Source of the DNA: a virus
Reading direction: 5' to 3' (one strand)
Virus record (IMG/VR): IMGVR_UViG_3300042452_000846
Span: 1 to 42,478 of that record
DNA length: 42,478 nt
The notes below the pieces were generated by a model. It had not been told where the DNA came from. It saw only the letters and a list, made by a program, of their open reading frames with translations, and made no database searches. Made by a program: the position numbers and the translations under genes. The first letter of the stretch is position 1; each line of letters starts with the position of its first letter. Shown here piece by piece: positions 1-42,478 of this stretch.

Positions 1-3000
1 CTTTGATGTTCGCAAATCTTTTGGGATTCCCATATTGCCACGGGCGTTTTCCCAAGCCTTCGCCAGTTTCTCCGCTTCCATCCGCCTCGGAGCATGGAAC
101 TCGCCGATATGGTCTTTCACCATCTGGACGACATGCGGAAGAACGTCAGGAGGAAAAGCGTCGGCGTTGACCGGCATTGACCGCAATATTTCGTGCTCTA
201 ACTGGTGCTTCCCGCCCGCATCGCTATTCCGGGCTTCAGCGATTGCTTTGCCGATGCTGGCCTGAAGCTTTTGCTTGGGCTGCGATGAAGGCGTAGCCGG
301 CTTAGGCACTCCTACTCCCAAAGGCGGCACGATTCGATGCTCGCCGTCCTGCACGCCCTTCATGTGCCGCTTTACATGATTGAGCGTTTCCATAGCAGCC
401 AGTGACGCCGCGTCCTCATCGCCGCCGAAATGCTGGTTAGCGATTTGCGATAGCTTTGCATTCAAAGCCTGCTGGCTTTTAGGCTGCCGGCCATCGACGT
501 AGCCGCTGTGCTTCAGCTTGAAGCTTCTAGCCGCGGCCAAGTCGTGCAGGTCTCTCTGTAGCTCGCTGTCAAACTGAATCATGGCCCTGTTGGCGCCAGC
601 ATTAAACGGTCTCGTAATGGAGGCCAGATTTCGCTTTGGAGGCTGAGGAGCCGGCTGAGCTTCGGGTGCTGCTGCTGATGGCCCTGCTGCTTCAGGTGGA
701 GAACCATCAGGACGGTTGATTGCCATGCCTTGAATCGGCAGGCTTGGCAAAATGCTTGATTCGTCTTGAGGGTTCTGGTTCATGCCTTTCAAGATTCGCC
801 CGCCTTTGCCTAGCGGGCTGCCTCCCTTCCATTCGCCAAATCGGCTTTCCACCGGAGTGTTACGGCCCACGCCGGCGTTGCCTGCTGGCGTATTTAGAGG
901 CATTCCGATTAGCGTTGAGCCCTTCTTGCCCTCTGGCGACGGCTCTGTAGTCGCGGCAGGTTCAGTCGCAGTCGCTGTCGGTGTTGCTGAGGTTTTGGCT
1001 CCGCTTTTCGCAAACGGGCTGTTCCCCGTCCACTTGCTCCAGTGGTGGTCGTACTCGTCGCGGACGTGAGGCGGGACCACGTTGGGATTCGACGCAGCCA
1101 CCGACTTAACTTGGTCGCGGTGGATTCGCTCTCGAATCTTAACTGGGTCGCTGATTAGCTTGTTTCCGTCAAACTCGGCTGGACTGAGCGGGTATCGCTT
1201 GCCTCCGTGAAGCAGGAAGCCGTTGCCTTGCTTGTCCTTGGCGAGGATGCCGTGCCGGTACTGAGCAAACTCGCTTCGAGGTACTTGGTGAACGTCAGGA
1301 GCACGTCGATTGCCTCGCTCTAGTCGTGCCTGCCGAATTGCTTCCTGCGGCTGCATACCGTCATTTTTCTGTATGAGGCTTGCTGCCCGAGCTTTCGTAA
1401 ACGGCGTTAGCACTGGCGAGGAGTAAAGGCCCAGCGACCTAACAGGCAATTCGTGGTTGCCCTTCTCGGGCGTATTCACGATGACGTGACCCGGCTTGTC
1501 GCTGCGGCTGACAAAACGAACCCTCTGCCCCTTCTCTGCTCCGCCCAAGTAACTGAGAACGTCGCCCTTTTGGAGATTGCTGACGTGACTTCGAGGCTTG
1601 GCTTGATTGCCATCCTGAGCCTGTTCCGGTGTTTGCTCTTTTTGCGGAGCGGCAGAGGCCTGCCTCGGCATTCGCAAGCCGGCTGATTTGGTCGGGATTT
1701 CCTGCTTTCCTAATTGCGGGTGCTCGACAGTGATAAATCCGGGGCGAGAGCCTGCCCCGACATATCGCAGGTTTATTTTAGACTCAGGACCACTCAACAT
1801 CCGAATCGTATCGCCAACTTGAAGACTGCTAACGTGATGGCGAGGTTTCGGATCGGCTGACGCTGCTGCTGGAGCCGCAGCAGGTTTTACAGCCGGCTTC
1901 GGCGACTCGGCTGCTTTTGGCTTCGGATTTGCTTGGTTCCAGCTATCCATTGCGACGTTGTGCGCCGTGTCATCATCAAACCCGTAGCTCTTGGCCTGCG
2001 CGAAAAACTGCTGGTACTGCTTTCGCTGCCCAATCGGTTTAGCCTCGTCAGGCATCCGTTGAACCGGGAAACTTCGAGACGCCACTGCTTCGCCGATTTT
2101 TTCATGCCCGGGAATAGTTGCTCTCTGGCCAGTTGCCGCGATTCCATCGGCAGCGGATTTTGATCGCATGGCCGTTTCGATTACGACATGCTTGCCGTCA
2201 GGATTACCGGACTTGTCGGCTGAAACGCTGATGACTCGACCGAAAGGCGGCAGTCCCGGCAATCCATGATGAATAATGTCACCCTCTTGCAGGTCGTGAC
2301 TGGAGAAATTGCCGGTTATCCGCTTGGCCTTCTCTGCGCCCTCGGGAATTGCTTCGGCTTGCTGCCGGGCAGTCATGTTCGCGAATTTCTGAGCGCGCTC
2401 GGCTTGAGCCTGCCGGGCCTCCTGCTGCGACTTCTCAACTGCCTTGTGGTCGGTGTGCCGAGTGTCGTGCCATACAACGCTCTTGGGCACTGCATGGTGC
2501 TGTCCGTTCACGTCAACCACCACCTTGCTTGGGTCTTCATGCCCCCCAACAAGTTTGCCTTGCGTTCCCTTTGGAAAACCAGACTCGCCGCCGTTCATTG
2601 AATGGTCGGCATTGAAAATAAGGGGAGCACCGGCTTTTACCCCAGTCTCCGATGGCCGGACAGCCAATTTGCCCTTGGGCTGCAATGGCTTGTTAGGCGC
2701 GGGAAAAGATTTGGTTTGACCAAACAGTTTTTTTCCTGCTTGGTCTACCCGCTCAACAACATTACCGACTTTTTTGGCAGCATTGTCAGCCATGCTTTGC
2801 AAGCCATCAAAAAATCCGTGCCGCTCAATCAAAGCTTCACGCACTGCCGAGAACAATTCCTTTTGCTCCGGCCCTTGCGGCTTGGCCACCAAATCATCCG
2901 GCACGCCCGCATCGGCAAATAGGTTCATCTGCCCTTCCTTGGCGTTTAGGCCAGCAAATAGCGTTTGCTGCTTGCCCTTGGTTGAGTCAAACACGGCTTT

Positions 3001-6000
3001 CGGCTTCAGTGCCGGCTTTGCTGGCTCGCCGAATAGATTGGTAGCGGGCTTTGATTGTGGCTTGTGCTCGTAATTCCCGAACTTTTTAATTGCGTTGTGA
3101 TCCCAGATCACTACCTGCGGGCTTCCGTGCATCCCGCCAGTCAAATACGCACCATGAAATCCAAGACCTTCAAGCTGCTTCCGTTCGTCGGGATTGATTT
3201 GCCGGTTCAGTTCGGCAAACTTGCCTTGGGCTTTGACGTGAACCTCCTCGGGCTGCTGTCCGGGGTCGATTCCATGCTCTTTCAGCAATAGCGGATTTGC
3301 CAAGTCAATGTTGTACGGCTGGTCCGCAACCCACTGCAAAGCGGCTGGCGGCAGCTTCCCGGCTTTCAAGTCATGTAATTCTCGGATTCGCGGGTTAGCT
3401 TCCGATTCTGAGTTGTAGCCACTTTTAACGGCTTGTTGCAGTTGGCCGATTGCGTGATCCGCCAGTCGGTGAATCTGCTCAGTAGACAACTTTGGCAGGA
3501 AATCCCATCGGTTTGTGGCCCGGCCTCGCCAGTAATGAGGCACGGCACTAGCGTACAACCCCGCCCCTAAATCTTCGTGTGAGTCCTTGTTGTGCGATGT
3601 TACGTCGCCAGCTTGCAAAGCCTTGAGAGCGCCGGCATGATTGTTGGTGACGTGAATCGCGTTCAAGTGGCCGTCTTGAGTCCAAGCAGCCGAGCCTAAG
3701 TTTTGGTTGTCGTGCTCGGGATTGCTGGTGTCAGTCACCTTGCGGACAAAATTAGGAAGCTGCTGCCCCGCCGAGTACCGCTCGACAAGCCGCCGGACTC
3801 GCTGGCCCAGCTCCCGGGCTTCATCGGCCAAGCCGTGCCGCTCGGTTTCCTCGGCCGGCTTGTCGATAATCACCATCTTGGTCGCTACACCAGTTTGGCG
3901 AAACGCATCGTCGCCCGCAAACGAGCCCTCGGGAGTGTCGTAAACCTTACCGCCCATCAGTGACAGCCAATCACGGAACCCGGCGCTACGCTCGTTCTGG
4001 TGAGCCCCTGCGCCCATAATGGCAACCAACCGCCCGCCCGGTTTGAGCAGGTTATAGGCGTGCTTGACGTGCTTTTCGTCCTGCCGGTTCTCAAACGGCG
4101 GATTCATCACGATCCGGTCATACTGCTTGTCGTGCTGCAAGAAGTCGCCGCGTTCATGCGGGAGCCCCTGCAACTCAAGAGCTTTGGCAATATCGCGATC
4201 CTGTTCGATCCCGTGCAGATCGGCGTCGGGATGGTTGTCTCGAATCGCGGCCATGATTGAGCCAATACCGGCAGACGGCTCCAAAACGCTCATGCCCTCG
4301 CCAATGTCGGCATGGTCAAGCATCTTTTCGATCAACGGTGGCGGCGTCGGGAAAAAGCCGTCAATCTTTTGTCGCTTCAAATATCGCAGGTGCTCTTTCA
4401 GTGGGTCGCGGCCCTCTGGTTCCTGCTTCATCGTGTGATATTCACGCAGCGCAGCCCGTAGTTCCGGGGTCGAGCGAATATCCATTCGCTGAAGCCGGTT
4501 CATATCTTCCAGCTTCTCACCAAACCGGCTGGCAATCCGCCGGACGTTGTGATCCGGGTGCCGTCGCATTTTCGGGATTGCTTCTTGAATCTTCTCAAGG
4601 TCGCCCAAGTCTTTAATCTGGGCATAGTCCTTGTCATACGGCATTTCAGCCGCCATCTTCCCGAGCTTGGCCGCAAACAGCTTCAACCCGGGCACGCCGG
4701 CCAATGCCGCTGCTTGGTCCCGTAATTCCGATTTGTGGAGGTACGGATACGGGTATTCGGCGTGCGCAATATCTTCGAGACTTGCCGGCCGTTCCCAATC
4801 ATCCTCGGAAACTCGCTCCCCGGCCCGCTGCCGCTTTTGAATTGCATTGATCTGGCTTCGATACAGCAGCTTGTCGAGCTGGTCAACCTGCGCCCCGTTC
4901 GATACGTGCTTCAGGTGGACCGCTTTGCCGCCGGTGATATGCTCGGCCACCTTCGCCAGCGTTTTTGCCTTGGCTAACTGCTTCCGGGCGTCATCTTCGG
5001 CACTAGAAGCCATGCGAGCCCGGCGGGCCGTATTATCCTTCCGGTCACGGTTGAGCGATTCTTCCCCGCGCTCTGACAGCCGATCCGACAGGTCAGCCAG
5101 TTTGCCAGCGACATTCTCTGCCCGCTCGGCCGCCCGGGCTTCAATCTTGTCGGAGTTGTCAACAGCCTGCCCGCCCAGTACGGCGTGGAATTTCTTGGCG
5201 GCTTCCTCATCGAAGAATTGGAAACCCGGCGTTGCCCCGTAGGCCCGTGCAATGCGAGCGTTCACGTAGTTGCCGCCGAGTTGCTTCGCCCGGCTTAGAG
5301 CCTCTTTCCAGCTATCGCCCAAGTGCTCTTGAACCGTGACCGTCCACGTCGGCGCGTTCCGCTTCTGGTGGTGGCCCTTCACAATCCCGACTTCGCCGGT
5401 TTTCTCCTGCCCGCCGGCAAACGCCGACACTTCCCGGGGCTTTTCCAGCTTGCTTGGGAACTTCTCTCGGCGGTGCTGCGCGTAGGATTCATCGTAGGCG
5501 GCCTGATGTTCCGGGCTCAGTTTCTCCCAGCCGCCCGACAAGATCGCTTTGCGCTTCCAATCGTCAAACGTCTGCGGGTTAGCAAGCGATTCTTCTCGCT
5601 GCTTTTGGCGGGCTGCTCGCTCTGCGCGGACTTGGGCAACTCCTTCGGTGTATTCCTTGATATGCTCGTCAGTGATCCCGGCCACCGCGTCATGGAGCTG
5701 CTTTTCACGGTCTTGGCCATAGGTCCAGCGGTTTGTCTCCCCCTTCACGTCGAACGATCTTTTCATCCGTCGCAACAGGTCTTGCACCGCTTCAGCCTTT
5801 TTCGAGGCTTGGCGGCCCATAATCCTCATGCCGGGCTCATGAGTCCACCCTTCAATATCCTCTTTTTTCATCTTGGAGATTTCCGCTTCCAACCCCGGCA
5901 GGCTGTCACGGAATCGGGCAAACGCCGCTTTGTGCTCGTCGGCTGAAACCTTGCCATCGTCAAGGTCGTTCATGTGCTGGGCAAAATCCGCCAGCGTCAT

Positions 6001-9000
6001 CGACGCATTAGACATTGCCTCTTGCTGCTTAGCCTTGGCGGCCTTGGGATCAACGCCAAGCAGCTTGTTTTCGTCGGTGCCGTGACTTTTCAGCCACGAC
6101 TTGTAATTGCCGCGAACCCGGACAAACTCCCGGTTCCCGTACTGCGATTGCATGTCGCTCCGCCGCGTCAGCTCATGCCGGCGGTCATTGATAAAGCTGT
6201 TGACGGCTTGGTTTTTGTTGTCGTGGAATCCGTAATCCGCTTTGCCGGTTTCTGGGTGAACGGTATAAAACCGCCCGCCGCGCTCCTCGATATGCTGTAA
6301 GGCATATTCGATTTCATCGACGGTCGGGACCGGGCTTTTGACTGCAATCTGAATCGGGCCTTTTGACTCGCCAGTTTCGTCCTCGACAATGCCGGCCGCC
6401 TTGCGGTGATTCAGAATCGCCTGCCGAATTGCGGCACGGTCCATTCCCGGCATTAGTCCGGCCAACTGCTCAGCCACAAAACCAAGGTGAGCCGTCTTGG
6501 CTTCTCGGACTTGCTTCAATCCTTCCTCGGTCAATGTTTTGGCAAGCGGATCTGAATCGCTTTTCAGAACCGCCGATTTGATAGCCTTGGCCGTAGTGCT
6601 GCGCAAAAGGTGAGCTTCGAGCCCGCCCATTTTCTCGAACTGCTCCAGCTTCTTGCTCATGCCGGCAAGGTCGAGCCCAACCGGCTTGAAACTGCCATAC
6701 TCCCACGTAGCACCGCCCTCGGTCGTTACCGACTTGGCATTGATCCGCTTGATTGTCGCTGGGCTGTTCCCGCCAATATCAATCTGGTCGCCCGGCTTCA
6801 GGTGTGCGCGGAGATAGCGGGCAATCCGTTCCTTTGGTGGCAGGTCGTGACGAACACGGTATTCGATGTTGCTGCCGGCTGACTTCGGCGCTTCTGGCTC
6901 GGGCTTCGCTGGTTGTTGCGGTGGCTCCCAACGCTTTTCCGATGTTGGCATGTCAGCCAGCGTTTTCCCTTCCGGTAAATCTGATTCACTGGCTCGCTTC
7001 AATTCATCGCGGTTGTGCCAGCTTAACTGCCCCTTATGGTTAATCACGCCAGCCCGATTACCGCCGAGGCCATTCGATCCGCGCATGATGCCAACCGTTC
7101 CATCCGGCGCTTTAACCAGCTCACCGAACGCATGGCCAGCACTGTCGCTTGGCTTTGGTGCTTCCGCCGGCTCATCCACCAGCCCTTCAAAGTCATCTTG
7201 CTTTGGTGCCGCCAACCCGCCGCCAGCACTCGGCACGGATTCGGCAGGCTGCGAGGCTGGGGCCGGCGAGGTTGCTGTTGGCTGCTCGCCCAACTCCGCC
7301 AGCGCATCATGCACTTCAGCAGACAAGTCAGGCCGATGCTTGTTAATGTACCGGGCAAGCTGGTCGTTTCGCCCTTGCGGTGCGGATTCAAACAATCGAA
7401 ACACGTCGCCACGTCGCAATTCTTGAATCGAGTCAGCCGCAATCTTGACGTGATTCTCTGGCAGCCAACCAAACTCGTAATCGTCCTCTTTGCCCTCGGC
7501 CTTGGGCTCAGCCTGTTTCGGCTGATACTTCGCCGCCGCGTAATCATGCTCCATCTTGGACAATGGGCGGTAAACACCATCGTCCTTTTCCATGACGTGC
7601 TCTTGCTTCATGGCCGACTTAGCCTTGGCCTGCAACTGCCGCAGCTTAATCGTGTCAGGGTGGCTTTCGTTCCCAGTCGGCACGCCACGCTTCAGCATGA
7701 ACTCGGCTTCCTTCGCCGCTTTTGCCCGGGCTGCATCGTCCGGCACTTCCCGCACTGCCGGCTTGTGCCCTTCAGACAACTCTTTATCGAGCAACGCTTG
7801 GCGAGTCGTGATGTTGCCTTGTGCGCTCACTTGCTGGCTCAGGTGGGCTTGCACCCGGCCTTGGAGCGCCGCTTGCGCAGGGGTCAAGCCAGAAGCCTTA
7901 AACGCTGACTTACGCTCGGCTTCTGCTTGCCGATCTGATTCAGCTTTGTCGGTGGCTTCTTGCTGCGACTTCAGCCGTCCGGCAACTCGGTGAGACTCGG
8001 CAATCGCGTCATCTTTCGAGGTGTGTAGAGTATCACCGAACCCTCGCACGCCGGCCTTGCTAGGAACTAGCCACTTGCCGGGGTATCGCTCATGCTCGTA
8101 AGGCTCATGCCCCTCGGCGGCTTTGGGCTCCTCTTGCTTTTGATGCAGCCGGCCAAACTGGGCTTGTTGGTCCTTCCATTCCTGCTGCTTCTGCTTTACT
8201 TGGGCCTCGCTGGCGGCTGGCGATAGACGCAAACCCTTCTGGCCCTTGTTGTGCCCTTCGAGGTATTCAAACTCCTCGAAATCGCCGTCGGTCTTGCCGG
8301 TTAGCCGAATCTGGTCCCCCTTGAAATACTGCGGCTTGGGCTCCTCTTGCGCTCGCGTCTCGGTAAACTTCGCTTGCCCTCGCAGTTGACCCATCCCGGG
8401 CTTCGGCTTTTCCGCTTCGCCCATCGCCTGAAAGACTTTCGCTAGTTCGCTTGCTTGCGGGTGGGTAATGCCAATGCCGTGCTTCTTGGAAGTCACCCAA
8501 AGATTTCCGCCAGCCGCCCGGGCTTCGGCCGCAATGGCGTGTAAATCTGGCTTGGCTGGCTCTTGCGGCCCACTGGCGGTCGCGGCCTTGCCATGCTCCT
8601 CAAAGGCTCGCTTAATCGCGTCAAGATTGACTTGCCCTGTCGCGTCAAGTGCTCCGAGTTTTTGCAGCGGCTCTACGTGACTTCGGCCCCACAAACCGCC
8701 AAACTTCTTTTCCTTCCCTTCCAGCACGTCAGCCAATTTAGTTTTGTTGTACGTGTTTAATGAGTCGCCAAAGGCATCATTGATAAACCCGGCAGACGCA
8801 CGGCCTGAAAACGCCGAGTCAGCTTGTTGCTTACGTGCGACTTCCTGCTCTGCCGCCTGCTTGCTTCTCACTTCAGCCGCTTCACGTTTAACGCCCTCGG
8901 CTCCGTGGAGAGTCAAGTCCAGCCGGGAGCGATGGTCGTTGTGAACGACATGAATTGCGCCGGGGCCGGAATCGGAACCAACCATCATGCCGTTTTGACG

Positions 9001-10140
9001 CGCCCAGCTTTTTAACTGTTGCTGCTGTTCATCAGTGAAAACTTGGCCGGGGCGATTGGGATACAAAGAGCCGGCGTTGCGATGCTTGGGCGCGTACCGA
9101 AAATCACGAAATGGGGGATTTGAAATCGCAGCTTGCGGCTTTTCCTCCTCTTGGCCCCTTTCCTCGCTCTTGCTTTCCTTCGGTGAGAACTGCCCGCCGT
9201 GGTGCTGCTTGTCGCCCGCTTCCCAGCGGGGATGCTTTTCTTCGTCCCAGCCAGTCGGTTTAGTTGCCGGGGCTGGGATCGGGTGCTCGCCGTGCTGCTT
9301 CCACTGCTCGCCCGGCTGGCTGTCAAACTCATCGCCTTGGTCATTCCGAACTCGAATCGAGCCATCAGCGTTGTGGCCGACAAACTCATAAACCGCGCCG
9401 CTCAAATTGACTTTTGGCGTTGCTTTTGGCTTTTGGGAAGTCGGTGCCGCAGCGCCATCAGGCCGCGTCTTGCTATTCGCTTTTTGCCACGCCAACTTAT
9501 CGGCAAGGCTCATTGCGTCCCAGTTGGTTGCATTGCCAGATGCCGCCGTTTTTGGTTGCTCAGGCTGATCAAACAACCCCATTTGCTTGCCCTTAACCGG
9601 CAGGGCAGGGGGCTCTGATACTGACAGCTTCACTTCTGCCGCCGGTGCCGGTGCTTGTGGCGAACTGGCCAGCGCGTCGAAGTCAAACCCCATCTGGCCC
9701 TTGGCCGCCTTGGCCCGAGCGTACCGCTCTGTGCTCATTCCCTGCCAGAACGCAGAAAACCGCAGGCCAAGCTCCATTTGCCCCTCGTTGGGCTTGGCTG
9801 GCTTGAGGCTTTTCATCCGTGGACGACCGGCTTGCTCCTGCTCCTCAGCCTCCGCGTCAATGTCTTTCTCGGCCTTGCCTGCCAGCTTTGAAGCGCAATC
9901 GGAGCCGAAATAGTAATACTGGTTGGTTGGGTGGCCGTCCTCGCCTACTACCGCGCAAACAACAGCATGTTTCAGCCCTGCCCGGCCACAGTTTTGGCAG
10001 CGGGTAACGTGCTTGGTCTTACCGAGAATTTGCAGCTTGCCGAACCCGCTAGCACCGCTTTTTTCATCGCCAAACAAGCCGAACATATAGCGGTCGGTTT
10101 GAACCCCAAGTTGCTGTGCGATTCGCTCGGCCAGTGTCAT
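1..10140 (-). CDS. Giant polyvalent-type protein with N6-adenine DNA methyltransferase domain (partial, C-terminus outside window)
   Basis: The minus-strand frame starting at ATG 10140 stays open to position 1, giving at least 3379 codons. An SD-like GGAG precedes the ATG, 5 bases after the upstream stop. Residues 1-90 hold a Zn-module (C48-x2-C51 then GSDCA at 79-83). Near residue 300 is a WDEEKHPR...GGQFSPK motif. Long Ala/Glu/Lys-rich helical linkers follow. Residues about 1920-2090 form a class I methyltransferase: FFPTPPP, LEPSAGIG (SAM binding) and NPPF (catalytic, near 2010), the N6-adenine type. Residues about 2100-2350 have GAGLYAS and VVIWDHNAIKKFG, loosely like an ADP-ribosyltransferase fold (weak). 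Two or three repeated HVS-LQ-GD units near 2765-2905 resemble small beta-barrels. Such multidomain proteins next to head genes match the phage polyvalent proteins, thought to enter the cell with the DNA; that role is inferred. It follows the portal in the same operon. Confidence 0.9.
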   Translation of the reverse strand, partial: MTLAERIAQQLGVQTDRYMFGLFGDEKSGASGFGKLQILGKTKHVTRCQNCGRAGLKHAVVCAVVGEDGHPTNQYYYFGSDCASKLAGKAEKDIDAEAEEQEQAGRPRMKSLKPAKPNEGQMELGLRFSAFWQGMSTERYARAKAAKGQMGFDFDALASSPQAPAPAAEVKLSVSEPPALPVKGKQMGLFDQPEQPKTAASGNATNWDAMSLADKLAWQKANSKTRPDGAAAPTSQKPKATPKVNLSGAVYEFVGHNADGSIRVRNDQGDEFDSQPGEQWKQHGEHPIPAPATKPTGWDEEKHPRWEAGDKQHHGGQFSPKESKSEERGQEEEKPQAAISNPPFRDFRYAPKHRNAGSLYPNRPGQVFTDEQQQQLKSWARQNGMMVGSDSGPGAIHVVHNDHRSRLDLTLHGAEGVKREAAEVRSKQAAEQEVARKQQADSAFSGRASAGFINDAFGDSLNTYNKTKLADVLEGKEKKFGGLWGRSHVEPLQKLGALDATGQVNLDAIKRAFEEHGKAATASGPQEPAKPDLHAIAAEARAAGGNLWVTSKKHGIGITHPQASELAKVFQAMGEAEKPKPGMGQLRGQAKFTETRAQEEPKPQYFKGDQIRLTGKTDGDFEEFEYLEGHNKGQKGLRLSPAASEAQVKQKQQEWKDQQAQFGRLHQKQEEPKAAEGHEPYEHERYPGKWLVPSKAGVRGFGDTLHTSKDDAIAESHRVAGRLKSQQEATDKAESDRQAEAERKSAFKASGLTPAQAALQGRVQAHLSQQVSAQGNITTRQALLDKELSEGHKPAVREVPDDAARAKAAKEAEFMLKRGVPTGNESHPDTIKLRQLQAKAKSAMKQEHVMEKDDGVYRPLSKMEHDYAAAKYQPKQAEPKAEGKEDDYEFGWLPENHVKIAADSIQELRRGDVFRLFESAPQGRNDQLARYINKHRPDLSAEVHDALAELGEQPTATSPAPASQPAESVPSAGGGLAAPKQDDFEGLVDEPAEAPKPSDSAGHAFGELVKAPDGTVGIMRGSNGLGGNRAGVINHKGQLSWHNRDELKRASESDLPEGKTLADMPTSEKRWEPPQQPAKPEPEAPKSAGSNIEYRVRHDLPPKERIARYLRAHLKPGDQIDIGGNSPATIKRINAKSVTTEGGATWEYGSFKPVGLDLAGMSKKLEQFEKMGGLEAHLLRSTTAKAIKSAVLKSDSDPLAKTLTEEGLKQVREAKTAHLGFVAEQLAGLMPGMDRAAIRQAILNHRKAAGIVEDETGESKGPIQIAVKSPVPTVDEIEYALQHIEERGGRFYTVHPETGKADYGFHDNKNQAVNSFINDRRHELTRRSDMQSQYGNREFVRVRGNYKSWLKSHGTDENKLLGVDPKAAKAKQQEAMSNASMTLADFAQHMNDLDDGKVSADEHKAAFARFRDSLPGLEAEISKMKKEDIEGWTHEPGMRIMGRQASKKAEAVQDLLRRMKRSFDVKGETNRWTYGQDREKQLHDAVAGITDEHIKEYTEGVAQVRAERAARQKQREESLANPQTFDDWKRKAILSGGWEKLSPEHQAAYDESYAQHRREKFPSKLEKPREVSAFAGGQEKTGEVGIVKGHHQKRNAPTWTVTVQEHLGDSWKEALSRAKQLGGNYVNARIARAYGATPGFQFFDEEAAKKFHAVLGGQAVDNSDKIEARAAERAENVAGKLADLSDRLSERGEESLNRDRKDNTARRARMASSAEDDARKQLAKAKTLAKVAEHITGGKAVHLKHVSNGAQVDQLDKLLYRSQINAIQKRQRAGERVSEDDWERPASLEDIAHAEYPYPYLHKSELRDQAAALAGVPGLKLFAAKLGKMAAEMPYDKDYAQIKDLGDLEKIQEAIPKMRRHPDHNVRRIASRFGEKLEDMNRLQRMDIRSTPELRAALREYHTMKQEPEGRDPLKEHLRYLKRQKIDGFFPTPPPLIEKMLDHADIGEGMSVLEPSAGIGSIMAAIRDNHPDADLHGIEQDRDIAKALELQGLPHERGDFLQHDKQYDRIVMNPPFENRQDEKHVKHAYNLLKPGGRLVAIMGAGAHQNERSAGFRDWLSLMGGKVYDTPEGSFAGDDAFRQTGVATKMVIIDKPAEETERHGLADEARELGQRVRRLVERYSAGQQLPNFVRKVTDTSNPEHDNQNLGSAAWTQDGHLNAIHVTNNHAGALKALQAGDVTSHNKDSHEDLGAGLYASAVPHYWRGRATNRWDFLPKLSTEQIHRLADHAIGQLQQAVKSGYNSESEANPRIRELHDLKAGKLPPAALQWVADQPYNIDLANPLLLKEHGIDPGQQPEEVHVKAQGKFAELNRQINPDERKQLEGLGFHGAYLTGGMHGSPQVVIWDHNAIKKFGNYEHKPQSKPATNLFGEPAKPALKPKAVFDSTKGKQQTLFAGLNAKEGQMNLFADAGVPDDLVAKPQGPEQKELFSAVREALIERHGFFDGLQSMADNAAKKVGNVVERVDQAGKKLFGQTKSFPAPNKPLQPKGKLAVRPSETGVKAGAPLIFNADHSMNGGESGFPKGTQGKLVGGHEDPSKVVVDVNGQHHAVPKSVVWHDTRHTDHKAVEKSQQEARQAQAERAQKFANMTARQQAEAIPEGAEKAKRITGNFSSHDLQEGDIIHHGLPGLPPFGRVISVSADKSGNPDGKHVVIETAMRSKSAADGIAATGQRATIPGHEKIGEAVASRSFPVQRMPDEAKPIGQRKQYQQFFAQAKSYGFDDDTAHNVAMDSWNQANPKPKAAESPKPAVKPAAAPAAASADPKPRHHVSSLQVGDTIRMLSGPESKINLRYVGAGSRPGFITVEHPQLGKQEIPTKSAGLRMPRQASAAPQKEQTPEQAQDGNQAKPRSHVSNLQKGDVLSYLGGAEKGQRVRFVSRSDKPGHVIVNTPEKGNHELPVRSLGLYSSPVLTPFTKARAASLIQKNDGMQPQEAIRQARLERGNRRAPDVHQVPRSEFAQYRHGILAKDKQGNGFLLHGGKRYPLSPAEFDGNKLISDPVKIRERIHRDQVKSVAASNPNVVPPHVRDEYDHHWSKWTGNSPFAKSGAKTSATPTATATEPAATTEPSPEGKKGSTLIGMPLNTPAGNAGVGRNTPVESRFGEWKGGSPLGKGGRILKGMNQNPQDESSILPSLPIQGMAINRPDGSPPEAAGPSAAAPEAQPAPQPPKRNLASITRPFNAGANRAMIQFDSELQRDLHDLAAARSFKLKHSGYVDGRQPKSQQALNAKLSQIANQHFGGDEDAASLAAMETLNHVKRHMKGVQDGEHRIVPPLGVGVPKPATPSSQPKQKLQASIGKAIAEARNSDAGGKHQLEHEILRSMPVNADAFPPDVLPHVVQMVKDHIGEFHAPRRMEAEKLAKAWENARGNMGIPKDLRTSK

Positions 10141-10145
10141 TCGCT

Positions 10146-10424
10146 CTACTCCGGTTTAACTCCGCCGCGCCGCTGCTTGGGAGTCGGCACGACTCTAATT
10201 CCTGATTCCGATTTTCCGCCAGCAACCCAGCGACGATCTGTTTCCTCTGCCGACCAGCCCTTGCGGATTTCCGCGCAAGCTTGCTGAATCTCCTCGGGAC
10301 TTGGATCGGGGTAACGTGTCTCCTGCGGAAACGCAATTCGACTACAGGTAATCGAACACGTCGCCGAAACGGTTTCTTTCCATTTCCCGCAGACGGGGCA
10401 TTGCTTCCATTCTTTTTTCGGCAA
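10146..10424 (-). CDS. Small Zn-knuckle protein with PxPEEI..AC.EIR..W motif
   Basis: A 92-residue protein that starts at TTG 10424. The AGGAG ribosome site lies in the loop of the palindrome just upstream (10428-10441). The N-terminus has CPVCG (C9, C12) followed by C..TC, a probable zinc knuckle. The C-terminal half contains PDPSPEEIQQACAEIRKGW, a short helical motif that I associate with small proteins of planctomycete and phage genomes; the function is unknown. It sits between portal and giant polyvalent gene, 5 bases before the latter's ATG, so it is probably co-translated with it. The TTG start is supported only by the spacing to AGGAG. Confidence 0.75.
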   Translation of the reverse strand: MPKKEWKQCPVCGKWKETVSATCSITCSRIAFPQETRYPDPSPEEIQQACAEIRKGWSAEETDRRWVAGGKSESGIRVVPTPKQRRGGVKPE

Positions 10425-10427
10425 AGG

Positions 10428-10441
10428 TAGGCTCCTGCCTA
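10428..10441. promoter_or_regulatory. Palindromic site TAGGCTCCTGCCTA (perfect)
   Basis: A perfect copy of the dispersed palindrome TAGGC-N4-GCCTA, between the portal stop and the start of the 92-residue gene. Read on the minus strand the loop is AGGA, so the Shine-Dalgarno of the downstream TTG start lies in the loop. Protein binding or an RNA hairpin could each affect expression here. The sequence is seen; the function is inferred. Confidence 0.7.
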
Positions 10442-10443
10442 TG

Positions 10444-13400
10444 TTAGTCCAACAGGCCTTTCCGCTTTCTGTCTAATCCTTGCTGAGCAGCCTTCTGTTG
10501 CAACCTCAAATAATTGGCAAACTTGGCGGCAAAGGGATTGTCAGGCGGAACCACAATGTCGTCGTCAGAGCTATCAGCAGGCTTTGCGACTGGCGCTGGC
10601 TTTTTTGACGGCTCGTCAAATTCAAAAAACATCTGGCCGTATCGCTGCGTTTGCAACTCTTGCAGCCGCTTGTCATTCAATGCAAACGACTTGCCATCAT
10701 GCCGGAAAAGAGGCTTTGCTGCTCTTTGGCCCCGAGTAGTAAACTCAACCTCCTTGGCGTCGTCGTCGCTCCACGGGCGGTAAATGCCAAGCTGAACGCC
10801 CAGTTGCTTCTCGGCCTTTTTCCAGCCGGCGGGAATGTCACCATCAGCCTGTTCATTGAGCCAGTCCCAAAGATGAAACTGCAAATCAGGCGAGACAGTC
10901 TCTGAAGCTGATTGAACTTTATCGCGGAGCTTTACCCACTTGTCGAAATCGGCTGGGTCGGCGTCGTTAGCGTGAGCCCAGTCCTCGGCGTTGTCGTAGG
11001 CCCATCGCTCGCTGGAGCGCCATTCGTCGAGAATGTCGGGGTGGACAGGAATGTCGCTGCTTGGCTGTTCGCGTTTCGCGAACCCATTCTTTTCATACCA
11101 AGCAACGTCGTCAGGGTCGGTCGTGTCAACACGAACAACCTTTCCGGCATCGTTCCATCGCAGTTCAGTCAAACCCGCGATTTCGTGTATGCCGCGGTGG
11201 CGGCCAGTCTGATTAAACGCTTTGTTTGCGTCGTCGAGGTTGTCGCTAATTCTTTTCGGCTTGTCGCGGTCGTGCATTTCTTGCTTGCGCTTCGCCGCAT
11301 AATCTAGTTCGGCCGCTTTCCGGGCAATTCGCTCGGGCTTGCGGCCCGTCAACCTAGCAGCGCAGTCAACGCCCAAATGCCGAAATTCTCCGTTACCGTT
11401 GCCGTCGGCGTCGGTCAGTTCAAATACTACCGTTTTCCTGAGGCTGTGCTTGCCGCAGTAGTCGCACTCAGTCACTTCCTCGGTCGTGCCGCGTACTTTC
11501 ATCGTCTTGGCTTGGTCCTCGGTAATCTCCCCCTTTCGAGTCGGTGACGCCAATCGGGCAGGAACCTTTATTCCATCCTGTGACGATTTCGGCGCAAACT
11601 CACCGGCCTTCTTATCGTCGTGAGCTTCCGTTTCCCGAGGGTGTTCCGATTCATCCCAGTCGAATGACGACTGCCCGGCTATTGGCTTCAGTCGTGCGTA
11701 CCGCTCAATCTCAGCCCAGTCTTCGGCGCTCAGGCGATCAACCGTTCCGGGCTTGGGCAGGATAGCCGCAAGTTCCTCGGCAAGCGCTACGTCCAAATAC
11801 CGAGAGTCATGGTAACTTTTAAGTCCTTGCACGGCTTGCTCAATTCCCGGAAACTGCTTTTGCAGCTTTTTCGAGATAAAGTATTGCGCGGTGCTGCTGG
11901 CGTAATCGTCAAAATTCTCAGCAATTCGCTTTGCCGCTTCGCCACGCGTAACAACTTCATCCCGCCACATCGTTTCGTTTTGGTCGGCCTTAAAGTATTT
12001 ATTCATTTCCCGTTCAATCCACTTGGCCCGCAACTGCTGACCTAGAGCTTGAACTTGTTCAGGCTTCAAAGTTTTCAAATATGGAAGTATTTGTTTTGTA
12101 ACGTCGCTGCTCGCATATCCAGCCTTGTCGCCCATCCAAAACACTTTTTCTAGTGCAGGTCGAACCGCGTCCCATCGCCGCTGTTCTTCCCGCTCCTCTC
12201 TTTCTCTCTCTGAAAGCTGGCGAACCTTAGGAGCCCTCCATTCCTTGCCCTTCTCCTCGTCAGGCGAGACGCTATTGCTACCGCTGCCCTTGGGCTTCGG
12301 CGGTGGCTTTGGCTGCCCAGACGCCAGCCCGTGAATCGGCATCAGCGCCCCGCCGGAAAACCACTTACCGTTCACCGGGCTTTCCTCCCCGCCGGCCTTG
12401 GCTTTCCGCCAGATTGTGCCATTGGGAGCCGTGTAGGTGCCGTCCCCGTTGTTGGTCCACTTCCGGGCCGCCCGAGCTTCATCGAGGAGTTTTTGCCGTT
12501 CCGGGTCAGCTTCGGGCTCACCCGCCGCTTCTGCCTGCTTTTTAGGCGCAAACTCGCCCGGTCGCTTGCCGTCGTGCTCCTCAGATTCTCTGGGATGCTG
12601 CTCCTCGTCCCAGTTGAACGAACCTTGGCCCTTCATTGGCTTGTAACGGCCAAACCGCTCGACTTCCAACCAGTAATCCCCAGACGCCGAGAACGGGGCT
12701 TTCGTGCCGTCTTTGTCGGTCCATTCGACTTCGTAGCCGTGCTCATTCCAATAACCGTCCTCACCGACACCCAGAGCGTTTTGCCAGCCGTGGTCAAAAC
12801 TCTTGGGGTTGTAGTGGCCGTTCGGCCTCCCGTCGTGCCCGCTCATCGACGTAAGTTGCCAGCCGCTTGTCGCGTCTTTGCGAACCGCCGGGTGCAGCAC
12901 CAGCCTGCCGCCCGACTGATTCTTGAACGAAACGACCTTAGCCCCGGAAATTCGCTGTGACGCGTTTTCGCGTATGGCTTCAGTGCCGTGGTCTCGCAAT
13001 GCTTTGTTAGCGTCGGCCATAAACCTGCCTAATGGCTGGTTTGGGACTTGTGTACCACCAGATGAATCGTAATTGTTGCCGAACAGTTTTTTGCCAACTT
13101 GCGGATGCGAAAGATAGCCGGCGTGCAGCAGAATTAAATGCTGGTCGTCGTGAGTCAATTCCTGATTTGGGTCAAACCCTCGCTTCGCATAAAAACTCGG
13201 CGAGTGAAACGGAATGCCCTTTTTCTTCTCGGCTTCTTTCAAGGCATTTCCCAAAACGCCGTGATGCTCGTCCGATAAGTTTTGCTTAATCGGCTCTTGC
13301 GAGTACCGCTCAGTGCCGACCCCGTTTTTTTTTAACGCATAGCGGTCAACCTTGGCTCGTCGCTGATATAGCTGAGACTCCTCGTCATTAGCCAGCCCGT

Positions 13401-15099
13401 CGCCGTCAGCATCACCGGGAACACCCTCTGAGCCCATCTCTGGAAACGGCGCAAATGTCTGCGGCTGAGCCTGCTGCAATTGCATTTGGGCCTGCATTTG
13501 CATTTGCTCCATCTGCATCTTCTGCGACTCAATCCCAATCCGAGCCGACTCCAGCCCCGGGTTATCCAAAAACTCCTCGCCGTCCTGTGGCGGAGCAGCG
13601 CCCAAAGCGTCGTACATGTCCTCGGTGCGAATCTTCAGGCCCATCGACCAAGCGGCTTGATAGCCGGCAATACGCTCCTGAGCGTCAGGCGACTCGGTAT
13701 CAATGACGAACCGAAGGTAAATATCATCCGTGCCCGGGAAGTTCCACTGCTGGAGCGGACGAACAAGGTCGGTCGTCAGCGTCTCTTCAAGATTCAGGCC
13801 GTCGAACCGGATAATGTCGTGGAAGGTGGCAAGATGCGCATCGGCCACGCCGGAGCCCATGCCCGTCGCTTCGGCTTCGCTGGTCAGCGTCTGGCCGAGA
13901 ATGTAACGCTTGATTTTGTGACCGAAAAACGTCTGGAGCACCGACTGTAGTTCGTTAATCCCGCCCAACCCCGGCTCCACAATCTGGACGCCGTACATAT
14001 CGCCGTATTCGCCAGTTGGAACCGGGACCAGCATAACTGACCTGCCCGGTGCGCCGCGCTCCTGTGCAGCCTTCTCGGTCCTCTCTTTTGCTTTTGGGTC
14101 GTGCGCGGGGTATTTCCAAATCTCAATGCCAAGGGCCGACCGCTCGACATACTCCAGTAGGAGCTTGAGGCACTCCTGATAGGCCCACCACGTCCAGTAA
14201 ATGCGGCTTCGGATGCCGACACCGTTAATCGCGCCGGCCTTCTCGGGACGCATGAAATCGCCGTCTTCAATGATATGCTTGTGAACGCACATCCGCCGGC
14301 GCTGTTGCCCGTCGAACCAGTAAACCAAGCCGTGCTGGGTCGGGTCGATTCGATTGCGCTCAAAGCCGGCGTAATCCACCCATTTTGCATCGTGCCCATG
14401 CGTTGTCGGGCCAATCCGAATGCCAAGCTGGTCAGGATCGTATTCGTAACTCTCATCGGCGTAGCGGAAAATCAGCTTGTCACCGTGCCGCGGCTCCCAC
14501 TTGCGAATAAAGATTCGCCTTTGGCCGCCAATGACCCGGACGCCCATCGTCTGAGCCGACGCAGCCTTGCCGTACCAGATCGCTTCCATGAGCGAATAGC
14601 GAAACTTCATGAAATGCGGCGTGTGCTTGAGAATGCTCGTAAGCTGCTCTGCCATCTTCTCCGCATCGCTTTTCGGCTTCTTGAGAGCCCTGCGGATGCT
14701 CATTGCCGTTTCTTGGCTGTCAGTTTTGTCCAGCGCGTCGCGGAGAATGTCGTTATCGACTGGCTGAATATGCCAATTAAGCAGCGAAACGCACCGCATT
14801 CGAGCTTCGATGCACTCCATAATCATCGGCTCGTTGCGCATGATTTCGGCGTTTTGCGCCGAGTGAATCAGCGCCTCGTCGGCGTGCATGTAGCTGTTGG
14901 CGACCATCCCGTATCGGCCAACAAAACTGAAGATGTGCGGCATGTCCGGCTGGCCCCAGTTCGGGGGCGCACCGGGCCAGCCCATCGCCGGGTCTGTCTT
15001 GCTGCGCAGTGCCACTTCCAGCGGAACCGTTTGGGCGGAGAGCGGGTATTTACTTGAGCGGCCGTTAAGGGCTTGCTGTACGATTGCTCTGGGGTCCAT
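10444..15099 (-). CDS. DUF935/Mu gp29-like portal protein fused to a long polyvalent-type tail
   Basis: The portal forms the DNA-entry ring at a unique capsid vertex. Residues about 1-540 match the DUF935 (Mu gp29) pattern, including HIIEDGDFMRPEKAG and KRYILGQTLTSEAEATG near 405. A Met/Gln-rich helix (about 535-560) and a calcium-loop-like DADGDGLANDEES (about 565) follow. The remaining 1000 residues are unusual for a portal of about 500 residues. They hold two copies of F-x-WDE-x-x-HPRE...GEFAPK (near 826 and 1148), a Zn module CDYCG...LGVDCAARL (near 1210) and long helical stretches. The related HPR motif and Zn module recur in the next large protein. ATG 15099 follows the upstream TAG directly, so the two genes are probably translationally coupled. 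Confidence 0.93.
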   Translation of the reverse strand: MDPRAIVQQALNGRSSKYPLSAQTVPLEVALRSKTDPAMGWPGAPPNWGQPDMPHIFSFVGRYGMVANSYMHADEALIHSAQNAEIMRNEPMIMECIEARMRCVSLLNWHIQPVDNDILRDALDKTDSQETAMSIRRALKKPKSDAEKMAEQLTSILKHTPHFMKFRYSLMEAIWYGKAASAQTMGVRVIGGQRRIFIRKWEPRHGDKLIFRYADESYEYDPDQLGIRIGPTTHGHDAKWVDYAGFERNRIDPTQHGLVYWFDGQQRRRMCVHKHIIEDGDFMRPEKAGAINGVGIRSRIYWTWWAYQECLKLLLEYVERSALGIEIWKYPAHDPKAKERTEKAAQERGAPGRSVMLVPVPTGEYGDMYGVQIVEPGLGGINELQSVLQTFFGHKIKRYILGQTLTSEAEATGMGSGVADAHLATFHDIIRFDGLNLEETLTTDLVRPLQQWNFPGTDDIYLRFVIDTESPDAQERIAGYQAAWSMGLKIRTEDMYDALGAAPPQDGEEFLDNPGLESARIGIESQKMQMEQMQMQAQMQLQQAQPQTFAPFPEMGSEGVPGDADGDGLANDEESQLYQRRAKVDRYALKKNGVGTERYSQEPIKQNLSDEHHGVLGNALKEAEKKKGIPFHSPSFYAKRGFDPNQELTHDDQHLILLHAGYLSHPQVGKKLFGNNYDSSGGTQVPNQPLGRFMADANKALRDHGTEAIRENASQRISGAKVVSFKNQSGGRLVLHPAVRKDATSGWQLTSMSGHDGRPNGHYNPKSFDHGWQNALGVGEDGYWNEHGYEVEWTDKDGTKAPFSASGDYWLEVERFGRYKPMKGQGSFNWDEEQHPRESEEHDGKRPGEFAPKKQAEAAGEPEADPERQKLLDEARAARKWTNNGDGTYTAPNGTIWRKAKAGGEESPVNGKWFSGGALMPIHGLASGQPKPPPKPKGSGSNSVSPDEEKGKEWRAPKVRQLSEREREEREEQRRWDAVRPALEKVFWMGDKAGYASSDVTKQILPYLKTLKPEQVQALGQQLRAKWIEREMNKYFKADQNETMWRDEVVTRGEAAKRIAENFDDYASSTAQYFISKKLQKQFPGIEQAVQGLKSYHDSRYLDVALAEELAAILPKPGTVDRLSAEDWAEIERYARLKPIAGQSSFDWDESEHPRETEAHDDKKAGEFAPKSSQDGIKVPARLASPTRKGEITEDQAKTMKVRGTTEEVTECDYCGKHSLRKTVVFELTDADGNGNGEFRHLGVDCAARLTGRKPERIARKAAELDYAAKRKQEMHDRDKPKRISDNLDDANKAFNQTGRHRGIHEIAGLTELRWNDAGKVVRVDTTDPDDVAWYEKNGFAKREQPSSDIPVHPDILDEWRSSERWAYDNAEDWAHANDADPADFDKWVKLRDKVQSASETVSPDLQFHLWDWLNEQADGDIPAGWKKAEKQLGVQLGIYRPWSDDDAKEVEFTTRGQRAAKPLFRHDGKSFALNDKRLQELQTQRYGQMFFEFDEPSKKPAPVAKPADSSDDDIVVPPDNPFAAKFANYLRLQQKAAQQGLDRKRKGLLD

Positions 15100-15495
15100 C
15101 TAAACCTCTGCGACTTCGACGCTGCCGTCTCCATCGTCTTTCTTTTCTAGTTCGGCCAAACTGCTAAGAACCTGAGCGCTACGCTGCCGGATTCGCTTGA
15201 TTGCCGTCACGAACCGTTCGTCACACTTTCCAACTCTGTTAAACCGCAGGTCTAGCATCAGCAGACCCCGCGGCCCTGCATTGACCAGCACAAATGGAAA
15301 CTGGGCGGCAATCACTTGCAGCGGGATTCCGCCGTATCGGCTCAGCAGATACTGCGCGTCGTTTACCTGCTGCGAATACACAAACACCGCTCCGTCACCG
15401 GGCGGCATTTTGCAAGGTGCAATGTCTTCGATTCGTATCCACATGCCGATGCGAATTTGCTCAGGGTGCAATGCCTTCCTCCCACTTGTCGCCAT
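15100..15495 (-). CDS. Unrecognised 131-residue protein upstream of portal
   Basis: I do not recognise a family. The protein is a compact alpha/beta type with IRIGMWIRIEDIAP near the N-terminus, a hydrophobic core (VIAAQFPFVLVNA) and an acidic tail. The ATG at 15495 overlaps the upstream gene by 35 bases and lacks a Shine-Dalgarno. A TTG at 15471 preceded by GGAGG is an attractive alternative that would remove eight residues. The stop touches the portal ATG, so coupling to the portal is likely. A head-assembly or accessory role is only suggested by position. Confidence 0.7.
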   Translation of the reverse strand: MATSGRKALHPEQIRIGMWIRIEDIAPCKMPPGDGAVFVYSQQVNDAQYLLSRYGGIPLQVIAAQFPFVLVNAGPRGLLMLDLRFNRVGKCDERFVTAIKRIRQRSAQVLSSLAELEKKDDGDGSVEVAEV

Positions 15496-15655
15496 ACTTT
15501 GCTTGGTAGTACCCGTTCATCCAGTCCAGCCGCTTCTCGCTTTGATTGGGCAACTTACCCTTGCCCTCGTAGGGGCAGGCCTCTGAAGACAGGCCGGTGT
15601 AAAACGCCACCTTGCCCTCGATGAATGCCTGCGCATCAATCTTGCGAAGGGTCAT
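15461..15655 (-). CDS. RMF/CrpP-like small protein
   Basis: A 64-residue protein. The layout EGKVAFYTGL...CPY...EKRLDWMNGYYQA resembles the ribosome modulation factor/CrpP family (a G..A...G....PY......W..G core), which includes 70S-hibernation factors and phage or plasmid relatives of unknown role. The ATG overlaps the stop of the preceding KTSC gene (ATGA, 15652-15655). The downstream gene overlaps its end. The family call rests on a short pattern and is tentative; the gene itself is well supported by its tight operon packing. Confidence 0.65.
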   Translation of the reverse strand: MTLRKIDAQAFIEGKVAFYTGLSSEACPYEGKGKLPNQSEKRLDWMNGYYQAKYGDKWEEGIAP

Positions 15656-16857
15656 GGACGCCCTCGATCTGGCCTCCCCCGGTTGGGACGACCGCGAAAG
15701 TTTCGGGCCTCCTCCGGTAAAGCCGAGTGAGCGTAAATCCGCCTGCCAGTCCCCTCGACAGCCAAAGTCCGGGCACGGAAGCCTTGCGGAGTAATTCGGC
15801 GGGGAACGTAAACCGCGTCAGTCCCGTCTTCCATGCGTACAGTCTGCGCCGAGGCGAGCCCGTACCGGAACCGATGCCCGTAGGCAGTGCCTCGAATTCG
15901 CAATTCGTCCCATACCGCCCGGCCTGCCGATGGAGCCCGCACCAGTTTCTCGAAGACGCGGACAGGCACGTCGTAATAGGCATAGCTTGCCCCGGGGCCG
16001 CCGGTCTTGCCGCCAACAGTGTGACCAAGCGTGCCGCGAACATGAGCCCGACCGCCGGCCTTGCTGCCGCGAATCGCGTTTGGATTGACGCTGTGCTCTT
16101 GATACCGAACGTAGAGCGTTGAACGTTTGTAGTCGTACTGGAAGCTGTAGACGTTGCTGCTGCTGGGCGTGCGTATCTCGGGAGTGACCGTCACCTGAAC
16201 CGGCTCGTCTTCGCCCTCTTCCTGTTCGTCCTCGGGCTGCTGCATTTGGCTGGGCGCACTAGCCGAAGGCCTGCCAGCCTGTTCGTCGCTTGGCGGCTGC
16301 GGGCGGGTGTACGTCAGCGGCTGCGGCTCGTCGCCGTCCTCTTGCTGCTCCTGCTCCCATATCGGTTTGGGCTCGGGAATCACCGCGCCGTTCGGCAAAA
16401 CACGGTAGCCGGCCTGCTCTAAAAGCTGCTTTGCCGCCTCTTCGCCGCGCTCGTATCCCGGCCAGCGGGTGTCCTTACCCAAAATCTCGTAGCCGTAGCT
16501 ACGGAGCAAATCAGCAGCGGCTTTGAGCTGGTCCGCGGGTCGCCTGCGACGGTAAAGCTGGGACCGAATGACGTGGCCGAGCGGGCCGAGAGAACCCAGC
16601 AGGTTATTCACTGCCTGCATTGCCATCCCGGTTAGCGAGTACCGCTGAACGTCGCGCATCGTCCGGCGGGTCAAGTCCTGCATACTGACTTCGCGCCCAG
16701 CCTTGCGTATCTGCCGCCGGAGCTGGGTAAACGTGCCGCCGCTAATCTGCCGCTTGGCAGCATTCAGAGACTTCCCCAGCAGCGTGCGCGAGAACGTCTG
16801 CCGCGCTTGATAGCGGGCGGCTCGGCTAGCCAGTTGAAAAAGTTTGTTTTTAGCCAA
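15652..16857 (-). CDS. KTSC-domain protein
   Basis: A 401-residue protein. Residues about 1-105 are basic and helical (R/K-rich). Residues about 170-225 are an acidic, Pro/Gln-rich linker. Residues about 230-330 match the KTSC pattern: SSNVYSFQYD, STLYVRY, then YYDVPVRVFEKLVRAPSAG. KTSC domains are small beta proteins often next to nucleases or in phage polyvalent proteins; their biochemical role is not established. The C-terminus is Arg/Gly-rich (RGRPNRGRPDRGRP), a likely nucleic-acid tail. It starts at TTG 16857 behind GAGGG. A TATAAT box and a near-palindrome lie about 30 bases upstream, so this gene probably opens the portal operon. Confidence 0.8.
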   Translation of the reverse strand: MAKNKLFQLASRAARYQARQTFSRTLLGKSLNAAKRQISGGTFTQLRRQIRKAGREVSMQDLTRRTMRDVQRYSLTGMAMQAVNNLLGSLGPLGHVIRSQLYRRRRPADQLKAAADLLRSYGYEILGKDTRWPGYERGEEAAKQLLEQAGYRVLPNGAVIPEPKPIWEQEQQEDGDEPQPLTYTRPQPPSDEQAGRPSASAPSQMQQPEDEQEEGEDEPVQVTVTPEIRTPSSSNVYSFQYDYKRSTLYVRYQEHSVNPNAIRGSKAGGRAHVRGTLGHTVGGKTGGPGASYAYYDVPVRVFEKLVRAPSAGRAVWDELRIRGTAYGHRFRYGLASAQTVRMEDGTDAVYVPRRITPQGFRARTLAVEGTGRRIYAHSALPEEARNFRGRPNRGRPDRGRP

Positions 16858-16883
16858 CGAATTACCCTCGCAGATTGCCGCGA

Positions 16884-16901
16884 ATTATAGGCAGTTCCCT
16901 A
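16884..16901 (-). promoter_or_regulatory. Probable leftward promoter -10 (TATAAT) overlapping palindromic site
   Basis: On the minus strand GCCTATAAT is read: the right arm of the 14-bp palindrome (16888-16901, 13/14 match, TAGGGAACTGCCTA) runs directly into a consensus -10 box (16884-16889). No good -35 is seen at 16-18 bases. It would transcribe the KTSC-to-portal operon. The overlap of box and palindrome fits an operator. Confidence 0.55.
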
Positions 16902-16914
16902 GCCAAACGAAACT

Positions 16915-17196
16915 CTAATTCTCATTGCTCCACGGGAAGCGGAACCCCTTGAAGTCGTCAGCGTCGCGCCGGCAGCTTTCAAGCATTTCCCTCAGGCCTA
17001 TGCCGCCGGCCTTATGCGGTTGGCTAAAAAGCTGAATCCACAGCTTGCCAGCAGGCGGAACCTTAGACCAGCAGTCACCGCAAATCGGGAACACAACCTC
17101 CTCGGTGTAATTCGTCTCATCTACCATGCAGCCGCAGCACCAGCAGGCCACCCAGTCGTCATTGTGCTGCGCAAACTCGTTTTCTTCATGCACCAT
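16915..17196 (-). CDS. Small Zn-ribbon protein (93 residues)
   Basis: The start is placed at ATG 17196 because AGGAG lies 8 bases upstream; a longer frame to 17307 has no ribosome site. WVACWCCGCMVDE followed by CGDCW forms a probable four-cysteine zinc ribbon, with a helical C-terminus. The first 11 bases overlap the end of the DUF4406 gene, so translation is probably coupled. No specific function can be assigned. Confidence 0.75.
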   Translation of the reverse strand: MVHEENEFAQHNDDWVACWCCGCMVDETNYTEEVVFPICGDCWSKVPPAGKLWIQLFSQPHKAGGIGLREMLESCRRDADDFKGFRFPWSNEN

Positions 17197-17683
17197 CGTC
17201 GCCGTCTCCTGTTTGCACCATGATAGGCGAAACAGGTCGCATCGAATCGTGTCTAGTGCTGTTTTCTGCGTCTGGCAGGGGGACGACCGGAACCCAGCCC
17301 TCGCCAAGTTCGTAAATCGACCCGTCTAGTTCGCAGATGAACCGCTTTCGGAGCCAAAGGCCAGCAAAATACTCGCAGCGGGCTCCGATGCTGGCAGTCC
17401 AGCCATCGAGCAGGCAGACGTGACTACACCGCTTGAGCGCGTCTATGTCGCGGTCAAACATCGACTCGGCGTCAAAGCCCTCGGGTAGTTGGCTCCAGTC
17501 GTGTCCCTTCGGCAATTCCCACGGGTCGAGCCCAACTTCCCGGTCGAGGTCTGCCGGGCTGATGACTTGCCAGCCTGCATTGAGCAGGACACCGCCCACG
17601 CGGTCAAACTCAGCAAAGTTGTAAAACGGTCGGCCCAGCATCGGGCCTGCAATGTAAACCTTACCGCGACTTTGTTTACTCAT
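17186..17683 (-). CDS. DUF4406-like (nucleoside 2-deoxyribosyltransferase-fold) protein
   Basis: A 165-residue protein starting at ATG 17683, within the end of the preceding gene and behind AGAGG. KVYIAGPM-x-GRPFYN at the N-terminus, GWQVISPADLD, and D-x-L..C-x-x-V-x-LLDGWTASIGARCE match DUF4406, a relative of nucleoside 2-deoxyribosyltransferases. The family binds nucleotides or their sugars; in phages it is often found among nucleotide-metabolism or accessory genes. The Glu after GAR is in the usual place of the family's conserved acid. Substrate unknown. Confidence 0.82.
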   Translation of the reverse strand: MSKQSRGKVYIAGPMLGRPFYNFAEFDRVGGVLLNAGWQVISPADLDREVGLDPWELPKGHDWSQLPEGFDAESMFDRDIDALKRCSHVCLLDGWTASIGARCEYFAGLWLRKRFICELDGSIYELGEGWVPVVPLPDAENSTRHDSMRPVSPIMVQTGDGDDGA

Positions 17684-17918
17684 CGCTTGCCTCTTCAATT
17701 CCCGGCTCTTCCGCCGGAAACACTGGGATTAACTCGCCGCCTCCGACTAGCACCACAGCCACCGCGGACGCCCCGGGCTTATCGGCCAAGGCCGCGTCGG
17801 TACAGAGCTTGGACCAAACGTCCCACACTTCAGCCGCATCGAGCACTGAAATGCCGAATCGCCGGTGCAGCAGCGCCGCCAGCCGGCCAGAAGGGGTTAG
17901 CTGAACGTACTCATCCAT
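17676..17918 (-). CDS. Unrecognised 80-residue protein
   Basis: A small acidic protein, MDEYVQLTPSGRLAALLHRRFG..., with an N-terminal helix and a hydrophobic segment AVAVVLVGGGELIPVF that is too short and polar-flanked to call a membrane span. It overlaps both neighbours by 8 bases, as expected of a coupled phage operon. ATG 17918. No family recognised. Confidence 0.65.
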   Translation of the reverse strand: MDEYVQLTPSGRLAALLHRRFGISVLDAAEVWDVWSKLCTDAALADKPGASAVAVVLVGGGELIPVFPAEEPGIEEASDE

Positions 17919-18372
17919 GTTGACGAACCTCCGTAAACTGCTCCACCGGAATATGAACCACCGGCTCTATGTCCTGCCAATCGCCGCGATCACGCCTGCC
18001 GCCGACTCTTATGTCGCGCGTTGCCGTGCCGTCGCAAACGTGTCTAAAAATGCCGTCGTTCCACTCGACAATCAGCACAAACGGCTTACCGCTAATTCGT
18101 CCTAAGTCCATGCCCGACAAGTATTTGCGACAACTGAGGATGAACGTCGGATAAAGCTTTCGCTCGTTAAATCGGCGCTTACCCTCAGCCCAGAGGAGGA
18201 GCGAGTCGTCGTGAAAAATTCCCCAATCGACTGTGTAGCTCAGCGGCAGCTTGACGGCATGAAGTGACTTGCCGGACGCGCGGCAGCAGGCCTCGACGAT
18301 CTTCTGTTCGTTCGCAAGGTCGCGATCTCGTTCGTAGTACGGCCTGCTCACGCTCCGCCCTTTGCAAATCAC
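17911..18372 (-). CDS. PD-(D/E)XK-like nuclease, first gene of leftward operon
   Basis: 153 residues from GTG 18372; an in-frame GTG at 18351 behind GGGCGGAG is an equally plausible start. The order E (in NEQKIVEA), VDWGIF (Asp), then LLLWAEGKRR (E-x-K) matches the PD-(D/E)XK core, with a helix and RISGKPFVLIVEWNDG strand after it. Small proteins of this type in phages are probable restriction-like or Holliday-junction nucleases; the substrate cannot be told. It lies directly downstream of the divergent promoter region at 18385-18513. Confidence 0.65.
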   Translation of the reverse strand: MICKGRSVSRPYYERDRDLANEQKIVEACCRASGKSLHAVKLPLSYTVDWGIFHDDSLLLWAEGKRRFNERKLYPTFILSCRKYLSGMDLGRISGKPFVLIVEWNDGIFRHVCDGTATRDIRVGGRRDRGDWQDIEPVVHIPVEQFTEVRQHG

Positions 18373-18388
18373 TAGACCCGGGCAGTTT

Positions 18389-18406
18389 AGTATAGGTTCC
18401 TACCTT
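18389..18406 (-). promoter_or_regulatory. Leftward -10 box TATACT overlapping a variant palindrome
   Basis: Minus-strand TATACT (18389-18394) is a 5/6 match to -10. It overlaps TAGGTTCCTACCTT (18393-18406), where C-to-T and G-to-A changes in the arms keep the dyad (AGGT/ACCT). No clear -35. Likely an operator-controlled promoter for the nuclease gene. Confidence 0.5.
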
Positions 18407-18484
18407 TGGCAACAGATAAGAAGGTTCGCAAGAAAAATCCCTTTTATTTCGATAACAAGGCATCTTTCCCGATTTCCTCACCTG

Positions 18485-18513
18485 TTGACTTATGGTTGAC
18501 GATATGGTAAACT
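18485..18513 (+). promoter_or_regulatory. Rightward promoter TTGACT-17-TAAACT
   Basis: TTGACT at 18485-18490 and TAAACT at 18508-18513, 17 bases apart. The half-site ACCTAT follows at 18514-18519, near the expected transcription start. It would drive the small-gene island beginning at 18569 with a leader of about 50 bases. A second TTGACG at 18496 is less well spaced. Confidence 0.5.
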
Positions 18514-18568
18514 ACCTATGTCGACGCCGGATTGTCTGGCTGTCAAATGCTCAAAAGGAGAGTGTGAA

Positions 18569-18943
18569 ATGATTAAGCGAAATGGCCCGAAGGATTATCA
18601 ACACGTTAGCCGGCTGCAATCGACGGAGCGCAGCCCGGAAGACTTCGACTTGCGGTTCGTCTTCGAGGAAGGCACGCAGACGACGATCTACGTGCTCGAC
18701 AAGGGAGAATATTTCCTCTGGAACCGCAACGTCAGCGAGGGGCCGGGGCTGGTGATGCACGAAATCACAAAGCAAGGAAGCAATTGCTCGGAGTACCACG
18801 TCAACGACCCGAGAATCTGGTGCTGGGTGCAAAAGCGCATCAAGGACGGCACGTTCGCGTCCAACTCGCAGTGTGTCTACGAGACTGGCGAATACATCGA
18901 CGTGAAGCCGATGGAGCCGAAGAAAGCCAAGGCAGTTAAGTAA
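18569..18943 (+). CDS. Unrecognised 124-residue protein, first gene of plus-strand island
   Basis: The start is set at ATG 18569 because AAAGGAG ends 8 bases before it; an earlier ATG at 18518 coincides with the expected transcription start. The protein is mixed alpha/beta, moderately basic, with several aromatic residues and scattered cysteines (C..E, WCWVQKR) but no CxxC pairs. No family recognised. A GC-rich hairpin lies 8 bases past the stop. The island of small genes between head and packaging blocks, on the opposite strand, looks like accessory cargo. Confidence 0.75.
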   Translation: MIKRNGPKDYQHVSRLQSTERSPEDFDLRFVFEEGTQTTIYVLDKGEYFLWNRNVSEGPGLVMHEITKQGSNCSEYHVNDPRIWCWVQKRIKDGTFASNSQCVYETGEYIDVKPMEPKKAKAVK

Positions 18944-18950
18944 TGCCGAA

Positions 18951-18966
18951 ACGCCCTGCGGGGCGT
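18951..18966 (+). terminator. GC hairpin after 124-residue gene (weak terminator or processing hairpin)
   Basis: ACGCCC-TGCG-GGGCGT forms a 6-bp stem with a four-base loop just after the stop codon. Only scattered T residues follow, so it is not a classical intrinsic terminator; it may stabilise or punctuate the transcript. Confidence 0.4.
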
Positions 18967-19023
18967 CTGTCCCGATGGTTTTCGGGTACTGATGAGGCGA
19001 CCACCACCACAAGGAGAAACGAA

Positions 19024-19182
19024 ATGCTGGTTTACATTCTGACCACGACAAACCAAGACGGCACAAAAACGAACGCAGTGTACCGAAGCGCAAAAGCAGC
19101 ATTAGAGCAAGTCAAGCTTGGACTCGACGCAGGACTGTCCGTCAAGTGCTTCGAGATGGAGGCCGCTCACCTAGCTGGCTAA
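19024..19182 (+). CDS. Small protein, 52 residues
   Basis: ATG 19024 has AAGGAG ending 7 bases upstream. The protein MLVYILTTTNQDG... has a beta strand then an amphipathic helix (AKAALEQVKLGLDAG) and ends in EMEAAHLAG. No family recognised. The longer frame from 18943 lacks a ribosome site and runs through the hairpin. Confidence 0.65.
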   Translation: MLVYILTTTNQDGTKTNAVYRSAKAALEQVKLGLDAGLSVKCFEMEAAHLAG

Positions 19183-19197
19183 CGCTCCACATCACCG

Positions 19198-19244
19198 GGC
19201 CGCCGCCAACCGGCCTGACCTTCAAGAAAGACGCGGACGGCGGC
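19198..19244 (+). other. Intergenic RNA hairpin element 1 with two alternative pairings
   Basis: GGCCG (19198-19202) can pair with CGGCC (19211-19215). Alternatively GCCGCCG (19199-19205) can pair with CGGCGGC (19238-19244). The string CCAACCGGCCTGAC (19206-19219) recurs almost exactly in the hairpin at 19573-19595. It lies in the 82-base gap before the next gene. Structure seen on paper only. Confidence 0.45.
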
Positions 19245-19264
19245 TCCGCGTGCATGTGGTTGTT

Positions 19265-19546
19265 ATGCCGTCATTTGATGTTGAGTTTGAAGTTTTCTGC
19301 GGAACGTGCGGTGCTGGGCTGTGCAGCCAGTCGGATGGCAGAAACAGCCGGAACCGACACCAGCCACAAGTGACCGTTGAAGTGTGTAAGGATTGCGTCG
19401 AGAAAGCGACACAACCGCTAGAGGATGAGATTTTGGAAATGCGATCTCGCATCGACGAACTGGAGCGAGAAGTTGAGGATTTGAAGCAAGCAAACTGGCA
19501 GCGGTTGTCAGATGCTGAAAAGGATCATGCTATTCGCATGGGTTGA
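19265..19546 (+). CDS. Zn-ribbon plus coiled-coil protein
   Basis: About 93 residues from ATG 19265; a GTG at 19250 is possible and neither has a clear ribosome site. FCGTCGAGLC and CKDC form a four-cysteine zinc ribbon in the first half. The second half (from about residue 50) is a charged helix with a heptad pattern, ILEMRSRIDELEREVEDLKQ, a likely coiled coil. Such ribbon-plus-coil proteins are common among small phage genes; the role is unknown. Confidence 0.72.
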   Translation: MPSFDVEFEVFCGTCGAGLCSQSDGRNSRNRHQPQVTVEVCKDCVEKATQPLEDEILEMRSRIDELEREVEDLKQANWQRLSDAEKDHAIRMG

Positions 19547-19572
19547 TCGGCATAACCCGCTGCTCACCCGAG

Positions 19573-19595
19573 GGCTCGGCCCAACCGAGCCTGAC
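19573..19595 (+). other. Intergenic RNA hairpin element 2
   Basis: GGCTCGG-CCCAA-CCGAGCC is a 7-bp stem with a 5-base loop, followed by TGAC. The segment CCAACCGAGCCTGAC resembles element 1 at 19206-19219. No T-run follows, so it is not an intrinsic terminator. Confidence 0.45.
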
Positions 19596-19636
19596 GGCCT
19601 GCATCGTCGCAGAAGCAATCACAAGGAGACCTATTG

Positions 19637-19831
19637 ATGACGACCACGACCAAGTTCAAAAACACCGCAACCGGATCGACCATTGAGCTTCGAGCTAACT
19701 TTGCCGAAGCCTCGTCGCCGATTCAAGTTCGTCACAACGGCGGGCATTGGTGGACCACTGTCTTTCAAGTGGCCGACTCCAAGCACGACCCCCGCAACGC
19801 CTTGCTTTTAATTCTTCACTGGGAGGGCTAA
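19637..19831 (+). CDS. Small protein, 64 residues
   Basis: ATG 19637 has AAGGAG ending 8 bases upstream. The sequence is beta-rich (FKNTATGSTIELRANF...IQVRHNGGHWWTTVFQV) and may be a small barrel or SH3-like fold. No family recognised. The next gene starts 2 bases after its stop, so translation is probably coupled. Confidence 0.65.
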   Translation: MTTTTKFKNTATGSTIELRANFAEASSPIQVRHNGGHWWTTVFQVADSKHDPRNALLLILHWEG

Positions 19832-19833
19832 CC

Positions 19834-20052
19834 ATGATTCGTAACCCCTACGCCGTCAAATGCAATTGCTGCAACCAGCCAACCGCCAGCGTGACCGGCA
19901 CTTGCCCTGACTGCCGCTTGCTGGTGGAAACTGAATACCGCCGCGGCCATCTTACAAACGAAGACCGTTTAGCAGTGAAAGCTGTGTTTGAGCGGCGCTC
20001 AGATTTGATTGACGTTTTTTCCCGTGTCCATTTGTTAATCGAGGAGGTATAG
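19834..20052 (+). CDS. Small Zn-ribbon protein (72 residues)
   Basis: ATG 19834 follows GGGAGGG. The N-terminus has CNCC and CPDC about 14 residues apart, a compact zinc ribbon, followed by helical segments (EDRLAVKAVFERRSDLIDV). No specific function. Its stop overlaps the palindromic site at 20050-20063, and the next gene begins 4 bases on. Confidence 0.7.
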   Translation: MIRNPYAVKCNCCNQPTASVTGTCPDCRLLVETEYRRGHLTNEDRLAVKAVFERRSDLIDVFSRVHLLIEEV

Positions 20053-20063
20053 GCACATGCCTA
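20050..20063. promoter_or_regulatory. Palindromic site TAGGCACATGCCTA (perfect), start codon in loop
   Basis: A perfect copy of TAGGC-N4-GCCTA. The ATG of the next gene (20057-20059) lies in the four-base loop, and GGAGG lies just upstream. Either repressor binding or an RNA hairpin could limit initiation. Function inferred from the wider pattern. Confidence 0.65.
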
Positions 20064-20314
20064 CCACAGAAATTGAACCAGTGATTGTTCCGCAGTTACA
20101 ACCAGCCGAGACTGACCGTGAAATGGCCGCTCTGCTATTGCCGCTGATACAGAGACTGCCGAGCTTTTCGGCTAAGACCGAACCATTGACGAAGCGGCTC
20201 CTTAAGGCCTGCCTGCTGCATGAGCTTGCAGTTGCTGAACTAAGCGAAGAGTCAACCGCCTACTGGCTAGAAGCCGTGAAGGACTACGCAGAGCGATTAG
20301 GAAGGGCCAGCTAA
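20057..20314 (+). CDS. Unrecognised helical protein, 85 residues
   Basis: An all-helical protein after an extended N-terminus: MAALLLPLIQRLPSF then LTKRLLKACLLHELAVAELSEES. No membrane segment or motif I can name. The ATG is inside a palindrome and is preceded by GAGGAGG. Its stop overlaps the ATG of the RHH gene (TAATG), so the two are probably a coupled pair. The RHH-plus-helical-partner layout could be an antitoxin-like pair, but no toxin motif is visible. Confidence 0.65.
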   Translation: MPTTEIEPVIVPQLQPAETDREMAALLLPLIQRLPSFSAKTEPLTKRLLKACLLHELAVAELSEESTAYWLEAVKDYAERLGRAS

Positions 20315-20490
20315 TGGGACGCCCACCACTACACGCGAAAGGCACAAAGCAAATCGCCGTGCGGCTGCCTGTTCCACTGGAGCAGCAGTTGCAAAACAAA
20401 CTACAGCTTGGCGAATCGGTATCCGACCTCATTCGCAAGGCCATCATGCTAGAACTGGACCGCCGCCTACTCAAAGACCGCGGCGACTGA
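20314..20490 (+). CDS. Ribbon-helix-helix (CopG/Arc-like) DNA-binding protein
   Basis: 58 residues. KQIAVRLPVPLEQQL gives the beta strand and first helix, and LGESVSDLIRKAIMLEL the second helix of the RHH fold, which binds DNA as a dimer with the strand in the major groove. N- and C-terminal basic tails. It starts by overlapping the previous stop (TAATG) and ends 20 bases inside the 3' end of the convergent terminase gene. Possible targets are its own promoter region or the palindromes. Confidence 0.85.
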   Translation: MGRPPLHAKGTKQIAVRLPVPLEQQLQNKLQLGESVSDLIRKAIMLELDRRLLKDRGD

Positions 20491-21955
20491 GCTTCAGCGT
20501 AGATTGCATTTCGAGAATTTTACTGCCGAAGCCCGGGGGTGGCGCAAGCCTCTCCGGGCTCTGTGGTTCTCCCTGCCAGTGTATCGCTAGCTTATTAAAC
20601 GCACCGCTCACCGCGTCCACTTGGTCGGCGTGACTTGCTTCAGGGAATGCGGTCGCTTCGTCCAGATACGGTTCATTCCAGCCGCCCTTCGCGATTGCCA
20701 CGTTTCCGGCCTCGACCTGCGCCGCGAACCCCATCGCACGAACAACCTTTGCCGGACCCGGCAATGTAACGCCGTCCTTCTTCCGGCTTCGGCTTCCGCT
20801 GACCACATCCAGAAAGACTGGAAACCCGGCAAGCTTCGCTACGTCTAGCTGGCCAATCTCTTTACCGCCGCTGCCGCCTTCCTGCTCGATGTAGATGATG
20901 ACCTCGCCACCGTACTTCTCGCCGTCGCGCTGCGCCGTTTCTAGCATAACTTTGTCTCGGTCGGTCGGATGCCACTGGCCGCGAACAATGTCTTCGACGA
21001 TGACACGAAACGGCTTCTGGTCATAAGGCATACAAAGCAAAGCGCCGGCAGTAAAGCAGCCGTCTCCGGCGGTGGCTGCGCGGTCCCAGTACCTGACTCG
21101 CATCGCTCCTCGGGGCACGTCGTAAGGCTGAACAAGATGAAAGTTTTCGCGGCTGAACATGAGCCCGGCAACATCGACAAACTTGCCAGCTAGTTCCTGT
21201 TCGCGCATCGCCGACGTGTAAACGCCGCTAATCAAATCGACGTATTCGTTTGCGATAAACGGATTCTCTAGGCTGTGAGCTTGAATCAGGCAGGTGTTCT
21301 TTCGCTGCCGATACCAAGATTCCCCGAACTGCTGGAGCCCGACACCCCGGCTCCTCGCCGCCTCTCCCGAATCTACTTGGTCGAAAAACTCTCGGAACGT
21401 CCAGTGCTGCCGACCACGGGGAGTAAACGTCAACAGACACTGCCCCATCCGCCCACGATAACGCAAGGTGGCAACGCCAATCTTAAACACGTTCTCATCA
21501 CAGATTGAAGCCTCGTCGATCCATAGCATGGGCTTAGACGGCCCGCGCAGTTTCTCAGGGTCTTCGCCCGACCGAAAAGCCACTTCAGCCCGACCGCCGT
21601 CGTTTGTCTTGAAGAACGCGCGGGGAAACGGGCTGAGCTTTGTCCTAATCAGTTTTCCAATCGACTTGGCGGCCTCGCAAAACGTCGGAAACGTGGTGTC
21701 GGATGCCATGACATACGTTGGAGAAACGGCCATTATCTCCCAGCCGTCCCGCGCATCCCAAAGCACCTTCATCGCGCCGGTGTACGACTTGCCAGACGCG
21801 CGACCGGCGACGAACCCAGTAATAAACTCCTTGGAGTCGATAAAAGCTTTCTGCTTGTCGTAAACGCGGTGGTAACACTGGATAGAACCATCGGCCAGCC
21901 GGACGCGATCAATCGCCTTCCGGTTGCTCCTCTTCGGACTCGGAAGAAAACTCAT
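20471..21955 (-). CDS. terL: Terminase large subunit (TerL)
   Basis: The packaging motor ATPase and DNA-cleaving nuclease. 494 residues, usual size. Walker A GRASGKS at 51-57, Walker B MLWIDEAS with D147-E148, coupling motif LLTFTPRG. The nuclease domain has Asp in VRYWDRAA (about 290), IYIEQEGGSGG, and the last acid in ASHADQVDAVSGAF. ATG 21955 lies 47 bases inside the small-subunit gene, a normal arrangement. It ends convergently with the RHH gene, overlapping by 20 bases. It docks on the portal encoded at 10444-15099, which is unusually far away, with the plus-strand island between them. Confidence 0.96.
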   Translation of the reverse strand: MSFLPSPKRSNRKAIDRVRLADGSIQCYHRVYDKQKAFIDSKEFITGFVAGRASGKSYTGAMKVLWDARDGWEIMAVSPTYVMASDTTFPTFCEAAKSIGKLIRTKLSPFPRAFFKTNDGGRAEVAFRSGEDPEKLRGPSKPMLWIDEASICDENVFKIGVATLRYRGRMGQCLLTFTPRGRQHWTFREFFDQVDSGEAARSRGVGLQQFGESWYRQRKNTCLIQAHSLENPFIANEYVDLISGVYTSAMREQELAGKFVDVAGLMFSRENFHLVQPYDVPRGAMRVRYWDRAATAGDGCFTAGALLCMPYDQKPFRVIVEDIVRGQWHPTDRDKVMLETAQRDGEKYGGEVIIYIEQEGGSGGKEIGQLDVAKLAGFPVFLDVVSGSRSRKKDGVTLPGPAKVVRAMGFAAQVEAGNVAIAKGGWNEPYLDEATAFPEASHADQVDAVSGAFNKLAIHWQGEPQSPERLAPPPGFGSKILEMQSTLKLSRRGL

Positions 21956-22508
21956 CGTGAATCACTCGCTGGGCAAACTCGGTAGCTTCAATGATTTTCG
22001 GTAGTTGCTGACGATTACGCACCACCACCAGACTAACCGTCGTGTCCAAGCTGTGGTCGGCGCCCGGGTCAATCTTATCAATTAGCGCACGACGGTCTGA
22101 ATTAAGAGCTTGCAGCCGACCGAGCAGCCCAGTGAGCGCTCGGTAGTCTCGCTTGCCCTCGTCGTCCACCGCGTCTTTCTCCGCAGAACGAATCAGCGAC
22201 CAAATCCGCTGTTCTTGCGTTTCCAACCGCTGCCACTCGAACGCCACCAGCGACTCGACCGACTCGGCAATCCGCTCTTTATAAATGTTCAGCGCGTCTT
22301 TGACGTAATCCCAGACAGCAACAATTCCGACACCAACCTTTTTAGCGGTTTCTGCGTAAGTGTAGCCTTGAGCAATTAGCTCAAGTGCTTGCAGTTGCCT
22401 TTCGCGCCGCGCGACCGCGTTTCTTTTTGTCTGCGCCGACTGCGGGCCGTTCTTCTTGTGGTAAACCGCTTTCCGTCTCTTCTGGGCTGGCTTCTTCTCT
22501 TCCGTCAT
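21909..22508 (-). CDS. terS: Terminase small subunit-like protein (HTH)
   Basis: 199 residues immediately upstream of TerL. Basic N-terminus (KRRKAVYHKKNG), then a helix-turn-helix ALELIAQGYTYAETAKKVGV, then long helices (RIAESVESLVAFEWQRLETQEQ) typical of the oligomerisation core, and an acidic tail. The small subunit recognises the packaging start site; that specificity cannot be read here. The ATG overlaps the previous gene by 128 bases in another frame, with a weak ribosome site, suggesting coupled initiation. Confidence 0.82.
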   Translation of the reverse strand: MTEEKKPAQKRRKAVYHKKNGPQSAQTKRNAVARRERQLQALELIAQGYTYAETAKKVGVGIVAVWDYVKDALNIYKERIAESVESLVAFEWQRLETQEQRIWSLIRSAEKDAVDDEGKRDYRALTGLLGRLQALNSDRRALIDKIDPGADHSLDTTVSLVVVRNRQQLPKIIEATEFAQRVIHDEFSSESEEEQPEGD

Positions 22509-23589
22509 TCATTGGCTTTCGCGATAGATAACGCAACACGTCCTCGTACCGAATCGAGGAGCCTTGAGCACGCAGGCCGGCGAGGATTTTACCGACGTGG
22601 TGGCCGTCATCGGCCATTGCCCAAACCCGCTCCTCCACCGTTAACTCGGGATACGTCTCGACAACCGCGGCCTCAACGATTCGCCGGCGCATCACTGCCG
22701 CCGGGTCTACGGCCAAACGCTCCGCTGCCAGTTCGTTACCAACCATTCTAGCGACGGATTCGTTGGCGTAGGCAATTTGCTTGGCGCTTTCCCGCACCTC
22801 GTCGATGGTAATCTTCTTCATCTTGGCCACCTGCTCCAGCGTCATGCCGTCGAGGGAAAGCAGTTCTTCAATGCTTTCAGGGGCTGGCGGCTCATTGGAA
22901 ATGTCGATGGATTCCCGTGGCCCATCAAACACCGAAGGATCGTACCCGCCAAACTGCTCGCTCCGAGTTTTCCACGCCGCTTCAACATCCTTTTCCCGTT
23001 TGAGCTTGGCCGGGTTGCGAAGGCTGGAAGTGTGCTTGCCGGGATTCAGCCGCTCGTCTTCGACCTTATCAACGTCTGGGTTCCCAGCCGCGTCGTACCA
23101 ATCGTAGATGGTTGCAATGTGCTGAGGTGTGATTCCTCGGAGTGAGAGCAGTGAGGCGACCGATTCAATCCGGTCGGGAAGATTGTCGTTGGCCGCCTGC
23201 TCAACGGCGCTAAATGCGTCCCAAACATCCTTGCCGCCGGCGGGGTCGGTGTGTTTAGGCTGCTGCTTGACGGTCTCAGCCCAAGTGACTGTGGCTTGGA
23301 TGAACGTGTCAATAGCCAAGACAGTTTGCCACGCATCTCGCGAAAAAACTGAGCCGTCTTGGAAATAGGACATGAGGTCTACGACTGACGGCTCAATCTG
23401 CTCGAAACTTCTGGCGAGCCCGCCGTCCCAGTTTACGAGCACGGGAGTCTTGTTCGTTTCCCACTGCTCGACTGATTTTTGAAATTCACGCCACTTAGCC
23501 AGCACTTCCGGCTTGCTGATCTTCTCTACCACGGGTTGTTCCCTGTTTGCTTTTACAAGCGCCGCTGAAGTAACCCCCACACACGGCAT
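22381..23589 (-). CDS. Unrecognised 402-residue protein upstream of terminase
   Basis: No family recognised. It is largely helical. Two stretches look like helix-turn-helix elements: LSLRGITPQHIATIYDWYD (middle) and LSLDGMTLEQVAKMKKITID (last third). The C-terminal 40 residues are charged and end in KKRGRAARKATAST. ATG 23589 is preferred; a TTG at 23598 is possible. The palindrome at 23600-23613 lies just upstream. The last 128 bases overlap the TerS gene. Position between the replication and packaging genes allows a DNA-binding role, but this is only inference. Confidence 0.75.
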   Translation of the reverse strand: MPCVGVTSAALVKANREQPVVEKISKPEVLAKWREFQKSVEQWETNKTPVLVNWDGGLARSFEQIEPSVVDLMSYFQDGSVFSRDAWQTVLAIDTFIQATVTWAETVKQQPKHTDPAGGKDVWDAFSAVEQAANDNLPDRIESVASLLSLRGITPQHIATIYDWYDAAGNPDVDKVEDERLNPGKHTSSLRNPAKLKREKDVEAAWKTRSEQFGGYDPSVFDGPRESIDISNEPPAPESIEELLSLDGMTLEQVAKMKKITIDEVRESAKQIAYANESVARMVGNELAAERLAVDPAAVMRRRIVEAAVVETYPELTVEERVWAMADDGHHVGKILAGLRAQGSSIRYEDVLRYLSRKPMNDGREEASPEETESGLPQEERPAVGADKKKRGRAARKATAST

Positions 23590-23599
23590 TTGCTGCAAA

Positions 23600-23613
23600 T
23601 AGGCTACAGCCTA
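23600..23613. promoter_or_regulatory. Palindromic site TAGGCTACAGCCTA (perfect)
   Basis: A perfect copy of TAGGC-N4-GCCTA, 10 bases upstream of the ATG of the 402-residue gene and 11 bases after the stop of the 62-residue gene. No convincing -35/-10 pair surrounds it, so it may act as a stoperator or at the RNA level. Confidence 0.65.
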
Positions 23614-23624
23614 AGACTTACGAC

Positions 23625-23813
23625 TCAACTCTTAATCTTTTTGCTCCAGACTGCTGTCTCCTCCGGCATCTTACTGTTAGGCCGGTGAACCCTCTTGACT
23701 TGGCAGTACGCTCGGCGCTCGGCATCGGCGCGCGGCAACCCGCCGTCAAACTCCATAATTGCCGCTCTCTCATTCCAAAGCTCGATGACCTCTTCGTCTG
23801 TTAGCCTGTCCAC
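23625..23813 (-). CDS. Small protein with ERAAIMEFDGGLPRADAERRA motif
   Basis: 62 residues, overlapping the 3' end of dnaB by 13 bases. ELWNERAAIMEFDGGLPRAD is a short conserved motif that I know from the ends of replication and primase-like proteins of phages and mobile elements. Its role is not established, though it may serve as a partner-binding tail. Here it is a free-standing gene next to a helicase, which fits a replisome accessory role. ATG 23813. Confidence 0.78.
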   Translation of the reverse strand: MDRLTDEEVIELWNERAAIMEFDGGLPRADAERRAYCQVKRVHRPNSKMPEETAVWSKKIKS

Positions 23814-25210
23814 GGCTCGCCCTCACTGCTGATTGCCTTGGGCTTGGTCTTCCGCCAGAACTTACCGGATTTTCCCTGTGTCACCTGCGACTGCGTTGCT
23901 CCAAAAGCTTGCACTGACGAAACCGAATACCGCATCCGCGTGCCGTCCCAGTCAACATCAATCGCTCCACATTGGCCGTGCCGGTTCTTCGCGACGATGA
24001 CTTTACCCTGCGCCGCTATCCGACTTTCCCGATGAACAAAAATCACTTGGTCGGCGTCCTCCTCCACCGCACCTGACTCTCGCAGCATCGCCAGCGTCGG
24101 CAACTCACCCTCGGCTTGCCGGTTGAGCTGGCTAAGGACCAATACCGGCACGCCAAAGTCTTTTGCTAGACGTTTCAATTCCTTGCAAATTTCGCTCACT
24201 TGGTCCCGGCGGTCTATACGGCGGTCCATCGGCCTTATGAATGCAAGGTAGTCAATCACGATGAGCGATAACCCCTGCTTGGCCGCCGCAATTCGGCAGG
24301 CTTGTCGAATGTCGCCAGTCGTCGCCTTGCTCGGCGCGTAGACCATCAAAGGCAGGTCGCGGAGACTGCTAATCGACTCTGATATTTGACTTAAGTCGTT
24401 ATCTGTCAAGGACTTACGTCCACCGCGAAGGCGGCTGATACTGATTGACGTGTCATTGCTGATTAGCCGGTCGAACACATCCACGGCATCCATTTCGAGG
24501 GAAACGAACAGAACTGAGCGACCGCGGTTAGCGTTGCTTTCGCTTATTTGCAGCGCGAACGCCGTCTTGCCGACGCTGGACCGGGCCGCAAGGACTCCCA
24601 AGTCTCCAGCATGAAATCCGCCAATCAAATCATCTAGCTCGAACAGCCCGGTGTAAGCTTCGACTGGATTGCTCTGGTCCTTGGCTTCGAGGCTAAGTTT
24701 TCCGAGCGCGTAGCAGTCGTACAGTCGCATTTCACGGTCTGCCTTGAGTTGCTGCACTCCTAATTCGAGCATTTCCAGCGTTTGCTTGGTTGCGCTCCGG
24801 TCGCAAACCATCGCCTTCGCTTCATCTACGAGCGCCGCAAGTTTATGTAGCTTGCCAATCTCCAGCACCTGCCGGACGAAATGCTTGTAGTCATACTGGT
24901 AGACATGCCCCATCTCCAGCATCGTCTTGATCACGCCGCGAGTTATTCCGCTCTCCTGAATGCACTTCACGGCCTCGGACTCACTCCATGACGAGCCCAG
25001 CAATCTCAGTTGCATTAGCCGGGCAAACAACTCGCCAAACTCCTGAGTCTCGAAATCATCTTTCGCTAGACGAATCGACGCTGAGTCGTCGAGCAGCGCC
25101 GGATTGACCAGAACCGAGGCCAAAACCGCCAACTCGGAATCTACAAAAGGTGAATATCTGCTGTTTTTTGGCTTTTGTTTTACAACGCTCAAATTTTGAT
25201 TCTGACGCAT
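23801..25210 (-). CDS. dnaB: Replicative DNA helicase, DnaB family
   Basis: A hexameric 5'-3' helicase that unwinds the phage fork. 469 residues from ATG 25210, chosen because AAGGAG lies 8 bases upstream; the frame extends to 25243 without a ribosome site and across a hairpin. The N-terminal helical domain (about 30-130) ends before the linker, and the RecA-like core has Walker A ARSSVGKT (about 205-215), SLEMDAVDVFDRL, Walker B SLIVIDYLAFIRP, and VLSQLNRQ. Basic residues VAKNRHGQCG near the end match the DnaB arginine-finger region. It follows the DUF1376-type gene, a likely loader or initiator. Confidence 0.95.
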   Translation of the reverse strand: MRQNQNLSVVKQKPKNSRYSPFVDSELAVLASVLVNPALLDDSASIRLAKDDFETQEFGELFARLMQLRLLGSSWSESEAVKCIQESGITRGVIKTMLEMGHVYQYDYKHFVRQVLEIGKLHKLAALVDEAKAMVCDRSATKQTLEMLELGVQQLKADREMRLYDCYALGKLSLEAKDQSNPVEAYTGLFELDDLIGGFHAGDLGVLAARSSVGKTAFALQISESNANRGRSVLFVSLEMDAVDVFDRLISNDTSISISRLRGGRKSLTDNDLSQISESISSLRDLPLMVYAPSKATTGDIRQACRIAAAKQGLSLIVIDYLAFIRPMDRRIDRRDQVSEICKELKRLAKDFGVPVLVLSQLNRQAEGELPTLAMLRESGAVEEDADQVIFVHRESRIAAQGKVIVAKNRHGQCGAIDVDWDGTRMRYSVSSVQAFGATQSQVTQGKSGKFWRKTKPKAISSEGEPWTG

Positions 25211-25231
25211 TTTTGGTTCTCCTTGGGTGTT

Positions 25232-25248
25232 GGCACTAATCAAGTGCC
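25232..25248 (-). other. Hairpin in dnaB leader
   Basis: An inverted repeat of 6 bp with a 5-base loop (GGCACT...AGTGCC), just upstream of the AAGGAG of dnaB. No T-run on either strand. It may shape translation initiation of dnaB. Confidence 0.35.
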
Positions 25249-25287
25249 GTTCGTCGATTTTCGGGCCTGTTCTGTCGATTCTAAGGG

Positions 25288-25301
25288 TAGGTAGTTGCCT
25301 A
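25288..25301. promoter_or_regulatory. Palindromic site TAGGTAGTTGCCTA (13/14)
   Basis: A one-mismatch copy of the dispersed palindrome, overlapping the stop of the DUF1376-type gene and 78 bases upstream of the dnaB start. It lies inside the leftward operon, as a stoperator would. Confidence 0.6.
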
Positions 25302-26090
25302 TACCGCGCCGGCAGTGCTTCCGGTAGGGAAACCGGCGTAGGGGTTTTTCTTGGCTGTCTCGTAGCTGCCCTCCATGATTTTCGTCACCGTGTCGGGCCG
25401 GATTAGCCAGTCCAGATTAGCCACCCAGCCGCGCTGGTTTTCGCCGAGGCAAAACTTGCTTTGACTTGCTCGCTCGATGGCCTCGGCAAAATGGTCGTGC
25501 CACCAGCGGTCCTTCAGCCGGACTGAAATCACCCGCCGACGTTTGCTGGTCATGCGAAGTTTGGTCTTGAAAAAATGCGACCAGCAGTCGAGCACGTCCT
25601 GAGGCGAGCAAGCTTCGTCGTAAACTTCAGAAACATCCGATTGGCCGATGGAGGTCGAATAAGGCTTATTCGACGCAGCTTTAGCTGCTTCTTTATTTAC
25701 TACTGAGTCTGAGTCTGAGTCTGGGCTTAGGTTTAGCTTATCGTTTAGCTTTCCATTTAGCTTTTCGTTAGCTTTGCCTTTAGCTTTCGGGCGACCGCCC
25801 TTTTTCCCGTTTTCACTGCGAATTTGCTGCTTTTTGCGCTCTTCTTCCAGTCGCTGGTTAATCCAGCACCCGGGCGTTATTTCTTGGAACTTAAGACGCA
25901 AAATACGCTCAACTAAAACCGAATCAATATCTGAACAGAAAGCTAAACAAAAGCTAAATGAAAGCTGACCGTGAAGCCAACTAGCTGCCAAGAGCTTGAT
26001 GTAAACACCTGTCTCAGCCGTGCTCAGAGTGAGCGTACCGCCGATAAAGCTGTCGGGGTAAAACGAGAATGCCGGTGACTTCCGAGCCAT
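25299..26090 (-). CDS. DUF1376-type replication initiator/organizer protein
   Basis: 263 residues. The N-terminus, SPAFSFYPDSFIGGTLTLSTAETGVYIKLLAASW, matches DUF1376, a winged-helix-like domain of phage replication proteins. A basic linker follows with repeated KLN-type units (EKLNGKLNDKLN) encoded by GCTAAA-like repeats, then a Ser/Asp run. The C-terminal part (about 165-250) is a globular domain of the size of helicase-loading domains, with SKRRRVISVRLKDRWW. It is the first gene after the leftward promoter and precedes dnaB, like lambda O-type genes. AAGGAGG lies 8 bases before ATG 26090. Confidence 0.85.
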   Translation of the reverse strand: MARKSPAFSFYPDSFIGGTLTLSTAETGVYIKLLAASWLHGQLSFSFCLAFCSDIDSVLVERILRLKFQEITPGCWINQRLEEERKKQQIRSENGKKGGRPKAKGKANEKLNGKLNDKLNLSPDSDSDSVVNKEAAKAASNKPYSTSIGQSDVSEVYDEACSPQDVLDCWSHFFKTKLRMTSKRRRVISVRLKDRWWHDHFAEAIERASQSKFCLGENQRGWVANLDWLIRPDTVTKIMEGSYETAKKNPYAGFPTGSTAGAV

Positions 26091-26143
26091 TGCGAAACCT
26101 CCTTAAATGCAGACTTTGCCCAGCGCAGGGGTAGATTTCGCGA

Positions 26144-26190
26144 AGTCTAGTTCGCTTCCGGTTGACGGTCAATAGAGCCCTACCTATAAT
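26144..26190. promoter_or_regulatory. Divergent promoters sharing an overlapping -35 palindrome
   Basis: Rightward: TTGACG (26162-26167), 17 bases, TATAAT (26185-26190), driving the XRE gene. Leftward: TTGACC (26167-26172 read on minus), 17 bases, TAGACT (26144-26149 on minus), driving the replication operon. The two -35 boxes together form the palindrome TTGAC-G-GTCAA (26162-26172), so the two polymerases cannot occupy both at once. An imperfect copy of the dispersed site (26173-26186) overlaps the rightward -10. Confidence 0.75.
26173..26186. promoter_or_regulatory. Variant palindromic site TAGAGCCCTACCTA over the XRE -10 box
   Basis: The right arm ACCTA runs into TATAAT, the same phase as at 16888, 18393 and 26974. 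The left arm is weaker (TAGAG). Binding here would block the rightward promoter, fitting autorepression. Confidence 0.55.
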
Positions 26191-26223
26191 CCTTCGTAAA
26201 CCATTGACACTAAAGAACTTAAG

Positions 26224-26523
26224 ATGCTCATTCAAATCAGAGTCGCAAAAAACCTTCGGTTGTACCGCTTGGCCGCTGGCCTGACCCAACAGCAACTGGC
26301 TAAGGCGATGACGGAGGCGGGGGAAACGGCTTGGGCTCAGCCTCAAGTTAGCGACATTGAGCACGGCAGAGTGCAGGTTAGGCTCAGCACGCTGGAGCGG
26401 CTGGCCGAACTGCTCAAGGTGAGCGTGATTGACTTAATCGCGATGCCGCCAGCCAATCAAAAACAAGCGATTGAGGTTGCCAAGCACACCAGAGGTAAGC
26501 GGCAGCCTAAAGCAAAAGACTAG
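26224..26523 (+). CDS. XRE-family (Cro/CI-type HTH) regulator
   Basis: 99 residues. RVAKNLRLYRLAAGLTQQQLAKAMTEAG...QPQVSDIEHGR is a full XRE helix-turn-helix (residues about 5-62) with the recognition helix around QPQVSDIE. A short basic tail follows and no protease-type C-terminal domain, so it is Cro-like in size. It is transcribed from the strong promoter at 26162-26190 with a leader of about 27 bases and no good Shine-Dalgarno. Its stop overlaps that of the convergent second XRE gene. A candidate binder of the dispersed palindromes. Confidence 0.9.
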   Translation: MLIQIRVAKNLRLYRLAAGLTQQQLAKAMTEAGETAWAQPQVSDIEHGRVQVRLSTLERLAELLKVSVIDLIAMPPANQKQAIEVAKHTRGKRQPKAKD

Positions 26524-26855
26524 CTTTTGCGCTTTTTGACCCGCTTACCGATCACGCGGAATTGCTTGGGCTTCTCTGTTTCCACCGCTTTTGGGTTGCG
26601 AATAATCAAGATTTCCACCGGCTGGCTTAAAGCTTCAGCGATTCGCTCTAAAGTCCCCAGCATCAAGTCGTTACGACAATTCTCAAGCGCGTTGTAAGTG
26701 GGTTGTGACACGCCTAAATGCGCGGCAACTTTTTGCTGGCTCAAGCCGAGTTCCTCTCTAATCTCGCGGATATTTTGGCAAATTCGCCAGTGCAATTCGC
26801 TGATGAGAGCGTCTTTTTTCGTTCGCCTGTCCAAACGTCCTGAACTGACTGTCAT
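26520..26855 (-). CDS. Second XRE-family regulator, convergent with the first
   Basis: 111 residues. ICQNIREIREELGLSQQKVAAHLGVSQPTYNALENCRNDL is an XRE helix-turn-helix (about 29-75), followed by LGTLERIAEALSQPVEILI and a basic tail ending KRVKKRKS. Its start lacks a clear ribosome site (ACAATAAAATG), so the message may be leaderless or nearly so. The stop codon overlaps that of the other XRE gene tail to tail, so the two transcripts are antisense at their ends. Which of the two is the lysogenic repressor cannot be decided from sequence. Confidence 0.88.
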   Translation of the reverse strand: MTVSSGRLDRRTKKDALISELHWRICQNIREIREELGLSQQKVAAHLGVSQPTYNALENCRNDLMLGTLERIAEALSQPVEILIIRNPKAVETEKPKQFRVIGKRVKKRKS

Positions 26856-26900
26856 TTTATTGTCCGCTTTTGATTGCCTGCGCTATTGACTGGTTTTTAC

Positions 26901-26912
26901 CCCTAATTAGGG
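26901..26912. repeat. Perfect 12-bp palindrome CCCTAATTAGGG
   Basis: Lies between the XRE gene and the tRNA-Leu fragment. No T-run follows. It may be an arm-type or excision-protein site of the attachment region, or a separate operator. Confidence 0.4.
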
Positions 26913-26913
26913 T

Positions 26914-26972
26914 AGTGCGGATAATAGGAGTCGAACCTACACGACCTTGCGGTCACTAGAACCTGAATCTAG
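26914..26972 (-). other. attP core candidate: 3' half of a tRNA-Leu(CAG) gene
   Basis: Read on the minus strand this gives an anticodon arm CTAGA-TTCAGGT-TCTAG (anticodon CAG, 26965-26963), a long variable arm TGACC-GCAA-GGTCG typical of Leu, and a T arm GTAGG-TTCGACT-CCTAT, then TATCCGC and a discriminator A. The 5' half (D arm and acceptor, above 26972) is not tRNA-like: the loop is only four bases, the GG of the D loop is missing, and the acceptor pairs poorly. A 3'-half tRNA next to an integrase gene is the classic attP layout, in which the phage supplies the 3' half to keep the host tRNA whole. The host tRNA is not in the window. Confidence 0.65.
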
Positions 26973-26973
26973 T

Positions 26974-26991
26974 TAGGCATCGGCCTATAAC
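26974..26991 (+). promoter_or_regulatory. Palindromic site TAGGCATCGGCCTA (perfect) running into -10 TATAAC, integrase side
   Basis: A perfect palindrome at 26974-26987, with TATAAC at 26986-26991 in the same phase as the other promoter copies. The -35 position reads CTGAAT, a weak match. It abuts the attP core, so it would stay with the integrase gene after integration and could keep it silent in the lysogen. Confidence 0.55.
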
Positions 26992-27104
26992 CGGCACGAC
27001 CGATACAGATGGACCGAAAGGAAAGGGCTTTTGCCCAACAGTACAAGGAAAAAGTTGCTGTCCCGCCACATGGATGCCTACCCTACTTTAGTGGAGGCCA
27101 ACCA

Positions 27105-27986
27105 ATGCACTTGTCTCAGTTCTTGGTGTCTTATTCGCTGCAGCGCGAATTGACTGACTCGTCCGTCGAGCAGTACCAAATCGCAATCAACAGTTTGTCG
27201 AAACACCTCGGCCGCGAAGCCGCGATCGACGATTTAGCGCCGGACGTAATCAATCTCTACCTGCGTGAACTGGCAGCGACTCGCGCGCCGCACACGGTCA
27301 AAAGCAAACGGCGCAGCCTGATGGTGCTGTGGCGAGCGGCAGTAGAGCAGGGGATGACCACCCAGATACCACGCCGCATCAGGGTAATCAAAACACCAGA
27401 GACGCCCAAAGACGTTTGGTCAGCCGAGCAGGTCGCCGGTTTAGTGTCAGTGCTCGAACGTAGGTTAGACCGCCTGCCTCAAATTTTAATCAAGGCCGCG
27501 GATTACTACTCAGGGCTGCTTCGGGCCGCTTGGGAAACAGGGCTTAGGCTGGGCGACCTAATGCAACTCGAACGACAGCACGTCGCTGAGTCTGGCTGGT
27601 TCAGCGTTACACTGCACAAGACTGGATTGACTCATTTTTGCCGGCTGCACGAAACCACGCGGCAAATCATCCTGCGTACCTACGACGAGGTTGCTCCGCC
27701 AAGAAAGCTTTGCTGGCCGACTTGGGGCCAAAGGTCTCAAAAGACTTGCTACAAGCAAATGCGAGCCGAAATCGGCAAGGCTATGGCCGAACTAGGCCTG
27801 ACCGCCAGCGATGGCCCATTCAAGAAATTGAGGCGGTCAAGCATTACCGCCGTGGAAATTGCCGCGCCGGGGCAAGGCCAGCATCAAGCCGGCCACACAA
27901 CGCCCAATACCACGCAGAAGTGGTATCTATCCAGCGCCGTAAAACTAAACCGACCGCTCCCTGAAGAACTTAGCCAAAGTTTTTGA
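27105..27986 (+). CDS. int: Tyrosine recombinase (phage integrase)
   Basis: Catalyses site-specific integration and excision. 293 residues from ATG 27105, chosen because GTGGAGG lies 8 bases upstream; a frame from 27009 has no ribosome site and crosses the attP area. The N-terminal SAM-like core-binding domain is SQFLVSYSLQRELTDSSVEQY. The catalytic domain has Arg in AAWETGLRLGDL, Lys in LHKTGLTH, Arg in KKLRRSSI (the usual H of HxLR is replaced by K), His in AGHTTPNTTQ and the nucleophile Tyr in KWYLS. It lies beside the tRNA-Leu fragment that probably is its attP. Confidence 0.93.
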   Translation: MHLSQFLVSYSLQRELTDSSVEQYQIAINSLSKHLGREAAIDDLAPDVINLYLRELAATRAPHTVKSKRRSLMVLWRAAVEQGMTTQIPRRIRVIKTPETPKDVWSAEQVAGLVSVLERRLDRLPQILIKAADYYSGLLRAAWETGLRLGDLMQLERQHVAESGWFSVTLHKTGLTHFCRLHETTRQIILRTYDEVAPPRKLCWPTWGQRSQKTCYKQMRAEIGKAMAELGLTASDGPFKKLRRSSITAVEIAAPGQGQHQAGHTTPNTTQKWYLSSAVKLNRPLPEELSQSF

Positions 27987-27992
27987 ACTAGA

Positions 27993-28021
27993 TTGACGAC
28001 TAATAGGTAGGTTGCTATATT
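27993..28021 (+). promoter_or_regulatory. Rightward promoter TTGACG-17-TATATT with embedded operator-like site
   Basis: TTGACG 27993-27998 and TATATT 28016-28021, spaced by 17. The spacer holds TAGGTAGGTTGCTA (28004-28017), a diverged copy of the dispersed palindrome whose right end again runs into the -10 box. It drives csrA and the recombination operon. Confidence 0.7.
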
Positions 28022-28060
28022 TGCCCTAGTTCGTTTTACGCTAACACGGAGGTTTAAGAC

Positions 28061-28234
28061 ATGCTGGTGATTACAAGAGGAAAAGACGAGTCAATCAAGA
28101 TTGGCGATGACATTGAAGTGACGGTGCTTCGCGTCGGCAATCAAATCAGGCTGGGAGTCAGAGCCCCAAAGGAGGTAAAAATCTTGCGGGCTGAATTGCC
28201 CAAGAAACCCAAAACCGTTGATGTTTACGTTTGA
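28061..28234 (+). CDS. csrA: CsrA-family RNA-binding translational regulator
   Basis: 57 residues: [46 protein letters not shown]. This is the full CsrA/RsmA fold with LxxxRxxxxxIxIGDxIxVxV, the V-x-LGVxAP core and the R in the C-terminal helix that binds GGA motifs in RNA. CsrA dimers block ribosome binding or stabilise transcripts. Its own leader has ACGGAGG upstream of the ATG, a possible target. It is the first gene of the recombination operon, directly after an operator-bearing promoter, so early in the lytic cycle it may reprogram host or phage translation. Confidence 0.93.
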
Positions 28235-28279
28235 GTTTGTAGCAAAAACTTCCCATTTTTTGTTTCAAGGAGATTGAAA

Positions 28280-29149
28280 ATGACCGTGACTTTAGACAGG
28301 ACGACGCGGATTGGAGCTTCTGAAGCTGCCGCGATCTTGGGCATGAGCCCGTACAAAACGCCTTATGAGGTGTGGCTGGAGAAAACTCGGAGGATTGAAC
28401 AGTGGACAGGCAACGAGGCAACTCGGGCTGGCCAGCGGCTGGAGCCTCTGCTGCTCGATCATGCCGAGCGGGACTTGGGCGACCTGATGCGAGACGTATT
28501 CGTGCCGGGCCGAGGTGAAGTGCCGATTGGTGCGACCCTCGACGCTCAGGTCGTAGCGTCCGGCGAGGTTGTCGAGTGCAAGACCAGCGGTCTTACTGGT
28601 GGCCCAGTGGTCGGTAACTGGGGCGAGCCCGGCACCGATGAAATCCCAGAGTCGTACCTGATTCAAACTCAGGTGCAAATGTGGTGCGCTCGCGCTGATC
28701 AGGCTCACGTCTACGCTTTCCTTGGTAACGTGCTTCCCAAGCGGTATCTCGTTAATTACGACAGCCAGCTTGCCGAGGCAATCGTCGATAAGCTGATTAG
28801 CTGGTGGAACTACCACGTCATCGGCGACATGCAGCCGGAAGAGACTTTCGTGCCAATGGAAGTTTACAAGCGCATGAAGCGGCATCCGGAATCGCTGATT
28901 GAGCTTGGCGACGAATCAGCCGCAGAAGTGCGCAAACTGATTGAGCAGATGGAATCGGCCAAGGCAGTTCGCAAGCAGGTTGACTCGCAGGTTGACGAGC
29001 TTCAATCTCAAATCGTGTCCTATCTTGGCTCTACCGAGTGTGCGGTTCTTCCTGACGGCGCTCGGATTACTTACCTTGAGACGGTTCGCAAGGGTTACGT
29101 CGTCAAGGATTCCAGTTACCGAACTTTGCGTATCAAGGAGAAGAAGTGA
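28280..29149 (+). CDS. YqaJ/lambda-exonuclease-like alkaline exonuclease
   Basis: 289 residues from ATG 28280, with AAGGAG ending 8 bases before it. RIGASEAAAILGMSPYKTPYEVW and GQRLEPLLLDHAE are the N-terminal motifs of the YqaJ family. The active site follows in IGATLDAQV (Asp) and VVECKTS (E-x-K), then SYLIQTQVQMW. The C-terminus is helical, VRKLIEQMESAKAVRKQV. The family degrades one strand to create single-stranded tails that RecT anneals. It overlaps the RecT gene by one base (TGATG), so the two proteins are probably made in step. Confidence 0.92.
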   Translation: MTVTLDRTTRIGASEAAAILGMSPYKTPYEVWLEKTRRIEQWTGNEATRAGQRLEPLLLDHAERDLGDLMRDVFVPGRGEVPIGATLDAQVVASGEVVECKTSGLTGGPVVGNWGEPGTDEIPESYLIQTQVQMWCARADQAHVYAFLGNVLPKRYLVNYDSQLAEAIVDKLISWWNYHVIGDMQPEETFVPMEVYKRMKRHPESLIELGDESAAEVRKLIEQMESAKAVRKQVDSQVDELQSQIVSYLGSTECAVLPDGARITYLETVRKGYVVKDSSYRTLRIKEKK

Positions 29150-30033
29150 TGAATGCAGTTATCCCTATCGATCACGCCCTCGCCGCCGTGCAGGCAGAGG
29201 AAAAGATGTTTGAATTGGCCCAGCGTAAGGCCAAGGTTTACAGCGAAAGCAGTCTGGTTCCAAAGGAATACCAGCGGAACATAGGCAACGTCCTAATCGC
29301 GGAGAACATGGCGCGGCGCATGAACGCCGACCCGCTGATGGTGATGCAGAACCTTTACTTGGTTCACGGTCGCCCGGGCTGGTCAGCACAGTTTCTCATC
29401 GCCACATTCAACGGCTGCGGACGGTTTAGCGCGATTCGGTATAAGTTTGTTGGCAACCCCGGTAGTGATGACTGGGGCTGCGTGGCCTACTGCACCGAAC
29501 GGGAAACCGGCGAACTACTGGAAGGAACCACGATCACTATCGGCATTGCCAAGCGTGAAGGCTGGTTTGGCAAGCAGGGCTCGAAGTGGCAGACGATTCC
29601 CGAGCAAATGCTTCGTTACCGCGCTGCGACGTTTCTAATTAAGACGATTGCACCGGAAATCGGCATGGGCCTCCAAACAGTTGAAGAACTGCAAGACTCG
29701 GCACCAATTATGGCTCCGCCGCCGAGCATTGTTTCGGCGACAGCCAGCGGAAAGCCCGTTGGCGCAATTGACCGGCTCAAGGATAGGCTCCTGCCTAGCG
29801 TCGAGCCGGCGTTAGTCGAGACGGAAGAGCCGGCTTCCTCGTTGCCCGAGCCGGTTGAAGTCGAGTTCATCGACGCCGATTCAAACGAGTGGGCTGAAGT
29901 CTTTGCGGGAGCCGGGACCATCAAGGCCGCCGGCGAACTGGTAAACGCGTTGATTGCGGAAAACCCGCTGCATCGAGATCGAATCGGCGCAGCTTACGAG
30001 GCGAGGCTGAAAGATATTCGCTCGAAGCGTTAA
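29149..30033 (+). CDS. recT: RecT-family single-strand annealing protein
   Basis: 294 residues. ARRMNADPLMVMQNLYLVHGRPGWSAQFLIATFNGCG and GSKWQTIPEQMLRYRAATFLIK are hallmark RecT motifs. It binds single-stranded DNA and pairs it with homologous strands, partnering the exonuclease just upstream. ATG 29149 overlaps the exonuclease stop. The C-terminus (from about 200) is low-complexity and acidic, then a globular end. A perfect palindrome lies inside the gene at 29784-29797, in codons for DRLLPS. Confidence 0.92.
   Translation: MNAVIPIDHALAAVQAEEKMFELAQRKAKVYSESSLVPKEYQRNIGNVLIAENMARRMNADPLMVMQNLYLVHGRPGWSAQFLIATFNGCGRFSAIRYKFVGNPGSDDWGCVAYCTERETGELLEGTTITIGIAKREGWFGKQGSKWQTIPEQMLRYRAATFLIKTIAPEIGMGLQTVEELQDSAPIMAPPPSIVSATASGKPVGAIDRLKDRLLPSVEPALVETEEPASSLPEPVEVEFIDADSNEWAEVFAGAGTIKAAGELVNALIAENPLHRDRIGAAYEARLKDIRSKR
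29784..29797. promoter_or_regulatory. Palindromic site TAGGCTCCTGCCTA (perfect) inside recT
   Basis: Identical to the copy at 10428. It is within coding sequence, as expected of transcription-blocking stoperators or of chance; six perfect copies in the window make chance unlikely overall. Confidence 0.6.
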
Positions 30034-30120
30034 GGATGAATCGGGAACCCTGCGGCACTTCTCTCCTTGTGCCGCTCGCCACCAGTGGGTCAAGCTGGTT
30101 TTTTCTCGAAAGGATTCAAC

Positions 30121-30237
30121 ATGAGCATAATTGTTTTCTCCGCATTCTGCGGCTTTGTTGCGGGAGGCGCCTGTGTTTGGTGCGCGTTTGCGCACGCGAT
30201 TCTGTACCCAAACGGAAGAAAAAACCGCAGGGCTTGA
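30121..30237 (+). CDS. Small membrane protein, 38 residues
   Basis: MSIIVFSAFCGFVAGGACVW then CAFAHAILYP and a basic tail NGRKNRRA: one membrane span with positive C-terminus, so N-out, C-in is expected. AAGGA lies 6 bases before the ATG. Possible role in superinfection exclusion or as a holin-like peptide, but no evidence decides. It sits between recT and the first GGC array. Confidence 0.6.
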   Translation: MSIIVFSAFCGFVAGGACVWCAFAHAILYPNGRKNRRA

Positions 30238-30271
30238 ATAGAAGAGGCCTTGATGCCGTGGTCGGTGAATC

Positions 30272-30390
30272 TACGGCTGGCACGGCGAGGTCGGGCAGGG
30301 CTCGGAGCGGCATGGCAGGGCTGGGTTAGGCAGGCGGGGCTAGGCGGGACAGGGCTCGACAAGTTTCGGCACGGCATGGTTAGGCAGGCA
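30272..30390 (+). repeat. GGCNN array A (degenerate G-rich repeat)
   Basis: About 119 bases of irregular GGC units separated by 1-3 variable bases (GGCAC, GGCGA, GGCAT, GGCAG...), G-rich on the strand of transcription, between a small membrane gene and the gene at 30458. No two units need be the same, and no plausible protein is encoded. The end gives way to ordinary leader sequence. Confidence 0.85.
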
Positions 30391-30457
30391 AATACACACG
30401 GCAAGACCGAGGCCGTTTCAATCTCGGTCATCACAAAGATGAGAAAGGTTTTTAGTT

Positions 30458-31063
30458 ATGGCTGGTATTAATTTGAAACCAATTGCACGTCGGAAGATGA
30501 CATTTGCGATTCGCGGGACTTCTCCGCTGATTATGCACCAGTGGAGCGAGAAGGCGAAACGCGAGATGCGTGAGAAGCAGCAAGAGGGAAAGAAGACCAA
30601 GGCCCGCGAAAAGCGAGTCCCGGCAGACGAGGCGAAGGCGGCAACGTACACGACCGACGATGGACAGATTGGCATTCCCGGCATGGCGTTCAAGTCTGCA
30701 CTGGTCACGGCGGCTCACAAGGACATTGGCATTGAAAAGACGCTGGTGCGAAAGGCGTTGTTTCTAGTGACCGACGACCCAAACAAGGTGCTGCCGATTG
30801 AATGCAGCAAGCCAACTGTTCGAGAAGACATGGTTCGAGTCGGCATGGGCTCGGCAGACTTGCGTTACCGCCCTGAATTCGTCGAGTGGTCGTGCCCAAT
30901 CACGCTGGAGGTTGATTCGGAGCTGCTGCAACGTGACGACATTTTGGCACTGGTTGACCGAGCTGGATTCGGCGTTGGCATCTGTGAGTGGCGACCGGAG
31001 AAGGGCGGCGAGTATGGGCGGTTTGAAATCGACCCAACGGTTGCGATTACGTTTGAGGAGTAG
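30458..31063 (+). CDS. Recombination-operon protein of unknown function (RGTSPLIMHQW)
   Basis: 201 residues. The N-terminus has FAIRGTSPLIMHQWSEKAKREM, a pattern I associate with phage proteins encoded beside RecT and exonuclease genes; no activity is assigned that I can name. A basic, charged helix (REKQQEGKKTKAREKRVP) follows, then IGIPGMAFKSALVTAA and a beta-rich C-terminus ending in IDPTVAITFEE. It is flanked by GGC arrays A and B. ATG 30458 follows GAGAAAGG. A role in DNA recombination is suggested by context only. Confidence 0.8.
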   Translation: MAGINLKPIARRKMTFAIRGTSPLIMHQWSEKAKREMREKQQEGKKTKAREKRVPADEAKAATYTTDDGQIGIPGMAFKSALVTAAHKDIGIEKTLVRKALFLVTDDPNKVLPIECSKPTVREDMVRVGMGSADLRYRPEFVEWSCPITLEVDSELLQRDDILALVDRAGFGVGICEWRPEKGGEYGRFEIDPTVAITFEE

Positions 31064-31075
31064 TTGAGATTTGCG

Positions 31076-31470
31076 ACGAGGCGGGGCATGGCCGGGACGG
31101 GCGCTGCAAGGCGAGGCATGGCAGGCAAGGCACGTTTGGGCGAGGCGCGGCGTGGACGGGCGAGGCATGGCAGGCACGGCCTAGCTGGGCATGGCACGGC
31201 AAGGCGCGGCGTGATTTGGCAGGCGCGGTCGGGCAAGGTTCGGCTCGGCTCGGCTGGTCTAGGCTCTGCGAGGCGTGGCAGGCTTGGCATGACAAGGACG
31301 GGCTAGGAACGGCGTAGCGAGGCACGGCTTGGCAAGTTAAGGCATGGCAGGCTTGGTGAGGCGCGGCGCGGCATGGCCGGGCGGGGCTGGGTTTGGTGCG
31401 GCAGGCAGGGAGTGGCCGGTCAAGGCTAGGCACGGCTGGGCTAGGCCCGGATTGGCGGGGCGTGGCTTGG
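31076..31470 (+). repeat. GGCNN array B (degenerate G-rich repeat, largest)
   Basis: About 395 bases built of GGC separated mostly by two variable bases (GGCAT-GGCAG-GCAAG-GCACG type), with occasional 4- and 6-base steps. It fills the whole gap between two recombination-operon genes. The G-rich strand is the coding-sense strand. All frames translate into biased Gly/Ala/Arg or Pro/Ala/Cys peptides of no protein character. It ends in a T-run (TTTTTTTG) followed by a ribosome site. Confidence 0.9.
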
Positions 31471-31503
31471 TTTTTTTGTTTCAAGTTTTAAGGAGTTTTT
31501 GAG

Positions 31504-32001
31504 ATGAAGATTGAATCTATCGTTTGGAAAACGAACGTCCCGACAAAGGGCATCAAAGCCGAGGACGCACACAAGGCACTGGAAGTTATCCGCAAAAAGA
31601 ATAACGGGCTGACCGACGATGCGATTGTCAACGCGGCCAAGTCATCAACGCACATCCTGCACAATTGGTTTCAGTGGGACGATACCGAGGCGGCGATTGA
31701 GTATCGACGCACGCAGGCCCGCGGCTTAATGCGGTCGCTGACCGTGACCTACAAGGAAGCACCGGAGCTGCAAGTGCGAGTCTACCAAGTCGAAACCAAG
31801 GCTCGGCCGCAAGACCCGCAGCGGACGGTTTACTCAACGACCGAGGAGGTGCTGAAGAATCCAGAGTCGCGGGACCGCCTGATTGCACAGGCGATTAAGG
31901 CGGCGATGGAGTTCCGAAATCGGTTTAAGTGTCTGCACGAACTGGAAGCGATTATCGAGTCGATTGACCAGACGCTGGTTAAGCTCGGCACAGGCGAATA
32001 G
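31504..32001 (+). CDS. Conserved phage protein of unknown function (HNWFQWDD..AA..YR..QAR)
   Basis: 165 residues. IVNAAKSSTHILHNWFQWDDTEAAIEYRRTQARGLMRS matches a family of phage proteins seen with RecT-type recombination genes, without a known activity. The rest is helical (RDRLIAQAIKAAMEFRNRFKCLHELEAIIESI). ATG 31504 has AAGGAG ending 8 bases upstream. It lies between arrays B and C, so array B is its leader and array C follows its stop at once. Confidence 0.82.
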   Translation: MKIESIVWKTNVPTKGIKAEDAHKALEVIRKKNNGLTDDAIVNAAKSSTHILHNWFQWDDTEAAIEYRRTQARGLMRSLTVTYKEAPELQVRVYQVETKARPQDPQRTVYSTTEEVLKNPESRDRLIAQAIKAAMEFRNRFKCLHELEAIIESIDQTLVKLGTGE

Positions 32002-32152
32002 CCTCGGCTCGGTTTGGCTGGGCAGGCATGGCGAGGACGGTCGGGCGGGGCGGGGCGGGACATGGCAGGCGGGGCTGGGGGAGGCAGGAACTCGCAAGGC
32101 AGGGCAAGGCAAGGCACGGCGAGGCAGGCAGGGCGAGGCTCGGCAAGGGCTT
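32002..32152 (+). repeat. GGCNN array C (degenerate G-rich repeat)
   Basis: About 150 bases starting directly after the TAG of the preceding gene. Regular stretches read GGCAG-GGCAA-GGCAA-GGCAC-GGCGA-GGCAG. Same strand bias and unit as arrays A and B, so the three are one family of elements placed after successive genes. Confidence 0.88.
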
Positions 32153-32197
32153 GCATAACGTCGGGAGTTTTAGACAAGTTTACCAAAGGAGCGAGTG

Positions 32198-32464
32198 ATG
32201 TTTGCTGTGTTTGCGTGCGTCAAGAACAAGAACCGAGCTGTTGACCCGCCTTGCCTTGACCCTTTGAGCTACGGGCGGGATGGCGAGCCTGAGCCGCATC
32301 TGCTGTTGAGACGGGGGCGGGTGCAGTTGTTTGAGACGGAAGCTGAGGCTCAGAACCGATTGCACGTCACGATTGAAAACGCATTGGCGGCTGACGCGAA
32401 ATGGCCGCATGAGTTTGGGTTTGTGATTCTTGAGTGCCAGCCGCCAGCGAGCGGCGAGGAGTGA
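32198..32464 (+). CDS. Unrecognised 88-residue protein
   Basis: ATG 32198 follows AAAGGAG. MFAVFACVKNKN... then LLLRRGRVQLFETEAEAQNRLHVTIENALAAD gives a strand-helix pattern. It ends in GFVILECQPPASGEE, with the same SGEE ending as the next gene. No family recognised. It is 3 bases from the next gene's ATG. Confidence 0.68.
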   Translation: MFAVFACVKNKNRAVDPPCLDPLSYGRDGEPEPHLLLRRGRVQLFETEAEAQNRLHVTIENALAADAKWPHEFGFVILECQPPASGEE

Positions 32465-32467
32465 ACA

Positions 32468-32659
32468 ATGCCAGAGTGCCACTTGTGCGGAGTCGAGGAC
32501 CATCTAAGCGACCTAGAGGTTTGCCAGTTGTGCGAGTGCTTGACCTGTGAGTATTGCGGGTGCTACCGAGAAGAACGGGACGGCGAACCTGTTGGATTTT
32601 ATTGCGATGACTGCGTTGACTGCGTTGAAGAACCAGCCCAGAGCGGCGAGGAGGAGTGA
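32468..32659 (+). CDS. Cysteine-rich Zn-finger protein, 63 residues
   Basis: CHLCG, CQLCECLTCEYCGCY and YCDDCVDC give ten or more cysteines in pairs, enough for two zinc sites, in a very acidic protein. It may be a protein- rather than DNA-binding finger because of the acidity. It ends SGEEE like its neighbour. ATG 32468. Function unknown. Confidence 0.75.
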   Translation: MPECHLCGVEDHLSDLEVCQLCECLTCEYCGCYREERDGEPVGFYCDDCVDCVEEPAQSGEEE

Positions 32660-32660
32660 T

Positions 32661-32912
32661 ATGGACCAATTAAAGCATCCAACCGTTCGGTGTCATTTCA
32701 GCCAAAACGGTGACGATGGGATTTTTACAGTTACACCAATAATCAACGGGCGTGAAGTTTCTGGGTTGTTTTGTGGCGACAACCGAGAACTTGCTGATTG
32801 GCTAACAGAAAAAGGGTACTTGGAACAATCCCTGAAAAATGCTTATCGGCTCGGACACCAGCAGGCCATTTTTGATATTCGGAATCATATCAAAGGGTTG
32901 CTTGGATTGTGA
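32661..32912 (+). CDS. Unrecognised 83-residue protein
   Basis: ATG 32661 behind GGAGG, overlapping nothing upstream. Beta-rich first half (VRCHFSQNGDDGIFTVTPIINGREVSGLF), helical second half (ELADWLTEKGYLEQSLKNAYRLGHQQAIFDI). The frame reads further upstream without a ribosome site. No family recognised. The 70-base gap after it holds a possible CCACCC/GGGTGG hairpin. Confidence 0.7.
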   Translation: MDQLKHPTVRCHFSQNGDDGIFTVTPIINGREVSGLFCGDNRELADWLTEKGYLEQSLKNAYRLGHQQAIFDIRNHIKGLLGL

Positions 32913-32982
32913 TTAAAATCCCCACCCCGAAATTTTAACGGGCGGCGGGTGGTTAAAAGGAATTGAAACGAAAAGGCAACCA

Positions 32983-33213
32983 ATGAACGACAATGACAAA
33001 ATGCGGGCGGAATTTGAGGCGTGGGCTGAAAGTCAGGATTGCCTTACTCACCGAGGCGAAGGTGGTAGCTACTGGCATCCAGATGTAAGGAAAGTGTGGC
33101 GAGTCTGGCAAGCCGCCTACGCTGCCGGTCGGAAGGCGGAGCGGGAGGCGGTGCAGAAAGAAGCGTTGCAACAGTTGGTTGACGAGGCACAAGAACTGGA
33201 TATGGGGTACTGA
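32983..33213 (+). CDS. Small phage protein with FEAWA...W..WQAAYAAG motif
   Basis: 76 residues. MRAEFEAWAESQDC...VWRVWQAAYAAGRKAEREAV is a common short phage architecture of unknown function, helical and Trp-rich. ATG 32983. It is two bases from the next gene and so part of a string of coupled small genes. Confidence 0.72.
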   Translation: MNDNDKMRAEFEAWAESQDCLTHRGEGGSYWHPDVRKVWRVWQAAYAAGRKAEREAVQKEALQQLVDEAQELDMGY

Positions 33214-33215
33214 AA

Positions 33216-33389
33216 ATGAACGTAGATGAGGCGATGGAAGAGGCTCGGCAGTTTGGCGAGCAAGAGTCCAAAGACATGCTGTTTGCCGAGCATATTGCGA
33301 TTCTGTTAGCTATCGAAGTCGAGCGGCTACGTGGTGAGCTTGCCGCAGCGGTGCAAACACTTAAACGAAACGGATGGGGTGCTGAATGA
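33216..33389 (+). CDS. Small helical protein, 57 residues (duplicate pair, copy 1)
   Basis: MNVDEAMEEARQFGEQESKD...EVERLRGELAAAVQ. It is mostly one long helix and starts like the next gene (MNVDEAM) and shares EVERLRGEL, so the two are a tandem duplication; the DNA is also nearly identical over the first 20 or so bases. Its stop overlaps the ATG of copy 2 (ATGA). Too short to be picked up by length filters. Confidence 0.68.
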   Translation: MNVDEAMEEARQFGEQESKDMLFAEHIAILLAIEVERLRGELAAAVQTLKRNGWGAE

Positions 33390-33748
33390 ACGTGGATGAG
33401 GCGATGGCGATTGCAGACTCTAGCAACTTTGCGGCTGAGTGGTATGACGGTAGGTTGATTGAAGCCGTGGGTGTATTACGAAAGGAAGTCGAGCGGCTGC
33501 GTGGTGAGTTGTCCGCAGAAGGAACGGCTGGAGAACTTATTCTTCAAGACTACAGAGATTTGCGGATTGAGAACAAACGGCTCGTTGCCGAACTGGCCAA
33601 GGCCAAAGCGGCGAGCGTGGTGCCGGTCATTACGCTTGACTGCTACACGGTCAACCATGAAATCCATGTCGCCTGCCGTTCTTTGCAGGATTGTCACAAG
33701 TTGTCGCTTTGGCTACGCGACCGCATAAAGGAAAGGGGCGAGGGGTGA
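33386..33748 (+). CDS. Coiled-coil protein, 120 residues (duplicate pair, copy 2)
   Basis: MNVDEAMAIADSSNF...KEVERLRGELSAEG, a coil (ENKRLVAELAKAKA), then a small C-terminal domain VVPVITLDCYTVNHEIHVACRSLQDCHKL. The first half matches the preceding gene, and the second half is new. Starts in overlap with copy 1's stop and ends in overlap with the GTG of the next gene. Confidence 0.7.
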   Translation: MNVDEAMAIADSSNFAAEWYDGRLIEAVGVLRKEVERLRGELSAEGTAGELILQDYRDLRIENKRLVAELAKAKAASVVPVITLDCYTVNHEIHVACRSLQDCHKLSLWLRDRIKERGEG

Positions 33749-34008
33749 GCGAGGAAACCTACAGGCAAGTCGGATTCTGTCCGAGGTGCGACTACGCAAT
33801 CGACCAAATCGGAATAAGGGCAATGCGGCTCGACTTACCTTGCCCGCGATGCAACGAGGGAATGATTTTCGACTTCTACAGATACGGGTCAGAAATACAC
33901 AGGCAGAGGCGGCGACTTTGGGAGTTAGGCGAAGTCAAAGGCTTTCCTCCGCCATTTCCAGACAATAGCGGCGAGGAATGGAAAGACAACCCACCTCCCA
34001 CAACCTAA
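33745..34008 (+). CDS. Zn-ribbon protein, 87 residues, GTG start
   Basis: GTG 33745 overlaps the previous stop (GTGA) behind GGCGAGG. FCPRCDYAIDQI and LPCPRCNEGM give two CxxC pairs 25 or so residues apart, a zinc ribbon. C-terminus is charged, then Pro-rich (FPPPFPDNSGEE). The frame stays open upstream, but the overlap start is best supported. Confidence 0.7.
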   Translation: MSEETYRQVGFCPRCDYAIDQIGIRAMRLDLPCPRCNEGMIFDFYRYGSEIHRQRRRLWELGEVKGFPPPFPDNSGEEWKDNPPPTT

Positions 34009-34092
34009 ACCGAGCGGGAGTTTCCGAAATTTGTTTTGGGAACATCAAGCCAAGAGTTTTGACATTAGCCATTAAAACGCAAAGGAGTGCTT

Positions 34093-34446
34093 GTGCATAA
34101 GCCGTCGTTTCAAGTCTGGAAAGGCATTCTTGGTGATTTTGTCCCGCCAAGCCGCAAATCCGCGTTTGACGCGCACCTTGCTAGGCTGTGGGCGGCGTGG
34201 GGAAGCAGTCTGGAGATTGAGCAGCCCAAGCGACGTGAGCGAGAAGATTCTGATTTTGAAAAAGAACAGCAAGCCAAACGGAAGCTGGAGGTACAGGCTC
34301 AGTGGACCGAAGCGGAAAGAGCAAAGCGAAAAGAAGGAGTCGACATGGAGAAGAAAATAGCGGAGGCGGCCTGCGGCATTGCTTACATCGAGCGAAAAGC
34401 AGCCCTAGACAAGAAGCTAAAAGCAAAACGCAGCAACAAAGAATAG
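34093..34446 (+). CDS. Charged helical protein of unknown function, GTG start
   Basis: About 117 residues. GTG 34093 lies 5 bases after AAAGGAG; a GTG at 34087 overlaps the ribosome site. KPSFQVWKGILGDFVPPSRKSAFDAHLARLWAAWG is a possible folded part, followed by a long lysine/glutamate helix (EKEQQAKRKLEVQAQWTEAERAKRKEG). Its stop is the first base triplet of the palindrome at 34444. No family recognised. Confidence 0.68.
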   Translation: MHKPSFQVWKGILGDFVPPSRKSAFDAHLARLWAAWGSSLEIEQPKRREREDSDFEKEQQAKRKLEVQAQWTEAERAKRKEGVDMEKKIAEAACGIAYIERKAALDKKLKAKRSNKE

Positions 34447-34457
34447 GCAGGTGCCTA
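34444..34457. promoter_or_regulatory. Palindromic site TAGGCAGGTGCCTA (perfect), ribosome site in loop
   Basis: Perfect palindrome ending one base before ATG 34458. The loop holds AGGT, the only Shine-Dalgarno-like sequence for the NinG-type gene. A hairpin would hide it, or a bound protein would block the site. Confidence 0.65.
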
Positions 34458-34931
34458 ATGAAACGGACAGCACTTAAACGCAAGACTGGCCTGAAGCGAA
34501 CGGCCATCAAACGACGACCAGCCAAAAAAGGGTCGCTCAAATCACTGAAGAAAAAGGCTTGGGAGCTATTGAGCCGAGCTATTCGGCTTGAGAATCGAGA
34601 CAGCAGCGGCAGGGTTGAGTGCGTTAGCTGCAAGGTACGGCTTCCGTGGAACAAAGGAGTGCAGGCTGGGCATTTTATCGACGGGCGGTTTAATGCCATC
34701 CTCCTAGACGAGCGAGGCATTCATCCCCAGTGCTACGCTTGCAACGTGCTCTACAACGGTCGAAAGGAAGAGTATTTCGTGTTCATGGAGCAAACCTACG
34801 GTCGAGACGTGATTGACGAGCTTCGCCGGCTTCGGAATACGGAGCGGACATACACCGCCGAGGAGCTTCAAGGCTTGATTGCTGGCTACAAGCTGCGAAT
34901 CGCCGTCGCATTAGCAAAGCAAGGCCTGTAA
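34458..34931 (+). CDS. ninG: NinG/Rap-like HNH-type recombination protein
   Basis: 157 residues. Basic N-terminus (MKRTALKRKTGLKRTAIKRR), then CVSCKVRLPWNKGVQAGHFIDGR, IHPQCYACNVLYNGRKEEY and FMEQTYGRDVIDELRRL. This is the layout of lambda NinG (Rap), which promotes strand exchange and processes branched intermediates. Zn ligands CxxC...CxxC and the GHF histidine are present. It follows the recombination genes and overlaps the next gene by one base. Confidence 0.88.
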   Translation: MKRTALKRKTGLKRTAIKRRPAKKGSLKSLKKKAWELLSRAIRLENRDSSGRVECVSCKVRLPWNKGVQAGHFIDGRFNAILLDERGIHPQCYACNVLYNGRKEEYFVFMEQTYGRDVIDELRRLRNTERTYTAEELQGLIAGYKLRIAVALAKQGL

Positions 34932-35254
34932 TGTACGAATACAAAGCACTGGTAATCCGAGTCATAGACGGCGACACGCTAGACGTGGACATTGACCTCG
35001 GCCTTGATATTCGGCAAAAAACTCGGCTTCGGCTCTTTGGCATCGACGCCGCTGAGCGCGCGACCGAACTTGGGAAATACGCCAAGCTAGACTTGGAAGT
35101 GATGTTTGCCGACAACCCAAACGTCATCGTGCAAACCAAGAAAGACAAAACTGAGAAATACGGGCGGTATCTGGCCGTGGTCTTGCTCCCTAGCGGAATC
35201 GTGCTGAACGACTGGCTGCTTGAAAAAGGCTACGCTAAACCGATGGGCGCATAA
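34931..35254 (+). CDS. Staphylococcal-nuclease-like (thermonuclease) protein
   Basis: 107 residues with no signal peptide, so it acts in the cytoplasm. RVIDGDTLDVDIDLG, RLRLFGIDAAE and DKTEKYGRYLAVV carry the catalytic Asp/Arg/Glu/Arg set of the SNase family (calcium-dependent cleavage of DNA or RNA). Family core is about 120-140, so it is compact. One-base overlap with NinG-like gene (TAATG). Last gene of the rightward operon. Confidence 0.9.
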   Translation: MYEYKALVIRVIDGDTLDVDIDLGLDIRQKTRLRLFGIDAAERATELGKYAKLDLEVMFADNPNVIVQTKKDKTEKYGRYLAVVLLPSGIVLNDWLLEKGYAKPMGA

Positions 35255-35285
35255 AAAAAGCCGGCCATCCTCACGGAGCCGGCTT
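35253..35285 (-). terminator. Intrinsic terminator, leftward
   Basis: AAGCCGGC and GCCGGCTT form an 8-bp stem, with TTTTTTT after it on the minus strand. It ends the virion transcript coming from the right. On the plus strand the T-run is short, so rightward termination would be weak. It separates convergent operons. Confidence 0.85.
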
Positions 35286-35311
35286 GCCCAAGCAGTGGCG
35301 TAACAAGACTG

Positions 35312-35914
35312 CTAGGCCTTGGTGGCGTTGATTGCGTTGGTCAAGCAGTACAGCGCGATGACGCGAGTTCGGCCAGCATTGCCTGCCGCTCCAACGGTCA
35401 CCACCCGAGAACGAAGCAGGCGATCCGTGGCTGCTCGCCGGTTGGTCCAATGAGTGTTTGTGCCGATGTTGTACGCGCCGGCCTTGCCGCCAGACTGGCT
35501 AAAACTCAAAGACTCGCCTGCAAGCAAGTCGGTCGCCTTGAGGTTGACGGCAGTGTAAAATCCGTCCGCGTCGATTGCCACGCCAGCCGTCGTGTAGTCA
35601 CCGATCTCTAGCGACGCCGAAGTGGTCGCGGTCCAGAGAGCGTCGGCAATGACGATGATGTCGAGAATCTCCGCACCAGCCGGAATCGTAAAGTCGGCGG
35701 TGTAGGTTCCAGCGCCGGTAGTCTCCGTCAAAGAAGCTTCGACCGCAACGGCACCGCTGGCAGTTTGCCAGCCGCCAGTCGTGGCCGTGTCATTGTAAAC
35801 AAGCTGGGTCCGCAAGCTGTTGTCGTAAAAAGGCTGGCCATTTTCAGCATTAGCTGGGCGCTGCGCAGTCGTGCCGCTTAACTGCAAACCATTGAGTACC
35901 AGACGATCTGCCAT
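35312..35914 (-). CDS. Probable virion (head or tail) protein, 200 residues
   Basis: Beta-rich, low in charge, small-residue-rich (LNGLQLSGTTAQRPANAENG, TYTADFTIPAGAEILDIIVI, DRLLRSRVVTVGAAGNAGRTRV), as in tail or decoration proteins; no named family. GGGAG lies upstream of ATG 35914. It is isolated by terminators on both sides, which suggests high or specially timed expression. It could be the tail tube or a capsid-stabilising protein. Confidence 0.7.
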   Translation of the reverse strand: MADRLVLNGLQLSGTTAQRPANAENGQPFYDNSLRTQLVYNDTATTGGWQTASGAVAVEASLTETTGAGTYTADFTIPAGAEILDIIVIADALWTATTSASLEIGDYTTAGVAIDADGFYTAVNLKATDLLAGESLSFSQSGGKAGAYNIGTNTHWTNRRAATDRLLRSRVVTVGAAGNAGRTRVIALYCLTNAINATKA

Positions 35915-35935
35915 GTTTTCATTCTCCCAAAATGC

Positions 35936-35972
35936 AAAAAGCCGACTAAACCCACCTTGGGCTCAGCCGGCT
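35936..35972 (-). terminator. Strong intrinsic terminator between promoter and virion gene
   Basis: On the minus strand AGCCGGCT-GAGCCCA pairs with TGGGTTT-AGTCGGCT, 15 pairs with three G-U, loop AGG, followed by TTTTTG. It lies in the leader of the gene at 35312-35914, about 30 bases from a likely promoter at 36000-36027, and after the stop of the gene at 36015. Confidence 0.82.
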
Positions 35973-35999
35973 CTGTTATTCAGTCACCGTTTCGGGTTA

Positions 36000-36027
36000 A
36001 TTCTAGGCTCAAAACTATAACTGCCAA
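36000..36027 (-). promoter_or_regulatory. Leftward promoter TTGGCA-16-TAGAAT with overlapping palindrome-like site
   Basis: Read on the minus strand: TTGGCA (36022-36027), 16-base spacer, TAGAAT (36000-36005). GCCTA (right arm of the dispersed palindrome; full site TAGTTTTGAGCCTA, 36004-36017) runs into the -10 box in the same phase as at other promoters. Transcription would hit the terminator at 35936-35972 within about 30 bases. Confidence 0.6.
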
Positions 36028-36557
36028 ACCCAATTAACTCGAAAATCAAGGGTAATTCCAAGGAATGGGTAAGACTCGATTTCCTGCGGCGCTGTGCAGC
36101 CAGTGAGCGTTAATGTGTCGCAAAACAACGAATGGCCACTGCTATTTTTCGGCTCCCATCGCTTCCGAGTACCCGTGGAACCATCGTAGTCCACAAGCAA
36201 GGCCGACATAATCCGAGGCTTAATTACGCTAATCAGGCCGCGGTCTTCGTCGTACACCAAGCTCAGATTCAAATTATGCGGTTGCTCCGACTCCATTCTG
36301 GCCATCGGAGTGACGTAAATATGGCCGGCCTCCACAACCGCACAGGGGGGCTGCGTAGAGCGTTCGTAGCCCTCAGTGCCAAATACTCCGTTGGACACCG
36401 CCAAAGAGCAGCAGAGGTCAAAATCAGGGGCTCCACGGGGCAGTGGGGCGTCATCGAAATACAGGTTATCTGGACCAAAGAAATCGGGTATCTGGTCCAG
36501 CAGCCGATTCCTAAAAGCTTTCAGAATATCGACCTGCGAAACTTGAGCTATTTGCAT
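36015..36557 (-). CDS. Unrecognised virion-operon protein, 180 residues
   Basis: Alpha/beta protein with N-terminal helices (VDILKAFRNRLLDQIPDFFG) and a beta-rich rest ending in GITLDFRVNWVWQL. The layout and position resemble small tail-completion or head-tail joining proteins, but no family match is clear. It overlaps the preceding gene by 10 bases. The start is ATG 36557. Confidence 0.68.
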   Translation of the reverse strand: MQIAQVSQVDILKAFRNRLLDQIPDFFGPDNLYFDDAPLPRGAPDFDLCCSLAVSNGVFGTEGYERSTQPPCAVVEAGHIYVTPMARMESEQPHNLNLSLVYDEDRGLISVIKPRIMSALLVDYDGSTGTRKRWEPKNSSGHSLFCDTLTLTGCTAPQEIESYPFLGITLDFRVNWVWQL

Positions 36558-36841
36558 TTTCCGCCACCTGCGGAATTAACAGTGCCCTCAGCCTTTACCG
36601 GGCTTGAGTCGCCAATGCCGAGGGAGCTTGGCTGCCCGCTCAGGTTTCCCGGCGGAGGGTCGCCGATAAACTGCTCCGCCAGCTTGTGAACCGCGTCAAC
36701 CATCCCGGCTCGCTTCTCCTCGCTTGCTCCAGTCAGCCGGCATCGGTCGGCGATGTAAACCAGCAAGGTTTGAAAACAGCCTTCGGCCTGCGTTACGAGC
36801 CTGTCTCGCCCAAAAAACATCGTCGCGATTTTTTTGTCCAT
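36548..36841 (-). CDS. Unrecognised 97-residue protein
   Basis: N-terminal helical part (LVTQAEGCFQTLLVYIADRCRL...EKRAGMVDAVHKLAEQFIGD) and a Gly/Pro/Ser-rich tail. GGAG precedes ATG 36841, two bases after the previous stop. No family recognised; probably virion-related from operon position. Confidence 0.65.
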   Translation of the reverse strand: MDKKIATMFFGRDRLVTQAEGCFQTLLVYIADRCRLTGASEEKRAGMVDAVHKLAEQFIGDPPPGNLSGQPSSLGIGDSSPVKAEGTVNSAGGGKCK

Positions 36842-36843
36842 TC

Positions 36844-37206
36844 TTAAACTCCATCCCAGCCGCTACCAACATGAATCCGAAACGTCTGCGCGTCGTCGCC
36901 GAGTGTGATTGACGCAAAATAAGTGCCGGGAGAGGCAAACTTCGCATCTGGAATCGTCACCTCGACATTAAAGCCAGCCGGCCCGTCAACGCCGGGATTC
37001 CAGCGAGTGTCGGGAACCGCGAGTGTCCCCCGAGGAGGATTGTGAATTGATACCTGCGTACCAGTTGAATCAATTGAAGAGAAAGAGCCAAAGTCTTGAT
37101 TGAGCTTGACAGTCGCCGTGCCGGTCGTAATCGGAGACCCGCCGTTTGTTCGGAGCATCATCAAAAGCACGCAGTCTTGCCGCTCTGTCAGGATTTTAGT
37201 TCGCAT
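36844..37206 (-). CDS. Unrecognised beta-rich protein, 120 residues
   Basis: Ig-like or carbohydrate-module-like beta pattern (GTATVKLNQDFGSF, FNVEVTIPDAKFASPGTYFASITLGDDAQTFRIHV). It could be a surface-exposed virion domain. It overlaps the end of the glycosyltransferase gene by 11 bases. No named family. Confidence 0.65.
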   Translation of the reverse strand: MRTKILTERQDCVLLMMLRTNGGSPITTGTATVKLNQDFGSFSSIDSTGTQVSIHNPPRGTLAVPDTRWNPGVDGPAGFNVEVTIPDAKFASPGTYFASITLGDDAQTFRIHVGSGWDGV

Positions 37207-38437
37207 TGATTTGCACCAAAGGGCTTAAATCGGTACAGGTTGAGCAGCCTCGCACGCTGCCATTCAAGCATGACTCTTGACGCAAACTGCACTGGCCATG
37301 CAGCTTGCAGTCCCAAACCGTAATCGGTCTCTTTACGCATGGCCTGCTACCGGCCTGCATTGTATAGGCGATTTCGCCACGGTGAACGCAAAATAACTCG
37401 TCCTGAGCGACCTGCAACTCGGCCCTGCTGGGCTCTAAAACGTCTAGTTTTTCCGGCTGCTTCTCGCGGGGGCGGGTAATTTGCACCACACGGCTTGTCA
37501 TTGCCCTGTCAGAACAGGCAATACACCGCCTAGTGTCAGACTTGTTGATTCGCTGTAGAACACATTCGCCGTGCTTGGAGCATTGAAACACCGGCATCAA
37601 TTGATTGCTGTAAGGCGAATACTCGAATCGCCGCACTTCCCCAAGATGAACACAGCTTTGATTGGCGATTATTATTGTTTCGCCTTCTTTTTGAACCTGC
37701 ACCGCATCAAGACCGGATTTCTCCCAGCGGCTAGGCTTGCCAAATCTAGCTGCCAGAACAGACCTTAAGCCGGCGTCAAATGCAGCGTCGGACCAATTCA
37801 CGACCTGATTGCCTTGCAGGCAGTTTTCCCAAAACGACAGAGGCTTGTTTCCTCGAACATAAGCGAACCCGTCGCTGCCGTGCTTGCTCGGAGGGTTAAA
37901 CCGGTTTTGGTAAAGCACTTCAATCAAAAATTCGCCAACGCGGCCAGACAACTCGCCAAACAGCTTTAGAAGGTCCGCCTTTTCAAACGTCCAAGGCCAA
38001 TGAGTTGACGAATCCTTTGTCTTCCAGCCTCTCTTGCCGCATTCTTCTAGCGTTTTCCTGCGGCGCTCATGCCACGGACTGCCGCTAATCCTCGCAACAT
38101 CCATCTCGCTGTAATCGCCCGTGCCACGGCAGCGAGCAGTCATTAGGTCGCTGATTTCAATCTGATTCGAGAACACGGTATCGTCGCTGATAACCAAAAA
38201 CCGACCCGTTACAGCATCAGACCAGCAGGCCGTTAAAAGCTTGCTTTGCACGTCCTGCTCTCGACTGCCGTTCTCGGCCACATGCAGCCGCGCGCCCTTG
38301 TACCAGTCTGGAGGCCTGCCAATAACGACCGGAAACACCGAAGCGCCGGTAATGTTTCTCAGGCTGCGAATGCTCCAGCGAAGCTCATCACCTCTGGCTG
38401 CGTAATCAAGAAACGGGTAGACCGCAGCTATTCTCAT
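37196..38437 (-). CDS. Stealth/GT-like glycosyltransferase with two Cys/His modules
   Basis: 413 residues from ATG 38437, overlapping the previous stop (ATGA). AAVYPFLDYAARGDELRWSIRSLRN, VVIGRPPDWY and FLVISDDTVF resemble Stealth-type (sugar-phosphate transferring) or related glycosyltransferases, with DD as the metal-binding pair. The C-terminal third has two repeats: C-x-H-x-GEV...CSKHGECVL...CIAC and C-x-H-x-GEI...CKLHGQCSL...CSTC, each with about six Cys/His. I associate such modules with planctomycete glycosyltransferases; metal binding is likely, purpose unknown. It is the last of three sugar-transfer genes. Confidence 0.72.
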   Translation of the reverse strand: MRIAAVYPFLDYAARGDELRWSIRSLRNITGASVFPVVIGRPPDWYKGARLHVAENGSREQDVQSKLLTACWSDAVTGRFLVISDDTVFSNQIEISDLMTARCRGTGDYSEMDVARISGSPWHERRRKTLEECGKRGWKTKDSSTHWPWTFEKADLLKLFGELSGRVGEFLIEVLYQNRFNPPSKHGSDGFAYVRGNKPLSFWENCLQGNQVVNWSDAAFDAGLRSVLAARFGKPSRWEKSGLDAVQVQKEGETIIIANQSCVHLGEVRRFEYSPYSNQLMPVFQCSKHGECVLQRINKSDTRRCIACSDRAMTSRVVQITRPREKQPEKLDVLEPSRAELQVAQDELFCVHRGEIAYTMQAGSRPCVKRPITVWDCKLHGQCSLRQESCLNGSVRGCSTCTDLSPLVQINAN

Positions 38438-39135
38438 AACACGCACACCTTTGCGTTGGCTTTACTGCCCCGGGATTGATATGGGCGAGTTTCTTTACCG
38501 AACATCCACGGGTCTAGGGTGCTGCCTATATCCAAAACTTGAATCGTCGGCTGAAACTTCCGAAAAAAGTAAGGCAAAACTGTCCCGATTGGACCAGCCG
38601 CTATCAAAATCAGGCAGTCTTTCCAGTTGCTTGCTATTAGCTTCGCGTCCTCAAGCAGTTTTTCTTTAGCAGAAGCGTAATACCGAACACAATCTCCCGG
38701 CACGCCGTAAAAACCGCTCACGAAAAGAGGATAAGATGCAAAATCAGCCGCTTTTCGGTTTGCGATTAAAAAAACAGGCTTTCCAAACTGCGACAGTATA
38801 TCTATGAAGCGGTTGTAATTGCCATTCACAAACAGATTGGCGTAGGTCAATTCGCCTTGGCACTTTTTGCTTAAATACTGCTTGCCTTCGGGGTCGCAGC
38901 AACCGCACCCAATCCCCTGAATCAAGTCCTTGCAAGAAGCGGCTTCTTTCAGGTCTTCTGCAAGCAAACTTACACCTCCAGAAAAAGACCAGTCGTCAAC
39001 AAGCTTGATTTGCTTGCCTTGCATCAACTTCGCTTCGCCCTCACCAAATCGGCTTAACGCAATCGGCTCGCCGGCAATTACTCGACGCCAAACCTCTTCC
39101 AGTGCTTCGCCAAAACCTTCGTCTAGCCGTCGCAT
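38434..39135 (-). CDS. GT-D-type glycosyltransferase
   Basis: 233 residues from ATG 39135 (GGAAG upstream; a GTG at 39147 is possible). PIALSRFGEGEAKLMQG near the N-terminus is the R-x-G-x-GE motif of the GT-D (DUF1792) fold, followed by IGCGCCD and LILIAAGPIGTVLPYFF...VLDIGSTLDPWMF, matching that family. It probably transfers a sugar to a glycan or protein. Overlaps both glycosyltransferase neighbours. A near-perfect palindrome (38515-38528) lies in its coding sequence. Confidence 0.75.
   Translation of the reverse strand: MRRLDEGFGEALEEVWRRVIAGEPIALSRFGEGEAKLMQGKQIKLVDDWSFSGGVSLLAEDLKEAASCKDLIQGIGCGCCDPEGKQYLSKKCQGELTYANLFVNGNYNRFIDILSQFGKPVFLIANRKAADFASYPLFVSGFYGVPGDCVRYYASAKEKLLEDAKLIASNWKDCLILIAAGPIGTVLPYFFRKFQPTIQVLDIGSTLDPWMFGKETRPYQSRGSKANAKVCVL
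38515..38528. promoter_or_regulatory. Palindromic site TAGGGTGCTGCCTA (13/14) inside GT-D gene
   Basis: A one-mismatch copy within coding DNA. Could be a stoperator or chance; with 13 of 14 matches single copies can occur by chance. Confidence 0.4.
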
Positions 39136-39833
39136 AAAAGCTTCCACCCCATCGCCCGAAACCGTTGATACTCTTTTTCGTAACCATTCCAGCCGCTTTT
39201 CGTGTGACTTATCGCATGTTCATCGTGCCCGAGTTGTCTGCCAGACAAGCTACCCCACATTCGCAAGTCTGCGGCTGGATGGGGAGCCGTAAAAGTGTCA
39301 AAACCGTTGATTTGAGCAACATAACTTAAAGCCATGTCTTCTCCAGCGGTAAGGCAGCCGTCGTAAACATCCAAAACGCGACTGGCCAGCCAACGAGGAA
39401 AAAACCACGCATGACCCACCACATCTACCCTTTCCGCTTGGCTGCAAGACTTTTTCCAGCCAAAACTAGCGCCGCCTCGGTATCTATCCGCTGGCAGGCG
39501 GATGCCGTGCGATCCGTAAACCGCCCGATTTTTCCCGTAGCAATCCCGACAGTTTTCAAGCCAGCGCGAACCCGGCAGCGTGTCGTCGTCAAATACCGCA
39601 GTAAACTCGCAACTCATTAAACTAGCTGCGAGAAACCTTGGCCACACTCCAAGATTTTCACTTGCCTTGACAAAACGAATGCCTTTCGCCAAACACTCAA
39701 ATTCGTCATCCGGCCAGTCGTCGTTTCTCCATATCAATATTTCCTTGGGCTGAATTGTTTGCATCGCAATTGCATCCAATTGCAAGCGAACGTTTTTCCG
39801 TCTAAACGTGTTCAACACAACGCCAATTTGCAT
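39123..39833 (-). CDS. GT2-family (GT-A) glycosyltransferase
   Basis: 236 residues. IGVVLNTFRRKNVRLQLDAIAMQTIQPKEILIWRN is the nucleotide-sugar-binding N-terminus, FDDDTLPGSRWLENC the DXD-type metal motif, and GEDMALSYVAQ the acceptor/catalytic part. It probably uses a UDP- or GDP-sugar to glycosylate virion proteins or host surface glycan. ATG 39833 is one base from the large virion gene stop; it is the first of the three-gene sugar cassette. Confidence 0.85.
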   Translation of the reverse strand: MQIGVVLNTFRRKNVRLQLDAIAMQTIQPKEILIWRNDDWPDDEFECLAKGIRFVKASENLGVWPRFLAASLMSCEFTAVFDDDTLPGSRWLENCRDCYGKNRAVYGSHGIRLPADRYRGGASFGWKKSCSQAERVDVVGHAWFFPRWLASRVLDVYDGCLTAGEDMALSYVAQINGFDTFTAPHPAADLRMWGSLSGRQLGHDEHAISHTKSGWNGYEKEYQRFRAMGWKLLCDG

Positions 39834-39834
39834 A

Positions 39835-42478
39835 TTAGCCAGTTATTGTCATCGTGAAGTTTCCGCAAATTGGGTCGCCAATAACCGTAAAGGTTAAGCT
39901 GAATGGATTGCAGTTGACTGTTACTGGCGAATAACCTTCCATGTTCAAGTTCAAATACCAGCCAAAACTTTCGCAGGTCATTCTCAATAACCCGTCAAAG
40001 TCACCAGAAATCCACTCGCCGAGACCGGCATTGTAAGTCATTGAATAAGTTCCGGCGCAAGCTCCTCCTGAAATAACTACAGTCAAGCTTTCTGGCACTG
40101 GATTATCTGGACAACAAGAAGTCAGCACGGTTCCGCCTTCGCTGCTCCCGCTGCTGGAAACCACCCCACTGCTCTCGCCGCTTCCGGCCGCGCAGTCGCA
40201 ACAGCCAACTTGCTGACCCGTGTAGGTCCACGGCAACACCGACTTCGTAACCAAGCAATCGCCATTCCAGCAAACCTCGGTCTGCCTTTGAAATTTCTGT
40301 AACTTTCCGCTAATGCACTGCAAATCGTAGTCTGTCATCACGACACAGCACGAATCTACTCCGTCACTACTAGAACTGCTTGCCGGTTCGCATTCATGCT
40401 TAAGAACAATGTAATCCGCACCCTTCGTCAAAATCGTGGTTCTTGCCGCCGTAAAGTTGTAAAGTTTCTTGCCGGTCATGCAGGTGCTAGGCCGCCCAAC
40501 AATCTTTCGCCGATAGTAATTATCGCCAGTGCCAGCGTCACTCAAATCTTCAAATGCGTCCTGACACAAGCTGTCATCAAACGGCTTTTTGCCAGCCATT
40601 TTTAACCGCGCATAGTTAATTGCGCATTCTGTCGCTGAAGGCGTGCATGGAGATGTGCCGCTCGAACGACTGTTTTTTATGGAGTAAGAATGAATGCCGC
40701 TCACGTCAATCGCGCAGCCATCGCCCGAGAGCGAGTTAGACAAAAATGCTTTGTATCGAAACCCGTCGCTTTTGCTGGTTCCAATTGTCTCGCCGTAGCT
40801 AACAACCTCGCCGACTTGCTTGCTAGAGACCGTCTGCAAGTCTTCAAACCGAGTAAACCACTGCTGGCAACAGTCTTCGTATTCACTTGTTCCCGGCGGA
40901 GGACAACATCCTTGGCCGACGCTGATTAACTCATACACGTCAGGCTCGCCAGAATCACCACATCGCAATTGCTTGGCAAAACCCATTGATTGAGCTGGAG
41001 CGTACCGCTCGCCGTTGCTGATTCGCGTTCTCGCAATCCCGGCAGTGTCAATTACCAAAACTTGACGATAATGATCGCACGGGCAATCTTCGCTCTGCTC
41101 GTCGCGCATTTGAAACGCCGAGGCATTCGAGCAAACCGGCAAATCCTCTAAAAGCTGAACACGAATAGTTTCTTCGCAATGCTTCTGAAACTGTTTGTCT
41201 ACAGCGTAGCTGACAATCTGAGTTGCAATCGGCCTGATGGCCTCTCGGCTAAATACCCCGCCAGCAGCAAAATCAAAAAAAGCGTAATCGTGAAGGTCGG
41301 AATTAAATAAGGAAGCGAGCTTAAAGTATTTAGGGCGCTCCTGAGTTCGCTGCCAAACGCCCACAGCCAAATCATTCTCTTGAGCAAAACCGTTTATTTC
41401 TGAAGCGATCTCGACAAGAGCGTCACGATTCCTTGGCGTTACCGAATCCGAAAACGGCATGTCCGCAATTGCAGACGAATGAACAATTCTTTGCCGAGAA
41501 GTGGAAAAGACATTGCCGGATTGAAAATCAACTATGTAAGGGCGTTTGTTTTGAAGAACTTTGCCGTTTACTTGCCGCTGGAAATGAACCTCGATGCCGT
41601 CGGAAGACTTGCCTTTAACAAGATTCTCTTGCAAAAACCCAGCAAATACATCGTCGCTTGTTAATTGCAGCCAGTTTAGTTCAAGCTCTGGCGTTGGATA
41701 ATACGTCTGACAAAAACTGCGCAAAGCAGCTTCTGCTACGATTGCCGCGCTTTCTCCGGGTCGGTTCAAATATTGCAAGTCAGGCTGACCGGGGTGATAG
41801 CGAAGCAAATTATAAAAGTCGGAAAATTTTTCGTAACCGCTGCCGAAACTTCCGATTTTGTTGTTTACATAAACTTGTAACGCTTCGTCTAAATAAAGCC
41901 CAAGAAACTCCCAATCCCAACCGACGCCAAAAGTATCGTCAGCTTCTCTGTAGGGCATTATTGCAGTTTGCCAGTGATACCGATAATCAACCAGCTCAAC
42001 AAGCGCGACGTACGTTTGCGAGCCGAAGTCCCCGACTGCTTGTGTTGGGCTAGACAAAATGTTTTGGCCAAGTTTAATCATTCTTGAAATGAAAAAGCCT
42101 TTATACCTGCCGCCCCGCCCTTTTTTTGCATCAAACCATTTCAGCGTTGCGGATTTTTTTGGGAATGCTCTATAATTGCGGGCATCGTAAAAAGCATTCC
42201 AGCCTTTGTCCGGCAAACTAATGTTGTCGGCTTGAAAACCCGGCTCTCCGTACATCAACGCGTACATTTTCGAGTAGCGATGCGCCCCTAGTGGAATGTA
42301 AAGCTGGTTAAGGCCCAGCGGAGGCTCTGGCAGGTCGCCAGCAATTACCAGCGGCTGGACTGGCTCGCAAAATTTGCTTGTCACCCGGCGGTTAAAAAAA
42401 GCGCCGCTTGGCGTTGGGCTCATCCAATTAGGAAGGAATTGCGCAATCTTAGCCGCAACCTCGCCGCCCTCATCAGGA
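39835..42478 (-). CDS. Large Cys-rich virion/adhesin-like protein (partial, N-terminus outside window)
   Basis: The frame is open to the right edge, so the gene begins outside; ATG 42423 has no ribosome site and 18 further codons (PDEGGEVAAKIAQFLPNW) precede it. At least 880 residues. The N-terminal half is mixed alpha/beta. The second half is Cys-rich (CCPPPGTSEYEDCC, CCVV, CCDCAAGSG, CCPDN) with a Ser/Gly linker (near 790), then a C-terminal beta module with spaced cysteines, of a type I associate with planctomycete extracellular and viral structural proteins. Likely a tail or fibre component. No known enzyme motif. Confidence 0.72.
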   Translation of the reverse strand, partial: PDEGGEVAAKIAQFLPNWMSPTPSGAFFNRRVTSKFCEPVQPLVIAGDLPEPPLGLNQLYIPLGAHRYSKMYALMYGEPGFQADNISLPDKGWNAFYDARNYRAFPKKSATLKWFDAKKGRGGRYKGFFISRMIKLGQNILSSPTQAVGDFGSQTYVALVELVDYRYHWQTAIMPYREADDTFGVGWDWEFLGLYLDEALQVYVNNKIGSFGSGYEKFSDFYNLLRYHPGQPDLQYLNRPGESAAIVAEAALRSFCQTYYPTPELELNWLQLTSDDVFAGFLQENLVKGKSSDGIEVHFQRQVNGKVLQNKRPYIVDFQSGNVFSTSRQRIVHSSAIADMPFSDSVTPRNRDALVEIASEINGFAQENDLAVGVWQRTQERPKYFKLASLFNSDLHDYAFFDFAAGGVFSREAIRPIATQIVSYAVDKQFQKHCEETIRVQLLEDLPVCSNASAFQMRDEQSEDCPCDHYRQVLVIDTAGIARTRISNGERYAPAQSMGFAKQLRCGDSGEPDVYELISVGQGCCPPPGTSEYEDCCQQWFTRFEDLQTVSSKQVGEVVSYGETIGTSKSDGFRYKAFLSNSLSGDGCAIDVSGIHSYSIKNSRSSGTSPCTPSATECAINYARLKMAGKKPFDDSLCQDAFEDLSDAGTGDNYYRRKIVGRPSTCMTGKKLYNFTAARTTILTKGADYIVLKHECEPASSSSSDGVDSCCVVMTDYDLQCISGKLQKFQRQTEVCWNGDCLVTKSVLPWTYTGQQVGCCDCAAGSGESSGVVSSSGSSEGGTVLTSCCPDNPVPESLTVVISGGACAGTYSMTYNAGLGEWISGDFDGLLRMTCESFGWYLNLNMEGYSPVTVNCNPFSLTFTVIGDPICGNFTMTITG

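Follow-up and report, generated by a model that had tools for sequence, protein, structure and literature searches.

Three degenerate GGCNN arrays in a phage genome are very probably the guide arrays of a VIPR system

Three arrays of the degenerate pentamer GGCNN lie among the genes of a 42,478-base IMG/VR virus record, which was analysed at its full length and is called the window. We interpret them, at a probability of about 95%, as the vrRNA guide arrays of a VIPR (Viral Interference Programmable Repeat) system. On this interpretation the locus is a multi-guide member of a kind of system first reported in 2026, in a bioRxiv preprint (PMC13142463).

In that preprint, VIPR is described as a Vipr protein, an ancestral RAMP with a single RRM, together with vrRNAs in which GGY and NN alternate. 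Target recognition is by the NN dinucleotides, which read double-stranded DNA and skip one base of the target at each repeat, and the published vrRNAs have 9–16 repeats. VIPR systems are mostly borne by phages or prophages and are directed against satellites and competing phages. The experiments were carried out with Escherichia phage SUSP1 (type II) and a P. fulva prophage, and sRNA sequencing of SUSP1 revealed four vrRNAs, one upstream and three downstream. Architectures differ by type, with staggered arrays of overlapping vrRNAs in some types and hammerhead-interspersed arrays in another (PMC13142463).

Results

Three arrays with a five-base period

The whole record was scanned with a cyclic GGCNN scoring model, which yielded three strong tracts only in 42 kb, all of them on the + strand, at 30275–30391 (array A, 78 bits), 31077–31470 (array B, 272 bits) and 32003–32148 (array C, 105 bits). 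The runner-up site in the window scored 18 bits and the maximum in ten order-3 Markov shuffles was 20 bits. A GGY model, which also allows GGT, broadens the tracts to the limits given in Table 1, with lengths of ∼120 (A), 401 (B) and 146 (C) bases. Three degenerate GGCNN arrays of about 119, 395 and 151 bases on the sense strand had been described at this place in a first-pass annotation of the DNA, and the scan bears that description out. The arrays alternate with two genes in the order A, vipr, B, phrog_15946 gene, C.

Table 1. Features of the array locus, in window coordinates.
Feature	Position	Strand	Remarks
Array A, GGCNN tract	30272–30391	+	upstream of vipr
Array A GGCAGGC steps	30329, 30383	+	
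vipr gene, 201 aa, phrog_4652	30458–31063	+	Vipr profile match, predicted RAMP fold
Array B, GGCNN tract	31072–31472	+	between vipr and phrog_15946 gene; seven guide-like units, 9–13 pentamers
Array B GGCAGGC (4-nt) steps, six	31120, 31169, 31218, 31277, 31346, 31400	+	
Putative vap (vipr accessory protein) gene, 165 aa, phrog_15946	31504–32001	+	in constant company with vipr
Array C, more degenerate GGCNN tract	32003–32148	+	directly 3' of putative vap stop codon
Array C GGCAGGC/GGCAGGA steps	32021, 32064, 32083, 32123	+	

The five-base period, for which an autocorrelation test had been set beforehand, is present. Self-identity of the arrays has maxima of 0.41–0.58 at lags of 5, 10, 15 and 20, and is ∼0.18–0.26 at the lags furthest from multiples of five over the first few periods. 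The distance from one GGC to the next in array B is 5 (n=32), 10 (17), 15 (2) or 4 (6) bases, with no other values, and across all arrays it is 5, 10 or 15 with a few 4-base steps, single exceptions occurring in array C. Almost all 4-base steps read GGC-AGGC, and in arrays A and B they recur at a spacing of 5k+4 bases.

Elsewhere in the window, a type II hammerhead ribozyme above the Rfam gathering score is found at 18944–19006 (+), ∼11 kb from the arrays and outside them, with no GGY tract adjoining. A tRNA-Leu gene (anticodon CAG) at 26915–26994 (−) directly adjoins the integrase at 27009–27986 and is a possible attachment site.

The arrays are linked to vipr and not to recT

Eighty relatives of the window RecT and 80 relatives of the phrog_4652 protein (Vipr) were scanned with the GGY model at a threshold of at least 30 bits. 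An array was present in 73 of the Vipr relatives, and for several of the seven relatives without an array the contig stops at the gene or shortly after it. Conversely, 83 of 110 viral stretches retrieved by the degenerate-array pattern alone encode a phrog_4652 homologue, as counted in the available stretch around each array. Of the 199 arrays located within 2 kb of vipr, 196 are on its strand, and this linkage of strand and gene holds across Vipr proteins of 37–68% identity. A homologue of the phrog_15946 protein accompanies Vipr in 75 of the 80 relatives. Where both genes are present, 78 arrays follow the second gene, 18 separate the two genes and 18 precede the first; the window has one array in each of these three positions.

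The first-pass annotation had anchored the arrays to genes of the RecT operon and proposed, as speculation, that they serve the RecT/exonuclease pair as R-loop-forming or recombination-promoting DNA, in the manner of antibody switch regions. In favour of this, the sense strand is G-rich and the arrays begin ∼240 bp downstream of recT. However, the genes to which they are anchored are vipr and its phrog_15946 neighbour. An array was detected in just two of the 80 recT relatives (L140 and L165), kilobases away from recT, and no phrog_4652 homologue is encoded in the available stretches of any of the 80. Moreover, arrays follow vipr in loci that have no recT. The expected recurrence of such tracts held in part: they are absent from most recT phages, and present in many other phages. 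Linkage to recT was rejected on the grounds that 78 of 80 recT relatives are without an array and that the arrays track vipr.

Vipr and its neighbour

A profile was built from an alignment of 74 phrog_4652 homologues. It matches PDB entry 36pp, “SUSP1 Vipr protein”, with an E-value of 2.1e-34 (hmmsearch), and the window protein alone matches the same entry at 1.3e-6 in a single-sequence phmmer search. In the reverse search against SUSP1, the profile identifies gp39 (28474–29061, minus strand) with an E-value of 4.1e-37. SUSP1 gp112/gp113 was also considered as the vipr locus and was rejected, since the profile search places vipr at gp39. As a positive control, the GGY detector was applied to SUSP1, where it recovers a single tract upstream of the genes and three downstream of them, exactly the four published vrRNAs.

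An AlphaFold2 model of the window Vipr has a mean pLDDT of 95.8, and its best solved matches in Foldseek are Cas7-like RAMP subunits of type VII and type III (Csm) CRISPR complexes. The protein is predicted from this model to adopt a Cas7/Csm3-like RAMP fold, and it is expected to polymerise on vrRNA.

The structure model of the phrog_15946 protein has a pLDDT of 93.0. Its best structural matches are MarR- and PadR-like (winged-helix) regulators and are not significant, with E-values of 0.15 or worse, and no solved homologue was found. No SUSP1 protein is significantly matched by the phrog_15946 profile, and the protein is therefore not recognisably SUSP1 vap1; it is termed a putative vap because it is constantly found with vipr. 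No family for either protein was found in Pfam, NCBIfam or PADLOC.

Guide-like units separated by AGGC steps

Array B can be parsed into seven runs of ∼9, 9, 9, 11, 13, 10 and 13 pentamers with six AGGC steps between them. Array A contains a guide-like stretch with NN = AC GA CG AG TC GC AT AG TG TA and, between its GGCAGGC steps, a second with NN = GG TA GG AG TC AA TC AC AT TA. In relatives that have phrog_15946, AGGC (513) and AGGT (124) are by far the most frequent 4-base steps, and the number of pentamers per AGGY-to-AGGY unit peaks at 9–10. Since this peak coincides with the lower limit of guide lengths in the preprint, we take each run to be a single guide bounded by AGGY steps; the guide length of 9–13 units in array B presupposes that steps are guide boundaries. 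On this reading the three arrays together would comprise about ten guides.

A further proposal, which we put forward tentatively as a possibility somewhat short of even odds, is that loci of this clade give one long transcript with up to ∼10 guides split by a fixed AGGY step every 5k+4 bases, the step serving as a punctuation mark that Vipr or vap would recognise for processing, for starting or for stopping, and the guides being swappable as modules. The RNA of array B has no clear fold (z −2.75). In a search for a conserved structured 3' tail like that of SUSP1, three stretches located at the array ends or beyond them were each folded singly, and none folded significantly better than shuffles.

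Guide turnover and constraint on the arrays

Among the relatives there are pairs of phages with vipr genes that are 99–100% identical, in which many guides are at background identity and others are shared almost unchanged, a pattern that resembles the exchange of whole guides. Nearly all guides are kept in the pairs L033/L046 and L221/L222. In shared guides of relatives, comprising 214 pentamers, 38 substitutions are located at the two N positions, 12 at the two Gs and 14 at Y. All 16 NN dinucleotides occur. This N-biased substitution, together with the replacement of guides, is the behaviour expected of a guide array and is predicted neither by slippage nor by an R-loop substrate.

The arrays could also have been taken for degenerate pentamer repeats, born of slippage, neutral and without function. 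Slippage generates repeat arrays, and many genome matches of the pattern are in fact simple, non-degenerate pentamer repeats. Against such an origin, the linkage to strand and gene persists across Vipr proteins of 37–68% identity, and the array sequences use every NN with substitutions that avoid the two Gs; we regard neutral slippage as very improbable. The first-pass view of strand-specific arrays that follow a rule, with fixed GGC and free NN, under a code-like constraint rather than slippage, was correct. The same data bear on the R-loop proposal, since near-identical vipr pairs replace many NN strings and keep GGY, which R-loop formation does not predict. The arrays follow vipr and retain GGY through this turnover, and a hotspot for R-loops or recombination is likewise highly unlikely.

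Searches for targets

Exact one-skip patterns from parts of guides B4, B5, B6 and B7 of array B had no match in viral_contigs, and B5 and B7 with one skip and up to three mismatches had none in 50 related records. The one-skip pattern of SUSP1 vrRNA1, used as a control, likewise had no match in viral_contigs, and the absence of target matches therefore carries little weight. In 3.6 Mb of collected loci with one mismatch allowed, the one-skip pattern gave six matches versus none for shuffled guides, and other skips gave 1–2 versus 1–3; the one-skip excess is too small in number to support a claim. Of six frame models, that of codon positions 1–2 fits the NN composition best in all 1000 bootstraps, but no better than a uniform model, a weak result.

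Two guides from other phages, one of L238 and one of L261, both match one conserved end of the phrog_15946 gene at two mismatches, the one-base skip being located at codon third positions; the matched vap genes are those of L220–L224, L231, L236, L229, L235, L241 and L272. The matches are not significant over all guides, but the two guides are worth a look as possible anti-VIPR guides. They also favour a variant of the VIPR interpretation in which the locus is genuine and the arrays in this clade act mainly on the phage's own or sibling VIPR genes, such as vap, instead of other genes of rivals. However, all guides taken together match vipr or vap, as general targets, no more often than shuffled guides do, and B4, the one window guide searched in the phage's own whole record, has no match there at up to three mismatches. 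This variant is considered improbable.

Discussion

The present analysis shows how the arrays are built, that Vipr has homology to the SUSP1 protein and a predicted RAMP fold, that arrays and vipr are linked and agree in strand and, in relatives, that guides turn over. The production of vrRNAs, the assembly of an RNP, the code with its one-base skip and the silencing are carried over by homology from experiments on SUSP1 and P. fulva (PMC13142463). By that analogy, a + strand transcript would yield vrRNAs in which each GGC (GGY generally) would be held by a Vipr subunit, presumably one per GGC, and the NN between them would be displayed for pairing. The NN of 9–13 successive units would read one double-stranded DNA target as NN-x-NN-x, with one base skipped per unit. 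Bound complexes would then silence transcription in a rival phage or satellite, this phage presumably aiming at its competitors.

The window locus shares with the VIPR systems of SUSP1 and P. fulva a Vipr RAMP homologue, a neighbouring gene that is a putative accessory gene, carriage by a phage, same-strand GGY/NN arrays in intergenic gaps, guide-like runs within 9–16 units and, in relatives, hypervariable NN. However, SUSP1 VIPR uses mostly GGT whereas the window arrays use GGC, the putative accessory gene is of the phrog_15946 family, and in the window several guides would be strung together in long arrays with AGGC steps where SUSP1 has single ∼100-nt vrRNAs with a structured tail. The backbone of class 1 CRISPR systems (Cas7, Csm3, type VII Cas7) resembles the window Vipr in its predicted RAMP fold, and periodic RNA binding is expected of both. 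Unlike class 1 CRISPR, which has a 6-nt period, the window arrays have a 5-nt period and a guide that is non-contiguous, and the neighbourhood of the locus has neither a recognisable CRISPR repeat-spacer array nor another recognisable cas gene. Antibody switch regions are also composed of G-rich pentameric repeats, but the window arrays have no link to recombination genes across phages and their NN carry changing information.

Degenerate GGCNN arrays are also present in records in which the Vipr profile detects no homologue, over the record as available (L066:10549–10901, L042:10435–10587, L124:6976–7071, L110:6165–6248 and L126:4857–4923). The L066 array lies beside apparent tail genes. Some other seemingly orphan arrays are cut by contig ends, and the L082 record has a Vipr at 61422. 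Orphan arrays may be explained by a Vipr that has diverged beyond the reach of the profile, by contigs that are incomplete, or by solo guide arrays that act in trans.

Two sequenced phages carry comparable loci. In Gordonia phage UmaThurman (NC_031249.1) an array (L409:4616–4939) adjoins Vipr (gene 39), and gene 40, a “hypothetical protein” at locus positions 4631–4954, lies almost wholly on the GGCNN array and is probably not a gene, in keeping with the first-pass remark that such tracts give spurious ORFs. In Mycobacterium phage Quico (NC_028751.1) an array (L410:3601–3848) lies upstream of Vipr (QUICO_57), which is followed by the phrog_15946 homologue QUICO_58. Quico is a laboratory-tractable relative of the window system.

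VIPR has been proposed to be a relative of CRISPR that is like its ancestor and whose guide code is new and gapped. The window locus represents a form of VIPR with three arrays and what would be about ten guides. If the AGGY step is punctuation, the locus would have a multiplexed, cassette-like form of VIPR that goes further than the single-guide vrRNAs which have been tested to date. The locus ties VIPR to two unannotated families, phrog_4652 and phrog_15946, in a wide range of phages that includes sequenced Mycobacterium and Gordonia phages with standard laboratory hosts, and some ORFs listed as “hypothetical protein” can now be recognised as guide arrays.
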